Below are positions 1-64,000 of a stretch of 64,000 nucleotides of DNA, one piece after another. The position numbers were made by a program, and so were the translations under genes. The stretch lies in the NCBI GenBank assembly GCA_017536555.1, contig JAFXHE010000019.1:1-64000 (forward strand), in the 5' to 3' direction. The notes under the pieces were generated by a model that saw only the letters and a program-made list of their open reading frames with translations, was not told the origin of the DNA and did not search any database. Source of the DNA: Alistipes sp. (GTDB lineage Bacteria; Bacteroidota; Bacteroidia; Bacteroidales; Rikenellaceae). How positions within the stretch are numbered: the first letter of the stretch is position 1; each line of letters starts with the position of its first letter.

Positions 1-137
1 AAAGCATCGTAGAAAATGGTGTAAGCAATACTCTTCTTACCATCCAGCATAAGATTGTTCACGAAACGAGTTACCTCTACATCGTTGAACTTCGGATCCG
101 GAAGTAGAATTCGCTTTCTTGGCTTAGCTTTTCTCAT
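1..137 (-). CDS. rpsG: 30S ribosomal protein S7, N-terminal part
   Basis: The minus-strand reading begins MRKAKPRKR and continues with [18 protein letters not shown] and DGKKS, the conserved N-terminus of ribosomal protein S7, which nucleates assembly of the 30S head on 16S rRNA. Only about 45 codons are present because the gene runs off the left edge. The ATG is at 137-135. It lies about 40 bases downstream of the rpsL stop on the same strand, the usual rpsL-rpsG order of the str operon, so the two are almost certainly co-transcribed. Confidence 0.96.
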
Positions 138-177
138 TGTTGCTTGCTAATTTAATAAATACAATTCCTAATTCTTA

Positions 178-561
178 TTACTTCTTACCTGCCTTGGGAC
201 GCTTTGCTCCATACTTTGAGCGACGCTGACGGCGACCATCGACACCTGCTGAGTCGAGTGCACCACGAACCAAGTGATAACGTACACCGGGGAGGTCCTT
301 AACACGACCACCACGAACGAGCACGATTGAGTGCTCCTGCAAGTTGTGGCCCTCGCCTGGGATGTAGGCATTGACCTCCTTGCCATTAGTCAATCTTACA
401 CGTGCAACCTTACGCATAGCCGAGTTCGGCTTCTTGGGAGTTGTTGTGTACACACGAGTACAAACTCCACGGCGCTGAGGACACGCTGCGAGTGCAGGCG
501 ACTTACTCTTGTCAACCTGGCTAACTCGACCGTTTCTTACTAACTGCTGAATAGTTGGCAT
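178..561 (-). CDS. rpsL: 30S ribosomal protein S12
   Basis: This 127-residue protein begins [12 protein letters not shown] and contains [19 protein letters not shown] and [18 protein letters not shown], the S12 decoding-centre signature. The KPNSAMRK lysine and the [10 protein letters not shown] loop are the positions where streptomycin-resistance changes occur in other species; both look wild type here. The open frame extends upstream to 669, but S12 proteins start at MPTI, so the ATG at 561 was chosen. It is the first gene of the str operon seen here, with rpsG following on the minus strand. A TATCTTTG box about 70 bases upstream is its likely promoter. Confidence 0.97.
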
Positions 562-629
562 TTCTAAAACGTTTTTGTCCTTTAATTTTTTGTTAATACT
601 TTCAATTCCCTTTTGCGAGAAATTGCCCG

Positions 630-658
630 CAAAGATACGCATAATTTTTGATATACAA
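630..658 (-). promoter_or_regulatory. Probable rpsL promoter (Bacteroidetes type)
   Basis: On the minus strand TATCTTTG (637 to 630) matches the Bacteroidetes -7 consensus TAnnTTTG. ATTG (658 to 655) sits 17 bases upstream as a slightly close -33 element. The predicted start near 624 gives a leader of about 60 bases for rpsL. The -7 box is a clear match; the -33 element is weak. Confidence 0.55.
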
Positions 659-1018
659 TATATATGCACTGTTTTTTCGTGCCAATTTGTTGAAAACTTC
701 CCAAAAGTCGATAAAATATTCTTATTATTTTTTAAAAGTTATAATCACACATTTATAGGCAAATATGTATATTATTGATTTTCTGCATATTACATTAATT
801 TGATTAAATTTTTACATTTTTAATCTTTTTGAATTTAAGGCTATTTCTTATATAGGCTATTTTTGGACTATTTTACCGAACATAACGAAAAATCACGCAG
901 ACTGGATATAGCCTTGTAAGTATTTGAAGCATCGGCAGTACAACGGCAGAATATAGACCTTCGATAGTGCTCCTGCAGACAACCAGGACACCCAATATAA
1001 ATATAGTTATTTTTATCG

Positions 1019-1052
1019 AAAAAAGCACCCCGATTTGCAGCTCGAAGAGCTG
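1019..1052 (-). terminator. Hairpin followed at a distance by a T-run
   Basis: The minus strand contains CAGCTC-TTC-GAGCTG (1052 to 1038), a perfect 6-bp hairpin with a 3-base loop. A T6 run follows at 1024 to 1019. The 13-base spacing between stem and T-run is longer than in a standard intrinsic terminator. It may be a back-up terminator or a second structured element downstream of the RNA candidate at 1108-1264. Confidence 0.35.
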
Positions 1053-1107
1053 TATATTTACGACGAAAAATAGCAGTATTGCGGGAGTGACATAGGGCAG
1101 ATTAGAT

Positions 1108-1264
1108 ACAAAAAGGAGGACATCGAAAGATATTCAACCTACGGCTTACCACACCGTCTGTTTTAGTAACAAAACATGCCCCTCGTTGAGTCGGCATCTT
1201 CTGCTACAACCTTTCGTTGTCCTCTCCAACCTAAAACTACTAACCTAAATGAACCTTAAAACTT
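1108..1264 (-). ncRNA. Candidate structured small RNA, family not recognised
   Basis: A 14-base closing stem (arms 1116-1129 and 1211-1224, one mismatch) encloses three hairpins. Their arms are 1141-1144/1154-1157, 1159-1164/1171-1176 and 1176-1180/1193-1197. On the minus strand the 3' arm runs straight into CTTTTT (1115 to 1110), like an intrinsic terminator. A TACCTTTG promoter lies just upstream at 1277-1270, giving an RNA of about 155 nt. The roughly 40-nt leader repeats a TTTAGGTT-like motif two to three times. I see no open frame and cannot match it to tmRNA, SRP RNA, RNase P RNA or a tRNA. The layout is sequence-derived; that it is expressed is inference. Confidence 0.6.
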
Positions 1265-1269
1265 CGCTG

Positions 1270-1300
1270 CAAAGGTAAGCACTATCTTTGAAACCTCCAA
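1270..1300 (-). promoter_or_regulatory. Promoter of the candidate small RNA
   Basis: On the minus strand TACCTTTG (1277 to 1270) fits the TAnnTTTG -7 consensus. TTGG (1300 to 1297) lies 19 bases upstream at the expected -33 position. Transcription would start near 1264, about 40 bases before the closing stem of the folded RNA. Confidence 0.6.
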
Positions 1301-1558
1301 GCTTTTTATTAAATTTTTTCAATATATTTTTCAATAGTTTTAATTAATATCACTGCAAAATATGTTATATTATTGATTTACTATACTTTACATAAAACAC
1401 GCAAATTTGCGATATTTTAGCAGACTGACGACTTTCAAAGGCAAAAGAAGCGAATTTAAGCGGCAACAAGGCATAAATTAGCGGCTCGTAATCCACTAAC
1501 CATATAGAGTAGATAGACCAAAACCTACTAAAGGCGGAGATAAAAGAGTGAGCATTTG

Positions 1559-1589
1559 TTGCTAATCACACTAAAAATTACTAATTTTG
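1559..1589 (+). promoter_or_regulatory. Promoter of the GT4 glycosyltransferase gene
   Basis: TAATTTTG at 1582-1589 is a -7 box and TTG at 1559-1561 lies 20 bases upstream. The predicted leader (about 1596-1653) is unusually GC-rich in an AT-rich surround and carries alternating GC-type sequence plus GTGCGC (1602-1607) complementary to GCGCAC (1627-1632). A hairpin could therefore form just before the GGAG ribosome-binding site at 1643-1646. Confidence 0.55.
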
Positions 1590-1653
1590 CGACAAATGCG
1601 CGTGCGCGCAGGCGCGTACATTGCGAGCGCACATTAATATTTAGGAGTGTTAA

Positions 1654-2814
1654 ATGAAGCGTAACCACACAATCGGCTTTGAGGCAAACTGTGTTAACCA
1701 GAGTGGCACAGGTCCATACAACCACGCACGCTCAGTGATTGAGGCTATTGCCGCATCTAATGAGCGCAACGTATATATGCGACTCTATGTCAACAAGAGG
1801 GAGAGTGCGCCACAAGAGCCCTCATTAGACCAGCACATCAACATCGAAACGATGGAGCCCGATGGCTCTATATGGCGCAAGATGACAAAACTATGGAATA
1901 TGTGGGGCGTTACGCGCGATGCACACCGTGGAGGAGTAGAGCTATTCCACGCACTCAACAACGAGCTACCATACGGACTATCCAAATATGGCATACGCAG
2001 CGTCGTAACCATTCACGACCTTATGTACCTGCGCTACCCGAGCGTAGTAAACATCATAGAACGCTTCACCACACGATTTACCCTGCGCTCGGCGTGTCGT
2101 CGTGCCGACAGAATAATCGCTGTGAGCGAGTGTACAAAGCGCGACCTTGTAGAGCTACTTGAGATAGATGCCGAGAAGATAGACGTAATATATCCAGGCT
2201 GTAACCCAATCTTCACGCAGCCAATGGATAGAGAATACATAGACGAGGTACGCAAAAAATATGAGCTTCCCGCGAGATACATACTCAATGTCGGTTCACA
2301 GTCATCGCGCAAAAACGTTGAACTCATATTTGACGCTATGACCAAGCTCGACGATGAGATACACCTTGTGATTGTAGGCAACAAGACCTCACACACAAAC
2401 AAGCTCAAGAGAGTCGCCGAGAAGCTCAACATCGACTATATGGTACACTTTGTACACAACGCCAACAACAAGGAGCTTGCAGCGATATATCGTGGTGCCG
2501 AGATGATGGTCTACCCCACTCTATACTCCAGCTTTGGAATGCCCATAGCCGAGGCTATCAGTGTAGGTACACCCGTAATTGCAGCGACAGGCTCAAGCCA
2601 CGAGGAGGCAGGCGGAGCAGCAGCACTATACATATCGCCAAAGGACAGCTCGGAGCTCGCAGAGAGGATTGACGCAGTGCTACACAATGAGGAGCTACGT
2701 GCCGAGATGATAAAGCGCGGATATGAGCACGCATCACGATTTAGACCCGAGGTAATAGCATACAACATCACAAACAGCTATAAACGTATAGGGGTGAACA
2801 TAATGGAGTGGTAA
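1654..2814 (+). CDS. GT4-family glycosyltransferase
   Basis: This 386-residue protein has the two-Rossmann-domain GT-B layout of family GT4. The N-terminal acceptor domain has the SGTGPYNHARS loop (about 18-28) and a VVTIHDLMYLRYP stretch. The C-terminal nucleotide-sugar domain begins at YILNVGSQSSRKN (about 210) and carries the donor-binding EAISVGTPVIAATGSSHEE region with its E...E motif (about 300-318). GT4 enzymes are retaining transferases using nucleotide sugars, typically in polysaccharide or glycolipid synthesis; the donor and acceptor here cannot be told. It stands alone with its own promoter, with no capsule or LPS cluster beside it. The start follows a GGAG site at 8 bases. Confidence 0.85.
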   Translation: MKRNHTIGFEANCVNQSGTGPYNHARSVIEAIAASNERNVYMRLYVNKRESAPQEPSLDQHINIETMEPDGSIWRKMTKLWNMWGVTRDAHRGGVELFHALNNELPYGLSKYGIRSVVTIHDLMYLRYPSVVNIIERFTTRFTLRSACRRADRIIAVSECTKRDLVELLEIDAEKIDVIYPGCNPIFTQPMDREYIDEVRKKYELPARYILNVGSQSSRKNVELIFDAMTKLDDEIHLVIVGNKTSHTNKLKRVAEKLNIDYMVHFVHNANNKELAAIYRGAEMMVYPTLYSSFGMPIAEAISVGTPVIAATGSSHEEAGGAAALYISPKDSSELAERIDAVLHNEELRAEMIKRGYEHASRFRPEVIAYNITNSYKRIGVNIMEW

Positions 2815-2928
2815 AAACGGATGTGTTAACACAATAACAATAATTAGCAAAATAGAAAAAATTTAATTATAGCTAACTCGCAATATAGCAGCGATTTACA
2901 ATATATAACAGCAAAATAAGGATAAAAC

Positions 2929-2961
2929 TTGTGCCTATTTAGGCAAAATTAAGTATCTTTG
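2929..2961 (+). promoter_or_regulatory. Promoter of the etf operon
   Basis: TATCTTTG at 2954-2961 is a strong -7 box. TTG at 2929-2931 lies 22 bases upstream, slightly longer than usual. The leader to the etfB ATG at 3018 is about 50 bases. The preceding 2815-2928 stretch is AT-rich with nothing else recognised. Confidence 0.6.
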
Positions 2962-3017
2962 TCAGGTTTTATACAACCGAGCAGAGTCAAGAACTAACAT
3001 ATATCAAACATATAGTT

Positions 3018-3893
3018 ATGGAAAAAGTAACGAAAATCGTAGTTATGGCAAAACAGGTGCCCGACACACGCAATGTGGGCAAGGATGCTATGACTTCGGA
3101 GGGTACGGTAAACCGTGCCGCCCTCGCAGCAATCTTCAACCCCGAGGACTTGAACGCTCTTGAGATGGCTCTCCAGATGAAGGATAGCATTGGCACAGCA
3201 ACCGTTCACGTTCTTACGATGGGTCCCCAGCGCGCTGCCGACATCATCCGCGAGGCAATGTTTCGCGGTGCAGATGGTGGCTACCTGCTCTCGGGTAAGG
3301 AGTTTGCAGGATCAGACACATTGGCGACATCGTATGCACTCTCGTGCGCACTTCGCAAGATTAACCCCGACATCATCGTAGCTGGACGCCAGGCTATTGA
3401 TGGCGACACCGCACAGGTAGGACCACAGGTAGCCGAGAAACTTGACCTGCCACAGGTAACATACGCCGAGGAGCTTATAGCAATAAGCGAGGGCGAGATA
3501 ACCATCAAGCGTCGATTGGAGCGCGGCTCGGAGGTTGTAGTATCACCGCTGCCCGCTGTAATCACAGTAAACTCATCGGCAAAGGAGTGCCGCCCACGTA
3601 ACGCAAAGCGTGTGATGAAGTTCAAATATGCCCTTGCAACATCGGAGATGGCAGCAGCAGACGAGGATACAAAGAGCTTTATCGAGCAGCGTCCCTACCT
3701 GCATATTGTTGAGTTTGCGGCAGCAGATGTAAATCCCGATCCCGAGCAGCTCGGCTTGTCTGGCTCACCCACAAAGGTTAAGAAGATTGAGAATGTTGTT
3801 TTCCAGGCAAAGGAGGCAAAGACCCTCACAGCCGAGGATGCCGACATTGAGTCTTTGATGGTAGAACTTATCTCGAGCCACACGCTCGGCTAA
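3018..3893 (+). CDS. etfB: Electron transfer flavoprotein, beta subunit
   Basis: This 291-residue protein contains the ETF-beta signature GRQAIDGDTAQVGPQVAEKL (about 122-141) and the N-terminal VVMAKQVPDTRN segment. ETF-beta pairs with the FAD-carrying alpha subunit to move electrons from acyl-CoA dehydrogenases to a quinone reductase or a bifurcating partner. The length is somewhat above the roughly 255 residues of mitochondrial-type ETF-beta, as in the anaerobic FixA/EtfB group. etfA follows after 10 bases and an acyl-CoA dehydrogenase follows that, so the three form one operon and electron path. Confidence 0.95.
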   Translation: MEKVTKIVVMAKQVPDTRNVGKDAMTSEGTVNRAALAAIFNPEDLNALEMALQMKDSIGTATVHVLTMGPQRAADIIREAMFRGADGGYLLSGKEFAGSDTLATSYALSCALRKINPDIIVAGRQAIDGDTAQVGPQVAEKLDLPQVTYAEELIAISEGEITIKRRLERGSEVVVSPLPAVITVNSSAKECRPRNAKRVMKFKYALATSEMAAADEDTKSFIEQRPYLHIVEFAAADVNPDPEQLGLSGSPTKVKKIENVVFQAKEAKTLTAEDADIESLMVELISSHTLG

Positions 3894-3903
3894 AAAGGAG
3901 GAT

Positions 3904-4929
3904 ATGAGTATGAATAACGTATTTGTATATATAGAGATCGAGGAGCAGCAGATTGCCGATGTCTCTCTGGAGCTTCTTACCAAGGGTCGCGAGCTTGCTA
4001 ACACTCTCGGCGTAAAGCTTGAGGCTGTGGCAATGGGCAAAAACATCAAGGGCGTAGCTCCCGAGTTGGCAAAGTATGGCGCCGACACTGTATGGGTTGC
4101 TGACGACGAGATATTTGCACCCTTCCGCACCCTTCCCCACACAGCAGTAATGGTGGGTCTTATCAAGCAGGAGCAGCCACAGATAGTGCTCTTTGGCGCA
4201 ACACCCGTAGGTAGAGACTTCGCACCACGCGTATCATCAGCACTGCACAGCGGACTTACAGCCGACTGTACCGAGTTGGTTATTGGCGAGCACAAGGATC
4301 CCAAGACAGGCAAGGAGTATGACTCGTTGCTCTACCAGATTCGTCCCGCATTTGGTGGTAACATCATCGCTACCATCGTCAACCCCGAGTGCCGCCCACA
4401 GATGGCAACAGTGCGCGAAGGTGTAATGCGCAAGGAGGAGCTTGCTACACCCGCTGCAGGCGAGATCCGCGAAATAGAGTGGCAGCCGATGGTTAAAGAT
4501 ACCGACCTTGCCGTGCGCATTGTAGAGCGTCACATCGAGGAGCGCAAGATAAATATCAAGGGCGCATCAATCATTGTGGCTGGTGGCTACGGCGTAGGCT
4601 CAAAGGAGGGCTTTAAGCTTGTACACGAGCTTGCAGACGTTCTTGGCGGCGAGGTAGGTGCATCACGTGCTGCTGTCGACGCAGGCTTCACAGAGCATGA
4701 GCGACAGATTGGTCAGACAGGTGTTACGGTACGTCCCAAGCTCTACATTGCTTGCGGTATCTCGGGACAGATTCAGCACACTGCAGGTATGGATGGCTCG
4801 GCAATGATAGTATCAATCAACACCGACCCCGCAGCACCTATCAACAAGATTGCCGACTACGCTATCACAGGTAGCGTTGAGGAGGTGATTCCCAAGATGA
4901 TTAAGTATTACAAGCAGAATTCAAAGTAG
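3904..4929 (+). CDS. etfA: Electron transfer flavoprotein, alpha subunit
   Basis: The C-terminal half has the FAD-binding ETF-alpha signature: VAGGYGVGSKEGFKLVHELA, GASRAAVDAG, QIGQTGVTVRPKLYIACGIS and GMDGSAMIVSINTDP. Two in-frame ATGs occur, at 3904 and 3910. The AAAGGAGG site at 3894-3901 is only 2 bases from the first but 8 from the second, so translation probably starts at 3910 (MNNVFVYIEI) and the protein is 339 residues. It partners with EtfB just upstream and supplies or receives electrons for the acyl-CoA dehydrogenase 6 bases downstream. Confidence 0.95.
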   Translation: MSMNNVFVYIEIEEQQIADVSLELLTKGRELANTLGVKLEAVAMGKNIKGVAPELAKYGADTVWVADDEIFAPFRTLPHTAVMVGLIKQEQPQIVLFGATPVGRDFAPRVSSALHSGLTADCTELVIGEHKDPKTGKEYDSLLYQIRPAFGGNIIATIVNPECRPQMATVREGVMRKEELATPAAGEIREIEWQPMVKDTDLAVRIVERHIEERKINIKGASIIVAGGYGVGSKEGFKLVHELADVLGGEVGASRAAVDAGFTEHERQIGQTGVTVRPKLYIACGISGQIQHTAGMDGSAMIVSINTDPAAPINKIADYAITGSVEEVIPKMIKYYKQNSK

Positions 4930-4935
4930 GAAGCT

Positions 4936-6657
4936 ATGGCAAACTTTTTTTCAGATAACAAAGATTTACAGTATCACCTCTCGCATCCCTTGATGAAGAG
5001 GATTATAGAGCTGAAAGAGCGTAACTTTGCCGATGCCAACGTCTATGACTACGCACCGCAGAACACAGAGGACGCTTTGGACTCGTATCGTCGTGTGTTG
5101 GACATCGTAGGTGAGGTCTGTGGCGAAGTTATAGCACCCAATGCCGAGGGCGTAGACCACGAGGGTCCCCGCGTTGTCAACGACCACGTGGAGTATGCAT
5201 CAGGCACAGTGCGCAACATCGAGGCACTCACAGAGGCAGGTCTTGGCGGTATGACACTTCCGCGTAAGTATGACGGTCTTAATATGCCCGTTACATGCTT
5301 TGCTATGGCTAACGAGATGGTAGCACGCGCAGACGCAGGCTTCGAGAATATATGGGGCTTGCAGGACTGCGCAGAGACAATAAACGAGTTTGCATCGGAC
5401 GAAATCAAGGCAAAGTTCCTGCCCCGCGTATCTGCTGGCGAGACCTGCGCAATGGATCTTACAGAGCCCGATGCTGGCTCTGACCTCGGTGCTGTGATGC
5501 TCAAAGCAACATACGATGAGGCGGCTGGCGTATGGCGTCTTAACGGCTGCAAGCGTTTTATCACAAACGGTGATGGTGACATCTCACTCGTGCTGGCACG
5601 TACCGAGGAGGGTACAAAGGATGCACGTGGCTTGTCGATGCTTGTATACGACAAGCGCGATGGAGGCGTTAAGGTGCGCCGTATCGAGAATAAGCTCGGT
5701 ATAAAGGGTTCACCCACCTGTGAGCTTGTATTCAACAACGCCCCAGCAACACTTGTCGGTGACCGCAAGATGGGTCTTATCAAGTATGTAATGTCGTTGA
5801 TGAACGCAGCTCGTCTTGGTATCAGCGCACAGTCAACAGGTTTGTGCGAGGCAGCATACCGCGAGGCGCTAAAGTATGCTGGCGAGCGTGAGCAGTTCGG
5901 AAAGCCTATCATACAGTTTGCAGCTGTTGCCGAGATGCTCAAGAATATGGAGGCAAAGACACTTGCATCACGTGCAATGTTGTATGAGACAGCTCGTTTC
6001 GTAGATATATACAAGCAGCTCAACCACATCTCGCAGGAGCGTTCACTCGAGCCAGAGGAGCGTCAGGAGATGAAGTTCTACAACCGCCTGGCTGACGGCT
6101 TCACACCCCTCGCAAAGATGTTCGCATCGGAGTATGCAAACGAGGTTGCTTACGACTCAATACAGATACACGGTGGCTCTGGATATATGAAGGACTACGC
6201 GTGTGAGCGTCTCTACCGCGATGCCCGTATTATGAACATCTACGAGGGTACTACACAGTTGCAGGTGGTAGCGGCTATCAACCACGTGACAAAGGGCACA
6301 TACCTTGAGCAGATTATGCGCTACGAGGAGAACCCCCGCACCGAGGCTACAAAGGCTATGGGCGAGAAGCTCGTGACACTACGCGAGAAGTACCAGAAGG
6401 CAGTAGAGCGTGTCGAGACAATAGACAAGGAGGCTGCTGGATACAAGGAGTTCCACTCACGCCGTCTTGTGGAGATTGCTGGATACATCATCCTCTCACA
6501 CATTATGCTCCGTCAGGCTGCCGAGTGCGAGGAGTATGTAGCACCTACAAAGGTATTCGTGAAGTACGCAACAAAGAAGATTACCGAGGCATACTCATAC
6601 ATTGAGGAGTCAGAGGCATCAGACGTAGAGCTATTCAAGGCAGAGGCTTTGCAATAG
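4936..6657 (+). CDS. Acyl-CoA dehydrogenase with C-terminal extension
   Basis: The 573-residue protein has the N-terminal helical domain, the FAD/substrate strand region with MDLTEPDAGSDLG (about 173-185), GINTKGSPT-like GIKGSPTCEL (255-264), and the C-terminal four-helix domain with EREQFGKPI and IHGGSGYMKDYACERLYRDA. Glu437 in NIYEGTTQLQ occupies the catalytic-base position of the family. About 110 residues follow the catalytic domain, as in the larger DmdC/AidB-like members rather than the 380-residue short- and medium-chain enzymes. Third gene of the etfBA operon. The acyl-CoA substrate is not determinable; a short-chain fatty or branched-chain acid pathway is inference. Confidence 0.92.
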   Translation: MANFFSDNKDLQYHLSHPLMKRIIELKERNFADANVYDYAPQNTEDALDSYRRVLDIVGEVCGEVIAPNAEGVDHEGPRVVNDHVEYASGTVRNIEALTEAGLGGMTLPRKYDGLNMPVTCFAMANEMVARADAGFENIWGLQDCAETINEFASDEIKAKFLPRVSAGETCAMDLTEPDAGSDLGAVMLKATYDEAAGVWRLNGCKRFITNGDGDISLVLARTEEGTKDARGLSMLVYDKRDGGVKVRRIENKLGIKGSPTCELVFNNAPATLVGDRKMGLIKYVMSLMNAARLGISAQSTGLCEAAYREALKYAGEREQFGKPIIQFAAVAEMLKNMEAKTLASRAMLYETARFVDIYKQLNHISQERSLEPEERQEMKFYNRLADGFTPLAKMFASEYANEVAYDSIQIHGGSGYMKDYACERLYRDARIMNIYEGTTQLQVVAAINHVTKGTYLEQIMRYEENPRTEATKAMGEKLVTLREKYQKAVERVETIDKEAAGYKEFHSRRLVEIAGYIILSHIMLRQAAECEEYVAPTKVFVKYATKKITEAYSYIEESEASDVELFKAEALQ

Positions 6658-6679
6658 TATCTACACGGCTACGTAGCAG

Positions 6680-6720
6680 GGGGCTGTCCAACAAGTGCGT
6701 TGCGACAGCCCCTTCTCTTT
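6680..6720 (+). terminator. Terminator of the etf operon
   Basis: GGGGCTGTC (6680-6688) pairs perfectly with GACAGCCCC (6704-6712), with CAAC/GTTG extending the stem into the loop. TTCTCTTT follows. It lies about 20 bases after the acyl-CoA dehydrogenase stop. Confidence 0.8.
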
Positions 6721-6810
6721 GCAGTTGCATAAGTACCCATAATAAGAGGTAGTATTACAGACCTACCCTGAAGGGTTTAACCACTCCATCTACTCCACTT
6801 GCGATACTCC

Positions 6811-6848
6811 AAAAAAAAAGATCCGTGACTTCGGTCACGGATCTTTTA
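6811..6848. terminator. Bidirectional terminator, mainly for the exb operon
   Basis: GATCCGTGAC (6820-6829), a TTCG tetraloop and GTCACGGATC (6834-6843) form a perfect 10-bp stem. It is flanked by A9 on the left and TTTT on the right, so it reads as an intrinsic terminator on either strand. The minus-strand version, with U9, ends the ExbB/ExbD transcript 17 bases after the exbD stop. Confidence 0.85.
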
Positions 6849-6864
6849 TCAAGCACTAAAAGTA

Positions 6865-7317
6865 TTAGTTAGTTGCCTTTGCTGCGTATGAGATGTTCAA
6901 CGCATCTGCCTTACGCAACTCCTGCTTTACAGCGGTCAACTTACCAACGGTAGCACCCTCATCAACGCGCAAGTTAACAACCATTGCGCCAACATCCATC
7001 TTCTTGGTTACAGCAGATGCTGCAATGAAGTTCTGGATATCCTCCACGTCGCCAGTCTGGTCGTTGAGCTGGATCTTCAACGCATCCTCGCCCTTTGCCG
7101 CGTTAAGTGGCTTACCCATCCAAATATTTACCAAATTCTTCTTATCGAGCTCCGTAATCTCGTGTGCCTCAGGCATAGATACTGTCACCATAGGCTCTGT
7201 CTCACGCATGGTCGTTGCCGCCATAAAGAAGAACAGAAGCATGAAGATAATATCGGGAAGCGACGAAGTCGATAGCGCGGGCACCTCTTTCTTGCCCTTT
7301 TTTGCCATTACTGCCAT
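6865..7317 (-). CDS. exbD: ExbD/TolR-family biopolymer transport protein (second copy)
   Basis: This 150-residue protein has a short basic cytoplasmic N-terminus and one membrane segment, SSLPDIIFMLLFFFMAATTM (about 19-38). That segment contains the aspartate of the ExbD/TolR proton path (LPDIIF). A periplasmic domain follows. ExbD works with ExbB to couple proton flow to TonB-dependent outer-membrane import, or to TolA. The gene begins 2 bases after the stop of the first exbD, so translation is probably coupled. A second Met four codons in (MAKKGKKEV) could also start it. It is the last gene before the bidirectional terminator. Confidence 0.9.
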   Translation of the reverse strand: MAVMAKKGKKEVPALSTSSLPDIIFMLLFFFMAATTMRETEPMVTVSMPEAHEITELDKKNLVNIWMGKPLNAAKGEDALKIQLNDQTGDVEDIQNFIAASAVTKKMDVGAMVVNLRVDEGATVGKLTAVKQELRKADALNISYAAKATN

Positions 7318-7319
7318 AA

Positions 7320-7916
7320 CTACTTCTTTGTTTGATCGTTAGGTTCAGCCTCAGAGATACTCATAGGCACAGCCTTGCGAAGAGCTGTTCCCTGAATCTC
7401 ATCCAACTCGTCATACTTCTTGCCATATACCTGCATCGAGATATCGTCACGATAGAGGTTGAAGGCGTGTGTAAGCTCGTCCTGCACCTGCAAGTATACC
7501 TTATACTTTGTCTCGTCATCAGCCTTGAGTGACACAAGACCCTTACTTACATCGCACTTCGTTGTACCAATCTCCTTGGGTTCCTTAACAGAACGATCTG
7601 GCATCGTAAGGAAGTTATAAACCTCCTGTGAAAGGCGCGAGTGACGCGCACCACGGCGAAGATCGGCAGAGGTGTACTCATCGGTACCCACCATGATCAT
7701 ACCGCTACGCGATACGTTTACCTTAAGAACGTTACGCTCGTTCACATCAACATCATTCTGTTGTTCGGTAGTGTCGATCCACTTGGGAAGCGTACGCTTC
7801 ATACCTGTATCGACATCCATCGTAGTAGTCACCAAGAAGAATATCAACAGCAAGAATGCGATATCCGCCATTGAGCTGGAGTTGATTTCACCAGCCTTTT
7901 TCTTCTTCTTTGCCAT
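7320..7916 (-). CDS. exbD: ExbD/TolR-family biopolymer transport protein (first copy)
   Basis: The 198-residue protein opens with the lysine-rich MAKKKKKAGEINSSS, then the membrane segment MADIAFLLLIFFLVTTTM (about 16-33) with the conserved Asp of the proton channel. Its periplasmic domain is longer than in the neighbouring copy and in typical 140-residue ExbD. Two ExbD paralogues in tandem after one ExbB is common in Bacteroidetes Ton motors, where they may form a heteromeric ExbD dimer (inference). It lies 5 bases downstream of the membrane protein gene and 2 bases upstream of the second exbD. Confidence 0.9.
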   Translation of the reverse strand: MAKKKKKAGEINSSSMADIAFLLLIFFLVTTTMDVDTGMKRTLPKWIDTTEQQNDVDVNERNVLKVNVSRSGMIMVGTDEYTSADLRRGARHSRLSQEVYNFLTMPDRSVKEPKEIGTTKCDVSKGLVSLKADDETKYKVYLQVQDELTHAFNLYRDDISMQVYGKKYDELDEIQGTALRKAVPMSISEAEPNDQTKK

Positions 7917-7921
7917 ACTAA

Positions 7922-8878
7922 TTACGATTTAAATGTTCCACGAAGTGCAGAGAATAGAGCTGCAAGAGCTGCACCAATAAATGCAATATATGTTACGATG
8001 ATGCAAGCATCAGAGATCATATACTCGAATGAACCGAATACTGTACGAGTTGCGAGGTCGTTACCAACGCCCAGAGGATGACCCTTAACATCGTAGAGAA
8101 CGTTACCCTCAGCCCAGCCGTGTGACTGTGCTACGAAGTAAGCAACAGCAATAACTGCTACAACAACGACTACAGATACGAGAGTCTTTGCAAGACCACC
8201 CTTATTCTGGAACAAGCCAATAATAGACTGGATCAATACAAAGAAGATAGCAAATGCCATCAAGAAGTAGAACCACAAGAGGTTGTAGTTAATAGCCTTT
8301 GCAAGGGCCTCAACACTTGCACCATCAGCCTCGGCGTTAGCGATAACTACCTCCGATGCGGGGATGTTCTCTGTCCAAGCGATATCGTTATCCTTGCGCT
8401 GCTTAAGCTCCTCAACAAGCTTTGTGTACTCGTCAACGATAGCCTGTGCCTCCTCAATCTGCTTCTTGTTACCGCGCTTTGCTGTAAACTCCTTAACCTT
8501 TGCAGCAGCCTCGGCGTCAGCCTGCATAGCAGCAACCCTCTTCTCAAGCTCGGGGATAACCTTAAGGTTCTCCTCCTTCTTTACTTTAGCCTCCTCGAGT
8601 GACTCGCCGTAGAGCACGCCAGAATCACCGTTCTTATACTGTGTTGCGAACACAGTCTTCAAAGCCTCAATACCCTCGTCGGTAGACTGAACGGGTACAG
8701 GTCTGCCATTCTCATCCATCACGGCATTGCCCTGCTCGTCGAACTGCTGTACGAGAGCCATATTACCTGCGATCTTCGATGACTCGGGGGCCTTTGCACC
8801 TACATAGATTGCATAGCCCATCAAGCATACCGAGATAACGGCAATGATGATGAATACTATTCTATTTAAGTTTTTCAT
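7922..8878 (-). CDS. Uncharacterised membrane protein of the Exb operon
   Basis: This 318-residue protein has an N-terminal membrane anchor (about 7-27) and a periplasmic-like region whose residues 92-165 are rich in Lys, Glu, Ala and Leu and look coiled-coil. Three further hydrophobic segments follow (about 199-222, 231-250, 289-312). It sits between exbB and the exbD pair, 34 bases after exbB and 5 before exbD, so it should be made together with the proton channel. I do not recognise a named family. An accessory role in the Ton/Tol motor is inference from context only. Confidence 0.8.
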   Translation of the reverse strand: MKNLNRIVFIIIAVISVCLMGYAIYVGAKAPESSKIAGNMALVQQFDEQGNAVMDENGRPVPVQSTDEGIEALKTVFATQYKNGDSGVLYGESLEEAKVKKEENLKVIPELEKRVAAMQADAEAAAKVKEFTAKRGNKKQIEEAQAIVDEYTKLVEELKQRKDNDIAWTENIPASEVVIANAEADGASVEALAKAINYNLLWFYFLMAFAIFFVLIQSIIGLFQNKGGLAKTLVSVVVVVAVIAVAYFVAQSHGWAEGNVLYDVKGHPLGVGNDLATRTVFGSFEYMISDACIIVTYIAFIGAALAALFSALRGTFKS

Positions 8879-8912
8879 AATTACTTTTTACTACTTTATT
8901 GTTCGATCTTAA

Positions 8913-9692
8913 TTATCGCTTGCTGTATGCAGTAAGCATATCTACCAAAGTGATAGATGTATCCTCCATATTAACTACCTGTGACTCGATCTTTGCGAGG
9001 ATGTAGTTGAAGAACACCTGGAGAATAACAGCAGAGATAAGACCCATAAGAGTAGTCAACAAAGCCACCTTAATACCACCAGCTACAACGGTAGGAGAGA
9101 TGGTTGCCTGTGCCTGAATGTCATCAAATGCCTGGATCATACCAACAACGGTACCCATGAAACCCAATGAAGGAGACAAAGCGATGAAGAGTGAAATCCA
9201 AGAGAGACCTGACTCCATATGACCCTGCTGAACTGAACCGTAAGATACAACGGCCTTCTCAACAGCCTCCAAGCCCTGATCGTAGCGCATAAGACCCTGA
9301 TAGTAGATAGAAGCGATAGGACCACGTGTGTTGCGGCAGTACTCCTTTGCAGCCTCTACACCCTCAGCGTTGATAAGCTCCTCAACCTTGGCAACAAACT
9401 TCTTGGTGTTGATCTGCGCAAATGTCAGATAAAGGATACGCTCGATAGCGATAGCCAAACCGAGAATCAAGCAGACAAGCACGGGAAGCATCCACTCCCA
9501 GCCACCTTCCAAGAACTTCTTCATCAAAGCAAAGTGCATAGGCTCACCAGCCAACTCCTCAGCCTCTGCCTCTGCCTCAACTGCGGGAGCTGCAGCCTCT
9601 ACAGTCTGCTCCTGTGCGGGAGCCTCCTCCTGTGCGTAAGCAGCGCCGAATGACAAAGTGGCAGCTGCCAAAACCAAAAATAATTTTTTCAT
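8913..9692 (-). CDS. exbB: MotA/TolQ/ExbB proton channel protein
   Basis: The 259-residue protein has a cleavable-looking signal (MKKLFLVLAAATLSFGAAYA) and a Glu/Ala-rich linker. Three membrane segments follow (about 67-88, 168-190, 208-232). The C-terminal SPSLGFMGTVVGMIQAFDDI and GGIKVALLTTLMGLISAV stretches are the MotA/TolQ/ExbB core. ExbB pentamers with ExbD convert the proton gradient into force for TonB-dependent transporters such as the SusC proteins in this window. The extra N-terminal signal plus acidic linker is seen in many Bacteroidetes ExbB proteins. First gene of a four-gene minus-strand operon. Confidence 0.93.
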   Translation of the reverse strand: MKKLFLVLAAATLSFGAAYAQEEAPAQEQTVEAAAPAVEAEAEAEELAGEPMHFALMKKFLEGGWEWMLPVLVCLILGLAIAIERILYLTFAQINTKKFVAKVEELINAEGVEAAKEYCRNTRGPIASIYYQGLMRYDQGLEAVEKAVVSYGSVQQGHMESGLSWISLFIALSPSLGFMGTVVGMIQAFDDIQAQATISPTVVAGGIKVALLTTLMGLISAVILQVFFNYILAKIESQVVNMEDTSITLVDMLTAYSKR

Positions 9693-9992
9693 AGTGTTTT
9701 GTTAGTTAAAATTTGAAATTTTTAGTAGTTGTTTATTCTTTATATCTGTTTTGTTACAAATCTCCGCTTCACATCTTCACCCCTCGGCAACCCTGCACTC
9801 TATCTATGCCTCAATCACATCCAGCATACTACGTAGCCCATAAAATGCGTCCTACACGAGGCACACTGCGCCGAAGTCTATATCAATCAAAACTTTAGCA
9901 TTCCCAAAATGAGCATATAGCTGACTAATTTGCTCTTTTTGAGACTTTTTACAGTGCGAAATATACAAATTATTTTTGTAAATACCAACGCT
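9693..9992. other. 300-base gap between exbB and ansA
   Basis: It must contain the exbB promoter, but I find no exact TAnnTTTG on the minus strand. An AT-rich inverted repeat TACAAA/TTTGTA (9964-9980) lies just past the ansA stop and could be a weak terminator. The 61-codon open frame here shows no protein-like features and was not called. Confidence 0.5.
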
Positions 9993-11030
9993 TTACAAAG
10001 TAAATTCTCCGCGCAACGGACGACGCATCAATTCCAGCGTTTCCGATAATGGCAAGTTTTTGCCTAAAACGTACATTAACTTTGCAACAGCCGCCTCGAT
10101 AGTCATATCGTGTCCCGACACCACGCCAGCCTCCTGTAGTGCCAAGCCTGTCTCATATAGGTGCATTTGCACAGCACCATCCTTACACTGCGACACATTA
10201 ACGACAACGACACCGCGCTCGACAGCCTCCTTAACAAGGTCGACAAACCAGTCGCTCGTTGGAGCATTACCCGCGCCATAGGTTTCAAGGACAACACCTC
10301 GAGCACCACTGTCGAGCAACATAGCACGCAGCGTCGACGGACGGATACCTGGGAAGAGCTTAACGACAACAACCTCATCGCACATACTCTCGCTAATACG
10401 GAACTCATCCGAGAAGTCGGGAGCATAGGGGGCAATAGCCGACATATTGTATTGTATGTTGACACCCACATCTGCCAATGCAGAGTAGTTGAACGACGCA
10501 AAGGCATTTAGAGCCTCGGCGCTAAACTTTGTAGTGCGGTTGCCACGGAACAATCTATTTTGGAAATAGAGAGCCACCTCGGGAACGAGAGGTGCGCCAT
10601 CCTCATTATGTGCGCCTGCAATCTCGATAGCTGTGATAAAGTTCTCACGACCATCGGTACGCAATATACCGATAGGAATCTGGCTACCTGTAAAGATAAC
10701 GGGTTTAGCGAGGTTTTCGAGCATAAAGCTCAATGCAGCTGCCGAGTACGACATAGTATCTGTGCCGTGCAAAATCACGAAGCCATCATACTTTGAGTAG
10801 TTGTCGCGGATAAGGCGCGCCATATCTACCCAGTTCTCAACAGAGACATTAGATGAGTCGATAGGGGGCTTAATGGTCAAAACCTCAAGGTCGACATTGA
10901 GGCGTTTCAGCGACGGGAACTCTTCATAAATACCGCTGAAATCGAACGGAACGAGGGCTCCTGTCACCTCGTCGGTCTTCATACCGATAGTACCACCGGT
11001 ATATATTATTAGTATCGAAGATCTCTTCAT
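9993..11030 (-). CDS. ansA: Type I (cytosolic) L-asparaginase
   Basis: The 345-residue protein has the two asparaginase active-site motifs: IIYTGGTIGM at 8-17 (nucleophilic Thr11) and ILHGTDTMSYSAAALSF at 86-102 (Thr90-Asp91). It hydrolyses L-asparagine to aspartate and ammonia. There is no signal peptide, and length and sequence fit the cytosolic AnsA type rather than the periplasmic type II enzyme. It is monocistronic: a TACCTTTG box lies about 45 bases upstream, and a terminator for the upstream operon separates it from tatD. Confidence 0.94.
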   Translation of the reverse strand: MKRSSILIIYTGGTIGMKTDEVTGALVPFDFSGIYEEFPSLKRLNVDLEVLTIKPPIDSSNVSVENWVDMARLIRDNYSKYDGFVILHGTDTMSYSAAALSFMLENLAKPVIFTGSQIPIGILRTDGRENFITAIEIAGAHNEDGAPLVPEVALYFQNRLFRGNRTTKFSAEALNAFASFNYSALADVGVNIQYNMSAIAPYAPDFSDEFRISESMCDEVVVVKLFPGIRPSTLRAMLLDSGARGVVLETYGAGNAPTSDWFVDLVKEAVERGVVVVNVSQCKDGAVQMHLYETGLALQEAGVVSGHDMTIEAAVAKLMYVLGKNLPLSETLELMRRPLRGEFTL

Positions 11031-11071
11031 AGCAGATCAGCTGTACGGCATTAGTGCCACACATATCATTA

Positions 11072-11079
11072 CAAAGGTA
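11072..11079 (-). promoter_or_regulatory. Probable ansA promoter (-7 box)
   Basis: TACCTTTG on the minus strand (11079 to 11072) fits TAnnTTTG and would give a leader of about 35 bases. No good -33 TTTG is present at the right distance, so only the -7 box is supported. Confidence 0.45.
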
Positions 11080-11082
11080 GTA

Positions 11083-11120
11083 AAAAAAATGCAAACGTGT
11101 AACCACATCTGCATTTTTTT
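11083..11120 (-). terminator. Terminator after tatD
   Basis: On the minus strand A7-TGCA and TGCA-T8-type arms (11120-11110 and 11093-11083) enclose a further TGTG/CACG pairing and end in a T8 run. It lies about 40 bases downstream of tatD and should end the long murG-to-tatD gene string. Confidence 0.6.
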
Positions 11121-11156
11121 ATCGTGACAACCCCATTTTATGGGCTTCACAGACTC

Positions 11157-11939
11157 TTACAGCCCGAAAATATGGCGCGCCGTAGCTGTTGTAACCATAT
11201 CAACCTGCGCGGTAGATACTCCGTGCAGCTCGGCAATCTTACGACATATATGCTCTACGTACGCCGACTCGTTGCGCTTGCCACGATGTGGCACAGGCGT
11301 AAGATAGGGGCAGTCAGTCTCCAGAACAATGCGCTCCAACGGCATCTCGGCAACGACCCTATCAAGACCACTATTCTTGAATGTCACCACACCGCCTATT
11401 CCAAAGACGAACTCGCCGAGGTGGTCAAATTTATGGAACGTATCTACGCTATCGGCAAAGGCGTGTAGCACGCCACGTAGACCGCGACCACGATATGTTG
11501 CCACAGCGTCCAACATCTCGCGGTATGCCGAGCGTGTATGTATAGCCACAGGAAGGTCATACTGCAACGCAAGCTCAAATTGTGCGTGTAGCACCTCGCG
11601 CTGCTCACGATAGTAATCCTGACTCCAATAGAGGTCGAGACCTATCTCACCCACACCATACAGGCGCATAGGGGCACATCGCAGCAACGACTCAACCATA
11701 TCAAGCTCCTGCTGCCACTTGGGGTTATCGTTGACAGAGGTGGGGTGTAGACCCACCATAGGCAGGTAGCGCGATGCATCACGCGCAGCAAGCTCAAACA
11801 TACGGTCACGGCTCTCGGAGTCAATATCTGGCAACATCAATATCTCTACACCAGCATCAGCAGCGCGCTGGAGAGCCTCATCACGATCCGTGTCAAACTC
11901 CTCGGCATATATGTGTGAATGTGTATCTATCATAACCAA
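11157..11939 (-). CDS. tatD: TatD-family metal-dependent hydrolase (DNase)
   Basis: The 260-residue TIM-barrel hydrolase has the TatD metal ligands: DTHSHIY (His7, His9), GVGEIGLD (Glu98), IHTRSA, HAF and the C-terminal LETDCPYLTP. TatD enzymes are 3'-5' exonucleases acting on DNA and peroxide-damaged ends in bacteria that have been tested. Two possible starts exist, MVMID and MID two codons later. It follows dprA by 39 bases on the same strand. Confidence 0.92.
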   Translation of the reverse strand: MVMIDTHSHIYAEEFDTDRDEALQRAADAGVEILMLPDIDSESRDRMFELAARDASRYLPMVGLHPTSVNDNPKWQQELDMVESLLRCAPMRLYGVGEIGLDLYWSQDYYREQREVLHAQFELALQYDLPVAIHTRSAYREMLDAVATYRGRGLRGVLHAFADSVDTFHKFDHLGEFVFGIGGVVTFKNSGLDRVVAEMPLERIVLETDCPYLTPVPHRGKRNESAYVEHICRKIAELHGVSTAQVDMVTTATARHIFGL

Positions 11940-11978
11940 TATCGGTGGATTATACCTGTTATTTATCCATTACAAGGG

Positions 11979-13088
11979 CTACACCGCCTCATAGCGACGT
12001 CCTGGCAAGCTACGTATAAGTCCCTTCATTTCGAGATTCAATAGTGCCATTGAAAATTCGCCGATGGTAAGTCCCGAGAGCTCCAGTAACTCTGACCACT
12101 CGCGGCTAACACCACTGCTAACAGCATCATACACAGCGCACTCGGCGGGCTCAAGCTCCGCAAGTGGGCTATTGGCGGAAGCTGCATCATCCTCACCACG
12201 CGCCACTATGGGCTGCCAGTCCATATCCTCGATAATATCATCAGCCGTAATAACAAGACGCGCCTTGCCTGTGCGTATAAGGTTATTTGTGCCAAACGAG
12301 CTCTTATCGCTGATACGCCCAGGCACAGCCATAACCTGACGACCATAGCTATCGGCGATATCGGCAGTAGCCAGCGCGCCACCCGATGCGGGAGACTCTA
12401 CGACAACAAGTCCCATACTCATACCAGCAATGATACGGTTGCGCGCAATAAAGAGCTTACCATTTTGGCGCGATGCGGAGTGCAACTCACTGACGATAGC
12501 TCCGCCGTGCTTGATAATATCCTCGGCAAGGGCACGATGTGCTGACGGTGTAACCTCGGGCAGCACATTTGCCACAACAGCAACTGTCGGCACGTTGTGG
12601 TGTATGGCTGCACGGTGACAGGCACTATCCACACCATAGGCAAGACCACTAACCACGCACAACCCTTCAACCTTTGCGGCAAGGTCGCCAACAAGCACGT
12701 CGCAGGCGTGCAGTCCCGATGGAGAGACCTCTCGGGTACCAACCATTGAGAGGGTTCGCATAGAGAGTGCATCGACATTACCACGAACAAAGAGGACGTG
12801 AGGACGGTCAGAGGTTTCGCGCAGAGGTTCAGGGTACTCTGCATCGGTTGCGGCGATAGCGCATATACTGTTTTGGCGGCAATATTTTATCTCGCGCTCG
12901 GCAAGGCACATACCATCACGATTAAGTATACGCTCTGCAAGCTCCTCGCGCAGACCCGCACCCTCGACAAGCTCACCACGTGAGGCAACAAAGAGTGCTT
13001 CGGCACTACCGAAGTAATCTATAAGGTAGGCAGCACCACGGCTACCTATGCCTGGCGTAAAGATTAGTGCAAGATCTTCTATTGTCAT
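11979..13088 (-). CDS. dprA: DNA-processing protein DprA/Smf
   Basis: In this 369-residue protein, the central Rossmann domain has the family hallmarks MVGTREVSPSG and VVSGLAYGVDSACHRAAI, then VPTVAVVANVLPEV. An N-terminal helical segment contains GIGSRGAAYLIDYFG (a helix-hairpin-helix/SAM-like domain). A C-terminal winged helix of about 65 residues (DAVSSGVSREWSELLELSG) completes the long form of the protein. DprA binds incoming single-stranded DNA and loads RecA during natural transformation. It is 34 bases downstream of the MATE gene and upstream of tatD. Competence itself is not shown. Confidence 0.94.
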   Translation of the reverse strand: MTIEDLALIFTPGIGSRGAAYLIDYFGSAEALFVASRGELVEGAGLREELAERILNRDGMCLAEREIKYCRQNSICAIAATDAEYPEPLRETSDRPHVLFVRGNVDALSMRTLSMVGTREVSPSGLHACDVLVGDLAAKVEGLCVVSGLAYGVDSACHRAAIHHNVPTVAVVANVLPEVTPSAHRALAEDIIKHGGAIVSELHSASRQNGKLFIARNRIIAGMSMGLVVVESPASGGALATADIADSYGRQVMAVPGRISDKSSFGTNNLIRTGKARLVITADDIIEDMDWQPIVARGEDDAASANSPLAELEPAECAVYDAVSSGVSREWSELLELSGLTIGEFSMALLNLEMKGLIRSLPGRRYEAV

Positions 13089-13122
13089 AGCCTAAAATGC
13101 CATTAGAGCCAAAGCGCACAAA

Positions 13123-14574
13123 TTAACGACTGAAGTGGAGGTCGTGCTCCATGCGCTTGAGTTTACGTATCTGGAGGAAGAGCAAGATACCCGCAACGAT
13201 AATAGCTGCAGCATCTGCCAACGGCATAGATACCCACGCGCCCATAGCTCCATATTTGGGCGGTAGGATAAGCAACAGCGGCAACAAGAATAGAAGCTGA
13301 CGTGTTGTAGAGAGGAACATCGCTAAAGGTGCGCGTCCAATATATTGGAAGAAGCTACCAGCAACAACCTGGAAGCCTACAAATGGGAACATAAGCATCG
13401 CAATACCCAAGCCCTGTGCCACGACATCGACCATTGCGCTATCTGTAGCACCGTTAGAGGTGTCGACAAATGCAGCAGCGACCTCGCGCGGGAAGAACAC
13501 ACCTATAAGGAAGGCGAGAGTAGTGACGCACGTAGCGCAGACAATGGTGTATTTAAGCACCTTGATAACACGCCCATACTGCTTGGCACCATAGTTATAG
13601 CCGACAATAGGCTGCATACCCTGATTGAAGCCCTGTGCAACCATAATAAAGAGTAGCAGCACACGGTTCATAATACCGTAAGCACCCACATAGACATCGC
13701 CCACATTGCCATCAAACGTCGCTGACGAGATGACATCATAGGCTCCCGTACCGCCATAGTGCAGCAGTGCCGTGTTCATAAAGCGTGTAACGAGCGAGGC
13801 ACATACATTGAGCAGGAACGGAGCCATACCAATAGAGAGTATTGCCCCGATAATCTTACGGTCAAAGTGGAAACTCGTGCGCTTGAAGCGCAAAAAGCTC
13901 TTGGGCGAGGTGTAGTGGTGTATCTGTATCAACAGCGACACGCTCTGCGCAATGACAGTAGCAAGTGCCGAGCCTCGTACACCCCACTTAAAAACAAAGA
14001 TAAACAACGGATTGAGGATGGTACATAGCACCATAGAGGTAAGCATAATGTACATTGCCTTGCGCGGATAGCCCGACGCTCGAAGTTGCTCATTTAGACC
14101 AAGATAGAGGTGCGTAATAATGTTACCAAACATTATTATCTGCATAAACTCACGCGCATAGTTGATTGTCTCCTCGCTCGCCTCGCCTCCCGAAAAGAAG
14201 TATAGTATGGGGTTGAGGAAGAACAGGAATATTAGCATAATACCCACACCCAAAGTGAGGTTAAGCAACACAGCATTACCTAAAATGCGCTCGGCGGCTC
14301 GCTTATTTCCCTCTCCCAGACGTATAGAGATACGTGCCGCAGCACCCACACCAACCATAGCACCAAAGGCCGAAGCTATATTCATTATCGGCAGCGTGAT
14401 AGCCATACCAGATATAGCTGCGCCACCAACGCCGTGACCTATAAACACACTGTCGATAATATGATACAGCGATGACGATGCCATAGCGATAATGGCAGGT
14501 ATAGCATATCGCGCCAACAACTTTCCCAAGGAGTCGGTGCCAAGCGATACTGTGTTATTTTGTGCTGTTGCCAT
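13123..14574 (-). CDS. MATE-family multidrug/cation antiporter
   Basis: The 483-residue inner-membrane protein has about 12 hydrophobic segments in two similar halves (RYAIPAIIAMASSSLYHIID near the N-terminus; IGMAPFLLNVCASLVTRF in the second half). Motifs typical of MATE exporters include GHGVGGAAISGMA, EQLRASGYPRKAMY and QGMQPIVGYNYGA. These export drugs or metabolites using Na+ or H+; the substrate is not predictable. It lies between the phosphopantetheinyl transferase gene (29 bases away) and dprA (34 bases away) and is probably co-transcribed. Confidence 0.92.
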   Translation of the reverse strand: MATAQNNTVSLGTDSLGKLLARYAIPAIIAMASSSLYHIIDSVFIGHGVGGAAISGMAITLPIMNIASAFGAMVGVGAAARISIRLGEGNKRAAERILGNAVLLNLTLGVGIMLIFLFFLNPILYFFSGGEASEETINYAREFMQIIMFGNIITHLYLGLNEQLRASGYPRKAMYIMLTSMVLCTILNPLFIFVFKWGVRGSALATVIAQSVSLLIQIHHYTSPKSFLRFKRTSFHFDRKIIGAILSIGMAPFLLNVCASLVTRFMNTALLHYGGTGAYDVISSATFDGNVGDVYVGAYGIMNRVLLLFIMVAQGFNQGMQPIVGYNYGAKQYGRVIKVLKYTIVCATCVTTLAFLIGVFFPREVAAAFVDTSNGATDSAMVDVVAQGLGIAMLMFPFVGFQVVAGSFFQYIGRAPLAMFLSTTRQLLFLLPLLLILPPKYGAMGAWVSMPLADAAAIIVAGILLFLQIRKLKRMEHDLHFSR

Positions 14575-14603
14575 ATATTAGTCAGGTCGCAAAGATACCC
14601 CGT

Positions 14604-15188
14604 TTACCGCGAAACGGCTCTCGCAACAATAAAATTATCTCGAAAATCAGAAATTTCAACCTCTACACTCTCCATTCCGACCATACACCCGACAAGAATA
14701 CCGCGCTCACCGTCGTAGCTCTCAACGTGGAGGTCATCCAAAAGGTCGACACCCTGCTTACCATAGTATTTATACATAGCCTCCTTGGCGCACCACACCT
14801 CGCCTGCCCACCTATCGTGCGTGGCGAGCGCAGCCTCCGCAGCCGACATATAGCGGCTTGCAGCACGGCTAAAATCGCGGTCAGCACGCTCAATATCAAC
14901 ACCTACGCGTCTATCAGAGATGGCAACGGCAACCATCTCGCCTGCGTGTGCCACACTTATATATATATTAGGAATACTCACCACTGGTGCTCCCACAGCG
15001 TTATAGTCGATGTCTACATCACGACCTAGCTCTCGTCTTACAACACGCCTCCACGCAAGGTGCTCACGTCGACGACGCTCATTCTGAAAGCGTGACGCAG
15101 AAGCAACATCCTGTGCCGTAATAAGCGTGTCGCAGCAAGCATAGACCTTATCAACAGGCTCGACAAAGAGTTTATCCATCAATCTCAA
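14604..15188 (-). CDS. 4'-phosphopantetheinyl transferase (Sfp/AcpT type)
   Basis: This 194-residue protein contains RRVGVDIERADRDF, with the magnesium-binding Asp and Glu, and WCAKEAMYKYYGKQG, the WxxKEA motif with the third acidic ligand. These define the transferases that attach phosphopantetheine from CoA to a conserved serine on carrier proteins. It is shorter than Sfp (about 225). The start overlaps the end of gldE by 17 bases, or 8 if translation starts at the Met three codons in. That indicates translational coupling within the division-gene string. Confidence 0.9.
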   Translation of the reverse strand: MRLMDKLFVEPVDKVYACCDTLITAQDVASASRFQNERRRREHLAWRRVVRRELGRDVDIDYNAVGAPVVSIPNIYISVAHAGEMVAVAISDRRVGVDIERADRDFSRAASRYMSAAEAALATHDRWAGEVWCAKEAMYKYYGKQGVDLLDDLHVESYDGERGILVGCMVGMESVEVEISDFRDNFIVARAVSR

Positions 15189-16455
15189 CCTTTATCTTAT
15201 CGACACGTCGACCATCCATCGTGGCGATGAAGAACCTAACACCGTGTGACGACAGCTCGTCACCACGACGTGGCAGGTCACGCTTAAGCTCCATCATAAG
15301 TCCTGCCAGAGTCTCGGCGTGTCCCTCGACATCGGCAAAGGTGTCCTCCTCAAAATTCAAGATGCGCTCAAACTCGCCTATATGTATCCTACCATCAAAG
15401 ATATAGGTATTCTCTCCAACCTTCTCGTAGAGACGCTCCTCGTCATCGCTCTCATCGGTAATCTCACCCACGACCTCCTCAAGGATATCCTCCAACGAGA
15501 CAAGACCCTGCGTAGCACCATACTCATCAACGACAATGGCTATATGTATCTTCTTCTTCTGAAACTCCTTAAGCAGGTCGTCAATCATCATATGCTCGGG
15601 GACAAAGTATGGCTTACGCAACAGGCTCTGCCACTGGAAATCCTTTGCCTCGGAGATATGTGCCATAAGATCCTTTACGTACAACACACCGCGTACATCA
15701 TCCAAGTCGTCGCCATAGACAGGGATACGCGAGTAACCCGTCTCGACGATAACTTTACGTACCTCATCATAGTCGGCCTCATACTCAAGACCCGTGATAT
15801 CCACTCGCGAGTGCATAATCTCCACGACCTCGGTCTGACCAAAGTTGATGATGCCCGACAACATCTTCTGCTCCTCCTCCGAGCCTGTCTCCGTAAGGTC
15901 GACAGCGTCAGCAAGCTCCTCAATGGATATCTCTGCATTCTTAACAGCAAAGCGACTCACACGGCTACTGGTGCGCATAAGGACGATAGCCAGCGGATAG
16001 ACGAGCCAGCGGAAGAACTTCAACGGCAACGAGAAGAAGCGCGCCATACGCACAGGGTTACTCTGCGTAAAGACCTTGGGTACAATCTCACCAAAGAGCA
16101 ACAACAGAAATGTTACTACTATGGTATTGAAAATAAACTCGTAGGTAGGACTATTAAACTGTAACACCTCGTCAATAATCTGTGTAGATAGTATTACCAA
16201 GCAGACATTGACAAGGTTGTTAGTGACAAGAATTGAGGCAAGCAGCCTATCTGTATTTGTGAGTAGCGACAACACACGCTGCGAGGCGGCATCGTGGCTA
16301 TTAGTAAGTGTGTCGATATCGTTTCGCGTGAGCGAGAAGAAGGCGACCTCCGAGCCTGAAGCCATCGCCGAGAGCATAATAAGCACCACGGCGAGGATAA
16401 GGTTGAAGGAGAGTGCCACAATATCAATACCCTCTTTTATTGCTATTGCATCCAT
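15172..16455 (-). CDS. gldE: GldE-type CNNM/CorC-family membrane protein
   Basis: The 427-residue protein has an N-terminal DUF21 membrane domain (segments about 13-34, 68-92, 105-127, 148-165, with SGSEVAFFSLTRND and GEIVPKVFTQ). Tandem CBS domains follow (about 214-270 and 278-335, with DEYGATQGLVSLEDILEEV), then a C-terminal CorC/HlyC transporter-associated domain (about 345-425). Bacteroidetes proteins of this layout are called GldE, required for gliding/type IX secretion in Flavobacterium. In non-gliding relatives the role is unknown and could be divalent-cation transport. The gene starts 27 bases after ftsZ and overlaps the phosphopantetheinyl transferase gene. Confidence 0.85.
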   Translation of the reverse strand: MDAIAIKEGIDIVALSFNLILAVVLIMLSAMASGSEVAFFSLTRNDIDTLTNSHDAASQRVLSLLTNTDRLLASILVTNNLVNVCLVILSTQIIDEVLQFNSPTYEFIFNTIVVTFLLLLFGEIVPKVFTQSNPVRMARFFSLPLKFFRWLVYPLAIVLMRTSSRVSRFAVKNAEISIEELADAVDLTETGSEEEQKMLSGIINFGQTEVVEIMHSRVDITGLEYEADYDEVRKVIVETGYSRIPVYGDDLDDVRGVLYVKDLMAHISEAKDFQWQSLLRKPYFVPEHMMIDDLLKEFQKKKIHIAIVVDEYGATQGLVSLEDILEEVVGEITDESDDEERLYEKVGENTYIFDGRIHIGEFERILNFEEDTFADVEGHAETLAGLMMELKRDLPRRGDELSSHGVRFFIATMDGRRVDKIKVEIDG

Positions 16456-16482
16456 TACAAGAGTGATTCGTTCAACAATCTA

Positions 16483-17862
16483 TTAGAAGAACAATGAGCC
16501 ATCGCTACTTACGGACTGCGCCTCTGTCTGCGTGTCACGCGACGTAGGTCTAAACACCGTCTTTGTCTGTGTCTCGCTCTCGGCTACAAAGTTAACCTTA
16601 CGACGCTTATATGCCGGCTCACGCTTCTGGAGAGCTAACTGCGCATAACGATCTTGCGACGGCGTGATAGTTGGGGCCTCGCTATGCGGACGCAACGGAC
16701 GCTCAACAGGACGCTCAACAACGGGCTTCGGAGGCTCAATGATAGTGTCATCATCTCTCTTCTTGGCCACCTCAAATGGGTCGACAACATCGGTAAACGA
16801 GCTGTTTATCTTGAGGGTGTTACCATCAGCAAAGCCTGTGGCAACGACAACAAGCTCAAGCTCGCCATCGCCAAGCGTCTTCTTCTCGCTGGCACCCCAG
16901 ATGATATCTGCCGAGTGGATATTGCCATCCTCATCTGTATAGCTGGCGTGCTTCTGGATATACTCCATAGCAATCACCACATCCTCCTGTGTGAGCAGGT
17001 TGATATCTGATACCGAGAAGCTCAACAATATATTCTTGGCACCTGTAATAAGGTTGTCGTCGAGCAGTGCCGACGAGAGTGAGCCCTCGGCAACCTGCAG
17101 AGCACGATTCTCGCCCGAGCCTGTAACAACTGACATATGTGCACGACCACTGCCACGCATAACCTTCTCGACATCGGCAAAGTCGACATTGACCAGGGCA
17201 AACTCCACAGTGATAAGCTCGGCAATACCCTTTGTAGCCATACCAAGCACATCATCAGCCTTACCAAATGCCTCGCGTATAGGCAACTTGCCATACATCT
17301 GCAGCACCTTCTCATTGTCGATGATAAGCAACGAGTCTACCCACTGGTTAAGTTCGTGCACACCCTTGACAGCCTGCTCGTAACGGGTCTTACCCTCAAC
17401 GCGCAACGGCATAGTGACAACAGCCACAGTCAGGATACCAAGCTCGTGGGCAAGCTTTGCCAACACAGGTGACGCACCCGTACCAGTACCACCACCCATA
17501 CCAGCAGCAATAAAGAGCATCTGCACACCCGAGGTTTCGAGCAAGCTACGTAGTTGCTCCTCACTCTCAATAGCGAGCTCACGTCCACGCTCAGGGTTAT
17601 TACCAGCACCAAGACCAGGTCCCATTTGAATCTTATTGGGAACATCGCAGTTATCCAGAGCCTTGGCATCGGTGTTGCACACAACAAAGTTAACGCCCGT
17701 GATACCCATAGTCTGCATATGGTTAACAGCATTACCACCAGCACCACCAACACCAGCAACCATAATTATAGACTCGGAGTCAAAGACAAAATCCGAGATA
17801 TTATCTCCTGCAACCTCACGAATGAGGTCATCATCTGCTATATTGTTCATTCTACTATTCAT
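16483..17862 (-). CDS. ftsZ: Cell division protein FtsZ
   Basis: This 459-residue tubulin homologue carries GTP-binding GVGGAGGNAVNHM (about 37-49), NTDAKALDNC, the tubulin signature GGGTGTG (123-129) and the T7-loop region GVHELNQWVDSLLIIDNEKVL. A variable linker and an acidic/Phe-rich end (SSDGSLFF) follow the two globular domains. FtsZ polymerises into the Z-ring. An alternative start is the Met four codons in. ftsA lies 75 bases upstream on the same strand. Confidence 0.97.
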   Translation of the reverse strand: MNSRMNNIADDDLIREVAGDNISDFVFDSESIIMVAGVGGAGGNAVNHMQTMGITGVNFVVCNTDAKALDNCDVPNKIQMGPGLGAGNNPERGRELAIESEEQLRSLLETSGVQMLFIAAGMGGGTGTGASPVLAKLAHELGILTVAVVTMPLRVEGKTRYEQAVKGVHELNQWVDSLLIIDNEKVLQMYGKLPIREAFGKADDVLGMATKGIAELITVEFALVNVDFADVEKVMRGSGRAHMSVVTGSGENRALQVAEGSLSSALLDDNLITGAKNILLSFSVSDINLLTQEDVVIAMEYIQKHASYTDEDGNIHSADIIWGASEKKTLGDGELELVVVATGFADGNTLKINSSFTDVVDPFEVAKKRDDDTIIEPPKPVVERPVERPLRPHSEAPTITPSQDRYAQLALQKREPAYKRRKVNFVAESETQTKTVFRPTSRDTQTEAQSVSSDGSLFF

Positions 17863-17937
17863 ACATCGTTTCTCTGTTAAAATACTTTTTTTCGCCTACA
17901 ATAGCATTGCTACACTCCACATAGCCATCTCTATCGG

Positions 17938-19410
17938 CTAAAAGTCATTATCATCCTCGACCTCGGTAAAGGTATTACCCATTCTGTCAAGCAAATTGCG
18001 GAATCGACCCATCAAGCCCTTACGCTTGGGCACTACATCATCTTCGATATCGCCCGCGTCGATGTCCATATCAAAGTCATCGTCATCATCTACCGCAACT
18101 CTCTTCTCCTGCTCGTGTGCAGGCACGTCGCGCGCAACCTCTGGCTCTCGCTGCGGGCTCTTGATGGTCTGCTTCTCCTGAACATCCTCCTCCAGGGCAG
18201 GAGCTGGGGCTGACTGACGGGTAGCACCACCCGCAACAACAGCGCAAGACCCGTGTGTAGCACCATACAGCAACAACGATGCGATAGTGGCGTATGCTGG
18301 CGTAGTGATATGCTTGGTCAACGACTCCTCAACAAAACCATACTCGGGATATACGGCACGCACATCGTCAATCTTGAGCTCACGCGCAAACAATCGCTCA
18401 ATATCGCGCATAACAGAGCCACCACCCGTAAGCAACACCACAGGCATAAACTTTGAGCCGCAGCCTGCATCCTTAATCTCGCGGCGCACCCACTCGGCAA
18501 TCTCCGTAAGACGTGCCTCGATAATCGTCGCGAGGTTCTTGCGCAGGATGCTCTTGACCATACCGCGGCGTGCCGACTGGAAGACAATCATATCGTCATC
18601 GGCAAACTCGGCAATAGCGGCACCGTGCTGTATCTTAAGATCCTCGACATAGTTCGACGGAATGCTCGATGAACGAATATCGCTGTTTATTGCATCTGCA
18701 CCAATAGGTATCGAGGCTATATAACGCACCTTACCACCAAGCAACACGGTAACATCGGTAACTCCGCCACCGAGGTCAACGACAACGGCACCATCCTGCA
18801 TATCCTCTGTTGTAGCGACAGAGAGGTGCGAAACAAGCGCGTTAGGCACAAACTCCTTAACGGTGATGCCCTGACGCTGCAAGCACAGACGCAGACGGTC
18901 ACGCATAGACTTATCACACAAAATGAAGTTATACGTAGCCGACAGCACGTGACCATACGAGCCTACGGGAATCTCCACCTCACGCTCGTCAATCTTATAG
19001 CGCATAGGCTCCATAGTGATAATCATCTCGCGCTCGTCGGGGAGCTTGACACTGCGCATACGGCGGTCAAGGTCATCAATATCGCGCTGCGTAATCTGGT
19101 TGCTACCATTACGCAACTCATCCTGCACGTAGACGTGGTCGGTGAGCTGAACACAACGGATAAAGTCACCCGACAGACCTGCGTACGCCTCGGTAATGCG
19201 CACATCTAACTGCGACTCTATACGCTGCTTGGCGGCAGCGATAGCCTGACCTACAGTGTCGCTATTCTCAATACGTCCCGCATTGACACCATTAACAGGC
19301 TCCGAGACGATGCCACGTATCTCCACGCGACCATCATCCTCAACAGCACCAACGGCGATAACTACATTCGATGATCCTACATCAATTGCTACAATTTGCT
19401 TGGCTTTCAT
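17938..19410 (-). CDS. ftsA: Cell division protein FtsA
   Basis: This 490-residue actin-like ATPase has the N-terminal phosphate loop VAIDVGSSNVVIAVG, the 1C-subdomain region, VVVDLGGGVTDVTVL (phosphate 2) and VVLLTGGGSVMRDIE (adenosine motif). It has an acidic, low-complexity linker (about 405-465, with DDDDDFDMDIDAGD). The end, KGLMGRFRNLLDRMGNTF, fits the membrane-targeting amphipathic helix of FtsA, which tethers FtsZ to the membrane. The acidic linker makes it longer than the 420-residue E. coli protein. It lies between ftsQ (51 bases) and ftsZ (75 bases). Confidence 0.96.
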   Translation of the reverse strand: MKAKQIVAIDVGSSNVVIAVGAVEDDGRVEIRGIVSEPVNGVNAGRIENSDTVGQAIAAAKQRIESQLDVRITEAYAGLSGDFIRCVQLTDHVYVQDELRNGSNQITQRDIDDLDRRMRSVKLPDEREMIITMEPMRYKIDEREVEIPVGSYGHVLSATYNFILCDKSMRDRLRLCLQRQGITVKEFVPNALVSHLSVATTEDMQDGAVVVDLGGGVTDVTVLLGGKVRYIASIPIGADAINSDIRSSSIPSNYVEDLKIQHGAAIAEFADDDMIVFQSARRGMVKSILRKNLATIIEARLTEIAEWVRREIKDAGCGSKFMPVVLLTGGGSVMRDIERLFARELKIDDVRAVYPEYGFVEESLTKHITTPAYATIASLLLYGATHGSCAVVAGGATRQSAPAPALEEDVQEKQTIKSPQREPEVARDVPAHEQEKRVAVDDDDDFDMDIDAGDIEDDVVPKRKGLMGRFRNLLDRMGNTFTEVEDDNDF

Positions 19411-19461
19411 TATCTTATCTATTTTTTGTTTCTTAACACGACTACCACTCTACCTACCCCA

Positions 19462-20553
19462 CTAACGGCATACAACCTGCCCGTCGTAACGTAGACTTAT
19501 AGAACGATAGCTATCCCAACCCAGGTTGGTCAACGCCTTGTTATAGAAGCGACGCAGCACATCCAACCGCCCCTCAAGCCTCTGGGCATAACCCATATCT
19601 ACCACAAAGCTGCCCGAGCGCGGCACAATAGCTACCTGCATAGGCTCGTCGCCACCGCCCGAAAGTACAATCTGCACAACCTCGGCACTCCAGAACTTGT
19701 CGTGGTTGATACTCTCAACAAAGCTTAACATCGACTCAAAGTCGCTGCCCACCTCTCTCAACATAAGCTGCTTCTGGCGAATGCCATCCTGTCGCAGCTC
19801 AAGTGATGCTATATGGGCATCAATACGCTTATTAGCCTCAAGGTTGATGCGACGTGCCTCTGCCTGTGCCGCCTTAAGATCCTCTTTACGCTTATCAAAC
19901 TCGTAATTCGACATAAAGGGTGTCTTACGCACACGCTGCATAGTAACCTTGCGCATATCTTTCAGGGCCTGCTGACGCTCCTTAAGGTGCGGAATCTTCT
20001 CCGCCTCAAGTTGAGCAACAACAGCCTCAAGCGAGGCTAACGTATCTCGCACAGCATCGCGCATATAACCCGAGTAGTCGGGCCCAAACAGTGGGTCATA
20101 ACCACCTGTTATCACAGGCACAAGCTGCGCATAGCCATCCGACGCTGGGAAGAGGTAGCCATCCGACGTGATATACATATCGTAGCCCTCGACACGCAGA
20201 CGTGCTACAGGCTCGCGCTGCACTATACGCAAAACAACACATCCATCGTGCGTGACGTGGGCATTAGCCTCCGCCACAGCACTATGCATAAGTGCCACGC
20301 TCTCCAACTCGTCGAGAGGCACCTTATCAACAGCGACACCCACCGCCACGACACCGTGCTCTGCGAGCCACTCATACATAAGCCTATCGTCGACAATCTT
20401 ATGTTGGTGACCTCCCTCAATGAGTATATTCATCTCGGCAGTGAGCCTGCTCTGTCGATGATGCTCGGAGCTACTGTCAGCCCACACCCACACAACGACA
20501 ACCAACGCCCACAACAGGAGATAACCCGCATATTTGCCTATCTTACGTAACAT
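19462..20553 (-). CDS. ftsQ: Cell division protein FtsQ with a helical insertion
   Basis: The 363-residue protein has one membrane segment near the N-terminus (about 8-25), a POTRA-like region (about 36-112) and a beta domain ending in GWDSYRSISLRYDGQVVCR, as in Bacteroidetes FtsQ. About 110 residues between the LVPVITGGYD block (144-153) and FWSAEVVQIVL (287-297) are rich in Lys, Arg, Glu, Gln and Ala. They are predicted helical and coiled-coil-like, without counterpart in the usual 240-270 residue protein. FtsQ links early and late division proteins in the inner membrane. It starts exactly after the murC stop and is followed by ftsA. Confidence 0.88.
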   Translation of the reverse strand: MLRKIGKYAGYLLLWALVVVVWVWADSSSEHHRQSRLTAEMNILIEGGHQHKIVDDRLMYEWLAEHGVVAVGVAVDKVPLDELESVALMHSAVAEANAHVTHDGCVVLRIVQREPVARLRVEGYDMYITSDGYLFPASDGYAQLVPVITGGYDPLFGPDYSGYMRDAVRDTLASLEAVVAQLEAEKIPHLKERQQALKDMRKVTMQRVRKTPFMSNYEFDKRKEDLKAAQAEARRINLEANKRIDAHIASLELRQDGIRQKQLMLREVGSDFESMLSFVESINHDKFWSAEVVQIVLSGGGDEPMQVAIVPRSGSFVVDMGYAQRLEGRLDVLRRFYNKALTNLGWDSYRSISLRYDGQVVCR

Positions 20554-21951
20554 CTATCGGCTCGAACACTTCTTTTGAATAACCTCGGCGACATCCTTGC
20601 ACACAACATCAATATTGCCCGCACCAAAGGTCACCACAACATCCGTAGCTCGCTTCTCAAGCAACGGAGCAAGCTCCTCACGCTCGGCTAAACACCACTC
20701 AACGGTAAGCTGCTCACCGATAAACTCGGAACATATACCCTCGATAGGCTCCTCGCGTGCTGGATATATCGGCACCATTATCACATCATCTGCCAACGAC
20801 AGCACCTCGGCGAACTCGCGCGCAAAATCGCGTGTACGAGTGTAGAGATGCGGCTGGAATATCGCTGTGAGCCTACGTCCTGGGAAGATACCGCGCAGCG
20901 ACTCTATCGTAGCGCGCAGCTCCTCGGGATGGTGGGCATAGTCGTCGACATATACCTGCTCGGAGGTATTTACATAGACCTCCATACGTCGCTTGACACC
21001 GCCAAACGTAGCGAGTGCCGTGCGCACAGCATCATAGTCGAGATGTTTATTCTCAATAGCTGCCGCTGCCCATAGCATAGCAACCGCAGCAATAGAGTTT
21101 TCGATATGCACCTTACCCAACACGCCCAACGTACAGCCACGTATACACCCATCTGGCAGGACAATATCATACTCATAACGACCATCTGCCAAGAGTGTAA
21201 TATTCTCGGCGTGGAAGTCACCACCCTCATCACACGAGTAGCGGTAGAGCCTACGCTCCGACGTATCAAACTTAAGCGAGACACCCTGCTTAAGAATGAG
21301 CGCACCACCCGTCTTTACCTGCGCGGCGAACTGCTCGAAGGCCTCAACCATAGCCTCTGGCGTACCATAGATATCGAGATGGTCGGCATCGGTGGCTGTG
21401 ATAACGGCAACATCGGGCGATAGGCGTAAGAATGAGCGGTCATACTCATCAGCCTCGACAACAAGCCTGCGACCCTCGCCCAACACAAGGTTAGAGTCGA
21501 AATTACGCGATATGCCACCGAGGAAGGCACTGCCCTCACCTGCGGCAGCGTGGTTGAGCCACGCGGCAAGTGTCGACGTAGTGGTCTTACCGTGTGTGCC
21601 AGCAACAGCCATCACCAATTTACCCTCCGAGAGGTAGCCCAACATCTGTGAACGCTTCTCTATGCGGAAGCCACGCTCACGCAACCAAGCCCACTCGCGG
21701 TGGTCTGACGGTATTGCGGGCGTAAGCACCACAAGGGTATCTTCGGGTGAACGCATAGTATCGGGTATAAGCTCGGGGTCGTCGTCATAGTGCACAACAG
21801 CACCCTCCGCCTCTAAAGCTCGCGTAAGCGGTGTTGCCGTACGGTCATAACCCGCAACAGCACAACCCTCGTGCAGGAAGTAGCGCGCAATGGCACTCAT
21901 ACCGATACCTCCAATACCGAGGAAATATATATTTTTAGGTTTGGTGTTCAC
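20554..21951 (-). CDS. murC: UDP-N-acetylmuramate--L-alanine ligase
   Basis: The 465-residue Mur ligase has the N-terminal UDP-MurNAc-binding glycine motif FLGIGGIGMSAIA (10-22), the ATP loop AGTHGKTTT (117-125), the central EADEYDRSFL and NSIAAVAMLWAAA, and the C-terminal DDYAHHPEE block. It adds L-Ala to UDP-MurNAc in the cytoplasm, the first step of the peptidoglycan stem peptide. The stop abuts the ftsQ start, so the two are tightly coupled. murG is 44 bases upstream. Confidence 0.97.
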   Translation of the reverse strand: MNTKPKNIYFLGIGGIGMSAIARYFLHEGCAVAGYDRTATPLTRALEAEGAVVHYDDDPELIPDTMRSPEDTLVVLTPAIPSDHREWAWLRERGFRIEKRSQMLGYLSEGKLVMAVAGTHGKTTTSTLAAWLNHAAAGEGSAFLGGISRNFDSNLVLGEGRRLVVEADEYDRSFLRLSPDVAVITATDADHLDIYGTPEAMVEAFEQFAAQVKTGGALILKQGVSLKFDTSERRLYRYSCDEGGDFHAENITLLADGRYEYDIVLPDGCIRGCTLGVLGKVHIENSIAAVAMLWAAAAIENKHLDYDAVRTALATFGGVKRRMEVYVNTSEQVYVDDYAHHPEELRATIESLRGIFPGRRLTAIFQPHLYTRTRDFAREFAEVLSLADDVIMVPIYPAREEPIEGICSEFIGEQLTVEWCLAEREELAPLLEKRATDVVVTFGAGNIDVVCKDVAEVIQKKCSSR

Positions 21952-21995
21952 AATAGTCTAAATTACTCTGTTTTACATCACTAACGACATATCTC

Positions 21996-23102
21996 CTAAC
22001 AGCCCTTGAGCACCTCCTCAATCTGGCGCACTACGCGCTCTGCAGAGTCTGGGATTGCAAGTTTTGCAATATTTGCCGAGAGTGACTCGAGACGACTCCT
22101 GTCTGCTGTGAGCTTCACCGCCTCTGACATACCACGCTCGCGGCACTCGCTGTCGCGCACAATCTCTGCGGCACCCTTCTCAACAAGTGCCATAGCATTC
22201 TTGCTCTGGTGATCCTCCGCAACATTTGGCGACGGCACAAATATCGTGGGCTTTGCCACAAGGCACAGCTCCGACACAGTACACGCGCCACTACGCGATA
22301 TCACAACATCAGCAGCCTCATAGGCATAGTCCATACGGTCGATAAAGGCACCCTGCCAGATGTTCTTCGTAGGATGCTCCGCCAAGAAGGCGCGCATCTC
22401 CTGCTCGTAGTATTTACCAGTCTGCCATATAACCTGCACAGGAGCGACACCCTCCAAAGAGCATATCCAGCTCTTCATCATCTCGTTCATAGAGCGTGTG
22501 CCGAGCGAGCCACCTACAACAAGCACCACAGGCAACTCGTCGTTAAAGCCATAGTAGGCTAAAGCCTCACCCTTATTGCCAACAGCCGCCGAGAAGCGTC
22601 CGCGCAAGGGGTTGCCCGTCATAACAATACGGTCTGCATCAAAGAATCGCTCCATCTTATCGTAGGCAACACATATACGACGTGCACGCTTCGACAAAAT
22701 CTTATTGGTAAGACCTGCGTAAGAGTTCTGCTCCTGGATAATTGTAGGAACGCCCAAACGCTGCGCCGCCCACAACACTGGAGCCGAGGCGTAGCCACCA
22801 AAGCCAACAACAATGTCGGCCTTAAAGTTGCGTATTATACGCTTGGCACGGCGCACACTCGCAGCAACCTTAAAGGGCAGTGCAAGGTTTTTAAGTGTTA
22901 GTCTGCGTTGCAGACCCGCCACGGGGAGACCCTCAATACGATATCCCAATGCAGGAATCTTCTCCATCTCCATCTTGCCCTCGGCACCCACAAAGAGGAT
23001 GTCGACATCGTCGCCCATCTCACGCTTGAGAGCCTCGGCAACGGCGACTGCAGGATATATATGACCACCGGTGCCACCACCAGAGAGAATTACTCGTTTC
23101 AT
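21996..23102 (-). CDS. murG: UDP-GlcNAc:lipid I N-acetylglucosaminyltransferase
   Basis: The 368-residue GT28 enzyme has the N-terminal glycine loop SGGGTGGHIYPAVAVAEAL, VVGFGGYASAPVLWAA, QEQNSYAGLTNKIL, the C-domain VVGGSLGTRSMNEMM and the donor-binding SRSGACTVSELCLVAKP. It converts lipid I to lipid II at the inner face of the membrane. It begins this cluster, with its own promoter about 110 bases upstream. ftsW, murD and mraY, which usually precede murG in division clusters, are absent here. Confidence 0.97.
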   Translation of the reverse strand: MKRVILSGGGTGGHIYPAVAVAEALKREMGDDVDILFVGAEGKMEMEKIPALGYRIEGLPVAGLQRRLTLKNLALPFKVAASVRRAKRIIRNFKADIVVGFGGYASAPVLWAAQRLGVPTIIQEQNSYAGLTNKILSKRARRICVAYDKMERFFDADRIVMTGNPLRGRFSAAVGNKGEALAYYGFNDELPVVLVVGGSLGTRSMNEMMKSWICSLEGVAPVQVIWQTGKYYEQEMRAFLAEHPTKNIWQGAFIDRMDYAYEAADVVISRSGACTVSELCLVAKPTIFVPSPNVAEDHQSKNAMALVEKGAAEIVRDSECRERGMSEAVKLTADRSRLESLSANIAKLAIPDSAERVVRQIEEVLKGC

Positions 23103-23212
23103 CGCTTACAAGAAAATATTGCATTTTGCGCTTATCCTCGGCAATATACTGATTGACAGTGTATTACATAGGCAACATTTCAACCAAGGGGAGATTAGCG
23201 CAATTTCCACCA

Positions 23213-23243
23213 CAAAAATATAAATTCTGCACGGAAAATACAA
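23213..23243 (-). promoter_or_regulatory. Promoter of the murG-to-tatD gene string
   Basis: On the minus strand TATTTTTG (23220 to 23213) is the -7 box and TTG (23243 to 23241) lies exactly 20 bases upstream. The leader to the murG ATG is about 105 bases. Confidence 0.6.
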
Positions 23244-23328
23244 CCCCCGAAAGATAGTTTTTCTACGAAAAAAGCTAAAAATTCTGAATTGTTGCAACCC
23301 AGCGTTTGTAGGGTGCGACAACACGTGT

Positions 23329-23362
23329 AAAAACAAGGGCGCGAGATAGTCACCTCACGCCC
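23329..23362 (-). terminator. Terminator of the GH26-araC transcript
   Basis: On the minus strand GGGCGTGAG (23362 to 23354) pairs with CTCGCGCCC (23345 to 23337) apart from one mismatch. TTGTTTTT follows. It is about 75 bases past the AraC gene stop. Confidence 0.7.
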
Positions 23363-23437
23363 ACATCATAAGTCATCAAACGACACATCTGAAAGTCAAT
23401 AGTTTAGGCTATTTTGCCACAGAAGCACCCCGACAAT

Positions 23438-24322
23438 TTACACGATTATACGCTTCTTAACAAACTGTTCTCTAAACTGTTGCGGCGTAAAACCGCGCAA
23501 TCTCTTAAAGATGCGGTTAAAGTTAGATATATTGTTAAAACCACACTTATAGGCAATATCGGCAATGGTGTGCGTGGGCTCATCAACCAGCAGGCGCGCC
23601 ACAGCACTTACACGTATCTCATTGAGGCAGTCGATAAAGTTTTTGCCCGTACGTATCTTGATGAAGCGGCTAAATGACGAGGTGCTCATATTGACGAGTG
23701 CCGCGACATCGGTAAGCGTAACGTGCTCGGCATAGTGCTCTTGGAGGTACTCCATAACGTGCTTCACACGACGCGAGTCATAGGCAACAGAGCCTTCACT
23801 AAAGAGCTGGTGCGACAAAACCTCGGCATCTTGATCCTGTGCGAGGCGGTGCAAAAGGCGCAGGAAGATAAGCATAGAATTAAACTTATCTTCTGACGTA
23901 AGTAGCTCATTTATAATGGGCTTTACATCGAGTATTGTAGCACGCGAGAAGGCTAAACCGTATGTCGCGCGCTCCACCATCTTGCGTATTAGGCGAAACT
24001 GTCGCTTGCACAATAGACCGCCATCAAAGAGGTCATCGTTCATCTGTATCGTGACCTCATAGATATCGCTGGAGGTGCAGTTGTGGTTGACCCACGCGTG
24101 CTCAAGGCGTGAGCCTGTGATAAGCACCAACTCAAGGTCATCAATCTCGGAGGTGTGGTCACCCACAATACGTCGTGCGCCGCGCGCGCCCTCTATGTAG
24201 TTTAGCTCATAGAGCGAGTGGACGTGAATAGGGAAGTTGAACGACGATTTACGTCGCTCGAAGATTGCAAAACTCTCCTCCGCCTTTACGGGCGGAACCT
24301 CTGTAAGGATACCCGTATTCAT
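23438..24322 (-). CDS. AraC-family transcriptional regulator of the mannan locus
   Basis: The 294-residue protein has an N-terminal cupin-like sensing domain (about 28-95, with HVHSLYELNYIEG). The C-terminal AraC DNA-binding domain (about 185-288) has two helix-turn-helix motifs, VTLTDVAALVNMSTSSFSRF and HTIADIAYKCGFNNISNFNR. It lies 10 bases downstream of a GH26 mannanase gene on the same strand, so it is probably co-transcribed. It faces away from the beta-mannan locus it probably controls, sensing a mannan-derived sugar (inference). The inverted repeat at 25591-25630 is a candidate binding site. No hybrid two-component or ECF regulator is present for this locus. Confidence 0.9.
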   Translation of the reverse strand: MNTGILTEVPPVKAEESFAIFERRKSSFNFPIHVHSLYELNYIEGARGARRIVGDHTSEIDDLELVLITGSRLEHAWVNHNCTSSDIYEVTIQMNDDLFDGGLLCKRQFRLIRKMVERATYGLAFSRATILDVKPIINELLTSEDKFNSMLIFLRLLHRLAQDQDAEVLSHQLFSEGSVAYDSRRVKHVMEYLQEHYAEHVTLTDVAALVNMSTSSFSRFIKIRTGKNFIDCLNEIRVSAVARLLVDEPTHTIADIAYKCGFNNISNFNRIFKRLRGFTPQQFREQFVKKRIIV

Positions 24323-24332
24323 AGCGCGTAGG

Positions 24333-25445
24333 TTATCTCAACTCACTCATTGTAAGCACGTCATCACGCTTCGCAAAACGTTTCATATCACGTGCCGACT
24401 TATGTCCTGGATAGGATGCATAGAAGTGATTTGGACGGTTTTGAGCATTGCGCCACAAGAGCAGATGACTACACTGCTTACCCTCTATACCTGGGAGCAG
24501 AACCGTAGTAAACCAGTCCTTATCGGGAATGGTCTCGTAGCCCGTCTCGCAAACAGCCCAAATCATACCACGCTCCAGAGCAAATGCGCGCGCTATGTCG
24601 GAGCGAATGTGCATATCTTCGATATACTCTTTGGCTGTGCCATAGTGGTAGATGTCGAAGCCAACGATGTCGACATAGTCGTCACCAGGATAACGCTCTG
24701 TAAACTGCTCAACGCTCTTATAGCCTGCCATAGAGTAAGATACAAGTATATTATGCACACCCTTTGCACGCAGGAAGTCGATGGTGTCGCGCCACAGTGT
24801 AACATATTCATCTACCGTGCAGAGATCTCTACCCCACCAGAACCAGCTACCCGATAGCTCGTGTAACGGGCGGAAGATAACGGGGATAAGCTCACCATTC
24901 TCACGCTTGAGAGACAGCATAAACTCGGCAAGTTTTTCAAGAAATTCGTAGTAGCACAGACGTGTCGAAGCGTCGTTGAGGATAGACCACACGACCTTCT
25001 TGGAGCTAATATCCCAAGAGTCACCCAATGTTAGCGGATTGCGCAGATGCCACGAGAAGGTGTTGACGCCACCATTTCTATCTACCCAGATTATATTACG
25101 ACGCATATCCTCAAATGGTACTCCATCGAGGTTGCACTCCTCGCCCAACTCAAGGTGTCCGAGATCCCAGCCGAAGAGTGCGGGATAGTCGCCCGTAACC
25201 ATCTGGACGTCACTCTTATAGTCGCCACTATCGAGCCAGCCAATGCCATAAGCCAAGTCGTCCTGATGACCAAGCATAACACCCTTGTCATCCCACTTAA
25301 AGAGGTTGTTGTAAAGTTCCACTGTTGCCTCCGTAGCCTCCTTATCAGAAGGGTGGCGATTAGGGGTTGTCGAGGTGGTTGTTTGCGCCTCTGCGCTACA
25401 CACCACAGAGATAAATGCTGCAAGTGCAAAGAAGTATCGTTTCAT
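24333..25445 (-). CDS. GH26 endo-beta-1,4-mannanase, secreted
   Basis: This 370-residue protein has a signal peptide (MKRYFFALAAFISVVCSAEA) and a GH26 barrel. The acid/base is Glu196 in FRPLHELSGSWFWWG and the nucleophile is Glu300 in AVCETGYE, by analogy with characterised GH26 mannanases, which cut beta-1,4-mannan internally or release mannobiose. The frame extends seven codons further upstream, but the Met at 25445 begins a proper signal peptide and was chosen. A signal peptidase I site rather than a lipobox suggests a periplasmic enzyme. A good promoter lies just upstream, and the AraC gene follows after 10 bases. Confidence 0.92.
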   Translation of the reverse strand: MKRYFFALAAFISVVCSAEAQTTTSTTPNRHPSDKEATEATVELYNNLFKWDDKGVMLGHQDDLAYGIGWLDSGDYKSDVQMVTGDYPALFGWDLGHLELGEECNLDGVPFEDMRRNIIWVDRNGGVNTFSWHLRNPLTLGDSWDISSKKVVWSILNDASTRLCYYEFLEKLAEFMLSLKRENGELIPVIFRPLHELSGSWFWWGRDLCTVDEYVTLWRDTIDFLRAKGVHNILVSYSMAGYKSVEQFTERYPGDDYVDIVGFDIYHYGTAKEYIEDMHIRSDIARAFALERGMIWAVCETGYETIPDKDWFTTVLLPGIEGKQCSHLLLWRNAQNRPNHFYASYPGHKSARDMKRFAKRDDVLTMSELR

Positions 25446-25470
25446 ATCGTAAAAAAGTATTATCACTCTA

Positions 25471-25500
25471 CAAAGTTAGTAAAATAATTCTAATCCGCAA
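25471..25500 (-). promoter_or_regulatory. Promoter of the leftward GH26-araC unit
   Basis: On the minus strand TAACTTTG (25478 to 25471) and TTG (25500 to 25498), spaced by 19 bases, fit the Bacteroidetes consensus. The leader to the ATG at 25445 is about 20 bases. This promoter looks complete, unlike the rightward one. Confidence 0.6.
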
Positions 25501-25590
25501 TGATACTTTTTTAACAAAATACAATACTATTAGCCGCAGCTAAAACCAGTAAACAGCACACTTTTATACCAATTTAAATAAAATAACGAA

Positions 25591-25666
25591 ATTTTAACTA
25601 TGATATATTAGTATAAGTATATGTTAAAATAGTATTATAAGAGTTCGGCAATATATGTTAATTTTG
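25591..25666 (+). promoter_or_regulatory. Rightward mannan-locus promoter with inverted-repeat operator
   Basis: TAATTTTG at 25659-25666 is a good -7 box, but no TTTG lies at the -33 position, suggesting activator dependence. A perfect 8-base inverted repeat, ATTTTAAC (25591-25598) and GTTAAAAT (25623-25630), is centred about 60 bases upstream of the likely start. Its inner half-site ends about 30 bases before the -7 box. This placement suits an AraC-type activator; which protein binds is inference. Confidence 0.5.
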
Positions 25667-25690
25667 CATTATAAATAATTTTATAGGACT

Positions 25691-27037
25691 ATGAAACGAT
25701 TTTTTGGAATACTTCTAACCGCAATTTTTGCAGTTTCAGCCCTTACATTTATCGGCTGCTCATCGTCTAAAAGCGACGAGACAACACGCACAATCATCAC
25801 AGTTGAGAATGGTCAGTTTATGCGCAACGGCAAGCCTTACTACTTCGTTGGCACAAACTTCTGGTACGGAGCAATTCTCGGCTCGGAGGGCGAGGGTGGC
25901 GACCGCGAGAGACTCCACAGGGAGCTCGATATGCTCAAGGAGCTTGGCGTGGACAACCTGCGCGTATTGGTAGGTGGCGATGGCGACAATGGCGTACCTT
26001 CAAAGATTGAGCCTACACTACAGACAGCACCAGGCGTATATAACGACGACATACTCGACGGCTTGGACTACCTGCTTATGGAGATGGGCAAGCGCGATAT
26101 GACTGCGGTGTTATACCTCAACAACTCGTGGGAGTGGAGCGGCGGTTACACCCAGTATGTAGCTTGGGCAGAGGGCACACCCGCACCCATACCAAGCGTA
26201 GATGGCTGGGATGCATATATGGAGTATGCCAAGGAGTTTGTGCGCAACGACAAGGCGAAGGAGCTATTTGCCAACCACGTGCGCAACATCATAACACGCA
26301 CCAACCGCTATACAGGCGAGAAGTATATCGACGACCCAACAATCTTCTCTTGGCAGGTGGGCAACGAGCCTCGTGCCTTTGACAACCTCAACAAGGCTGC
26401 CTTTGCAGCGTGGATAGGAGCCACAGCAAAGCTCATACGCGAGCTTGACCCCAACCATATGATATCGACAGGCTCGGAGGGTTTCCACGGCAGCCAGAAT
26501 GATATGAAGCTCTGCGAGCGCATACACGCATTCGAGGAGATATCTTACATCAACTGCCACGTATGGCCCTACAACTGGAAGTGGATAGATGGCGAAAACA
26601 TCAGCAAGACGCTCAACGCAGCCTGCATAAACACACATCGCTACATTATGGAGCACGTAGCTGTTGCAGAGGCCCTCAACAAACCCCTCGTAGTTGAAGA
26701 GTTTGGTTTCCCGCGCGACAATATGGACTTCCACAAGCAGTCGTCAACCGTAAATCGTGACAAGTACTATACATCGGTATTTGATATGGTTGTTAAGGCT
26801 GCGGCAGAAGGTGGCAAGTTAGCAGGATGTAACTTCTGGGGCTGGGGCGGTTTTGCCGAGACAAATGTCGATGACCACATCTACTGGCAGCGTGGTGACG
26901 ACTACACAGGCGACCCAGCACAGGAGCAGCAGGGCTTGAACTCGATATTTGCAGACGACCATACAACAATTGAGATTATACGCTCTGCAAATAACAACAT
27001 AGCCACAGCCCTGGCTGAACAAAACAGTCAAGAGTAA
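25691..27037 (+). CDS. GH5 (subfamily 7-like) endo-beta-mannanase lipoprotein
   Basis: The 448-residue protein has a lipoprotein signal (Cys23 after LTFIG) followed by SSSKSDE, whose acidic residues resemble the Bacteroidetes surface-export signal. The barrel begins at FVGTNFWYGAIL. Glu226 in WQVGNEPRAF is the predicted acid/base and Glu337 in LVVEEFGFPRD the nucleophile, as in GH5_7 mannanases. Predicted to cleave beta-1,4-mannan at the cell surface. First gene of the rightward mannan operon; the next gene is 49 bases away. Confidence 0.9.
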   Translation: MKRFFGILLTAIFAVSALTFIGCSSSKSDETTRTIITVENGQFMRNGKPYYFVGTNFWYGAILGSEGEGGDRERLHRELDMLKELGVDNLRVLVGGDGDNGVPSKIEPTLQTAPGVYNDDILDGLDYLLMEMGKRDMTAVLYLNNSWEWSGGYTQYVAWAEGTPAPIPSVDGWDAYMEYAKEFVRNDKAKELFANHVRNIITRTNRYTGEKYIDDPTIFSWQVGNEPRAFDNLNKAAFAAWIGATAKLIRELDPNHMISTGSEGFHGSQNDMKLCERIHAFEEISYINCHVWPYNWKWIDGENISKTLNAACINTHRYIMEHVAVAEALNKPLVVEEFGFPRDNMDFHKQSSTVNRDKYYTSVFDMVVKAAAEGGKLAGCNFWGWGGFAETNVDDHIYWQRGDDYTGDPAQEQQGLNSIFADDHTTIEIIRSANNNIATALAEQNSQE

Positions 27038-27086
27038 CCACTGTTCAACCTAAAATTTACAATATACCACAAAAAAACGGGTAAAG

Positions 27087-28061
27087 ATGATGCGCCACAC
27101 CTTATATATAATATTAGCTGCAACGCTCCTCCTTGTAACTACCGCAACACACGCCATTGAGCCATTAGCTGTCCGCGACGGCAAAGTTGTGGAGGCCACA
27201 ACAGGTAAATGTCAGCCTCTGACAGGTGTATCGCTTGCGTGGCACCACTTCGCCGACCAATACTACAACGCGGATGTGGTACGCACACTCGTCGACGATT
27301 GGCACGCAGAGGTTGTGCGCGCTGCGGTAAGTGTGGAGCTCGGTGACGGCATACTTAAAAATCCCAAGCGAGCGTACAAGGCTCTATATAGCGTTATCGA
27401 CGAGTGCATAGCACGCGACTGCTATGTCGTTGTCGACTGGCACTGCCACAACATACGTCTCGAAGAGGCGAAGGAGTTCTTCACAACAGTGGCCACAAAG
27501 TATGGCGACAAGCCAAATATCATCTACGAGATCTTCAACGAGCCAGAGTACCAGACTTGGGAAGAGGTTAAGGCATACTCGGAGGAGGTCATAGCAACCA
27601 TACGCGCCATAGATAGCGATAATATCATCATCGTAGGCTGTCCGCACTGGGATCAGGATGTCGACATTGTGGCAGATGACCCTATTGATGGGTTCGACAA
27701 CCTCGTCTACTCGTTCCACTTCTACGCAGCGACACACCAGCAGGAGAATATGACACGATGCGACTATGCGCTATCGCGCGGACTACCCATTATTATCTCG
27801 GAGTGCGGCGGTATGAACCACCTCGGTCAAGGTGTTGTCGACTTTGAGTGGTGGGGGCGTTGGACAGAGTGGGCTCGCGAAAATGGCGTGGGCTGGATAG
27901 CGTGGTCGCTCTCCGACAAGGTGGAGACCTGCTCGATGCTACGACACGGCGCAACACCACATCCAGCCGAGGGTGGTTGGGGTGTACACGACCTTAAAGA
28001 CTGGTCATTATTAGTGATGGCATCACTACATCAGGAGTACATACTAAACAACGAAAATTAG
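27087..28061 (+). CDS. GH5 endo-glycanase, secreted
   Basis: In this 324-residue protein a signal peptide (to about residue 23, ...TTATHA) precedes a compact GH5 barrel. Glu152 in YEIFNEPEYQ is the predicted acid/base and Glu239 in PIIISECGG the nucleophile. VVVDWHCHN and the short size resemble the cellulase-like GH5_2 group rather than GH5_7, so activity on glucomannan or beta-glucan linkages is possible; mannanase activity is also plausible from context. The gene lies 8 bases upstream of the GH27 gene. Confidence 0.85.
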   Translation: MMRHTLYIILAATLLLVTTATHAIEPLAVRDGKVVEATTGKCQPLTGVSLAWHHFADQYYNADVVRTLVDDWHAEVVRAAVSVELGDGILKNPKRAYKALYSVIDECIARDCYVVVDWHCHNIRLEEAKEFFTTVATKYGDKPNIIYEIFNEPEYQTWEEVKAYSEEVIATIRAIDSDNIIIVGCPHWDQDVDIVADDPIDGFDNLVYSFHFYAATHQQENMTRCDYALSRGLPIIISECGGMNHLGQGVVDFEWWGRWTEWARENGVGWIAWSLSDKVETCSMLRHGATPHPAEGGWGVHDLKDWSLLVMASLHQEYILNNEN

Positions 28062-28069
28062 GTGCGACA

Positions 28070-29305
28070 ATGATAAAGAGGAGCATAGTAATAGCAGCTG
28101 TCTGCCTAATGCTCGGCATTAGCAACAGCACGGCACAGAAATTTGAGGGTATCGCCCAGACCCCGCAGATGGGTTGGAACTCTTGGAATAAGTTTGCTTG
28201 TGATATCAACGAGGAGCTTATACGCGACATCGCCGACGCTATGGTAGAGAAGGGCATTGCCGCAGCAGGCTACGAGTATATCAACCTCGATGACTGCTGG
28301 CACGCCCCGGAGCGCGATGCCGATGGTTTTATACAGTGTGACCCTGTGCGCTTTCCTTCGGGCATAAAGGCATTGGCCGACTATGTACACGAGCGTGGAC
28401 TTAAGCTCGGCATATACTCCGATGCAGGCACACACACCTGCGGCGGTAGACTCGGCTCATTGGGTCACGAGTACCAGGATGCGTTGCAGTATGCACGCTG
28501 GGGTGTTGACTACCTTAAGTATGACTGGTGCTCCACTGACAATATCAACGCCAAAGGCGCATATACGCTTATGAGCAATGCTCTACGTGCAGCTGGCAGA
28601 CCTATACTCTTCTCAATGTGCGAGTGGGGCACTGCAAAGCCGTGGGAGTGGGCACAAGATATAGCTCACTCGTGGCGCACAACAGGCGATATATGGTGCT
28701 CGTTTGACCAGATACTCGACCACGGCTCGTGGAAGGCGTGGAGCGTGATGCACATTCTCGATATGAATGCCGATCTACGCGACTATGCAGGCCCAGGTCA
28801 CTGGAACGACCCCGATATGTTAGAGGTGGGTAATGGTTTGACACAGAGCGAGGATCGCGCTCACTTCACAATGTGGTGTATGCTATCTGCTCCGCTTATC
28901 CTCGGTAACGACATACGTAACATCAGCGATGAGACACTCGCCATAATCCTCAACAAGCGCGTGATAGCCATTGACCAAGATGAGTTGGGCGTACAAGGCT
29001 ACCGCTTTCTTGATGAGGGTGACTTTGAGGTATGGCTCAAGCCGCTGAAGGGTGGAGACTGGGCATTCTGCCTGCTCAACCGTAGCACAGAGCCTATAGA
29101 GTACACCATTGACTGGGAGAGGTTCAACTGGACGGACGAGAGCGTATCAAAGCTATCAACAGACTTCAGCAACACTCGCTACAACATCGAAAACCTCTGG
29201 AAGGAGGGCAAGGCCGCCAAAGAGGGTACAACAAAACGCAGCAAAGAGGTAGTGGTGCCTGCGCACGATGTTGTTTTATATCGCTTAAGCCCCATTACAA
29301 AATAG
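28070..29305 (+). CDS. GH27 alpha-galactosidase, secreted
   Basis: The 411-residue protein has a signal peptide ending near SNSTAQ. GH27 motifs include TPQMGWNSWNKF, INLDDCWHAPERDADG, GLKLGIYSDAGTHTC, VDYLKYDWC (nucleophile Asp152) and WRTTGDIW (acid/base Asp207). A small C-terminal beta domain follows. It removes alpha-1,6-linked galactose side chains, here probably from galactomannan so that the mannanases can reach the backbone. It is closely packed between GH5 (8 bases) and the CE7 esterase (15 bases). Confidence 0.94.
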   Translation: MIKRSIVIAAVCLMLGISNSTAQKFEGIAQTPQMGWNSWNKFACDINEELIRDIADAMVEKGIAAAGYEYINLDDCWHAPERDADGFIQCDPVRFPSGIKALADYVHERGLKLGIYSDAGTHTCGGRLGSLGHEYQDALQYARWGVDYLKYDWCSTDNINAKGAYTLMSNALRAAGRPILFSMCEWGTAKPWEWAQDIAHSWRTTGDIWCSFDQILDHGSWKAWSVMHILDMNADLRDYAGPGHWNDPDMLEVGNGLTQSEDRAHFTMWCMLSAPLILGNDIRNISDETLAIILNKRVIAIDQDELGVQGYRFLDEGDFEVWLKPLKGGDWAFCLLNRSTEPIEYTIDWERFNWTDESVSKLSTDFSNTRYNIENLWKEGKAAKEGTTKRSKEVVVPAHDVVLYRLSPITK

Positions 29306-29320
29306 TAAACACTTCATATT

Positions 29321-30580
29321 ATGAGATACTTACACTACATAGCTTGCGTTGCCGCAACACTGCTTATATCTATTGAGGGACTCTGGGCAAAGGGTATTAT
29401 CGACGTGGAGGCAGAGTGTACCAACAAGTGGATATACACCGATGAGGTCTTCTTTAACATAATGCTCACCGCAGGCGAGGAGGGTGCTACGGGTCTTTTG
29501 GAGCTAACTATCGCTACCGATAAGCGCGCGACGCTATATGCTATGAGCCAAACCTACGCAATCAAGGCTGGCGAGCCACAGCAGATGCAGTTTCGTATAG
29601 CGTCGATGGCCGCAGGCTTCTATCGCGCAACAGTTAAGGATGATGGCGTGGAGGTCACAGCATTTAACTTTGGTGTACGTCCCGACGAGGTTCTATCACC
29701 AAGAGATGCCAACGAGGACTTCTGGTCATTCTGGCAGAGTAGCCTCGATGAACTCAAGGAGGTCGCTCCAGAGTACAAGCTAAAGCGCGACAAGTCCCTG
29801 TCAGGAAAGCTGCGCAACGTCTACTTGGTGGAGATGAAGTCGTGGGGTGGCGAGACAATACGTGGCTACTGGGTTGTGCCCAAAGCCAAGGGCGTATATC
29901 CCGTAACCGTGACATATATGGGCTACAGCTCGAAGCCGTGGTGTCCCGAGGCAGATGCTCGCGCCGATCGTGCCGAGTTTGTGCTATCACATCGTGGACA
30001 GGGACTCAATGAGTCGGAGAATAAGTATGGTGACTGGATACGATATGGTCTTGCCGACAAGCATAACTACTACTACCGCGGAGCATTTCTTGATGCTGTG
30101 CGCGCCATAGACTTTGTGTGGTCACGCCCCGAGACTAACCGCGACCTTATATTCGTTGATGGCGGCTCGCAGGGTGGCGCACTGACACTCGTAGCAGCAT
30201 CGCTCGACAATCGTGTGGCAGGTGCAGCTCCCTTCGTGCCATTCTTGTCTGACTACCCCGACTACTTCACATTAGTAGACTGGCCAATGTGGCCCGTGTG
30301 CGAAGAGGCAAAGATACTCGGCATAAGTGACGAGCAGATGTACCACACGTTGACATATTTCGACGTAAAGAACTTTGTGGAGCATATAGAGTGCCCCGTG
30401 CTTATGGGCTTCGGTCTGCAGGACTTCGTATGCCCGCCACACACCAACTTCGCGGCATTCAACAACATCACAACAGCCAAGACGTGGATAGTCTTCCCGC
30501 ACGCAGGACACCAGGTCGAGCGAGAGGATGAGTGGTGGCAGGCGCGCGAAGAGTTCTACAACTCGATAATCTACAGATAG
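29321..30580 (+). CDS. CE7-family acetyl (xylan-type) esterase, secreted
   Basis: The 419-residue protein has a signal peptide (to about residue 23), a roughly 90-residue N-terminal beta domain, then the AXE1/CE7 alpha/beta-hydrolase. The catalytic triad is predicted as Ser283 in VDGGSQGG, Asp368 in GLQDFVCPP and His397 in PHAGHQ. CE7 enzymes remove acetyl groups from sugars and oligosaccharides. In this operon acetylated mannan is the likely target, which is inference. The gene is 36 bases upstream of susC. Confidence 0.88.
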   Translation: MRYLHYIACVAATLLISIEGLWAKGIIDVEAECTNKWIYTDEVFFNIMLTAGEEGATGLLELTIATDKRATLYAMSQTYAIKAGEPQQMQFRIASMAAGFYRATVKDDGVEVTAFNFGVRPDEVLSPRDANEDFWSFWQSSLDELKEVAPEYKLKRDKSLSGKLRNVYLVEMKSWGGETIRGYWVVPKAKGVYPVTVTYMGYSSKPWCPEADARADRAEFVLSHRGQGLNESENKYGDWIRYGLADKHNYYYRGAFLDAVRAIDFVWSRPETNRDLIFVDGGSQGGALTLVAASLDNRVAGAAPFVPFLSDYPDYFTLVDWPMWPVCEEAKILGISDEQMYHTLTYFDVKNFVEHIECPVLMGFGLQDFVCPPHTNFAAFNNITTAKTWIVFPHAGHQVEREDEWWQAREEFYNSIIYR

Positions 30581-30599
30581 ACACACAAATTCACTAATT

Positions 30600-30774
30600 A
30601 CTAATAACAAAAGCCTATGAAAAACTTGACTTACAGAATCGCCATGATCCTTGCGATCTTGTGCGTAGGCAGTGCCTCGGCATTTGCCCAACAAGTGAAG
30701 GGTACCGTTAAGGACTCGGCAGGCTCACCGATAATCGGCGCAGCAGTCGTTGTCGAAGGTACAACCGTCGGCAC
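30600..30774 (+). repeat. Direct repeat copy A at the 5' end of the first susC
   Basis: These 175 bases match 45351-45525 with only three mismatches (all in the signal-peptide codons). They cover the ribosome-binding region, signal peptide and first about 53 codons of susC. Similarity then falls to ordinary paralogue levels. This suggests recent duplication or gene conversion between the two susC genes 14.75 kb apart. Confidence 0.85.
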
Positions 30775-33700
30775 TACCACAGCCGCAGACGGTAGCTTTA
30801 CCATCAACGCAACTGACGGTCAGTCGTTGGTGGTGTCGTATATCGGTTATCTCGACAAGAAGGTAGCTGTCGAGAGGGGAAGAACCGAGTACGCAATTGT
30901 TCTTGAGGAGGATGCTCAAGACATTGACGAGGTTGTTGTAGTAGGTTATGGTACGCAGAAGCGCGCCGACCTTACTGGCTCAATCGCCTCAATCTCTACC
31001 GAGGAGCTTAAAACCTCGGTTATCACCAATGCCGACCAGATGCTTCAGGGTCGTGTAGCTGGTGTTCAGGTAACACAGAACTCTGGTGCTCCAGGTGGTG
31101 CTGCCTCTATCCGCGTGCGTGGTGCTTCGTCAATCACCTCATCAAACGAGCCCTTGTACGTTATTGACGGTATCCCCTTCTCGGGTGATGGTACCTCAAT
31201 TGGTGGTTTCGACTGGGCAGGTGGTACAAGCGGTCAGACAAAGGTTAACCCGCTCTCGACAATTGCTCCGTCGGACATCGTATCAATGGATGTATTGAAG
31301 GATGCTTCAGCAACTGCTATCTATGGTTCTGCTGGTGCTAATGGTGTCGTTATCATCACCACACGCCGTGGCGAGAAGGGCTCTATGAAGCTCAACTACG
31401 ACGGCTATGTCGCTCTTCAGCAGCAGGGTAAGCGTATCGATATGATGAATCTTCAGGAGTATGCATCATACCAGAATGACCTGGCAGCTCTCTACCCCGC
31501 TATCGAGGTTGACGAGACACTTGCCGACCCCACCATCCTCGGTGACGGTACAGATTGGCAGGATGCTATCTTCCGTGATGCGTTGGCACACTCACACTCG
31601 GTATCATTCTCTGGTGGTACAGACAAGTTCCAGTTTGCTGGTTCGGGTGGTTATATGTCACAGGATGGTACAGTTGTAGGCTCTGGCTTCGAGCGTTACA
31701 ATGCACGTTTCAATGGTGATGGTCAGATTAAGAAGTGGTTGCGTGCTGGTGGTTCATTGGCATTCACACACACCGACGAGGTCATCACACGTCAGGATGG
31801 TAACGATGGTGTTATTATGGGTGCTCTCTCAATGATGCCCAATGTGCCTGTTTATGACTTCGAGGGCAACTACGCAACACCCGCCTCAATCTACGCTTCA
31901 TCGGGCTACAACCCCTTGTGGCAGGCATCAGCGCAGACCAACACCCTTGTACGAAACCGTACTATGGGTAACCTCTACTTGCAGATTGACCCCGTGGATG
32001 GTCTTAACCTGCGCACAGAGTTTGGTTTCGACCTCTCAAACAACAAGAATGAGAGCTTTATGCCTCGCTACGACTTCGGTACTGTAGCCAGCAAGATCAA
32101 CCAGGCGATGATTCGTACAGACGACTCTATGTTCTGGATCTGGAAGGCTTACGCCACATATAACAAGACCTTCAACGAGAAGCATCACTTCTCGGCAATG
32201 GCAGGTTTCGAGGCGCAGAAGTCAGCGTGGTCAGGCTCACAGCTTATTAAGCAGGGTCTGTCAAGTGACGATATCACTATCGTAACTACAGATGGTGAGT
32301 TTGGCTCAAACAACGGTTGGAAGGATGAGGCAACAAAGGCTTCAGCTTTTGCTCGTGTTAACTATAACTTTGACGATCGCTATCTTATCACTGCTACATT
32401 CCGTGCCGATGCCTCTTCAAAGTTCGGCCCCAGCAACAAGTGGGGTTACTTCCCCTCGGCAGCGGTAGCTTGGCGTATCTCTAACGAGAAGTTCTTGCGC
32501 GATGTAGATGCTGTATCTAACCTTAAGTTGCGCTTGGGCTACGGTCTTGTAGGTAACGACAACATCGGTACATACAAGTATGGCTCAACAATGACTACCC
32601 TCTTGTCGCCCTTCACAGGCTCGGCATACCGTCCTTCAAATATCTCTAACCCCAACCTTAAGTGGGAGGCTTCAGAGCAGTATAACATCGGTTTGGATGC
32701 TGGTTTTGTGAACAACCGCGTAGCATTCTCGGTAGACCTCTACCAGAAGGATACTCGTGACTTGTTGTTGCAGGTATCTGTACCCTCATACCTCGGTACA
32801 TCAATTCAGGCTCCTTATGCTAACATTGGTAAGGTGCGCAACCGTGGTATTGATGTAGCTGTAAACCTTGTTCCTGTCGAGAAGCCCAACTTCCAGTGGC
32901 GTTCAGACATCATCGTTTCTGTCAACCGCAACGAGGTATTGGCACTCAATGACGATGCACAGGTTATCTACAACGGTGTTGACGTATACTTCGGTGCTGC
33001 CTTCAAGACTGCATCAGTAATCAAGGTGGGTGAGCCTATTGGTGCATTCTACGGCTACACTACCGAGGGCTACTTCGAGAACGAGCAGGATGTACTCTCA
33101 CACGCCGTACAGGTAGAGGATGGCAACAACAAGGGTGTTAACCTCTATAACAAGAACAACGGTGTCTACGTGGGTGATGTTAAGTTCAAGGATTTGGATG
33201 GCAACGGCGTGATTGACTCTAATGACCAGACCATTATCGGCGACCCCAACCCCGACTTCACATTCGGTTGGACAAATACCTTCGTATATAAGAACCTTGA
33301 GCTTACTATAGGTCTTAATGGTGTTTACGGTGGCGACATCCTCAATATTGCACGCTACCGCGTAGAGTCACTCAGCTCACAGTGGGATAACCAGTCAGCA
33401 CGTATGGTTAACCGCGCACTCATCGCAACCGACGAGAACGGTAACGACTATCTTGCAAATGCTGGCTCGGCTATCGCTCCTCGTTTCGCTCCCAACGATA
33501 TCAACGGCAACCGCCGTATGAGTGACCGTTGGTTGGAGGATGGCTCATACCTACGTATTCAGAATATCACACTCGCATATAACTTCCCGCAGCACTGGAT
33601 GCACAAGATCAATATGCAGAGCTTGAAGGTATATGTGACATTGCAGAACCTCTACACTTGGACTGCATATACAGGTTACGACCCCGAGATTGGTGCATTC

Positions 33701-33787
33701 AACCAGTCGGCAGGTATGCAGAACTACGATATGGGACGTTATCCCACACCTCGCATGTTTATCTTCGGTGTAAACATTGGTTTCTAA
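30617..33787 (+). CDS. susC: SusC-family TonB-dependent outer-membrane transporter (mannan locus)
   Basis: The 1056-residue protein has a signal peptide (to FAQ25), a carboxypeptidase-regulatory-like domain (about 26-105), the VVVVGYGTQKRADLTGS plug entry and TonB-dependent receptor plug (about 115-230, with IRVRGASSI and VLKDASATAIYGSAGANGVV), then a C-terminal beta-barrel ending in an aromatic (FGVNIGF). SusC proteins import oligosaccharides across the outer membrane with SusD as lid, powered by TonB/ExbB/ExbD. The substrate, mannan oligosaccharides, is inferred from the operon. susD follows after 22 bases. Confidence 0.96.
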   Translation: MKNLTYRIAMILAILCVGSASAFAQQVKGTVKDSAGSPIIGAAVVVEGTTVGTTTAADGSFTINATDGQSLVVSYIGYLDKKVAVERGRTEYAIVLEEDAQDIDEVVVVGYGTQKRADLTGSIASISTEELKTSVITNADQMLQGRVAGVQVTQNSGAPGGAASIRVRGASSITSSNEPLYVIDGIPFSGDGTSIGGFDWAGGTSGQTKVNPLSTIAPSDIVSMDVLKDASATAIYGSAGANGVVIITTRRGEKGSMKLNYDGYVALQQQGKRIDMMNLQEYASYQNDLAALYPAIEVDETLADPTILGDGTDWQDAIFRDALAHSHSVSFSGGTDKFQFAGSGGYMSQDGTVVGSGFERYNARFNGDGQIKKWLRAGGSLAFTHTDEVITRQDGNDGVIMGALSMMPNVPVYDFEGNYATPASIYASSGYNPLWQASAQTNTLVRNRTMGNLYLQIDPVDGLNLRTEFGFDLSNNKNESFMPRYDFGTVASKINQAMIRTDDSMFWIWKAYATYNKTFNEKHHFSAMAGFEAQKSAWSGSQLIKQGLSSDDITIVTTDGEFGSNNGWKDEATKASAFARVNYNFDDRYLITATFRADASSKFGPSNKWGYFPSAAVAWRISNEKFLRDVDAVSNLKLRLGYGLVGNDNIGTYKYGSTMTTLLSPFTGSAYRPSNISNPNLKWEASEQYNIGLDAGFVNNRVAFSVDLYQKDTRDLLLQVSVPSYLGTSIQAPYANIGKVRNRGIDVAVNLVPVEKPNFQWRSDIIVSVNRNEVLALNDDAQVIYNGVDVYFGAAFKTASVIKVGEPIGAFYGYTTEGYFENEQDVLSHAVQVEDGNNKGVNLYNKNNGVYVGDVKFKDLDGNGVIDSNDQTIIGDPNPDFTFGWTNTFVYKNLELTIGLNGVYGGDILNIARYRVESLSSQWDNQSARMVNRALIATDENGNDYLANAGSAIAPRFAPNDINGNRRMSDRWLEDGSYLRIQNITLAYNFPQHWMHKINMQSLKVYVTLQNLYTWTAYTGYDPEIGAFNQSAGMQNYDMGRYPTPRMFIFGVNIGF

Positions 33788-33809
33788 TCTCTAAAACACT
33801 TGGATAAAG

Positions 33810-35621
33810 ATGAAAAATATAGTTAAAATATTCGTAATCTCGATGACCCTTCTCTCGATGGGTTGCGAGCAGTTCCTAACAGTAAATCCACAGGATTCAC
33901 TCGTTAAAGAGAACTATTATAACAGCGCAGAGGCTGTTCGTGCAAACACAGCTACACTCTACGACTACGTATGGTGGGATTTCCAGAACCGCTTTATGTG
34001 GATGGGTGGCGATATGATGGCAGGCGACCTGCACTACACGTATGGTGATGAGGGTCAGTTCTACCTGAACACCGTTACCGACAACAACCAGTACTCAAAC
34101 AACGGTTGGACAGGTCTCTACAATGTGATCTCGTATGCTAACTCTGTAATGCTCGATATGCCCGAGGCAGCACGTCTCAATGGTGTATCAGACGACGTTA
34201 TCAACAAGGCGTTGGGTGAGGCTTACCTCTTCCGTGCCGTTGCCTACTACTTCCTCACAGAGTATTGGCACGAGGTACCCATCATCGACAATGCCGAGGC
34301 ACTTATCACCTCTGGTAATGTTCAGGACATCTACGTTCCCAAGGCTACACAGCGTTCACTCTATCGCTTCATCTGCGAGGACTTGGAGAAGGCCGTAGAG
34401 CTACTTCCAGAGAACGACAACGAGCCTGGTCGTGTAAATAAGTGGTCAGCAAAGGGTATGTTGGCAAAGGTATACCTGACACGCGCCGTTTATGAGAAGA
34501 ATCACGGTGGCTATGAGGGTGATAGCAACGACTACTTCGAGCTTGCAAAGCAGACTGCGAAGGAGGTTATCACAATGGGCCCAGCACTCTATCCCAACTT
34601 CTCGGAGATGTTTGAGATTGAGGCAGAGAACATTTCAGAGTCACTTATCGCTATTCAGTGTATCACAGGTGGCTACGGCTACGGTAACAACCGCTCTATT
34701 GAGTGGGGTCGTAACGGTACTATTACTGGCGCGAGCTGCTGGGGTGCAGGTAAGTCGCCTACCGTATCATTGCAGGAGGCATTTGAGGAGCATCCCGAGG
34801 ATGGTCGCCGTATGTGGACATATATGCAGCAGGGTGACGTATATCCATCACTTGCTGTAGGCGAGTCAGACTACTACGGTAACGGCGAGGTAGACTACTC
34901 TAACGGCTATGTATATCGCAATACATCAATGGATCTCTCAACAGAGGCTCCTAACGAGGGTCTTGCACACATCAAGAAGTATATTATCAATGCACACGGT
35001 GGCGTAAACATCGGCACAATGCAGGATGGCTCTAACAACCTCTACTTGTTGCGCGTTGCCGACGTATACTTCGTATATGCCGAGGCTTGCTTGCGTGGTG
35101 ACCTCAACGCTACACTCACCGACCCCGAGGCTTTGGGCTATGTTAATCAGGTGCTTAACCGTGGTGGCGACTCTGACGCAGGCTACACCGTAGAGTCACT
35201 CACATACCTCGAGCTTATCAAGGAGCGTCGTAAGGAGTTTGCATTCGAGGGTATGAACTGGTTGGATATCCAGCGTCTGTACTACCTCGATGTAAACGTT
35301 GCTTTGGACTATATGAACAAGATGTACCGCGATAAGGTCTACGTGTTCAACTGGGAGAAGTATGCTTTGGACTACCCCGATGCAACAGATGCAAACCAGT
35401 ATGACGCAATGAACAAGCGAGAGTACTACGTACGTCAGTGGTACACACGCGTAGATCAGGAGGTGTACACCGATGTTGGTGTTGGTGAGGATGTGGACAC
35501 TTCAAACCGTGCAGCAGCTATCGTATTGAGCGAGAAGAACTTTACTGTAGCTATTCCTGCCGACGTTATGACCAAGGCTCCGATACTCAACTCACCTGCC
35601 GTAGATTACTACGCCGAGTAA
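33810..35621 (+). CDS. susD: SusD-family glycan-binding lipoprotein (mannan locus)
   Basis: The 603-residue lipoprotein has Cys19 after LLSMG. The SusD helical TPR-like scaffold is visible in ALGEAYLFRAVAYYFLTEYW, KWSAKGMLAKVYLTRAVYE and the C-terminal LIKERRKEFAFEGMNWLDIQRL, the RagB/SusD signature. It caps the SusC barrel on the cell surface and helps capture the glycan. It is immediately downstream of its susC and 22 bases before a glycan-binding lipoprotein gene. It is somewhat longer than the usual 500-550 residues. Confidence 0.95.
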   Translation: MKNIVKIFVISMTLLSMGCEQFLTVNPQDSLVKENYYNSAEAVRANTATLYDYVWWDFQNRFMWMGGDMMAGDLHYTYGDEGQFYLNTVTDNNQYSNNGWTGLYNVISYANSVMLDMPEAARLNGVSDDVINKALGEAYLFRAVAYYFLTEYWHEVPIIDNAEALITSGNVQDIYVPKATQRSLYRFICEDLEKAVELLPENDNEPGRVNKWSAKGMLAKVYLTRAVYEKNHGGYEGDSNDYFELAKQTAKEVITMGPALYPNFSEMFEIEAENISESLIAIQCITGGYGYGNNRSIEWGRNGTITGASCWGAGKSPTVSLQEAFEEHPEDGRRMWTYMQQGDVYPSLAVGESDYYGNGEVDYSNGYVYRNTSMDLSTEAPNEGLAHIKKYIINAHGGVNIGTMQDGSNNLYLLRVADVYFVYAEACLRGDLNATLTDPEALGYVNQVLNRGGDSDAGYTVESLTYLELIKERRKEFAFEGMNWLDIQRLYYLDVNVALDYMNKMYRDKVYVFNWEKYALDYPDATDANQYDAMNKREYYVRQWYTRVDQEVYTDVGVGEDVDTSNRAAAIVLSEKNFTVAIPADVMTKAPILNSPAVDYYAE

Positions 35622-35643
35622 TAACCAATAAAGCATAAAGATT

Positions 35644-36858
35644 ATGAAAAACATATTTAAGTTGATAATGTTGGGATGTGTAGCACTTATGTCGCTGCAG
35701 CTCACCTCGTGTGACAAACCCAATGTTAACGATATGGATAGCGAGGCGATACCGTCGATTAAGTATATTCGACCTACCGACCCCGCAATGGCAGACCAAC
35801 TGCTTACAAGTGCTGCTATGGGCGATGTCATCGCAATCATAGGAACAGGTCTTGAGGGCGTGGTATCTATTCTGTTCAACGACGTCGAGGCAGAACTTAA
35901 CCCCGCTTTGATCACCACAAACTCTATCGTATGTAGCGTACCCGCTGTGATGCCTACCGTCATCAGCAACACTATGACCCTCACAACAGGTAAGGGCAAT
36001 GAGGTTGTATATGACTTCGCAGTGGAGATTCCCAAGCCCTTCGTATCAAGCGTAGACTGCGAGTGGGCAGCTCCAGGTAGCACGATGACATTCACAGGTC
36101 AGTACTTCTATCCATTTGTCGAGAGCAACACCTTCAACGTAACATTCCCAGGTGGTGCTGCTGCAGAGGTTGTTGAGTTCAGCGAGACTTCACTCACAGT
36201 AGTTGTTCCCGAGTGTAACTTGGAGGGCGCAATCTCTATCGAGGGCGAGTATGGTGTAGGTCTCACCAAGTTCAACTACCGCGACTCACAGGGTATGTTC
36301 ATCGACTTTGAGGATTTGTGGTGGGATGGCTGGAGCTACTCTGGCGCTTGGGTTCGCACCGACAGCAACTCACTTTCGGGCAACTATGTTGAGTTCAGCA
36401 CACCCGCTTCAGACTGGAACTGGAACACCAATGGTGGCGCACTCTTCTTCAACAACATACAGCCCGACGGCAGCAAGAAGGTGGAGCTTATCCCCGAGGG
36501 TGCTAACCCCACTGACTACTCACTCAAGTTCGAGGTTAAGATTAACAACTGGCAGGATTTGCACCTCTCAATGTGGTTCTCGGGTGTTTACAACGAGTTC
36601 ACAACAGATGGTGCAGAGGCTCAATACCACTGGGCACCCTTCACCGAGGGCGTTACATCTACCGAGAATTGGATCACGGTGACTATCCCCGTGGCAGCGT
36701 TTAAGACCAACAAGGAGGAGACAGCAACAGATCGCGTGGTACTGCCCAGCGATATGGGTAACTTCTGCATATTCTTCTTCGGTGGTGTGAAGGACGCAGC
36801 TAACGCAGGTACACCTATCAACCTCTATATCGACAACCTACGTCTGTCGAAGAACTAA
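35644..36858 (+). CDS. Surface glycan-binding lipoprotein with IPT/TIG-like domains
   Basis: The 404-residue protein has a lipoprotein signal (Cys23 in LQLTSC). Two Ig-like IPT/TIG-type domains (about 37-130 and 130-218, with MGDVIAIIGTGLEGVVSILF and PGSTMTFTGQYF) precede a C-terminal beta-sandwich (about 222-404, beginning FEDLWWDGWSY) rich in exposed Trp and Tyr. This is the layout of SusE-position surface glycan-binding proteins. It probably holds mannan at the cell surface for SusC/D. The ligand is inferred from the operon. A similar C-terminal module appears in the next gene. Confidence 0.85.
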   Translation: MKNIFKLIMLGCVALMSLQLTSCDKPNVNDMDSEAIPSIKYIRPTDPAMADQLLTSAAMGDVIAIIGTGLEGVVSILFNDVEAELNPALITTNSIVCSVPAVMPTVISNTMTLTTGKGNEVVYDFAVEIPKPFVSSVDCEWAAPGSTMTFTGQYFYPFVESNTFNVTFPGGAAAEVVEFSETSLTVVVPECNLEGAISIEGEYGVGLTKFNYRDSQGMFIDFEDLWWDGWSYSGAWVRTDSNSLSGNYVEFSTPASDWNWNTNGGALFFNNIQPDGSKKVELIPEGANPTDYSLKFEVKINNWQDLHLSMWFSGVYNEFTTDGAEAQYHWAPFTEGVTSTENWITVTIPVAAFKTNKEETATDRVVLPSDMGNFCIFFFGGVKDAANAGTPINLYIDNLRLSKN

Positions 36859-36871
36859 AACCTGAAGAGAT

Positions 36872-39349
36872 ATGATACGAAATATTTTTAGCAAGATAGC
36901 AATGCTCGTGAGCGTAGCCGCAATCTCACTCACAGCGTGTACAGAGAACCAGAACGAGTTCTCGTGGGACAAGAGCGATGCAGGTGCCACTCTTCTTGAG
37001 GCATTTGGTCCCGAGGTACAGCGCAATGGCGATATGACCATCATCGGTAAAAACTTGCAGAACGTAAATGCTGTGATATTCCCTACAGACATCCGCGTAG
37101 AGGACTTTACACTCGTATCTAACGAGAAGATAGAGGTGAAGGTGCCATACGAGGCAGAGGCAGGTAAATTGCAGCTTGAGCTTAAGGATAAGAGCATCAT
37201 CACCTCTACTGCCGACATCGTCTATGTAGATGTATTCACCGCGCCTACTGTAAATATGGGCGAGGGGGTTGAGTCGGTACGTGGCGGCGACGAGATCACA
37301 CTCGAGGGCGACTACCTCTATAACGTAGCAACCATTACCTTTATGTCGGGTGTGGATGTTGCTATCGACTCGGAGGCTGTCGTAGAGGTTACACGTCACA
37401 CTATTCGTGTGGTTGTTCCCAACAATGCCCTCACAGGTCAGATCAAGATTGCCGATGCTAACGGCATCAATGTATACTCTGTAAATGAGGTCGTTGTACG
37501 TCAGCCCGAAATCGAGAGCATCACTCCTACCACAATCAAGGCAGGTGAGAAGCTCACAATCAAGGGTAAGGACGTTGACCTTATCGAGAGCGTTGAGTTT
37601 GCTGGAGGCAGCACAGTTAGCGACATTGAGGTAGTTGACGCGAAGAGCATCAAGGTTACTGTTCCCGCAACAGCTACCAACGGTGCTGTTAAGGCTACAT
37701 CATTTGCAGGCGTAAGCACAACATCAACAGATGAGCTTACACTTGTTGTGCCCAGCGACATCAAGGTATCGGCAGCACGTTTCAAGGCTGGCGAGAGCGT
37801 TACCATCACTGGTAAGGATCTCGACCTTGTGACATCGCTTGCATTCTCTTCGGGCGTAGCTGGCGATATGCTCTATGATGTAGACACAAAGGCTATCACA
37901 ACAACCATCCCTGCAACAGCTGCTGATGGTGCTATCACCCTCACTCTTGCCAACGCAACAACCGTTGATAGCGAGGCATTGACACTCGTTAAGGCTGCGG
38001 TTACAGGTGTAACACCCACAGCGTTGATGGCTGGCGAGTCAATCACTGTATCGGGTAGCGACCTTGACCTCATTACGGGTGTTAAAATCAACGGTATGCA
38101 GCACGAGTTCTCACTCGTAGGCGATGATATCGTGATTGCTACTGCCAACACCTCACAGAGTGGTACTATCACCCTCACACAGGAGAATGGCGTAGTCGTA
38201 GAGCCTTCAGAGAGCATCTCATTTACGTATGACTCACTCGTTATCGTAACCTCAATGCAAGCAAGCTGCTCGGTTGGCGATATGATGACCGTAGAGGGTT
38301 CTAACTTCTCACTCGTTGAGAACATCTTTATCGGTGGCGAGAAGGTTACAGCTTATGCAGAGCGCACCGACACCAAGCTAACCTTTACCGTTCCTGCTAC
38401 TGTTGACACAGGCTCATACCCGCTTGAGTTCTTGCTCTTCTCGGGCGACACCGAGTACACAGCACAGACCGTAGAGATTCGTGGTGCTATCGCCGAGATA
38501 GTTATTGCAGAGGGTCTGTCACACGACCTCGGCTACAGCTGGAGCAACGCTTGGCAGCTCTATGATGGCTCGGTGTTCAACAAGGTGCCTCGCACAGGTG
38601 CAACCCTCCACGTAGACTACGCTCTCTCAACAGAGAACAACTACTGGCAGATTCAGCTCAACGACGCTACTTGGACACCGCTGCCCTCATTCCCTGGCAA
38701 CCAGTACAACGTAGTAGAGCTTGCAGCAGGCACAACATCGTATGCACATCCTCTCACACTTGAGGATCTTAAGGCTCTTAACGCTTCGGGTATCGTTATC
38801 GGCGGTTGCGGCATTATCATCGAGAAGATATACGTAACATACGAGAATGGTTCAGCAGAGCCCTATCTCATCAGCGATGTGATGATACTTGACTATGAGC
38901 AGCACGGCGACCACAATGCCGACTGGGATGGCTCGTGGGGTGTGCCCGCAGAGATCGTCAAGGAGGATGGCAACGCCTATATTCGCACAACAGGCTCTGG
39001 TGCAGGTTGGATTATGAACTGCAACCATCAGGCTAACTACGGCGAGGGCTACTTCCCCACAGTAAACTTCTATAACTATGTCTTCAAGCTCGATGTGAAG
39101 ATTGACGGCACACCAAGTATCGACCCTGCAACAACCGCTCTGCAGGTTGTGCTTAACGGTTGGCAGTGGGTAAATGCAGGTATCCTGCCCTCAACAACCG
39201 ACGGCAAGTGGGTAACAATCACTATCGACTGTGCAGCACTCAACCTCACAGGTGAGTATGACCTATCGACAGGTGACCTCGGTCTTGCAGCAGGTACCGA
39301 CATCGGTGCTGGCGTAGCATTCGACAATATGCGTCTTTCACTTAAGTAA
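36872..39349 (+). CDS. Large multi-IPT surface glycan-binding lipoprotein
   Basis: The 825-residue lipoprotein has Cys23 in ISLTAC. Residues about 35-560 consist of roughly six repeated 80-90 residue IPT/TIG-type Ig-like units, with recurrent phrases such as AGEKLTIKGKDVDLI, AGESVTITGKDLDLV and AGESITVSGSDLDLI. A C-terminal sandwich (about 640-825, with VMILDYEQHGDHNADWDGSWG) follows. The repeats would form a stalk holding the binding module away from the membrane. It is 14 bases after the smaller binding protein gene and shares its domain plan. Confidence 0.85.
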   Translation: MIRNIFSKIAMLVSVAAISLTACTENQNEFSWDKSDAGATLLEAFGPEVQRNGDMTIIGKNLQNVNAVIFPTDIRVEDFTLVSNEKIEVKVPYEAEAGKLQLELKDKSIITSTADIVYVDVFTAPTVNMGEGVESVRGGDEITLEGDYLYNVATITFMSGVDVAIDSEAVVEVTRHTIRVVVPNNALTGQIKIADANGINVYSVNEVVVRQPEIESITPTTIKAGEKLTIKGKDVDLIESVEFAGGSTVSDIEVVDAKSIKVTVPATATNGAVKATSFAGVSTTSTDELTLVVPSDIKVSAARFKAGESVTITGKDLDLVTSLAFSSGVAGDMLYDVDTKAITTTIPATAADGAITLTLANATTVDSEALTLVKAAVTGVTPTALMAGESITVSGSDLDLITGVKINGMQHEFSLVGDDIVIATANTSQSGTITLTQENGVVVEPSESISFTYDSLVIVTSMQASCSVGDMMTVEGSNFSLVENIFIGGEKVTAYAERTDTKLTFTVPATVDTGSYPLEFLLFSGDTEYTAQTVEIRGAIAEIVIAEGLSHDLGYSWSNAWQLYDGSVFNKVPRTGATLHVDYALSTENNYWQIQLNDATWTPLPSFPGNQYNVVELAAGTTSYAHPLTLEDLKALNASGIVIGGCGIIIEKIYVTYENGSAEPYLISDVMILDYEQHGDHNADWDGSWGVPAEIVKEDGNAYIRTTGSGAGWIMNCNHQANYGEGYFPTVNFYNYVFKLDVKIDGTPSIDPATTALQVVLNGWQWVNAGILPSTTDGKWVTITIDCAALNLTGEYDLSTGDLGLAAGTDIGAGVAFDNMRLSLK

Positions 39350-39363
39350 GACCTAAATACTTT

Positions 39364-39394
39364 GGATAGCGGGGGCTGACTACCGCCGCTATCC
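39364..39394 (+). other. Intergenic hairpin inside the mannan operon
   Basis: GGATAGCGG (39364-39372) pairs with CCGCTATCC (39386-39394) in the 70-base gap before the second GH26 gene. No T-run follows, so it is more likely an mRNA stabilising or processing element than a terminator. Confidence 0.5.
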
Positions 39395-39419
39395 CCAAAA
39401 CTAAAAAATAGAGAGAGTT

Positions 39420-40814
39420 ATGAGTGGTAAACAGTTACTTCACGGAGTTGCCATACTCCTCGTTGCTATGGCAATGGTGGCGTGTGGAGGCGACGAAACA
39501 GCACCCATAGAGCGCGTATCGCCCAATGTGACATCATCGTCATTAGAGAGTGGTAGTAGCGACATCGGTCTTGAGCCCTTCGAGATTAAGTTGATATATA
39601 ATCGTCCCATTGTCGAGGGCGACATCACTAAAGTTACGCTTTCGCCCGCAAAGACTCTTGAGGTAACTCTGCTCAACACCACTGCGCGCATAGCTATCGT
39701 CGAGGAGCTCGACTATGAGACGGAGTACACGCTGACAGTAGGTGGCGGTGCCTTTATCGACAAGAACACAGGTGGCGAATGTGAGCCATATACACTCACA
39801 TTCCGCACCATAGATGCCCCCTACACACCACCCACAGAGCCTACAAAGCTACTCGTTATGAAGAATGCAATGCCTGCAGCACAGCGCATATACGACTACC
39901 TGTGGGATATTTATGGCGAGAAGTCTCTGTCGGGAGCTATGGCAAAGGTGGCTTGGAACATCGACGAGGCACAGTGGGTATATGACAACACGGGTAAGTG
40001 GCCAGCTATGGCGACATTCGACTATATACACCTCAACTTCTCGCCCGCAAACTGGATAGACTACACCAACACAACGGTAGCCGAAGAGTGGTGGGAGGCT
40101 GGAGGCATCGTCTCGGCAGCTTGGCATTGGAACGTGCCTATAAGTCAAGGTTCGTCTACGTGCGCCTTCTATACCGACGGCAACCACTTCTCGGCAAGAC
40201 GCGCAACCGAGGAGGGCACGTGGGAGAATGAGGTACTAAAGGTTGACCTTGCAAAGATGGCAGATATGCTACTCTTGTTGCAAAATAAGGGGATACCCGT
40301 AGTGTGGCGACCTCTGCACGAGGCTGCGGGCAACATCTACGAGCCGTGGCACGGCACAGCGTGGTTCTGGTGGGGTAACGACGGTGCTGAAGCCTACAAG
40401 AAGTTGTGGCGCACGATGTTCGACTACTTCACCGAGCGTGGTGTGAACAACCTTATATGGGTGTGGACAACACAGCTCAACGACTTTGAGTTCTACCCAG
40501 GTGATGAATACGTAGATATTATTGGACGCGATATATACAATGTAACCAATGCCTCGGACATCCGCACGCAGTGGGATCATATCAACCAATTCTTCCCGCA
40601 TAAGATAGTATCACTCAGCGAGATGGGCAATGTGTCAGCGTATGGTGCACAGTTGGATGCAGGAGCTATGTGGAGCTACTTTATGCCGTGGTACGACAAC
40701 GACAACGACTACACCGCTGGCTACAAACATATGCACGCAGATATAGCCTGGTGGCGCAACGCCTTTGCTGATAGCCGCGTTATCACACGCGACGAACTAC
40801 CATCATTCAAATAG
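39420..40814 (+). CDS. GH26 beta-mannanase/mannobiohydrolase lipoprotein with N-terminal Ig-like domain
   Basis: The 464-residue protein has Cys22 (AMVAC) followed by GGDE, suggesting surface display. A Big_5-like Ig domain (about 32-130) precedes the GH26 barrel (about 142-464). Glu301 in VWRPLHEAAG is the predicted acid/base and Glu401 in SLSEMGN the nucleophile, the same motif pair as the first GH26. Predicted to cut beta-1,4-mannan, probably yielding mannobiose for the epimerase-phosphorylase route downstream. The two GH26 enzymes differ in location and flanking domain, suggesting successive roles. Confidence 0.92.
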   Translation: MSGKQLLHGVAILLVAMAMVACGGDETAPIERVSPNVTSSSLESGSSDIGLEPFEIKLIYNRPIVEGDITKVTLSPAKTLEVTLLNTTARIAIVEELDYETEYTLTVGGGAFIDKNTGGECEPYTLTFRTIDAPYTPPTEPTKLLVMKNAMPAAQRIYDYLWDIYGEKSLSGAMAKVAWNIDEAQWVYDNTGKWPAMATFDYIHLNFSPANWIDYTNTTVAEEWWEAGGIVSAAWHWNVPISQGSSTCAFYTDGNHFSARRATEEGTWENEVLKVDLAKMADMLLLLQNKGIPVVWRPLHEAAGNIYEPWHGTAWFWWGNDGAEAYKKLWRTMFDYFTERGVNNLIWVWTTQLNDFEFYPGDEYVDIIGRDIYNVTNASDIRTQWDHINQFFPHKIVSLSEMGNVSAYGAQLDAGAMWSYFMPWYDNDNDYTAGYKHMHADIAWWRNAFADSRVITRDELPSFK

Positions 40815-40854
40815 ACCCAAACAAAAATAGTTAGACCTTAAAACGATAAGTGAT

Positions 40855-42021
40855 ATGGCAACATTTCAGGAAAAGTTGGCGCAGCTGAAGCGCAATCACG
40901 AAGAGTTGCTTATGCGACCCAACAGACCACTAAAAAGCACTAATAGCATCTATCGACGCTACGAGAACCCTATAATCGAGGCGCAGCACGTACCCCTCGA
41001 GTGGCGTTACGACTTTGACGAGAAGAGTAACCCCTACCTAATGGAGCGTATCGGCGTGAATGCCACATTTAATGCAGGTGCCATCAAGCTCGATGGTCGC
41101 TACCTTATGGTTGTACGCGTCGAGGGCAATGACCGCAAATCATTCTTCGCTGTTGCCGAGAGTAGCAATGGTATCGACAAGTGGCGTTTCTGGGAGCGTC
41201 CCGTGGTGATGCCCGAGTGGGGCGAGCCCGCGACAAATGTCTATGATATGCGACTTACACAGCATGAGGACGGCTGGATTTATGGTATATTCTGCGTAGA
41301 GCGCAAGGACACGACACAGCCTAACGACCTCTCGGCAGCTACCGCAGCAGCAGGTGTAGCTCGCACCAAAGACCTCAAGACGTGGGAGCGTCTGCCCGAC
41401 ATCAAGGCAGAGAGTCAGCAGCGCAATGTGGTGCTACATCCCGAGTTTGTGGATGGTAAGTATGCCCTCTACACACGTCCCGCTGACGGCTTTATCGAGA
41501 CAGGTAGTGGTGGCGGCATCGGCTGGGCTCTTGTTGAGGATATGACCTGTGCCGAGATACGCGACGAGAAGATTATTGACGCGCGCTACTACCACACCAT
41601 CAAAGAGGTGAAGAATGGCGAGGGTCCCCACCCTATTCGTACAGACAGGGGTTGGCTGCATTTGGCACACGGCGTAAGAAACTGCGCGTGGGGTCTACGC
41701 TATGTGCTCTATATGTATATGACAGCATTGGAAGATCCTACACGCGTCATAGCAGCTCCCGCAGGTTTCTTTATGGCACCCGATGGTGATGAGTACATTG
41801 GAGATGTAGGTAATGTGCTCTTCTCTAACGGCTGGATAAAGGATGATAATGGTCGTGTGCTGATATACTATGCCTCGGCAGATAAGCGTATGCACGTAGC
41901 CGAATCATCGGTAGACCGCCTTGTAAACTACTGCTTGAACACCCCCGAGGATGGTCTGCGTACAGCTCTTTCGGTGGAGACTATATGCAAGCTTATAGAT
42001 AAGAATAAGAAACAGAAATAA
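40855..42021 (+). CDS. GH130 4-O-beta-D-mannosyl-D-glucose phosphorylase
   Basis: The 388-residue protein has no signal peptide, so it is cytosolic. The sequence fits GH130 subfamily 1: YENPIIEAQHVPLEW, RIGVNATFNAGAIKL, and NVYDMRLTQHEDGWIYG, where Asp131 matches the general acid known from the Bacteroides fragilis enzyme. It phosphorolyses Man-beta-1,4-Glc to mannose-1-phosphate and glucose. An epimerase gene two genes downstream supplies that disaccharide from mannobiose, which strongly supports the assignment. Confidence 0.93.
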   Translation: MATFQEKLAQLKRNHEELLMRPNRPLKSTNSIYRRYENPIIEAQHVPLEWRYDFDEKSNPYLMERIGVNATFNAGAIKLDGRYLMVVRVEGNDRKSFFAVAESSNGIDKWRFWERPVVMPEWGEPATNVYDMRLTQHEDGWIYGIFCVERKDTTQPNDLSAATAAAGVARTKDLKTWERLPDIKAESQQRNVVLHPEFVDGKYALYTRPADGFIETGSGGGIGWALVEDMTCAEIRDEKIIDARYYHTIKEVKNGEGPHPIRTDRGWLHLAHGVRNCAWGLRYVLYMYMTALEDPTRVIAAPAGFFMAPDGDEYIGDVGNVLFSNGWIKDDNGRVLIYYASADKRMHVAESSVDRLVNYCLNTPEDGLRTALSVETICKLIDKNKKQK

Positions 42022-42032
42022 CATAACGCACT

Positions 42033-43625
42033 ATGGCAAAATTGAGCGAAAAGATAGGCTACGGCTTGGGTGACTTCTCGTCTTCTATGTTCTGGAAGAT
42101 ATTTATGTACTACATAATGTTCTTCTACACACAGGTATTTGGACTGACGCTGGAGGACGCCACACTACTTATACTCGTCACCAAACTGTGGGATGCTGTC
42201 AGCGACCCGCTTATGGGTGTCATCGCCGACCGCACGTCGACGCGTTGGGGAAAGTATCGTCCCTACCTACTCTGGATAGCGATACCCTTTGCCGTATGTG
42301 GTGTTCTTACCTTCACGACACCCACGTTTGGATATGCAGGTAAGGTGATCTGGGCATACTGCACGTATGTACTTATGATGACTGTCTATACAGCTATCAA
42401 TGTGCCCTACGGAGCTATGCTCGGTGTGATGTCTGCCGACTCAAAGGAGCGTAACATCTTCTCGTCTTACAGAATGTTCTTCGCCTATGCAGGTAGCTTC
42501 GTGTCGCTGATGATATTTGGTCCGTTATGCAACCTCTTCAGTTCGCACAACAACCTTACAAGCGACGGTAACATACAGCTGTCGTCAGAGCCGCAGGCGT
42601 GGCAGATGACGATGATTGTCGTAGGCAGCATCTGCGCAATATTCTTCCTTCTGTCGTTCTTCCTCACACGCGAGCGCGTGAAGGTAGACAACAAGCAGAC
42701 GGAGAAACGCTCTTCTGTAGGTCGCGATATCAAACTTCTGGTGCGCAACGCTCCGTGGTGGATACTCCTCGGCGTATCGTTGGCTGTGGTAATGTTCAAC
42801 TCGATACGTGGTGGCGTAGCGGCATACTACTTTGCAGACTACATCGGTAACGACAGCCTTATGGGCTCATTGTTCGGCATAAACATCTTCCTCACCTGCA
42901 CCATCTTCCTCACCATAGGCGAGGTTGCAAATATGGTGGGTGTAGCTCTGGCTGTACCCTTCGCAAAACTCGTGGGTAAGAAGTGGGCATATATCTGGTC
43001 AATACTCACAGTGGCCGTGTTCACAGCTCTCTTCTATTTCATCCCCGAGAGCGGTGTGATGAGCTACTGGCTAATACTGCTACTGCAGGTGGTAATCTCT
43101 GTGGCGGCAGGTGTTACGCTACCGCTCGTATGGTCGATGTTTGCCGACGTGGCAGACTACTCGGAGCACAAGAACGGCACCAGCTCCGTAGGTCTTATCT
43201 TCTCGTCATCGTCAATGGCGCAGAAGTTTGGCGCAGCCTTCGGCTCACTGGTTATCGGCTGGTTGTTGATGTCGTTCAACTACGTAGTACCCGAGGATGC
43301 CAAGCGTTACACAGCTGACGAGGTGGCACAAGCACGCACCGAGTTTGCAGCGATGACCGCACAGAGCTATATGCTTGAGATGGAGCACGACAGCGGTGCT
43401 ATGATAACCATAGAGCTGACAAAGGCGGAGGATGGTACAATAACAGAGCAAATCACAACGCGCCAGAGCGACACAGCGGTAGATGGTCTGAAGTCACTTA
43501 TAAGCTGGATACCCGCGCTCACAGCACTGCTCGGCGCACTGATAATGATGCTTTATCCGTTGGGCGAGAGCCGTATGGCGGCCATCCAACAGGAGCTAAA
43601 CGCAAAACGTAAGATAGATGAGTAA
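42033..43625 (+). CDS. GPH/MFS-family sugar:cation symporter
   Basis: This 530-residue inner-membrane protein has about 12 hydrophobic segments. Motifs of the glycoside-pentoside-hexuronide:cation symporters include KIGYGLGDFSSSMFWKIFMY, LWDAVSDPLMGVIADRTSTR with WGKYRPYLLW, and MFADVADYSEHKNG. An insertion of about 50 residues near 440-490 lies before the last membrane segments. It probably brings mannobiose or mannooligosaccharides into the cytoplasm, between GH130 and the epimerase. It overlaps the epimerase start by 8 bases. Confidence 0.9.
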   Translation: MAKLSEKIGYGLGDFSSSMFWKIFMYYIMFFYTQVFGLTLEDATLLILVTKLWDAVSDPLMGVIADRTSTRWGKYRPYLLWIAIPFAVCGVLTFTTPTFGYAGKVIWAYCTYVLMMTVYTAINVPYGAMLGVMSADSKERNIFSSYRMFFAYAGSFVSLMIFGPLCNLFSSHNNLTSDGNIQLSSEPQAWQMTMIVVGSICAIFFLLSFFLTRERVKVDNKQTEKRSSVGRDIKLLVRNAPWWILLGVSLAVVMFNSIRGGVAAYYFADYIGNDSLMGSLFGINIFLTCTIFLTIGEVANMVGVALAVPFAKLVGKKWAYIWSILTVAVFTALFYFIPESGVMSYWLILLLQVVISVAAGVTLPLVWSMFADVADYSEHKNGTSSVGLIFSSSSMAQKFGAAFGSLVIGWLLMSFNYVVPEDAKRYTADEVAQARTEFAAMTAQSYMLEMEHDSGAMITIELTKAEDGTITEQITTRQSDTAVDGLKSLISWIPALTALLGALIMMLYPLGESRMAAIQQELNAKRKIDE

Positions 43626-44805
43626 CGTAGATACTATAATGAATAGGATGTTGTCCACACTCGAGGACAACATCCTACGTTTCTGGCTCGACAAGATGGT
43701 CGACACCGAGAGAGGTGGCTTCTATGGAAAGATGGATGCCGAGGGTGTCGTTGATAGGGATGCTCCAAAGGGGGCTATCCTCACAGGACGCATACTGTGG
43801 ACAATGGCGGCGGCATACCGCATTACACAAAACCCAGAATACCTCACCGCAGCAACACACGCCAAACGTTTCCTCATAGACAAGCTATATGACGAGGAGT
43901 ATGGTGGTGTGTACTGGTCTGTGACAGCAGAGGGTGCTCCGTTAGATACCAAGAAGCAGTTTTACGCCCTCGGCTTCGCAATATACGGACTATCGGAGTA
44001 TGTGCGCGTGACGGGCGATGAGGAGGCCCTACACTATGCCATAAAGCTATACGACAGCATCGAGGAGCATAGCCACGACAAACGCTACGGCGGGTATATT
44101 GAGGCTACAAGCCGTGATTGGCAGCCTATTGAAGATATGCGCCTTTCGACAAAGGATCGCAACGACCGCAAGTCGATGAACACGCATCTGCACATCATCG
44201 AGCCGTATGCCAACCTACTGCGCGTGTGGCGCAGCGATGAGCTTGTGGAGAGCGTATGCGGGCTTCTCGACATCTTCGAAAAACACATTGTTGACCCCGA
44301 GAGTGGACATCTGCGCCTATTCTTCGATGACGAGTGGAGGTCGCAGACGGCAATGATATCATACGGTCACGATATCGAGGCGGCGTGGCTCATCATCGAG
44401 GCTGCAACAGTCGTGGGAGATGCAACACTAATAGAGCACTTTGGAGGACTGGCACGCCGCATCGCAGCAGCTGCCGCGGAGGGTTTACAGAGCGATGGCT
44501 CAATGGCTTACGAATATGACCCTGAAAGCCAGCACCACGATAACGACAGACATTGGTGGGTGCAAGCGGAGACCGTGGTGGGATACTTCTATATGTGGCA
44601 TCTATACGGCGACGAGGAGGCTCTCGAAAGGGCTGTGCGCGCCTGGGAGTATATCGACAATGATATTATCGACCACACCAACGGCGAGTGGTGGTGGAGC
44701 CGCAAGGCTGACGGCACAATAAATATGCAGGAAGACAAGGCTGGTTTCTGGAAGTGTCCGTACCATAACTCGAGAATGTGTATAGAGTTGTTGCAGACAA
44801 TGTAA
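43618..44805 (+). CDS. AGE-family disaccharide 2-epimerase (mannobiose/cellobiose 2-epimerase)
   Basis: The 395-residue cytosolic protein of the N-acylglucosamine/cellobiose 2-epimerase fold, an (alpha/alpha)6 barrel, has KSMNTHLHIIEPYANLLRVW, SYGHDIEAAWLI and WWVQAETVVGYFYM carrying the conserved catalytic histidines and glutamates. It interconverts mannobiose and Man-beta-1,4-Glc by epimerising C2 of the reducing sugar. Placed with GH130 and a sugar symporter, mannobiose is the likely substrate. It overlaps the transporter gene by 8 bases and ends the operon at a strong terminator. Confidence 0.93.
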   Translation: MSNVDTIMNRMLSTLEDNILRFWLDKMVDTERGGFYGKMDAEGVVDRDAPKGAILTGRILWTMAAAYRITQNPEYLTAATHAKRFLIDKLYDEEYGGVYWSVTAEGAPLDTKKQFYALGFAIYGLSEYVRVTGDEEALHYAIKLYDSIEEHSHDKRYGGYIEATSRDWQPIEDMRLSTKDRNDRKSMNTHLHIIEPYANLLRVWRSDELVESVCGLLDIFEKHIVDPESGHLRLFFDDEWRSQTAMISYGHDIEAAWLIIEAATVVGDATLIEHFGGLARRIAAAAAEGLQSDGSMAYEYDPESQHHDNDRHWWVQAETVVGYFYMWHLYGDEEALERAVRAWEYIDNDIIDHTNGEWWWSRKADGTINMQEDKAGFWKCPYHNSRMCIELLQTM

Positions 44806-44834
44806 GATGAAAATCATCAAAATAGCAACAAGAG

Positions 44835-44861
44835 TGGCTACCCAAAAGGTAGCCATTTTTT
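44835..44861 (+). terminator. Terminator of the mannan operon
   Basis: TGGCTACC (44835-44842), loop CAAAA, GGTAGCCA (44848-44855) and a T6 run form a textbook intrinsic terminator about 30 bases after the epimerase stop. Confidence 0.9.
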
Positions 44862-45200
44862 GTTGGTCGCGCAAAGCAGCTCGTTTGCATAAATATCGTT
44901 GCGAAAATTTGCATTTCTTTGCGCTAAACTATACAAATACACCTTAAACACCATCCACAGACATCCACATTAACAAAATTTATTAAAAATGTATCGCATT
45001 GTTGTTCAGTGCTTTGTATTTTACACAGCTTTATACACATCCACTTTTTTAGCTGAAAAATAGTAGTCAAAACCATCAATTTCCCGTTATAAAAATAACA
45101 GTCAATATTCTTTCCACTTTAATTTAACTCCACAAAAAGCTATATGGCTGTTTTACTGATAATTAAGATTTTTAAGCTTTATATTCGCATCTTTTTGTGC

Positions 45201-45216
45201 ATCTACTTATGTAGAT
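45201..45216. promoter_or_regulatory. Inverted repeat upstream of the second susC, possible operator
   Basis: ATCTAC-TTAT-GTAGAT is a perfect 6-base inverted repeat about 50 bases before the weak TAGTATTG -7 candidate. The location suits an activator site for the beta-glucan locus. Its function is inference. Confidence 0.35.
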
Positions 45217-45350
45217 AAAATTTGTAGAAATGAAAAAACTTTCTTAATTTAGTATGTGCAAAAAATAGTATTGAATAGCTTTCAGACTCTGAAAATTGAC
45301 CATATTTTTTCGTCTGATACTCATACAATGACAACCACAAACAATTATTA

Positions 45351-45525
45351 ACTAATAACAAAAGCCTATGAAAAACTTGACTTACAGAATCGCCTTGATC
45401 CTTGCGATCTTGTGCGTAGGCAGTGTTTCGGCATTTGCCCAACAAGTGAAGGGTACCGTTAAGGACTCGGCAGGCTCACCGATAATCGGCGCAGCAGTCG
45501 TTGTCGAAGGTACAACCGTCGGCAC
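45351..45525 (+). repeat. Direct repeat copy B at the 5' end of the second susC
   Basis: Nearly identical to 30600-30774 (three mismatches in 175 bases), starting 17 bases before the ATG and ending at codon 53. The sequence before it in the two loci is unrelated, so the identity is not an extended operon duplication. Confidence 0.85.
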
Positions 45526-48500
45526 AACAACTGCCACAGACGGAAGCTTTACCATCAATGCTACTGACGGACAGACATTGGTGGTGTCGTATATCGGATA
45601 TATCCCAGCTACTCAATTAGTTGGGGGGGGGAGAACCGAATACGCAATCGTTCTTGAGGAGGATACTCAAGACATCGACGAGATCGTAGTCGTAGGTTAC
45701 GGCACACAGAAGAAGAGTGTCGTAACTGCCGCTATCTCATCTATCACGGCTGATGACCTCAAGGCACAGTCGAACAATCGTATCGAGCACGTACTTCAGG
45801 GTATGACAACTGGTGTTACAGTTACTGCCCCCTCTGGTGCTCCCGATGCAGGCGCACAGGTACGTATCCGTGGTGTCGGCTCTATCAACAATTCAGAGCC
45901 CTTGTACATCGTTGACGGTATGGCAATCTCTGGTGGTATCGACTACCTTAACCCCAACGATATCGAGCGTATCGAGGTGTTGAAGGATGCCGCTTCAGGT
46001 GCTGTTTACGGTGCTCGTGCAGCTAACGGCGTTATCCTCGTTACCACAAAGCGTGGTAAGACGGGTAAGGCTACTGTTAACTACGACTTCTCTTATGGTT
46101 GGCAGAATCCTTGGCGCAAGCCCAACGTGCTTAACGCTACAGAGTATGCTACAATCATGAATGAGGGTTACATCAACGCAGGTCAGGCTCCCATATACGA
46201 CAATCCGTTTGAGTTTGGCGAGGGCACTGACTGGGTAGGTGCTGTTATCAACAGCAACGCACCTGTAATGAAGCACGACCTCTCAATCTCTGGTGGTTCG
46301 GAGAGTGTGAACTATGCTTTGTCAGCAGGTTACCTCACACGTGAGGGTACAGTAGGTGGTAACTTTGATCGTTCAAACTACGAGCGTCTTACCATCCGCA
46401 CAAACATTGGCGTAACCGTATTTGATAGCTCAAAGAAGCGCGACTGGCTCAACAAGCTCACCGTGCAGACCTCTGCTTCATACGCGCGCATATTATCTAC
46501 AGGTATTGACGTTAACTCGGAGTATGGTTCACCTCTTGGCTCTGCAATGAGCATCTCTCCACTGTTGGATATCTATGCTACACCCGAGGAGGAGGAGTCA
46601 TACAAGACACTCTATCCCGATGGCTACGAGCACATCGTACGCGACAAGGATGGTCGTGCTTACACCGTTGTTGATGGTAACGTTTACAACGAGCAGAGCA
46701 ACCCCTTGGCATTCTTGTCACTTCCAGGCACAAAGTACGAGACAGATAAGTTCATCGCTAACTTCGTAGGCGAGCTTACTATCTTCGACGGCTTGAAGTT
46801 CCGCTCATCAGTAGGTGTTGACCTCGCATTCTGGGGCAACCACGGCTACTCAAAGCAGTATTTCCTCTCTTCAAAGCGTTACAGCTACAACACTGTATCA
46901 TCAGAGACCACTTATGATAAGGACGGTAATGCTACAGTAACCGATAAGATGAACTATGCAGAGTCTGCATCACAGGAGATGAACCGTGGCTTGCAGTATC
47001 AGGTTGAGAACGTCCTCTCTTATGAGAAGACCTTTGGCAAGCACTCTGTATCTGTTATCTTGGGTCAGTCAGCGATCTCTTCTACATCACAGAATGTAGG
47101 TGCACGAGCAATGGGTCTTATGTATCCTTATGATCCTTATAAGATCACTGTTAACAATACTCTTGGTCAGCAGTCTGATGGTCACCGCAACGGTTGGGGC
47201 TCTTGGAACTCTATCCCCTATCGCTTGGCATCATACTTCGGTCGTGCATCTTATAACTACGATGAGCGTTATATGGCGGAGGTAACCTTCCGTCGTGATG
47301 GTTCAAGCCGCTTCGGTGATAACAACAAGTGGGGTAACTTCCCATCAGTATCAGTAGGTTGGAACATCAAGAACGAGGCATTTATGGATAACGCCGAGTG
47401 GTTGTCAGCATTGAAGCTCCGCGCATCTTGGGGTATCAATGGTAACGACGCTATCGGCAACTTCGTATATGCTGTATATATGAACTCTGGTAACAACTAC
47501 GTATTCGGTTCAGGTGGTACTGGTTCAGAGGTAATCAACCTTGGTTCAAAGCCTTCAGGCTTGGCTAACCCCGATGCACGTTGGGAGGAGTCACGTCAGA
47601 CCGATATCGGTTTGGATGCAGGATTCTTCAACAACCGCCTAACATTCACATTTGACTGGTATAACAAGAAGACCGCAGGTATGCTTCTTTCAATGCCCGT
47701 TCCAGGTTATGCAGGTGACTCTGCTCCTACTGGTAACCTTGGTGATATGGTTAACCGCGGTGTTGAGCTTGAGCTTGGCTGGAGAGACTCTGCTGGTGAG
47801 TTCAACTACCACGTATCAGTTAATGCTACATACAACCAGAACGAGCTTACTTACCTCGGTGACGACTCTACTCACCTCTACGGTTCAAACCACAAGATTG
47901 GTCAGCTTACACGCGGCTCAATCGGCTTGCCATTCCCCTACTTCTATGGCTATGTAACCGATGGTATCTTCCAGAATATGGATGAGGTTAACGCTCACAC
48001 CAACGCTGACGGCGTATTGTTGCAGCCCAAGGCAGCTCCAGGTGATGTACGCTTCAAGGATCTCGATGGCAATGGCGTTATCGACGATGCTGACCGTACT
48101 ATGATTGGTAAGGGTATGCCCGACTGGACATTTGGTCTTAATCTTGGTTTCGAGTGGAAGGGTCTCGACTTCAATATGTTGTTGCAGGGTCAGGCTGGTT
48201 GCGAGGTATTCAACGTATCTCGTCGTACCGACCTCTACTACGTAAACCTCAACAAGTCTATCTTGAATCGTTGGACTGGCGAAGGCACAACAAACAAGTA
48301 TCCTCGCTTTATGTTCGACTCGGCTAACGAGAACTACCGCGTATCTGACCTTTGGTTGGAGGATGGCTCATTCTTGCGTTGCCGCAATATGCAGATCGGT
48401 TATACTCTGCCCCAGCACCTCACAAAGAAGGCTGCTATCTCACGTCTTCGTATCTTCGTGATGGCAGAGAACCTCTTCACTCTCACAAAGTACACTGGTT

Positions 48501-48610
48501 GCGATCCCGAGGTTAACGGTGGTAATGGCTTCGGTACAGAGGCAGGTATCGACCGTGGTGTATATCCCCAGTCACGCACATTCAGTGTAGGTGTTAACCT
48601 TACATTCTAA
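45368..48610 (+). CDS. susC: SusC-family TonB-dependent transporter (beta-glucan locus)
   Basis: The 1080-residue protein has a signal peptide, carboxypeptidase-regulatory-like domain (about 26-105), TonB-receptor plug (IVVVGYGTQKK, VRIRGVGSINN, VLKDAASGAVYGARAANGVI) and barrel ending FSVGVNLTF. The first 53 residues are almost identical to the other SusC. A run of nine G (45623-45631) encodes Gly-Gly-Gly at residues 86-88, replacing VERG-like sequence in the paralogue. Slippage there would frameshift the protein early. In the sequence given the frame is intact. Beta-1,3/1,6-glucan import is inferred from GH16, GH3 and GH30 neighbours. Confidence 0.95.
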   Translation: MKNLTYRIALILAILCVGSVSAFAQQVKGTVKDSAGSPIIGAAVVVEGTTVGTTTATDGSFTINATDGQTLVVSYIGYIPATQLVGGGRTEYAIVLEEDTQDIDEIVVVGYGTQKKSVVTAAISSITADDLKAQSNNRIEHVLQGMTTGVTVTAPSGAPDAGAQVRIRGVGSINNSEPLYIVDGMAISGGIDYLNPNDIERIEVLKDAASGAVYGARAANGVILVTTKRGKTGKATVNYDFSYGWQNPWRKPNVLNATEYATIMNEGYINAGQAPIYDNPFEFGEGTDWVGAVINSNAPVMKHDLSISGGSESVNYALSAGYLTREGTVGGNFDRSNYERLTIRTNIGVTVFDSSKKRDWLNKLTVQTSASYARILSTGIDVNSEYGSPLGSAMSISPLLDIYATPEEEESYKTLYPDGYEHIVRDKDGRAYTVVDGNVYNEQSNPLAFLSLPGTKYETDKFIANFVGELTIFDGLKFRSSVGVDLAFWGNHGYSKQYFLSSKRYSYNTVSSETTYDKDGNATVTDKMNYAESASQEMNRGLQYQVENVLSYEKTFGKHSVSVILGQSAISSTSQNVGARAMGLMYPYDPYKITVNNTLGQQSDGHRNGWGSWNSIPYRLASYFGRASYNYDERYMAEVTFRRDGSSRFGDNNKWGNFPSVSVGWNIKNEAFMDNAEWLSALKLRASWGINGNDAIGNFVYAVYMNSGNNYVFGSGGTGSEVINLGSKPSGLANPDARWEESRQTDIGLDAGFFNNRLTFTFDWYNKKTAGMLLSMPVPGYAGDSAPTGNLGDMVNRGVELELGWRDSAGEFNYHVSVNATYNQNELTYLGDDSTHLYGSNHKIGQLTRGSIGLPFPYFYGYVTDGIFQNMDEVNAHTNADGVLLQPKAAPGDVRFKDLDGNGVIDDADRTMIGKGMPDWTFGLNLGFEWKGLDFNMLLQGQAGCEVFNVSRRTDLYYVNLNKSILNRWTGEGTTNKYPRFMFDSANENYRVSDLWLEDGSFLRCRNMQIGYTLPQHLTKKAAISRLRIFVMAENLFTLTKYTGCDPEVNGGNGFGTEAGIDRGVYPQSRTFSVGVNLTF
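45605..45631 (+). repeat. Inverted repeat plus G9 tract inside susC
   Basis: CCAGCTA (45605-45611) and TAGTTGG (45618-45624) can form a 7-bp hairpin with one G-T pair. The right arm merges into nine consecutive G (45623-45631). It is the longest G run noticed in the window and lies at codons 80-88 of a 1080-codon gene. Confidence 0.7.
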
Positions 48611-48631
48611 CCTTAAAACCGAATGATGATT

Positions 48632-50134
48632 ATGAAAAAGATATTTTTTGCACTTTGCACAGTAGCTGTGATGCTTTCGTCATGCGGTAAGGACTTCGTT
48701 ACCGTTAAACACAATGGCTCAGAGCCTATGGATGAGTACTTCATCGACGAGGCACGTATCTACCAATCATTGGTGGCAGCTTATGACTCTTTGGAGTGGC
48801 TCGATTACTTTGATCAGTATGTCAATACATTGACTCTCACTGCCGATGTAATGGCTGATGATATCTACTGTGGTGGCTCTAACGAGGGTGACCAGCCTTC
48901 AATCGTTAAGACTCACTTCTATACTCTTACCTCAACCGAGCAGCTCGACCGTATTTGGACTATCTGCTACTCTGGTATCAACCGCTCTTGCATCGTTTTG
49001 GAGTATGTTGACCGTGTTCCAGGAATGTCTGATGCTCTGAAGGCACGCTACAAGGCAGAGGCTACTGTTTTGAAGGCATTCTACTACAAGATTATGTGGA
49101 AGTATTGGGGCAACATCCCTTACTACGATGTAAATCTTGAGGCTCCCTACTTTGCACCGCAGCTTAAGGCTGACGAGGTTTACGCAAAGTGTGTTGAGAA
49201 CCTTGAGGCAGTATTTGAGATGGATGCACTTCCTATGAAGGCGGTAGCTGGCGAGGAGGGTCGCGTAACAAAGGCTATGGCTTATATGCTCTATGCCGAG
49301 ATGGTTATGTATCAGAACGATGCTACACGTTACGAGCAGGCTCTTAAGTATATGGAGGAGATTATCAACTCTGGCGAGTATGCACTCGTTGCCGACTATG
49401 CTTCAATCTGGCTTGAGTCGGGTGAGTGGGGCACAGAGTCAATCTGGGAGATCAACTACATCTCGGAGGGTGCTGTTCGCTCTTGGGGCGCACCTCTTGC
49501 AACTGGTGGTACTGTATATCCTATGCTTATTGGTGTTACTGGTGCTCCTGCAGATTCAGGTTACGTTGGTGGTTGGGGCTTTGGTCCCGTTGCTCCATCG
49601 GCTTGGGAGTTGTTCGACGAGGGTGACTCACGTCGTGAGGGCTCTATCCTCAACTTCTACGAGGAGTTCCCCAACTTGACACTTGGTGAGGAGCGTTGGC
49701 AGTATACAGGTCTCTTCCTTAAGAAGTATGTTGCTCGCGTAAATGGTAACCACGGTCAGCTTGCTGATGGTGATATGAACTATGGTAACAACGTTCGCGT
49801 ATACCGCTATGCCGAGACTCTGCTTAATGCAGCCGAGTTGGCAGTTCTTACTGGCAAGGATGGCTCTGCATACCTTCAGCAGGTACGTCAGCGCGCAGGC
49901 TGTACAGACACTGGCACCGACCAGCTCTCTATCATCGAGGAGCGTCACAAGGAGTTCGTAGGCGAGGGTAAGCGTTACTGGGATTTGGTACGTTCAGGCT
50001 TGGCAGAGCAGGTTCTTAAGGCTGACAACCACGAGTGGCGTACTATTGACTGGAATCCTGGCAAGAAGTACTGGCCATTGCCCCAGTCAGAGGTCGACAA
50101 GGATCCTAACCTTGTACAGAACGTAGGTTACTAA
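48632..50134 (+). CDS. susD: SusD-family glycan-binding lipoprotein (beta-glucan locus)
   Basis: Three ATGs occur in a row (48623, 48626, 48632). The third begins a normal lipoprotein signal, MKKIFFALCTVAVMLSSC, and was chosen, giving 500 residues. SusD features include KAEATVLKAFYYKIMWKYWG, TKAMAYMLYAEMVMYQND and the C-terminal ERHKEFVGEGKRYWDLVRSG signature, ending KYWPLPQSEVDKDPNLVQN. It binds glucan at the cell surface together with the SusC upstream (21 bases). Confidence 0.94.
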   Translation: MKKIFFALCTVAVMLSSCGKDFVTVKHNGSEPMDEYFIDEARIYQSLVAAYDSLEWLDYFDQYVNTLTLTADVMADDIYCGGSNEGDQPSIVKTHFYTLTSTEQLDRIWTICYSGINRSCIVLEYVDRVPGMSDALKARYKAEATVLKAFYYKIMWKYWGNIPYYDVNLEAPYFAPQLKADEVYAKCVENLEAVFEMDALPMKAVAGEEGRVTKAMAYMLYAEMVMYQNDATRYEQALKYMEEIINSGEYALVADYASIWLESGEWGTESIWEINYISEGAVRSWGAPLATGGTVYPMLIGVTGAPADSGYVGGWGFGPVAPSAWELFDEGDSRREGSILNFYEEFPNLTLGEERWQYTGLFLKKYVARVNGNHGQLADGDMNYGNNVRVYRYAETLLNAAELAVLTGKDGSAYLQQVRQRAGCTDTGTDQLSIIEERHKEFVGEGKRYWDLVRSGLAEQVLKADNHEWRTIDWNPGKKYWPLPQSEVDKDPNLVQNVGY

Positions 50135-50180
50135 ACAACCGACAGTGTAGATTAAGTATAACTTAAAAACACAGACAAGT

Positions 50181-52739
50181 ATGAAAAAGATGTTTAAATA
50201 TATAGCTGCGGCTCTGCTTGCACTGCCTATGCTCGTTGTCGGTTGTACACCCGACTATCCGACGCCCGACCAGAGCAAGTTGCCCTCGGCTGAAGATTTT
50301 GATGTAACGATTGACGTCAACCAAGAGACAAACTATGTAACCTTCACTATGAACAATACTGGTATGGTGCCTATGTTCATCTTTGGTGAAGACCAGAAGG
50401 TTGACGGTAAGGCTAACAAGACTTACGCCTATACGGGCAACGGCATCTCGCTTCGTTTCCGCGATGCTGGTGACTACACCGTAGAGGTTAAGGCTTATAA
50501 CGCTAACGGTGTGTCGGTAGGCTCAAAGGTCTATGAGTTTACAATGGAGAACACATACCGCGATCCGTTTGACGCATCTCCTTATATGAAGGCGATGGCA
50601 AACACTTGGCAGTGGGATCAGGCAAACAAGGGTCACTTTGGTTGCGGCTCTATCAATGCCGAGACAGGTAAGGCTACCACAGACGGTACTGACTGGTGGT
50701 CTTGCGATCCTGATGGCAAGGAGGGTATGGGTCTTTATGACGATACTTTGACCTTCACAGAGGATGGTAAGTATACATTCAACCCTGGCGAGGGTGGTAC
50801 TGTATATGTAAACTGGGGTATGAACGGCTACAGCGACTATGCACAGTACTGGGATGGTACAGAGACCGACTTCCAGGTACCTATGGAGGAGTTCACTTGT
50901 GCATACACCATCGAGAACAACTGGAACGATGCAGGTATCGAGGAGATCTACCTCGTACTTGAGCAGGGCAAGAACCTATCGTATATTCCTCACGTTACAG
51001 CTTTGAACGAGCCTCGCTACCGCTTCCTTGAGACTAATGCAGGTAACATCCGCAAGACATTGTCACTCGTTCAGGAGGCTCCCACCGAGAATGGTGGTGG
51101 CGGTATCGCTTGGAAGTATCAGTTTGTTCCATTTGTACACGTAGCAGGCCCCGAGGAGTTGTTGGCAGGCACTGACGCAGCTGGTAAGGTATGGGTGATG
51201 GATGCTGATGCACAGGGTCACCTCGGTTGTGGTGAAAGCGTTGAGAACCCCGCAGGCTGGTGGTCAGCACCCGCACAGGATAAGGCTGCATACGGTATGT
51301 ACGACGATGAGATCACCTTCACTCCTGATGGTAAGTATATCTACAACCCAGGTCCCGACGGTTTGATGTACATCAACTGGGGCGTGACAGCTATTGGTCC
51401 TAACCCAGGTGCAGAGCCCGATATCGACATCGAGTGGTCATTGACAGAGAGCACCTACACATTTGATGGCTCGACTATCACTTTGGCAGCAAATACTCCT
51501 ATGGTATATGTTCCCTCTGACCACGTTTGGGCTAATCCCGTATTCCACGTGACAGAGATCACCGAGACCAAGCTCGTTGTTGTTGCCGAGAACCCTGGCT
51601 GCTACTGGCAGATGATATTCAAGGCACGCGACGTGAAGGCTCCCGCTGTGACATTTGACGGCGTAGACGTTGCTTCAGGCTTTGCAGAGATTACTCTGGC
51701 ACAGGGTCAGGAGATTGCTGTAACAGGTGTTAACTTTGATGAGGCTTGGATTGATCCCGACTTCTTCGAGGTTGTAAACGCAAGCACATTGAAGTTCTTG
51801 GCAGAGAATGGCGACTACCGCGTATCGTGGGATGGTAAGTGGTTCAAGGTTGTTCCTATGTACAACGGCGAGAAGGCTACTTATGACAATGGTAAGGCAT
51901 TGTGGATCATCGGTGACGGTGGTGGTAAGCCTACTGTTGACAACCTTATCGGCTGGAACACTGGCGAGGCACCGCTGCCTTGCGCTAAGATTGGCGAGAA
52001 CACCTACCGCATCACTTTGGCTATGAAGGCTGAGGGTGGCTCTGTTAAGGTATTCGGTCAGTCTGACTGGGGCGTTGAGTGGACAAAGGATAAGTATGGT
52101 ACTGTAACTGACAATGGTTTCTTCCACATCCCTGGTGATGATGGTAATATCCACACTATCGAGGGTACAGAGCCTGGCTACTACACATTCTTCTTCACTG
52201 ACAACGACGGCATCCTCGATATGGAGGTTAAGAAGTTGGCTGTTAAGCCATCAGAGCTTGATCCCGCAGCTGCAACAAACCTCTGGAAGGGCGGCTATGC
52301 TGTAACCTATTGGTTTGCTGATTCAAGCTGGGCACAGATTGGCGATCCCGAGGTAGAGGTAGATGGCGCAAACTATAAGATCACTATCCCCGAGGGTATT
52401 GGTGGTGCACAGTGGCAGGGTCAGATGGCTATCCTCACCGACATCAACACCGAGGAGGGTAAGAAGTATGACTTCCAGGTTAAGCTCTACTCTGAAACCG
52501 ACCAGAAGGCTGACGCTATCACCATCAAGCTGTGCAACGGCTTGGAGGGTGCTGCAGACGACCCATTCTACTTCGATCCAAAGGTGGGTGTAACCTCATT
52601 CGAGGAGTTTACTTATATGCAGTGGGGCATGGCTGGTAAGGCTTGTACCCCCGCGAAGCTCGTTCTTGACTTTGGCGGTTGCGTTCCTGGTAGCGTAATC
52701 GAGGTTCGAGGACTTGTTCTTCAGGAGCACGTTGAGTAA
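50181..52739 (+). CDS. Large surface glycan-binding lipoprotein with tandem repeat domains
   Basis: The 852-residue lipoprotein has Cys22 in LVVGC. After a PKD-like domain (about 38-125) come two homologous segments (about 134-300 and 330-490). They share W-x(6-8)-GHxGCG, GWWSxP/DWWSCDP, GMYDDEITFTPDGKYIYNPG versus GLYDDTLTFTEDGKYTFNPG, and YxNWG. A middle domain follows (about 500-690), then a C-terminal carbohydrate-binding-module-like sandwich (about 695-852, TNLWKGGYAVTYWFADSSWA). It occupies the SusE/F position between susD and GH16, so it is a likely beta-glucan-binding protein. No enzyme motif is seen. Confidence 0.82.
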   Translation: MKKMFKYIAAALLALPMLVVGCTPDYPTPDQSKLPSAEDFDVTIDVNQETNYVTFTMNNTGMVPMFIFGEDQKVDGKANKTYAYTGNGISLRFRDAGDYTVEVKAYNANGVSVGSKVYEFTMENTYRDPFDASPYMKAMANTWQWDQANKGHFGCGSINAETGKATTDGTDWWSCDPDGKEGMGLYDDTLTFTEDGKYTFNPGEGGTVYVNWGMNGYSDYAQYWDGTETDFQVPMEEFTCAYTIENNWNDAGIEEIYLVLEQGKNLSYIPHVTALNEPRYRFLETNAGNIRKTLSLVQEAPTENGGGGIAWKYQFVPFVHVAGPEELLAGTDAAGKVWVMDADAQGHLGCGESVENPAGWWSAPAQDKAAYGMYDDEITFTPDGKYIYNPGPDGLMYINWGVTAIGPNPGAEPDIDIEWSLTESTYTFDGSTITLAANTPMVYVPSDHVWANPVFHVTEITETKLVVVAENPGCYWQMIFKARDVKAPAVTFDGVDVASGFAEITLAQGQEIAVTGVNFDEAWIDPDFFEVVNASTLKFLAENGDYRVSWDGKWFKVVPMYNGEKATYDNGKALWIIGDGGGKPTVDNLIGWNTGEAPLPCAKIGENTYRITLAMKAEGGSVKVFGQSDWGVEWTKDKYGTVTDNGFFHIPGDDGNIHTIEGTEPGYYTFFFTDNDGILDMEVKKLAVKPSELDPAAATNLWKGGYAVTYWFADSSWAQIGDPEVEVDGANYKITIPEGIGGAQWQGQMAILTDINTEEGKKYDFQVKLYSETDQKADAITIKLCNGLEGAADDPFYFDPKVGVTSFEEFTYMQWGMAGKACTPAKLVLDFGGCVPGSVIEVRGLVLQEHVE

Positions 52740-52754
52740 TCTCTTATCATAAAT

Positions 52755-52788
52755 GGCAAGCAGGGCATCGTGCTCTGCTTGCCTTTAT
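52755..52788 (+). terminator. Hairpin terminator inside the beta-glucan locus
   Basis: GGCAAGCAG (52755-52763) pairs with CTGCTTGCC (52775-52783), with GCA-TCG-TGC nested in the loop and TTTATT following. It separates the transport/binding genes from GH16 and GH3. No promoter match was found after it, so it may act as a partial terminator that lowers expression of the enzymes relative to SusC/D. Confidence 0.65.
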
Positions 52789-52829
52789 TGTAATATCAAG
52801 TATACGGCACTAATTATAACATTCTAACA

Positions 52830-54347
52830 ATGAAATACTTACGTTATTTACTTTCATTTATTGCCGTAAGCACAGTGCTTGCAGCTACGGCCTGTTCAAA
52901 TGATGGCGACGAGAACACCACAAAACCCAAGGGTACACTTTCGCTCAGCGTTGAGGTTCTTACGGTAAGCTACGACAAGCAGACCGTTAACGTCACTGTT
53001 GAGGCGGATACAGAGTGGGGAGCATACCCACAGTGTGACTGGGTAAAGGTTACACCAAGTGGCGGTGTGGCAGGCTCAACAAAGTTGCGCGTAAGCATCG
53101 ACGAGAACACTACGAATGATGTGCGCACAAGCAGCATCGAGTTCCGTGTGCGTGACAGAGTATTCACGCTTCCTGTCAAGCAGAACTACGACGTAGAGGC
53201 TGTGGCTATTGCCGACGAGAAGTTCCTTGCGGCACTTGTCGCCAAGTATGACAGCGACGGTGACGGCATATTAAGCACCAAGGAGGCATCGGAGGTAACA
53301 CGCATAGAGTGTGCTGGCTGCGGTATCGAGTCGATGGCAGAGCTTGGCACATACTTCACGCAGGTAACATATCTCGACTGCTCAAATAACAACCTAACAA
53401 CACTGGATGTAACACAACTCACAGACCTTGTGTATCTCGACTGCTCTGGCAACAATCTTACGGAGCTTGACATACAGCGTCTGTTGCGTCTTGAAACACT
53501 CGACTGCACCAACAATGCCAACTTGGAGAAGATATATGTGTGGTTTAACTTCTCGGCTCCTGCTGGTTTCTCGAAGCCCGAAGGTGCAGAGTATATAGAA
53601 CCGTCAATAGCCACACCCGAGGGCTATGAGCTGGTGTGGCACGACGAGTTTGACACAGCTGGCGTATCGACACCCTCGACAGAGAACTGGTGGTATGAGA
53701 CAGGCGCAGGAGGCTGGGGTAACAACGAGCTTCAGGACTATGTGGCAGGCGGCAAGTATAAGGATGTACGCATCGCCGAGGTATCAGACGGCACTTTGAA
53801 AATCACTGCACAGAAGATTGACGGCAAGGTGCGCTCGGTGCGTATGAACACCAACTTGGGTTGGACGTATGGCTACTTTGAGGGTCGTCTCAAGCTATGT
53901 AAAGGTAGAGGTACTTGGCCAGCATTTTGGATGATGCCCAAGAACTTCCGTGCTTGGCCCGATGATGGCGAGATTGACATTATGGAGCACGTAGGCTATC
54001 ACGAGAACTATGTGTCGTCGTCGATACACTGTAAGGCATACTACCACTCTATCGGTACACAGAAGACCAACGAGATATATATCGCGACAGCGACCGAGGA
54101 GTTCCACACCTACGCTGTAGAGTGGACACCCGATTACCTTAAGTTCTACTTCGACGGCAAGCTACATTTCACCTTCAATAACGATGGCAAGGGCGATAAA
54201 AATACTTGGCCCTTCAACGCGCCGTTCTACCTCAAGCTCAACCTTGCGTGGGGTGGCAACTGGGGTGGTGCTATGGGCGTTGATGAGGGATGTCTACCCA
54301 CGACATACGAGATTGACTATGTGCGTGTGTTCCAGAAAATTGAGTAA
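52830..54347 (+). CDS. GH16 laminarinase lipoprotein with BACON, EF-hand and LRR modules
   Basis: The 505-residue lipoprotein has Cys22 (LAATAC, then SNDGDE, a likely surface-export signal). A BACON-type Ig domain (about 36-120) is followed by a calcium-loop-like DSDGDGILSTKE (141-152). A short leucine-rich repeat block comes next (about 180-238, LDCSNNNLTTLDV / LDCSGNNLTELDI / LDCTNNANLEKI), then the GH16 domain (about 262-505). Active-site residues are Glu381, Asp383 and Glu386 in DGEIDIMEH, the ExDxxE form of laminarinase-type GH16. It cleaves beta-1,3-glucan internally at the surface. Intervening repeats in a GH16 protein are unusual. Confidence 0.92.
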   Translation: MKYLRYLLSFIAVSTVLAATACSNDGDENTTKPKGTLSLSVEVLTVSYDKQTVNVTVEADTEWGAYPQCDWVKVTPSGGVAGSTKLRVSIDENTTNDVRTSSIEFRVRDRVFTLPVKQNYDVEAVAIADEKFLAALVAKYDSDGDGILSTKEASEVTRIECAGCGIESMAELGTYFTQVTYLDCSNNNLTTLDVTQLTDLVYLDCSGNNLTELDIQRLLRLETLDCTNNANLEKIYVWFNFSAPAGFSKPEGAEYIEPSIATPEGYELVWHDEFDTAGVSTPSTENWWYETGAGGWGNNELQDYVAGGKYKDVRIAEVSDGTLKITAQKIDGKVRSVRMNTNLGWTYGYFEGRLKLCKGRGTWPAFWMMPKNFRAWPDDGEIDIMEHVGYHENYVSSSIHCKAYYHSIGTQKTNEIYIATATEEFHTYAVEWTPDYLKFYFDGKLHFTFNNDGKGDKNTWPFNAPFYLKLNLAWGGNWGGAMGVDEGCLPTTYEIDYVRVFQKIE

Positions 54348-54416
54348 CTCAAAACACGACGCAAAACAGGTTTATATACCATATAAAACTGCATATAATC
54401 TAAAAAAACATAGGCT

Positions 54417-56636
54417 ATGAAACTAAAGCATCTACTACTGTGTTGTCTATTTGCTGCTGTGGGCTGTACTACCGCCACAACAACACCAGACAATGAGATT
54501 GACCGTAAGGTTGAAGAGTTGCTCGCACAGATGACCCTGCGCGAGAAGATAGGACAGATGAATCAGGTATCGGGAGGAGCCAACCTCTGTGACTGGGCCG
54601 CCTCGGGCGACCTCGGCTCGATACTCAACTGTGTCGACCCCGCAGAGATTAATGCTGTACAGAGGGCTGCCGTTGAGCAGAGCCGCTTGGGTATACCCGT
54701 GCTTGTGAGTCGTGATGTTATACACGGCTTCCGCACAATATTCCCCATACCTCTGGGTATGGCTGCTACGTTTGACCCCGCAGTAGTGGAGCAGGGCGCA
54801 CGTATCGCCGCTGTGGAGGCTACAGCCTCGGGTGTGCGCTGGACATTCTCACCTATGCTCGACATTGCACGTGACCCACGCTGGGGACGTGTTGCCGAGG
54901 GCTCGGGCGAGGATACATACCTCGACGTGCAGATGGGCGTAGCTATGGTAAAGGGCTATCAGGGCGACGACTATGCCGACCCTACATCTATGGCTGCGTG
55001 CGTGAAGCACTTTGTGGGCTACGGTGCTGCCGAGGGTGGTCGTGACTATAATACCACGATGATCTCGGAGCGTGCCCTACGCAACGTATATTTCCCCGCA
55101 TTCAAGGCGTGCATCGACGCTGGCGCATTGACACTTATGACCTCGTTTAACGATGTAGATGGTCTGCCCTCAACGGGTAATAGCTGGTTGCTCGACGACA
55201 TCCTACGCAAGGAGTGGGGCTTCGACGGTATGGTTGTTACCGACTGGAACTCGGCAGGCGAGATGATTGCTCACGGCTACGCCGAGGATCTCAAACACTC
55301 GGCAGAGCTGGCTGTGAATGCAGGTGTAGATATGGATATGATGTCTTTCGGCTTTATTGAGCATATCGAGGAGCTTATCAACGAGGGTAAAATAGAGATG
55401 CAGACCATTGACAACGCTGTGCGCAACATCTTGCGCCTGAAGTTCCGTCTTGGCTTGTTTGAGAACCCCTATGTCGATGAGGCAAAGGCACGCGAGAAGG
55501 TATATGCTCCCGAACACCTTGAGGCGGCAAAGCAGTGTGCTGTAGAGTCGGCTATACTCCTGCAGAACAACAACAATGTGCTGCCCCTGACAGATGCAAA
55601 GCGTATCCTTGTTACAGGCCCTATGGCCAATGCACAGTTTGACCAGCTCGGTACTTGGGCATTTGATGGCGAGGAGGCATACACCGTAACACCACTTATG
55701 GCACTGCGCGACGACTACGATGTTGTCTATGAGCCAGGCTTGACATATAGCCGTGACACAAATAAGGCGGGCATCCCCGCAGCAGTACGCGCAGCAGCTG
55801 GTGTTGACGCAGTGGTAGTATGTGTCGGCGAGGAGGCTATCCTCTCTGGCGAGGCACACTGTCTATCACAGCTCAACTTGCAGGGTGCACAGAGTGAACT
55901 TATAGCGGAGCTCAACAAGACAGGCAAGCCCATAGTGGTTGTTGTCATCGCAGGTCGTCCCTTGACCATCGAGCGCGACTTGGCAGAGTGTGATGCTATG
56001 CTCTACTCATTCCATCCTGGAACAATGGGTGGCGAGGCTATCGCCGACCTTATCACAGGTCGCGCAGTACCCTCTGGCAAGACTCCGATGACCTTCCTGC
56101 GCGATGCTGGTCAGGCACCCTTCTACTACAACCATCCTATGACTGGCCGCCCCAACAACGGCACAGAGACCCTCCTCAACGACATTCCGCTTAAGGCTGG
56201 TCAGACATCGCTGGGCTGCACATCATACTACCTCGACACAGGCTACGGCCCGTTGTTCCCCTTCGGCTACGGTCTATCGTACACAACCTTCGACTACTCT
56301 TGTATCACTATCGACAAGACAGAGTACACAGAGGGTGATGTTATCGTGGTGGAGTATGACCTAACAAATAGTGGCAAGGTGGATGCTACGGAGGTTGCAC
56401 AGCTCTATGTACGCGACCTTGTAGGCTCTGTTGTACGTCCCGTGAAGGAGTTGAAGGGCTTTGAGCGCGTCTATCTTAAGGCTGGCGAGACCAAGCATTG
56501 CCGCTTTGAGCTTCCCGTAGCGGAGCTTGCATTCTGGAACCGCGATATGGAGTATGTTGTCGAGCCTGGTAAGTTCCAGCTGTGGGTGGCTGGAGACTCT
56601 GCTTCGGGCGAGGCACTCGCTTTCGAGGTTAAGTAA
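54417..56636 (+). CDS. GH3 beta-glucosidase lipoprotein
   Basis: The 739-residue protein has Cys17 in AAVGC. The GH3 N-terminal barrel contains SRDVIHGFRTIFPIPLGMAA, CVKHFVGYG (Lys197-His198) and the nucleophile Asp276 in MVVTDWNSAG. The C-terminal alpha/beta domain (about 375-600) and fibronectin-III-like domain (about 640-735) complete the BglX-type layout. It releases glucose from the non-reducing ends of beta-glucan oligosaccharides, likely in the periplasm or on the membrane. Last gene of the operon, followed by a strong terminator. Confidence 0.94.
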   Translation: MKLKHLLLCCLFAAVGCTTATTTPDNEIDRKVEELLAQMTLREKIGQMNQVSGGANLCDWAASGDLGSILNCVDPAEINAVQRAAVEQSRLGIPVLVSRDVIHGFRTIFPIPLGMAATFDPAVVEQGARIAAVEATASGVRWTFSPMLDIARDPRWGRVAEGSGEDTYLDVQMGVAMVKGYQGDDYADPTSMAACVKHFVGYGAAEGGRDYNTTMISERALRNVYFPAFKACIDAGALTLMTSFNDVDGLPSTGNSWLLDDILRKEWGFDGMVVTDWNSAGEMIAHGYAEDLKHSAELAVNAGVDMDMMSFGFIEHIEELINEGKIEMQTIDNAVRNILRLKFRLGLFENPYVDEAKAREKVYAPEHLEAAKQCAVESAILLQNNNNVLPLTDAKRILVTGPMANAQFDQLGTWAFDGEEAYTVTPLMALRDDYDVVYEPGLTYSRDTNKAGIPAAVRAAAGVDAVVVCVGEEAILSGEAHCLSQLNLQGAQSELIAELNKTGKPIVVVVIAGRPLTIERDLAECDAMLYSFHPGTMGGEAIADLITGRAVPSGKTPMTFLRDAGQAPFYYNHPMTGRPNNGTETLLNDIPLKAGQTSLGCTSYYLDTGYGPLFPFGYGLSYTTFDYSCITIDKTEYTEGDVIVVEYDLTNSGKVDATEVAQLYVRDLVGSVVRPVKELKGFERVYLKAGETKHCRFELPVAELAFWNRDMEYVVEPGKFQLWVAGDSASGEALAFEVK

Positions 56637-56665
56637 CAGCGAACCAATAACCATAAAGCATAAGC

Positions 56666-56706
56666 GACAACCTGTCGGACGTGAAGTCCGACAGGTTGTC
56701 TACTTT
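56666..56706 (+). terminator. Terminator after the GH3 gene
   Basis: A 15-bp perfect stem, GACAACCTGTCGGAC (56666-56680) with GTCCGACAGGTTGTC (56686-56700) around loop GTGAA, is followed by TACTTTAT. It faces a separate terminator for the convergent transketolase gene. Confidence 0.8.
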
Positions 56707-56735
56707 ATAGCGCGGCATCTACTCTCATAAAGCAA

Positions 56736-56770
56736 TTAGGCTGACAGGACAAGATGTCCTATCAGCCTAA
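56736..56770 (-). terminator. Terminator of transketolase
   Basis: TTAGGCTGACAGGAC (56736-56750) and GTCCTATCAGCCTAA (56756-56770) form a 15-bp stem. Its single non-Watson-Crick position becomes a G-U pair only on the minus strand, consistent with use by the leftward tkt gene. The trailing T content is modest. Confidence 0.65.
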
Positions 56771-56793
56771 TTTGGTATATTAAGGAGTAGTTA

Positions 56794-58818
56794 TTACTTC
56801 AACATAGCCTTAACCTCGGCAGCGACGGCAGCACCATTATAGCCGAACTTCTCGTCGAGCACCTTGAAGGGTGCAGAGTAACCGAAGTGGTCGAAGCCGT
56901 GGATGTAGCCATTCTCACCAACCAAGCCTGCAAGATTTACCGACAGACCAGATGTCATACCATAGCGCGGCAAGTTACCCAATACTGCCTGCTGGTACTC
57001 CTTGGGCTGGTCGCGGAAGAGACCCTCGCTGGGGATTGAGACAACGCGTGTTGCGATGCCCTCCTGTGCCAAAAGCTCGGCACCCTCAACAAGTGTTGAT
57101 ACCTCCGAGCCAGTAGCAATAAGCGTAGCCTTTGCGTCGGGAGTCTCCAAAACGACATAACCACCCCTCTCTGCCTGCATAGCCTCCTCACGGCGTGTAC
57201 GACCTGTGAGCGCGGGCAACGTCTTAATATTCTGGCGTGACAAAACAAGAGCAACGGGACGCTTCTCCTCCAATGCCATCTTCCACGCAGCGATAGTCTC
57301 GTCGCCATCGGCAGGGCGCAAAACAAGCATTGAACGCTCGCCAGAGTGGTTGCGCAAGTGCTCCATAAGGCGAATCTGTGCCTCGTGCTCAACGGGCTCG
57401 TGGGTAGGGCCATCCTCGCCTACGCGGAATGAGTCGTGTGTCCAGATGTAGATTACGTGCTTCTCCATAAGTGCAGAAAGACGTACTGCGGGCTTCATAT
57501 AGTCAGAGAAGACGAAGAATGTACCACAAGCGGGGATAACACCACCGTGTAGTGCCATACCGTTCATCACACAAGCCATAGTAAGCTCGGCAACGCCTGC
57601 CTGGAAGAAGTTACCAGAGAAATCACCCTTTGTGAATGCCTTGGTCTTCTTCAAGAAGCCATCTGTCTTATCAGAATTAGAGAGGTCGGCAGACGATACA
57701 ATCATATTCTCAACCTTCTCGGCGAAGATACCAAGCATAGTAGCCGATGCGGCACGTGTAGCCTGGTCGGGCTTCATCTCGATTGCAGAGTAGTCAATCT
57801 CGGGGAGCTTGCCAGAGTAGAAGTTATCCATCTTCTCGGCGAGCGCAGGGTTCTCCTTGCGCCAAGCGGCCTCAACCTCGTGCATCTGCTTTGCCCACGC
57901 GCGAAGCTCCTCACGACGCTGTGCGTATACCTCCTTTGACTCCTCGAATACGGCAAACGGCTCATCGGGATTACCGCCAAGATTCTTGATAGTAGCAGCA
58001 ATATCAGCACCAGCAGCTGTGAGTGGCTGACCGTGTGTAGATACCTGATTCTCAAAGCTTGTGCCATCAGCTTTACGTGCGCCATAGCCCATAATGGTCT
58101 TACCGATGATAAGTGTTGGACGCTCTGTCTCGGCATTAGCGGCCTTAAGCGCAGCGCGTATCTCGTCGATAGACTGACCATTAACGGTGATAACATTCCA
58201 GTTCCAAGCACGGTACTTCATCTCGATATCCTCGGTATCAACCTCGTCACACTTTGTTGAGAGCTGCACGTTGTTCGAGTCGTAGTACATAATGAGATTA
58301 GACAAGCCAAGGTGACCAGCAACACGACCTACACCTTGTGAAATCTCCTCCTGAACAGCACCATCAGAGATAAATGCGTATGTCTTGTGTGCCATCCACT
58401 CGCCAAAACGAGCAACCATAAAACGCTCGGCGATAGCTGCACCAAGTGCCATAGCGTGACCCTGACCAAGAGGTCCAGATGTGTTCTCGACACCACGCAA
58501 CACATCAACCTCGGGATGACCCGGAGTTACACTACCCCACTGACGCAATGACTGCAAGTCCTCGGTAGAGTAGTTACCAGCCAATGAAAGCACAGCATAT
58601 AGCATTGGTGACATATGTCCTGGATCAAGGAACATACGGTCACGGTGCGGATACGCCATATTATCGGGATCGTAACGCAAAAACTCGGTGTAGAGCACGT
58701 TGATAAAGTCGGCACCACCCATTGCGCCGCCAGGATGACCCGACTTTGCCTTTTCCACCATCGAAGCAGCAAGAATACGAATGTTATCCGCTGCACGCTG
58801 AAGCTTGTTGTTCTCCAT
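56794..58818 (-). CDS. tkt: Transketolase
   Basis: This 674-residue protein carries all transketolase landmarks: KSGHPGGAMGGADFINVLYT near the N-terminus, GPLGQGHAMALG, and the thiamine-diphosphate site around SDGAVQEEISQG and LIMYYDSNNVQLS. The pyrimidine domain contains THDSFRVGEDGPTHEPVEH. It moves two-carbon units in the non-oxidative pentose phosphate pathway in the cytosol. It is a housekeeping gene on the opposite strand from the flanking glucan genes, with its own -7 box upstream (58926-58933). It interrupts what otherwise looks like one carbohydrate region. Confidence 0.96.
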   Translation of the reverse strand: MENNKLQRAADNIRILAASMVEKAKSGHPGGAMGGADFINVLYTEFLRYDPDNMAYPHRDRMFLDPGHMSPMLYAVLSLAGNYSTEDLQSLRQWGSVTPGHPEVDVLRGVENTSGPLGQGHAMALGAAIAERFMVARFGEWMAHKTYAFISDGAVQEEISQGVGRVAGHLGLSNLIMYYDSNNVQLSTKCDEVDTEDIEMKYRAWNWNVITVNGQSIDEIRAALKAANAETERPTLIIGKTIMGYGARKADGTSFENQVSTHGQPLTAAGADIAATIKNLGGNPDEPFAVFEESKEVYAQRREELRAWAKQMHEVEAAWRKENPALAEKMDNFYSGKLPEIDYSAIEMKPDQATRAASATMLGIFAEKVENMIVSSADLSNSDKTDGFLKKTKAFTKGDFSGNFFQAGVAELTMACVMNGMALHGGVIPACGTFFVFSDYMKPAVRLSALMEKHVIYIWTHDSFRVGEDGPTHEPVEHEAQIRLMEHLRNHSGERSMLVLRPADGDETIAAWKMALEEKRPVALVLSRQNIKTLPALTGRTRREEAMQAERGGYVVLETPDAKATLIATGSEVSTLVEGAELLAQEGIATRVVSIPSEGLFRDQPKEYQQAVLGNLPRYGMTSGLSVNLAGLVGENGYIHGFDHFGYSAPFKVLDEKFGYNGAAVAAEVKAMLK

Positions 58819-58925
58819 AGTTAGTTGTTTTATTTATATTGTTTGTTTTGTTTTTCGTCAATTTACATACACTTGAGACGTACTCACTACAAGACAAAAA
58901 GTAACCACGTCACCCATACATCATA

Positions 58926-58933
58926 CAAAGATA
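58926..58933 (-). promoter_or_regulatory. Transketolase promoter (-7 box)
   Basis: TATCTTTG on the minus strand (58933 to 58926) matches TAnnTTTG and lies about 110 bases before the tkt ATG. No good -33 motif is present. Confidence 0.45.
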
Positions 58934-59054
58934 CTAAACTTTCTTGAATGTGTACCCTATTTACCAATTTTATTGGTGACTTTTTTACATTATGACATTT
59001 TATGTGAGTAGTATGTTGTTGCAGCTGTTAGCAATCAACATAGTAGCCCAACAG

Positions 59055-60737
59055 CTACTTACCTATGGTCTTGATGCGCTCCTCGAAGCTATCTCGGCTT
59101 GCCAAAGCATTGTTCTTGGTTCGTGCGCGATAGTTATATATGGTATTTACGGAGTAGCGCAGGAGCGATGCTATGCGTGACGAGTCGGTGATACCGAGAC
59201 GTATAAGCGCGAAGATACGCAACTCGGTGTTTAAACGCTCACCATTTTTGAGGTGTATACGCGACTCTGGCTTAAGCTGCATATTAAACTCCTCGACGAA
59301 GTTAGGATAGAGCTGCAAAAAGGCGTTGTCGAACATCTCATAGAAGTTGTTTAGCTCCTCATCCATAAGACTCGACGACGACAACTCGCTCTCAAGTTCC
59401 GAAAGTTTACCCTGTGAGAGCTTACGACGTATGCCACGCTGCATAGACATAAGTTTTTCGATGTAGTCGGAGCACATAGACAAGAATAGTGCAATATACT
59501 CCTCCTTGACAGCATTTGCCTCACGCAGCTCGCTATTTATCTCGCCCATACGCTCATTGAGTTGCTGAAGTTCGTTATTTGTGTGACCTATGCGCTCATT
59601 CATCTCGCATATCTTATGGGAGTACTTACGTGAGCGACGCAATAGTAACGTCATATAACCACAGATGCACATCAGCGCGACAGCCAACACCGAGATAATA
59701 ACAGCGAGGTGGCGTGCACGCATCTCCTGACGGCGTATCTCCTCACCCTGAAGCTGCTGCTTTGCCTGATAGGCACGCTCAATCTCGGGAATGATAGCCG
59801 ATATTTGCCACGGACGCAACTTAGCGTTGTAGTATAGGGCATCGTTTAGCGAAATAGTGATATAGCGGAAGGCACGGTCGATGTCATCACGTCCGAGCAG
59901 ACTCTGGGCAAGGCTACACAACGAGGCATTATCCTTTGTGGCTGTGCGTATATCCGCCATAGCAGAACGTGCAAACCACTCCACCATCTCGTCACTACGC
60001 TCCATTGCCTCGCAGATACGTGCGCGGTCATAGGCATACATTGCAAACTCGTGCTCATCGTTGGTGTAGTTAGATAGTAGCTCGCTGTTTATCTGCTCGG
60101 CTTGCTCCCATTTGCCACTATCACATAGATTGCGCACAGTGACGTAGCGATGTAAGGGTGCAGTATCTGGGGTATTTTGCAGAATAAGTGTGCGATAATA
60201 GCGTATCTTGTGCCCCGACCTCTCACGTGTCTCGTGGTCGCTGGTATAGTGCCAAAAGTCGGAGTGAAAACGCTGTTGAGCATTATAGTAGTTGATGCGC
60301 TGCGTAGCATCCAAACAGGTTGTGTCTATCTCGTTAGCGAGTATCTCACCCGCCTCAAAGAACATACCCGCCGTAGCAAAGAGCATAGCTCGCTCAATAT
60401 GTACATCGGAGAGTAGCGCACGACTACCCATCGACTCTGCCAAGCGGTGACACTCCTCAAGCATAGCCATAGCATTATCAAACTGAAATGAGCGGTACTC
60501 AAGAAAGAGCTGGTAATAGATATTATACTGCTGCAAAGGGGTGAGATCACGAGCAGAGAGTCTACTCTCGACATTACGGATACGGGCATTTCGAGCCTTA
60601 ACAAAGTTCTCGGTGGCGTCTATGGTGCGATCTAACTCGTCGAGTATATCCGCCTGCGCAGATGCCACACAAGGGGCGCCCAAAAAGAGAGTGGCAAGGG
60701 CGACAAGTAGCAACGAATGGGTAAACATATTTTTCAT
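59055..60737 (-). CDS. SusR-like membrane-spanning regulator (TPR sensor, C-terminal HTH)
   Basis: In this 560-residue protein a signal peptide (to about 28) precedes a periplasmic helical repeat region (about 30-335, TPR-like). One membrane segment follows (about 344-366), then a cytoplasmic coiled coil (about 370-415). A C-terminal domain ends in a helix-turn-helix-like segment (about 505-545, LIRLGITDSSRIASLLRYSV then NTIYNYRARTKN). The plan matches SusR-type regulators (DUF6377-like), which sense sugars in the periplasm and activate polysaccharide loci directly. It is divergent from GH30 and close to the beta-glucan genes, so it is their likely activator (inference). Confidence 0.85.
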   Translation of the reverse strand: MKNMFTHSLLLVALATLFLGAPCVASAQADILDELDRTIDATENFVKARNARIRNVESRLSARDLTPLQQYNIYYQLFLEYRSFQFDNAMAMLEECHRLAESMGSRALLSDVHIERAMLFATAGMFFEAGEILANEIDTTCLDATQRINYYNAQQRFHSDFWHYTSDHETRERSGHKIRYYRTLILQNTPDTAPLHRYVTVRNLCDSGKWEQAEQINSELLSNYTNDEHEFAMYAYDRARICEAMERSDEMVEWFARSAMADIRTATKDNASLCSLAQSLLGRDDIDRAFRYITISLNDALYYNAKLRPWQISAIIPEIERAYQAKQQLQGEEIRRQEMRARHLAVIISVLAVALMCICGYMTLLLRRSRKYSHKICEMNERIGHTNNELQQLNERMGEINSELREANAVKEEYIALFLSMCSDYIEKLMSMQRGIRRKLSQGKLSELESELSSSSLMDEELNNFYEMFDNAFLQLYPNFVEEFNMQLKPESRIHLKNGERLNTELRIFALIRLGITDSSRIASLLRYSVNTIYNYRARTKNNALASRDSFEERIKTIGK

Positions 60738-60885
60738 AGCACAAATATACTAAAAAGTTTTTGTATTACACACATTCCACTTTTATATATGGCTATCTTT
60801 TTTATTATCAGCATATTTTACTACGCACAGTCCATATTTTAGGTGTATTGTGTTGTAGCGGCTTTCACAGCACCGATTTTTTTTA

Positions 60886-60893
60886 TAACTTTG
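60886..60893 (+). promoter_or_regulatory. Promoter of the GH30 unit (-7 box)
   Basis: TAACTTTG fits TAnnTTTG and lies about 37 bases before the GH30 start. The -33 position has no TTTG, suggesting an activator is required. The 193-base divergent region also contains CAAATATA at 60742-60749, a TATATTTG box on the minus strand. It sits only 5 bases from the regulator's ATG, so it would give a nearly leaderless mRNA. Confidence 0.45.
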
Positions 60894-60930
60894 TATTGCA
60901 CAAATTGATAAATCTAAAAACTGAAGTGAT

Positions 60931-62673
60931 ATGATGCACCAAATCCTGATTTCTACCCTCTTTGCAGCTATGACCCTCATTGTGGGTTGCGGAGGCGACA
61001 ACCAAGAGCCCGTAAAGCCCGACATTGACAACAACCCTACAATAGCCCTGACCGTAGAGTCGACAACAGAGCTATCTGTGAGCGTTGCTGTGACACTGAC
61101 AAACGCCGATGCTGGCTACTGTCTGCTTACGGATGAGAGCGCAGCAACACCCTCGCTATCGAAGATGCTAAAGGGCGAAAAGATAACGGCCTCGGGGGTT
61201 GTGACCTTTGACAACCTCGCTGCGGGGTATACCTACAAGGTTTTTGGCGTGGCTGGCAAGGATGGTCTCTACAGCGACATTATCTCTATCAAGGTTAAGA
61301 CATCGGGCGAGATTGACTATAACTACCCTGATGGCGGCGTTACAGCATTCACCACAACGGCTAACAAGACGATGCTCTTCAAGGATATAGAGACAGCCGA
61401 GCTTACGGAGACACCCGATAAGGCGGCGACGCTCACCATAGATGCATCGGTACGCTATCAGACAATGGAGGGCTTTGGCCCTGCCATCACTGGCTCGGCA
61501 GCATACAACCTCCTAAAGATGAAGGAGGCTGACCGCGCGAAGATTCTAAAGGATGCATTTCACCCCACGGAGGGTCTCGGATACAACTATATCCGCGTGT
61601 CGATAGGTTGCTCGGACTTCTCACTTGACGAGTACACGTGGTGCGACACCGAGGGTTTAGAGTTCTTCGCAGTACACAGCTACGACAGAGATTATCTCTT
61701 CCCCGTGCTACGCGAGATTCTGGCTATAAACCCCGATGTAAAGATAATTGCGGCACCGTGGACTGCCCCTCTTTGGATGAAGCTCGACCGTTACAAAAAC
61801 GAGCCTTACAACAAGTGGGCAGGTGGTCGCCTAAACCCCGACTACTATGACGAGTATGCACAGTATCTTGTGATGTGGGTAGAGGAGATGGAGCTAAATG
61901 GCTTTAAGATTGAGTCTATAACACCGCAGAACGAGCCTCTGCACGATGGTAACTCGGCATCGACATATATGTCGTGGGAGCAGCAGCGCAACTTCATAAA
62001 GGGACACCTCGGCCCAGCCTTTGAGGAGGCGGGTCTTGATACCAAGATTTGGATATACGACCACAATTTCGACGTTACCGACTTTGTGAAGAACATCTAC
62101 AAGGATAAGGAGGCTTCGAAGTATGTTGAGGGCTCTGCTTGGCACGCCTACGGCGGCTCATCGTCGGCATTGGCACAGATACACTCTGCCGACCCTACAA
62201 AGAGCATATACTTCACCGAGCAGAGTATCGGCACGTGGTGTCCCAACTTTGGCGACAACCTATTGTGGCATATCCGCGAGGTCTGCCTTGGCACTATCAA
62301 CAACTACTGCCGTGCTGTGGTACTCTGGAACTTTATGCTTGACGGCAACAGAGGACCAAACCGCCCAGGAGGATGCACAACGTGCTACGGTTTTGTTGAC
62401 TGTGACGCATCATACGCCTACAACACGCTAACATATCGCAGCCACTGGTACGCAATAGGTCATATGTCAAGGGTGGTAAAACGCGACGCATACCGCATAA
62501 AGAGCTCGGCATCTGGCGTAGCAGCATCAGCCTTTGAGAACCCCGACGGCACATACTCGGCAGTGGTGCTTAACGATGCTGACGAGGAGAAGACACTCGT
62601 AGTAAAGAGCCCCGCAGGCGACTTCAAATGCAAGCTCGCGGCACGCTCCGTAACATCTTTAATCTGGAAATAG
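60931..62673 (+). CDS. GH30 endo-beta-1,6-glucanase-type lipoprotein
   Basis: The 580-residue lipoprotein has Cys20 (TLIVGC, then GGDNQE, a surface-export-like signal). A fibronectin-III-like domain (about 38-125) precedes the GH30 barrel plus side beta domain (about 145-580). YQTMEGFGPAITGSAAYNL starts the catalytic domain. Glu335 in TPQNEPLHDG is the predicted acid/base and Glu430 in IYFTEQSIGTW the nucleophile. The subfamily resembles GH30_3 beta-1,6-glucanases. It complements the GH16 beta-1,3-glucanase, so the region could handle beta-1,6-branched laminarin or fungal glucans. The CotH-like gene follows after 9 bases. Confidence 0.9.
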   Translation: MMHQILISTLFAAMTLIVGCGGDNQEPVKPDIDNNPTIALTVESTTELSVSVAVTLTNADAGYCLLTDESAATPSLSKMLKGEKITASGVVTFDNLAAGYTYKVFGVAGKDGLYSDIISIKVKTSGEIDYNYPDGGVTAFTTTANKTMLFKDIETAELTETPDKAATLTIDASVRYQTMEGFGPAITGSAAYNLLKMKEADRAKILKDAFHPTEGLGYNYIRVSIGCSDFSLDEYTWCDTEGLEFFAVHSYDRDYLFPVLREILAINPDVKIIAAPWTAPLWMKLDRYKNEPYNKWAGGRLNPDYYDEYAQYLVMWVEEMELNGFKIESITPQNEPLHDGNSASTYMSWEQQRNFIKGHLGPAFEEAGLDTKIWIYDHNFDVTDFVKNIYKDKEASKYVEGSAWHAYGGSSSALAQIHSADPTKSIYFTEQSIGTWCPNFGDNLLWHIREVCLGTINNYCRAVVLWNFMLDGNRGPNRPGGCTTCYGFVDCDASYAYNTLTYRSHWYAIGHMSRVVKRDAYRIKSSASGVAASAFENPDGTYSAVVLNDADEEKTLVVKSPAGDFKCKLAARSVTSLIWK

Positions 62674-62682
62674 CAGCACTAA

Positions 62683-64000
62683 ATGGCTCAACTGAAGCGC
62701 ATAACACTCGTCATAGCGTGTCTACTTATATGGGCGTGCGAGGAGCCTGCTCCAATAGAGACCCCCGCACAGGTACGCAGCATAGAGTGTGTCACGACAT
62801 CGCTATCACTCGACAATGGTGGCAGTGGCGAGGTGCGCTTTGTGGTTAAGGATGCCAAGGCGGTATTCAACTATATCGTCTCAACCATTGGCTGTCAGGT
62901 AGAGCTGCGCCAAAACAATCACCTATCGCAGAAACCAGCAGAATTTAGTCTAACGCGCGTACGCGAGGGCAGCACCAAGGGCGAGTACATAGCCACCATA
63001 ACAGACAATGGCACGGGGCGCATATATAGCCAGCAGGTGTGCATAATAATAAAACTTGAGTCGGGAGCACTGATACGCTCAAACGCTGTAAATGTCGTAA
63101 GCAATGGGTTTGTGGGCGGTATCGTCGATATACGCCTAAATCGTAGCGACAACCCATCGTTATATAGCGATGTGATATTCGATTACGATAGCACGACACA
63201 CACATATCACGCACATATAGACGAATACATATCCGAGCGCAGCTTCATACCCACGATATCAACCGAAGGCATAGACCGTATAACGATAAATGGCAACAAC
63301 TACGCCGCGGGTGATAGCCTCGACTTCAACCACGATGTAACAATAGTGGCGTGGCAGGGCGACAGCAGCACAGACTACACACTGCACCTAACCTGCTTCA
63401 CAGGGCTTCCCGTAGTGCGCATAGAGACACCTGGGCGACAGGGTGTATGGTCGAAGGAGAGGTGGGTGGAGGGCTCACGCCTCTGGCTCGACGGTATGGG
63501 ACGCTTCGACAATCTTGTTGACGTGGAGATGGCGATACGAGGCCGCGGTAACAGCACGTGGGGCTACGAGAAGAAGCCCTACAACATCAAGTTTACGGAG
63601 AAACAGAGGGTGATGGGTATGCCCAAGCATAAGAGGTGGTGTCTGTTAGCCAACTATATGGATAGGACATTATTGCGTAACCGCGTGGCATACTATCTCG
63701 CCGAGCAGACTTCGTTGGCGTGGACACCGCACAGTGAGTTTGTGGAGCTTATACTCAACGGTGAGCACCTCGGGCAATACCTACTATGTGAGCAGGTGCG
63801 CGTGGACAATGACCGCATAGCGATTACGGAGATGACACCCAACGACAATGCGGGCGATGCAATAACGGGTGGATACCTCCTTGAGTTGGACTTTCACTAC
63901 GACAACCTATGGCAGTGGTACACAGCACACGGCGTACCCTTCAGCGTGAAGTTTCCTGACGAGGAGGATCTCACACAGCAGCAGTGGGAGTGGATAATAG
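62683..64000 (+). CDS. CotH-family lipoprotein, C-terminus beyond window
   Basis: The frame is open from ATG 62683 to the window edge, 439 codons so far. It starts with a lipoprotein signal (MAQLKRITLVIACLLIWAC, Cys19). About 230 residues of beta-rich Ig-like sequence precede the CotH domain, recognised by VEMAIRGRGNSTWGYEKKPY, WCLLANYMDRTLLRNRVAYY and GQYLLCEQVRVDNDRI. CotH proteins are protein-kinase-like, phosphorylating spore-coat proteins in Bacillus; in Bacteroidetes they are surface lipoproteins of unknown role. It is co-oriented with and 9 bases from GH30, so it is probably co-expressed. Whether the kinase residues are complete cannot be seen. Confidence 0.88.
   Translation, partial: MAQLKRITLVIACLLIWACEEPAPIETPAQVRSIECVTTSLSLDNGGSGEVRFVVKDAKAVFNYIVSTIGCQVELRQNNHLSQKPAEFSLTRVREGSTKGEYIATITDNGTGRIYSQQVCIIIKLESGALIRSNAVNVVSNGFVGGIVDIRLNRSDNPSLYSDVIFDYDSTTHTYHAHIDEYISERSFIPTISTEGIDRITINGNNYAAGDSLDFNHDVTIVAWQGDSSTDYTLHLTCFTGLPVVRIETPGRQGVWSKERWVEGSRLWLDGMGRFDNLVDVEMAIRGRGNSTWGYEKKPYNIKFTEKQRVMGMPKHKRWCLLANYMDRTLLRNRVAYYLAEQTSLAWTPHSEFVELILNGEHLGQYLLCEQVRVDNDRIAITEMTPNDNAGDAITGGYLLELDFHYDNLWQWYTAHGVPFSVKFPDEEDLTQQQWEWII

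Follow-up and report, generated by a model that had tools for sequence, protein, structure and literature searches.

How is the long non-coding gap beside rpsL in this Alistipes genome used, and what does it encode? The window, i.e., the whole stretch of 64,000 nucleotides that was analysed, carries rpsL and a glycosyltransferase gene that starts at 1654, and the gap of about 1.1 kb between them is as an earlier sequence-only reading of this DNA had described it. The proposal made there, that a structured, independent RNA gene specific to one group of Bacteroidales lies in the gap, is borne out by compensatory changes among relatives and by its distribution within one family. The RNA gene is conserved, occurs in two forms and is spread through the Rikenellaceae, and the genomes that bear it hold an excess of sites matching its leader before start codons. 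We consider it probable, at roughly 0.63, that the product is a base-pairing regulatory RNA acting at the translation starts of many genes, with its expression, pairing and direction of action inferred. The features of the locus are as follows.

178 to 561, minus strand: rpsL (PF00164)
1110 to 1114, minus strand: U5 tract, intrinsic terminator and predicted 3' end; in the alignment of long forms, a T run comes after the closing stem
1116 to 1224, minus strand: three-way junction, whose closing stem doubles as the terminator stem (folds, and compensatory changes in all five helices)
1224-1218 with 1122-1116 and 1216-1209 with 1131-1124, minus strand: halves of the closing stem (folds)
1207-1166 and 1162-1136, minus strand: junction arms 2 and 3, respectively (folds)
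1226 to 1265, minus strand: 40-nt 5' leader GAAGUUUUAAGGUUCAUUUAGGUUAGUAGUUUUAGGUUGG, predicted seed region; 129 of 142 copies share it without change
1228 to 1237, minus strand: module 3, GUUUUAGGUU, a repeat related to module 1, with the complement CCTAAAAC
1252 to 1262, minus strand: module 1, GUUUUAAGGUU, leader nt 4-14, the exact complement of AACCTTAAAAC
1270 to 1300, minus strand: promoter of the Bacteroidota -33/-7 type, TTGG (1300-1297), N19, TACCTTTG (1277-1270), present in 141 of 142 copies

The promoter TTGG-N19-TACCTTTG had been picked out on the minus strand from this one sequence, and its layout turns out to be kept across the copies of relatives. Of the 142 parsed copies, 141 have TAnnTTTG just 5' of the leader and 139 also have TTG at a distance of exactly 20 nt upstream of this motif; the promoter is more than a chance occurrence. 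The layout is the usual one of the phylum and also precedes two rRNA operons of the genome G125; three loci with a similar promoter (L028-L030) were considered as rRNA leaders, which Rfam did not bear out. At the other end of the gene, the U5 tract was confirmed at 1114-1110 on the minus strand, and the repeated motifs noticed in the leader are TTAGGTT and TAAGGTT. The further downstream hairpin with T6 does exist, but a terminator scan returns one such site against 0.8 expected by chance.

The fold of the RNA departs in part from its first description, which gave a closing stem of 14 bases around three hairpins. The closing stem is there, though with 15 pairs and one 1x1 mismatch, and it encloses not three hairpins but two arms in a three-way junction, one of them a long bulged hairpin. 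The stretch 1262-1095 folds at -54.8 kcal/mol against -38.6 +/- 3.7 for shuffled sequences (z -4.4, with 0 of 200 shuffles as good), and the longer stretch 1300-1019 gives a z of -2.1, with 4 of 200 shuffles as good. Covariation was assessed on 48 of the 111 long forms; 86 fitted the common pattern, 51 were chosen as diverse and 3 were dropped by hand. The consensus structure of this set, completed by hand, has 93.5% of cells paired, which none of 500 shuffles reaches, and sliding the structure brings the paired cells down to 35-50%. Double changes occur at 19 of the 28 pairs (a number reached by 1 of 500 shuffles), and the cells with double changes number 192 against 59.7 +/- 9.4 in shuffles. 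The sequence-only reading had looked to an alignment of relatives for covariation, and compensatory changes appear there in all five helices; their strength identifies the locus as an RNA gene. RNAalifold recovers the same inner helices, while the pairs it draws in the leader are neither supported nor excluded, because they almost never vary. In the folded model the leader is about half paired (mean unpaired 0.49), and its nt 4-14 are unpaired at 0.71. In groups of copies (L006, L031, L041, L146 and, separately, L034, L048, L079) the interior of the long form has been rebuilt, with the leader and the closing stem retained.

Copies were found in 22 of 41 genomes by an initial search, all from one genus and including the own genome. 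The collection of copies went from 149 loci to 143 distinct copies; of 173 blast places, 10 incomplete ones were left out, the remainder gave 143 distinct bodies, and one unparsed body brought these to 142. A covariance model, R1, was used for the family and order surveys, and matches 159 of 200 Rikenellaceae genomes, in 12 of 22 genera. The RNA, which had been called an orphan, thus belongs to a Rikenellaceae family. Across the order, 4 of 295 genomes match, namely the own genome, two more of the family and one outside it, G399, whose E of 0.0045 among 295 genomes is at chance level and which is not a member. With one mismatch allowed, a survey of 395 genomes across the phylum finds the leader core in the own genome alone, and a scan with the leader pattern returned at least 119 stretches, in records named Alistipes, Rikenellaceae or Bacteroidales. 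The strict leader pattern occurs in 0 viral contigs, on which ground viral spread of the RNA was rejected. Eight Alistipes genomes give no significant R1 match, at looser settings as well. Hits at E about 0.25 (G212, G213, G054, G061) were not used as members; G046 (E 0.015) and G060 (E 0.011) look by eye like divergent members and were counted among the genomes without the RNA in the 38/23 split of genomes used below. Around the RNA, glycosyltransferase genes are frequent, and over 169 places the largest cluster of flanking proteins has 27 members, 18 upstream and 9 downstream, that of the window included.

The two forms, both of which occur in Alistipes, differ in what follows the leader. 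In the short form (31 of 142 copies) it is one terminator hairpin with a T run; the long form is counted at 111 copies, 25 of which misfit the common-interior pattern, one of the 25 being actually minimal. Tandem copies in 121 strand-loci comprise 20 short-then-long pairs and 1 short-short pair, and a matching genome holds 1-3 matches (E up to 0.01). At the same threshold, the matches listed for other genera span 41-125 nt, mostly 83-107, and the copies read in eleven of these genera consist of the leader and one hairpin, two of them (g23, g37) being weak matches. Because the copies read in other genera are short, the three-way junction looks like an addition made in Alistipes, as judged from the distribution.

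The most conserved part of the RNA is the leader, not the junction. Where it is not identical, the leader differs solely by extra U in one run (11 copies) or by one substitution (2 copies), and the varying length of the U run argues against a fixed DNA operator and for RNA. It is built from the unit UUUUAGGUUAGUAG, with two to four repeats in other genera; most of the copies read there have the leader ...AGGUUCAUUUUAGGUUAGUAGUUUUAGGUUAGU..., about two units of UUUUAGGUUAGUAG, one g25 copy has three units and copies in g34 about four, and in g32 the first part of the leader differs, with UUUCAU retained. The number of leader units also varies between copies of one genome, G048 (L193, L195, L196, L209-L211). 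Since it varies both within G048 and between genera, the array seems to expand and contract.

This RNA matches no Rfam family, in line with the sequence-only reading, which could not assign it to one. Rfam returns no row at the RNA for the whole window at gathering scores, and no match at the RNA for its region at E up to 10, with two chance-level rows elsewhere; scans at E up to 5 of nine loci, in which both forms are represented, and of twelve from other genera give no row near the gathering score at the RNA. A FopS row is absent from these scans of the window, the region and the loci. The chance-level rows include Thr_leader (E 4.4, opposite strand), which touches an extra terminator in L009, and HOTAIR_3 (E 2.2), which overlaps the divergent candidate in L200. 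In the open-licence part of PubMed Central, as judged by titles, starts of abstracts and passages, no paper describing the RNA was found. The available text of PMC8040213 gives an Alistipes candidate upstream of L20, another kind of locus than the present one, and that of PMC3050895 reports gut sRNAs by Rfam families only.

What the leader might act on is suggested by the sites that match it. The pattern AACCTTAAAAC-N4-14-ATG, in which AACCTTAAAAC is the complement of leader nt 4-14, was counted in 61 genomes of the family, with start codons called by the first ATG and the presence or absence of the RNA in each genome taken from the R1 survey. It gives 93 rows, in 37 of the 61 genomes, against 5 occurrences of the reversed pattern, 2 of them in genomes with the RNA and 3 in genomes without. 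Cleaning by hand reduced the 93 to 84. Of the rows removed, 6 were sites that lie opposite the RNA gene (G057 and G058 with two each, G056 and G075 with one each) and three were duplicates (G064, G078, G087); a G047 site (L363) that resembled the RNA gene was checked and is not one. After cleaning, the 38 genomes that bear the RNA hold 75 sites and the 23 that lack it hold 9 (Mann-Whitney p 3e-5, which ignores kinship), and kinship among the RNA-bearing genomes could explain part of this excess. Exact AACCTTAAAAC sites come to only about two per genome. When the two middle letters were left free at a fixed spacer, the leader-matching CT was the commonest of the 16 combinations, with 46 of 150 among the matches listed (more exist), followed by AA with 23; in Alistipes, again among the matches listed, CT accounts for 45 of 136 where the genome has the RNA and for 1 of 14 where it does not (Fisher p 0.036, which ignores kinship). 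Of 30 loci fetched by the pattern, 26 have an ATG at this spacing that begins a frame of 200 aa or more; RNA-bearing genomes contribute 21 of these among 24 loci, and RNA-less genomes 5 among 6. The sites of both groups thus lie at true starts, and the groups differ in the number of sites.

Pairing energies qualify this picture. Over all start regions, thermodynamic matches of the leader fall below the mean of shuffled leaders and there is no broad k-mer excess, so a general excess of complementarity at starts was rejected. Exact k-mers are not over-represented in G125; in G077 they are so only at lengths of 10-11 nt (for 11 nt, 4 against 0.7, with 0 of 60 shuffles as high). Matches at or below -12 kcal/mol, however, are concentrated at starts: the three sets together have a ratio of starts to flanks of 1.53, whereas 300 shuffled leaders give 0.94 +/- 0.10 and none of them reaches the observed ratio; set by set it is 1.42 (15/300), 1.50 (2/300) and 1.78 (2/300), and a family genome without the RNA gives 0.80 (324 genes). 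With the Alistipes leader at -12 kcal/mol, G077 gives a ratio of 1.20 (30/200), which is not significant, and none of the sets reaches significance for such a concentration at -10 kcal/mol. Both CTTAAAAC and CTAAAAC accumulate at -20..-11 in three sets, and CCTAAAAC, the complement of module 3, is modestly over-represented before starts in G125. Shared targeting between orthologues of two genera gave no signal in 25 usable pairs. An enrichment of envelope genes was rejected; the lipoprotein excess among the top predictions is uneven.

Within the window, one predicted target lies at the junction of a susC and a susD gene.

45368-48610: susC, upstream of susD, with the site at their junction
48609 to 48619, plus strand: predicted target site AACCTTAAAAC, mean occurrence 0.00 in 100 shuffles
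48623 to 50134, plus strand: predicted target gene, SusD/RagB-family lipoprotein (PF07980, 1e-27)

The 11-mer AACCTTAAAAC occurs twice in the window, as the complement of the RNA gene and at 48609-48619, 3-12 nt before three possible in-frame start codons of susD. The predicted pairing of the leader with this site amounts to -19.5 kcal/mol, and the site is mostly unpaired in the mRNA (0.81). A related SusD gene of another Alistipes genome, in a locus fetched by the site, carries AACCTTAAAAC as well. Protein families were looked for in 20 of the 30 loci and then in 4 more, of which 2 (L340, L365) gave no family; in genomes with the RNA, the genes that bear the site encode SusD, an outer-membrane barrel, GH43, GH109 and glutamate dehydrogenase, and further ones encode an M20 peptidase, elongation factor G-like proteins and class II aldolase. 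The M20-family peptidase gene follows the second exact site of the own genome (G000:C1:105275-105298, L343). In two Alistipes and two g34 genomes the 11-mer precedes EF-G-like genes, and in two g36 genomes the aldolase gene, each time amid differing surroundings. Such persistence is support for targeting and not proof of it, because most of the compared loci were fetched by the site; L066, the G077 aldolase and the window's susD, 3 of the 8 compared, were chosen independently of it.

Two observations on the surroundings may be recorded here. The window region 43618-54347 is a likely polysaccharide-utilisation locus, with genes for a GlcNAc 2-epimerase family protein, susC, susD, a lipoprotein-like frame and a GH16 enzyme with BACON and leucine-rich repeats. 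Separately, an element around ATCCTAACCCTTAGATGAA occurs 40 times over the collected loci (L137, L144, L147, L032, L038, L043, L051, L058, L062, L070, L071, L072 and others), with GAACCCCTATGTCATGCGTGAGAGGCATGTATCCTAACCCTTAGATGAATCCACC identical in 11 of the 12 displayed and the twelfth near a locus end.

Other explanations of these data can be weighed against base pairing at starts. The UUUUAGGUUAGUAG units could be the sites of an RNA-binding protein and the RNA a sponge or structural partner, in the logic of CsrB/RsmZ, with the start sites caused otherwise. A varying number of units in an almost invariant leader fits protein sites, but a sponge would share the motif of the mRNAs, which here carry the complement instead, and RRM-1 proteins, the obvious candidates, are detected in 11 of the 159 RNA-bearing genomes and 6 of the 41 others; we regard this account as unlikely. 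We give a little less credence still to the notion that AACCTTAAAAC is a translation or start-site element of the family, unrelated to the RNA, and that its match to the leader is a coincidence. TAAAAC alone does peak at -20..-11 in all four sets, including G053, which lacks the RNA, and the sites fetched from RNA-less genomes also lie at true starts in five cases of six. The excess of the full 11-mer, however, follows the presence of the RNA, within Alistipes too, as the counts among the matches listed indicate. The longest leader-like word in two rRNA operons of G125 is 8 nt, and in the one operon tested for pairing 100 of 200 shuffles were as good as the leader, so that complementarity does not exceed chance and pairing with rRNA was rejected.

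The two remaining accounts concern the identity of the RNA itself. A 6S-like RNA had been raised earlier as a possibility, and the length as well as a promoter layout resembling that ahead of rRNA operons would suit a 6S RNA of Rikenellaceae (RF00013, RF01685), with which the RNA shares its size range though not its architecture. It was nevertheless rejected on the absence of RF00013 from the window and the own genome, in a search whose control rang in 5 of 14, whereas the search with 6S-Flavo (RF01685) is uninformative because its control rang nowhere; the conservation of the leader, a short form made of leader and one hairpin, and the tandem copies also speak against 6S, which is highly improbable. 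The least probable of all is a cis-acting leader or attenuator of rpsL. This gene does lie 549 nt downstream on the same strand in the window, but it is the nearest downstream frame at just 3 of 169 places (frames of at least 90 aa, among which there may be spurious ones). A terminator intervenes, rpsL has TTG-N18-TATCTTTG directly 5' of it (658-630), and the account was rejected given that the neighbours of the RNA change.

Base pairing at translation starts could then be pictured as follows. Transcription of a free-standing small RNA of about 155 nt would begin at a promoter of its own and stop at an intrinsic terminator, the stem of which appears to have grown into a three-way junction. The repeat-built leader would serve as a set of redundant seeds, which may pair, in other genes, with AACCTTAAAAC and related sites located about 10-25 nt ahead of the start codon, the putative targets including susD, an elongation factor G-like gene and a class II fructose-bisphosphate aldolase. 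Covering the region just 5' of the start codon, the leader would hinder initiation. The most likely outcome is repression, by analogy with GibS and FopS of Bacteroides thetaiotaomicron, which, in the available text, pair at start regions and repress (PMC7366714, PMC11697453).

In the text available, GibS and the FopS sRNA family both have a conserved 5' seed region and an intrinsic terminator, count Sus genes among their targets (PMC11697453, PMC7366714), pair at the starts of susC and other PUL mRNAs and are associated with the RRM-1 protein RbpB; FopS has 12-15 paralogues per genome and a canonical -33/-7 promoter (PMC11697453). The present RNA likewise has a conserved 5' region followed by an intrinsic terminator (in the short form; the long form adds the junction), its promoter is of the same -33/-7 type in 141 of 142 copies, and its predicted pairing falls at translation starts, with a Sus gene among the predicted targets. 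Unlike FopS, it has 1-3 matches per genome rather than 12-15 copies, and unlike both it is found in Rikenellaceae, has a leader of tandem units and a long form with a conserved three-way junction, is borne mainly by genomes with no detected RRM-1 protein, and has sites before metabolic genes as well. It would work like GibS and FopS of Bacteroides but is apparently another family, set apart from FopS by description and not by a comparison of letters. Redundancy of seeds has a parallel further afield. The LhrC sRNAs of Listeria carry several redundant copies of one seed motif and target start regions, with C-rich seeds aimed at Shine-Dalgarno sequences; shared with the present RNA are the redundant seed copies in one sRNA and the start regions as targets, whereas the U/G-rich seeds of the present RNA would have an A-rich element as their target.

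The question of a partner protein follows from the same comparison. RRM_1 proteins of the RbpB type were detected in just 17 of 200 family genomes and not found in the own genome, so an RbpB-type protein cannot be the general partner and was rejected as such. An inverse relation between the RNA and RRM_1 across the family genomes is possible. A bolder version of the base-pairing account seems rather doubtful to us: a family-wide global regulator with redundant tandem seeds in variable number directed against an A-rich element ahead of start codons, mostly without a detected RRM-1 chaperone, in which the Alistipes junction, rebuilt from the terminator stem, may sense a ligand or protein to set the amount of RNA.

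If base pairing at translation starts is true, the Rikenellaceae, a gut family, would gain a candidate hub regulator with a defined seed and predicted sites and targets, in genomes mostly without a detected RbpB-type protein. Sugar-uptake genes are among those probably regulated. Moreover, the variable number of tandem seeds would lend itself naturally to testing what number of seeds an sRNA requires.
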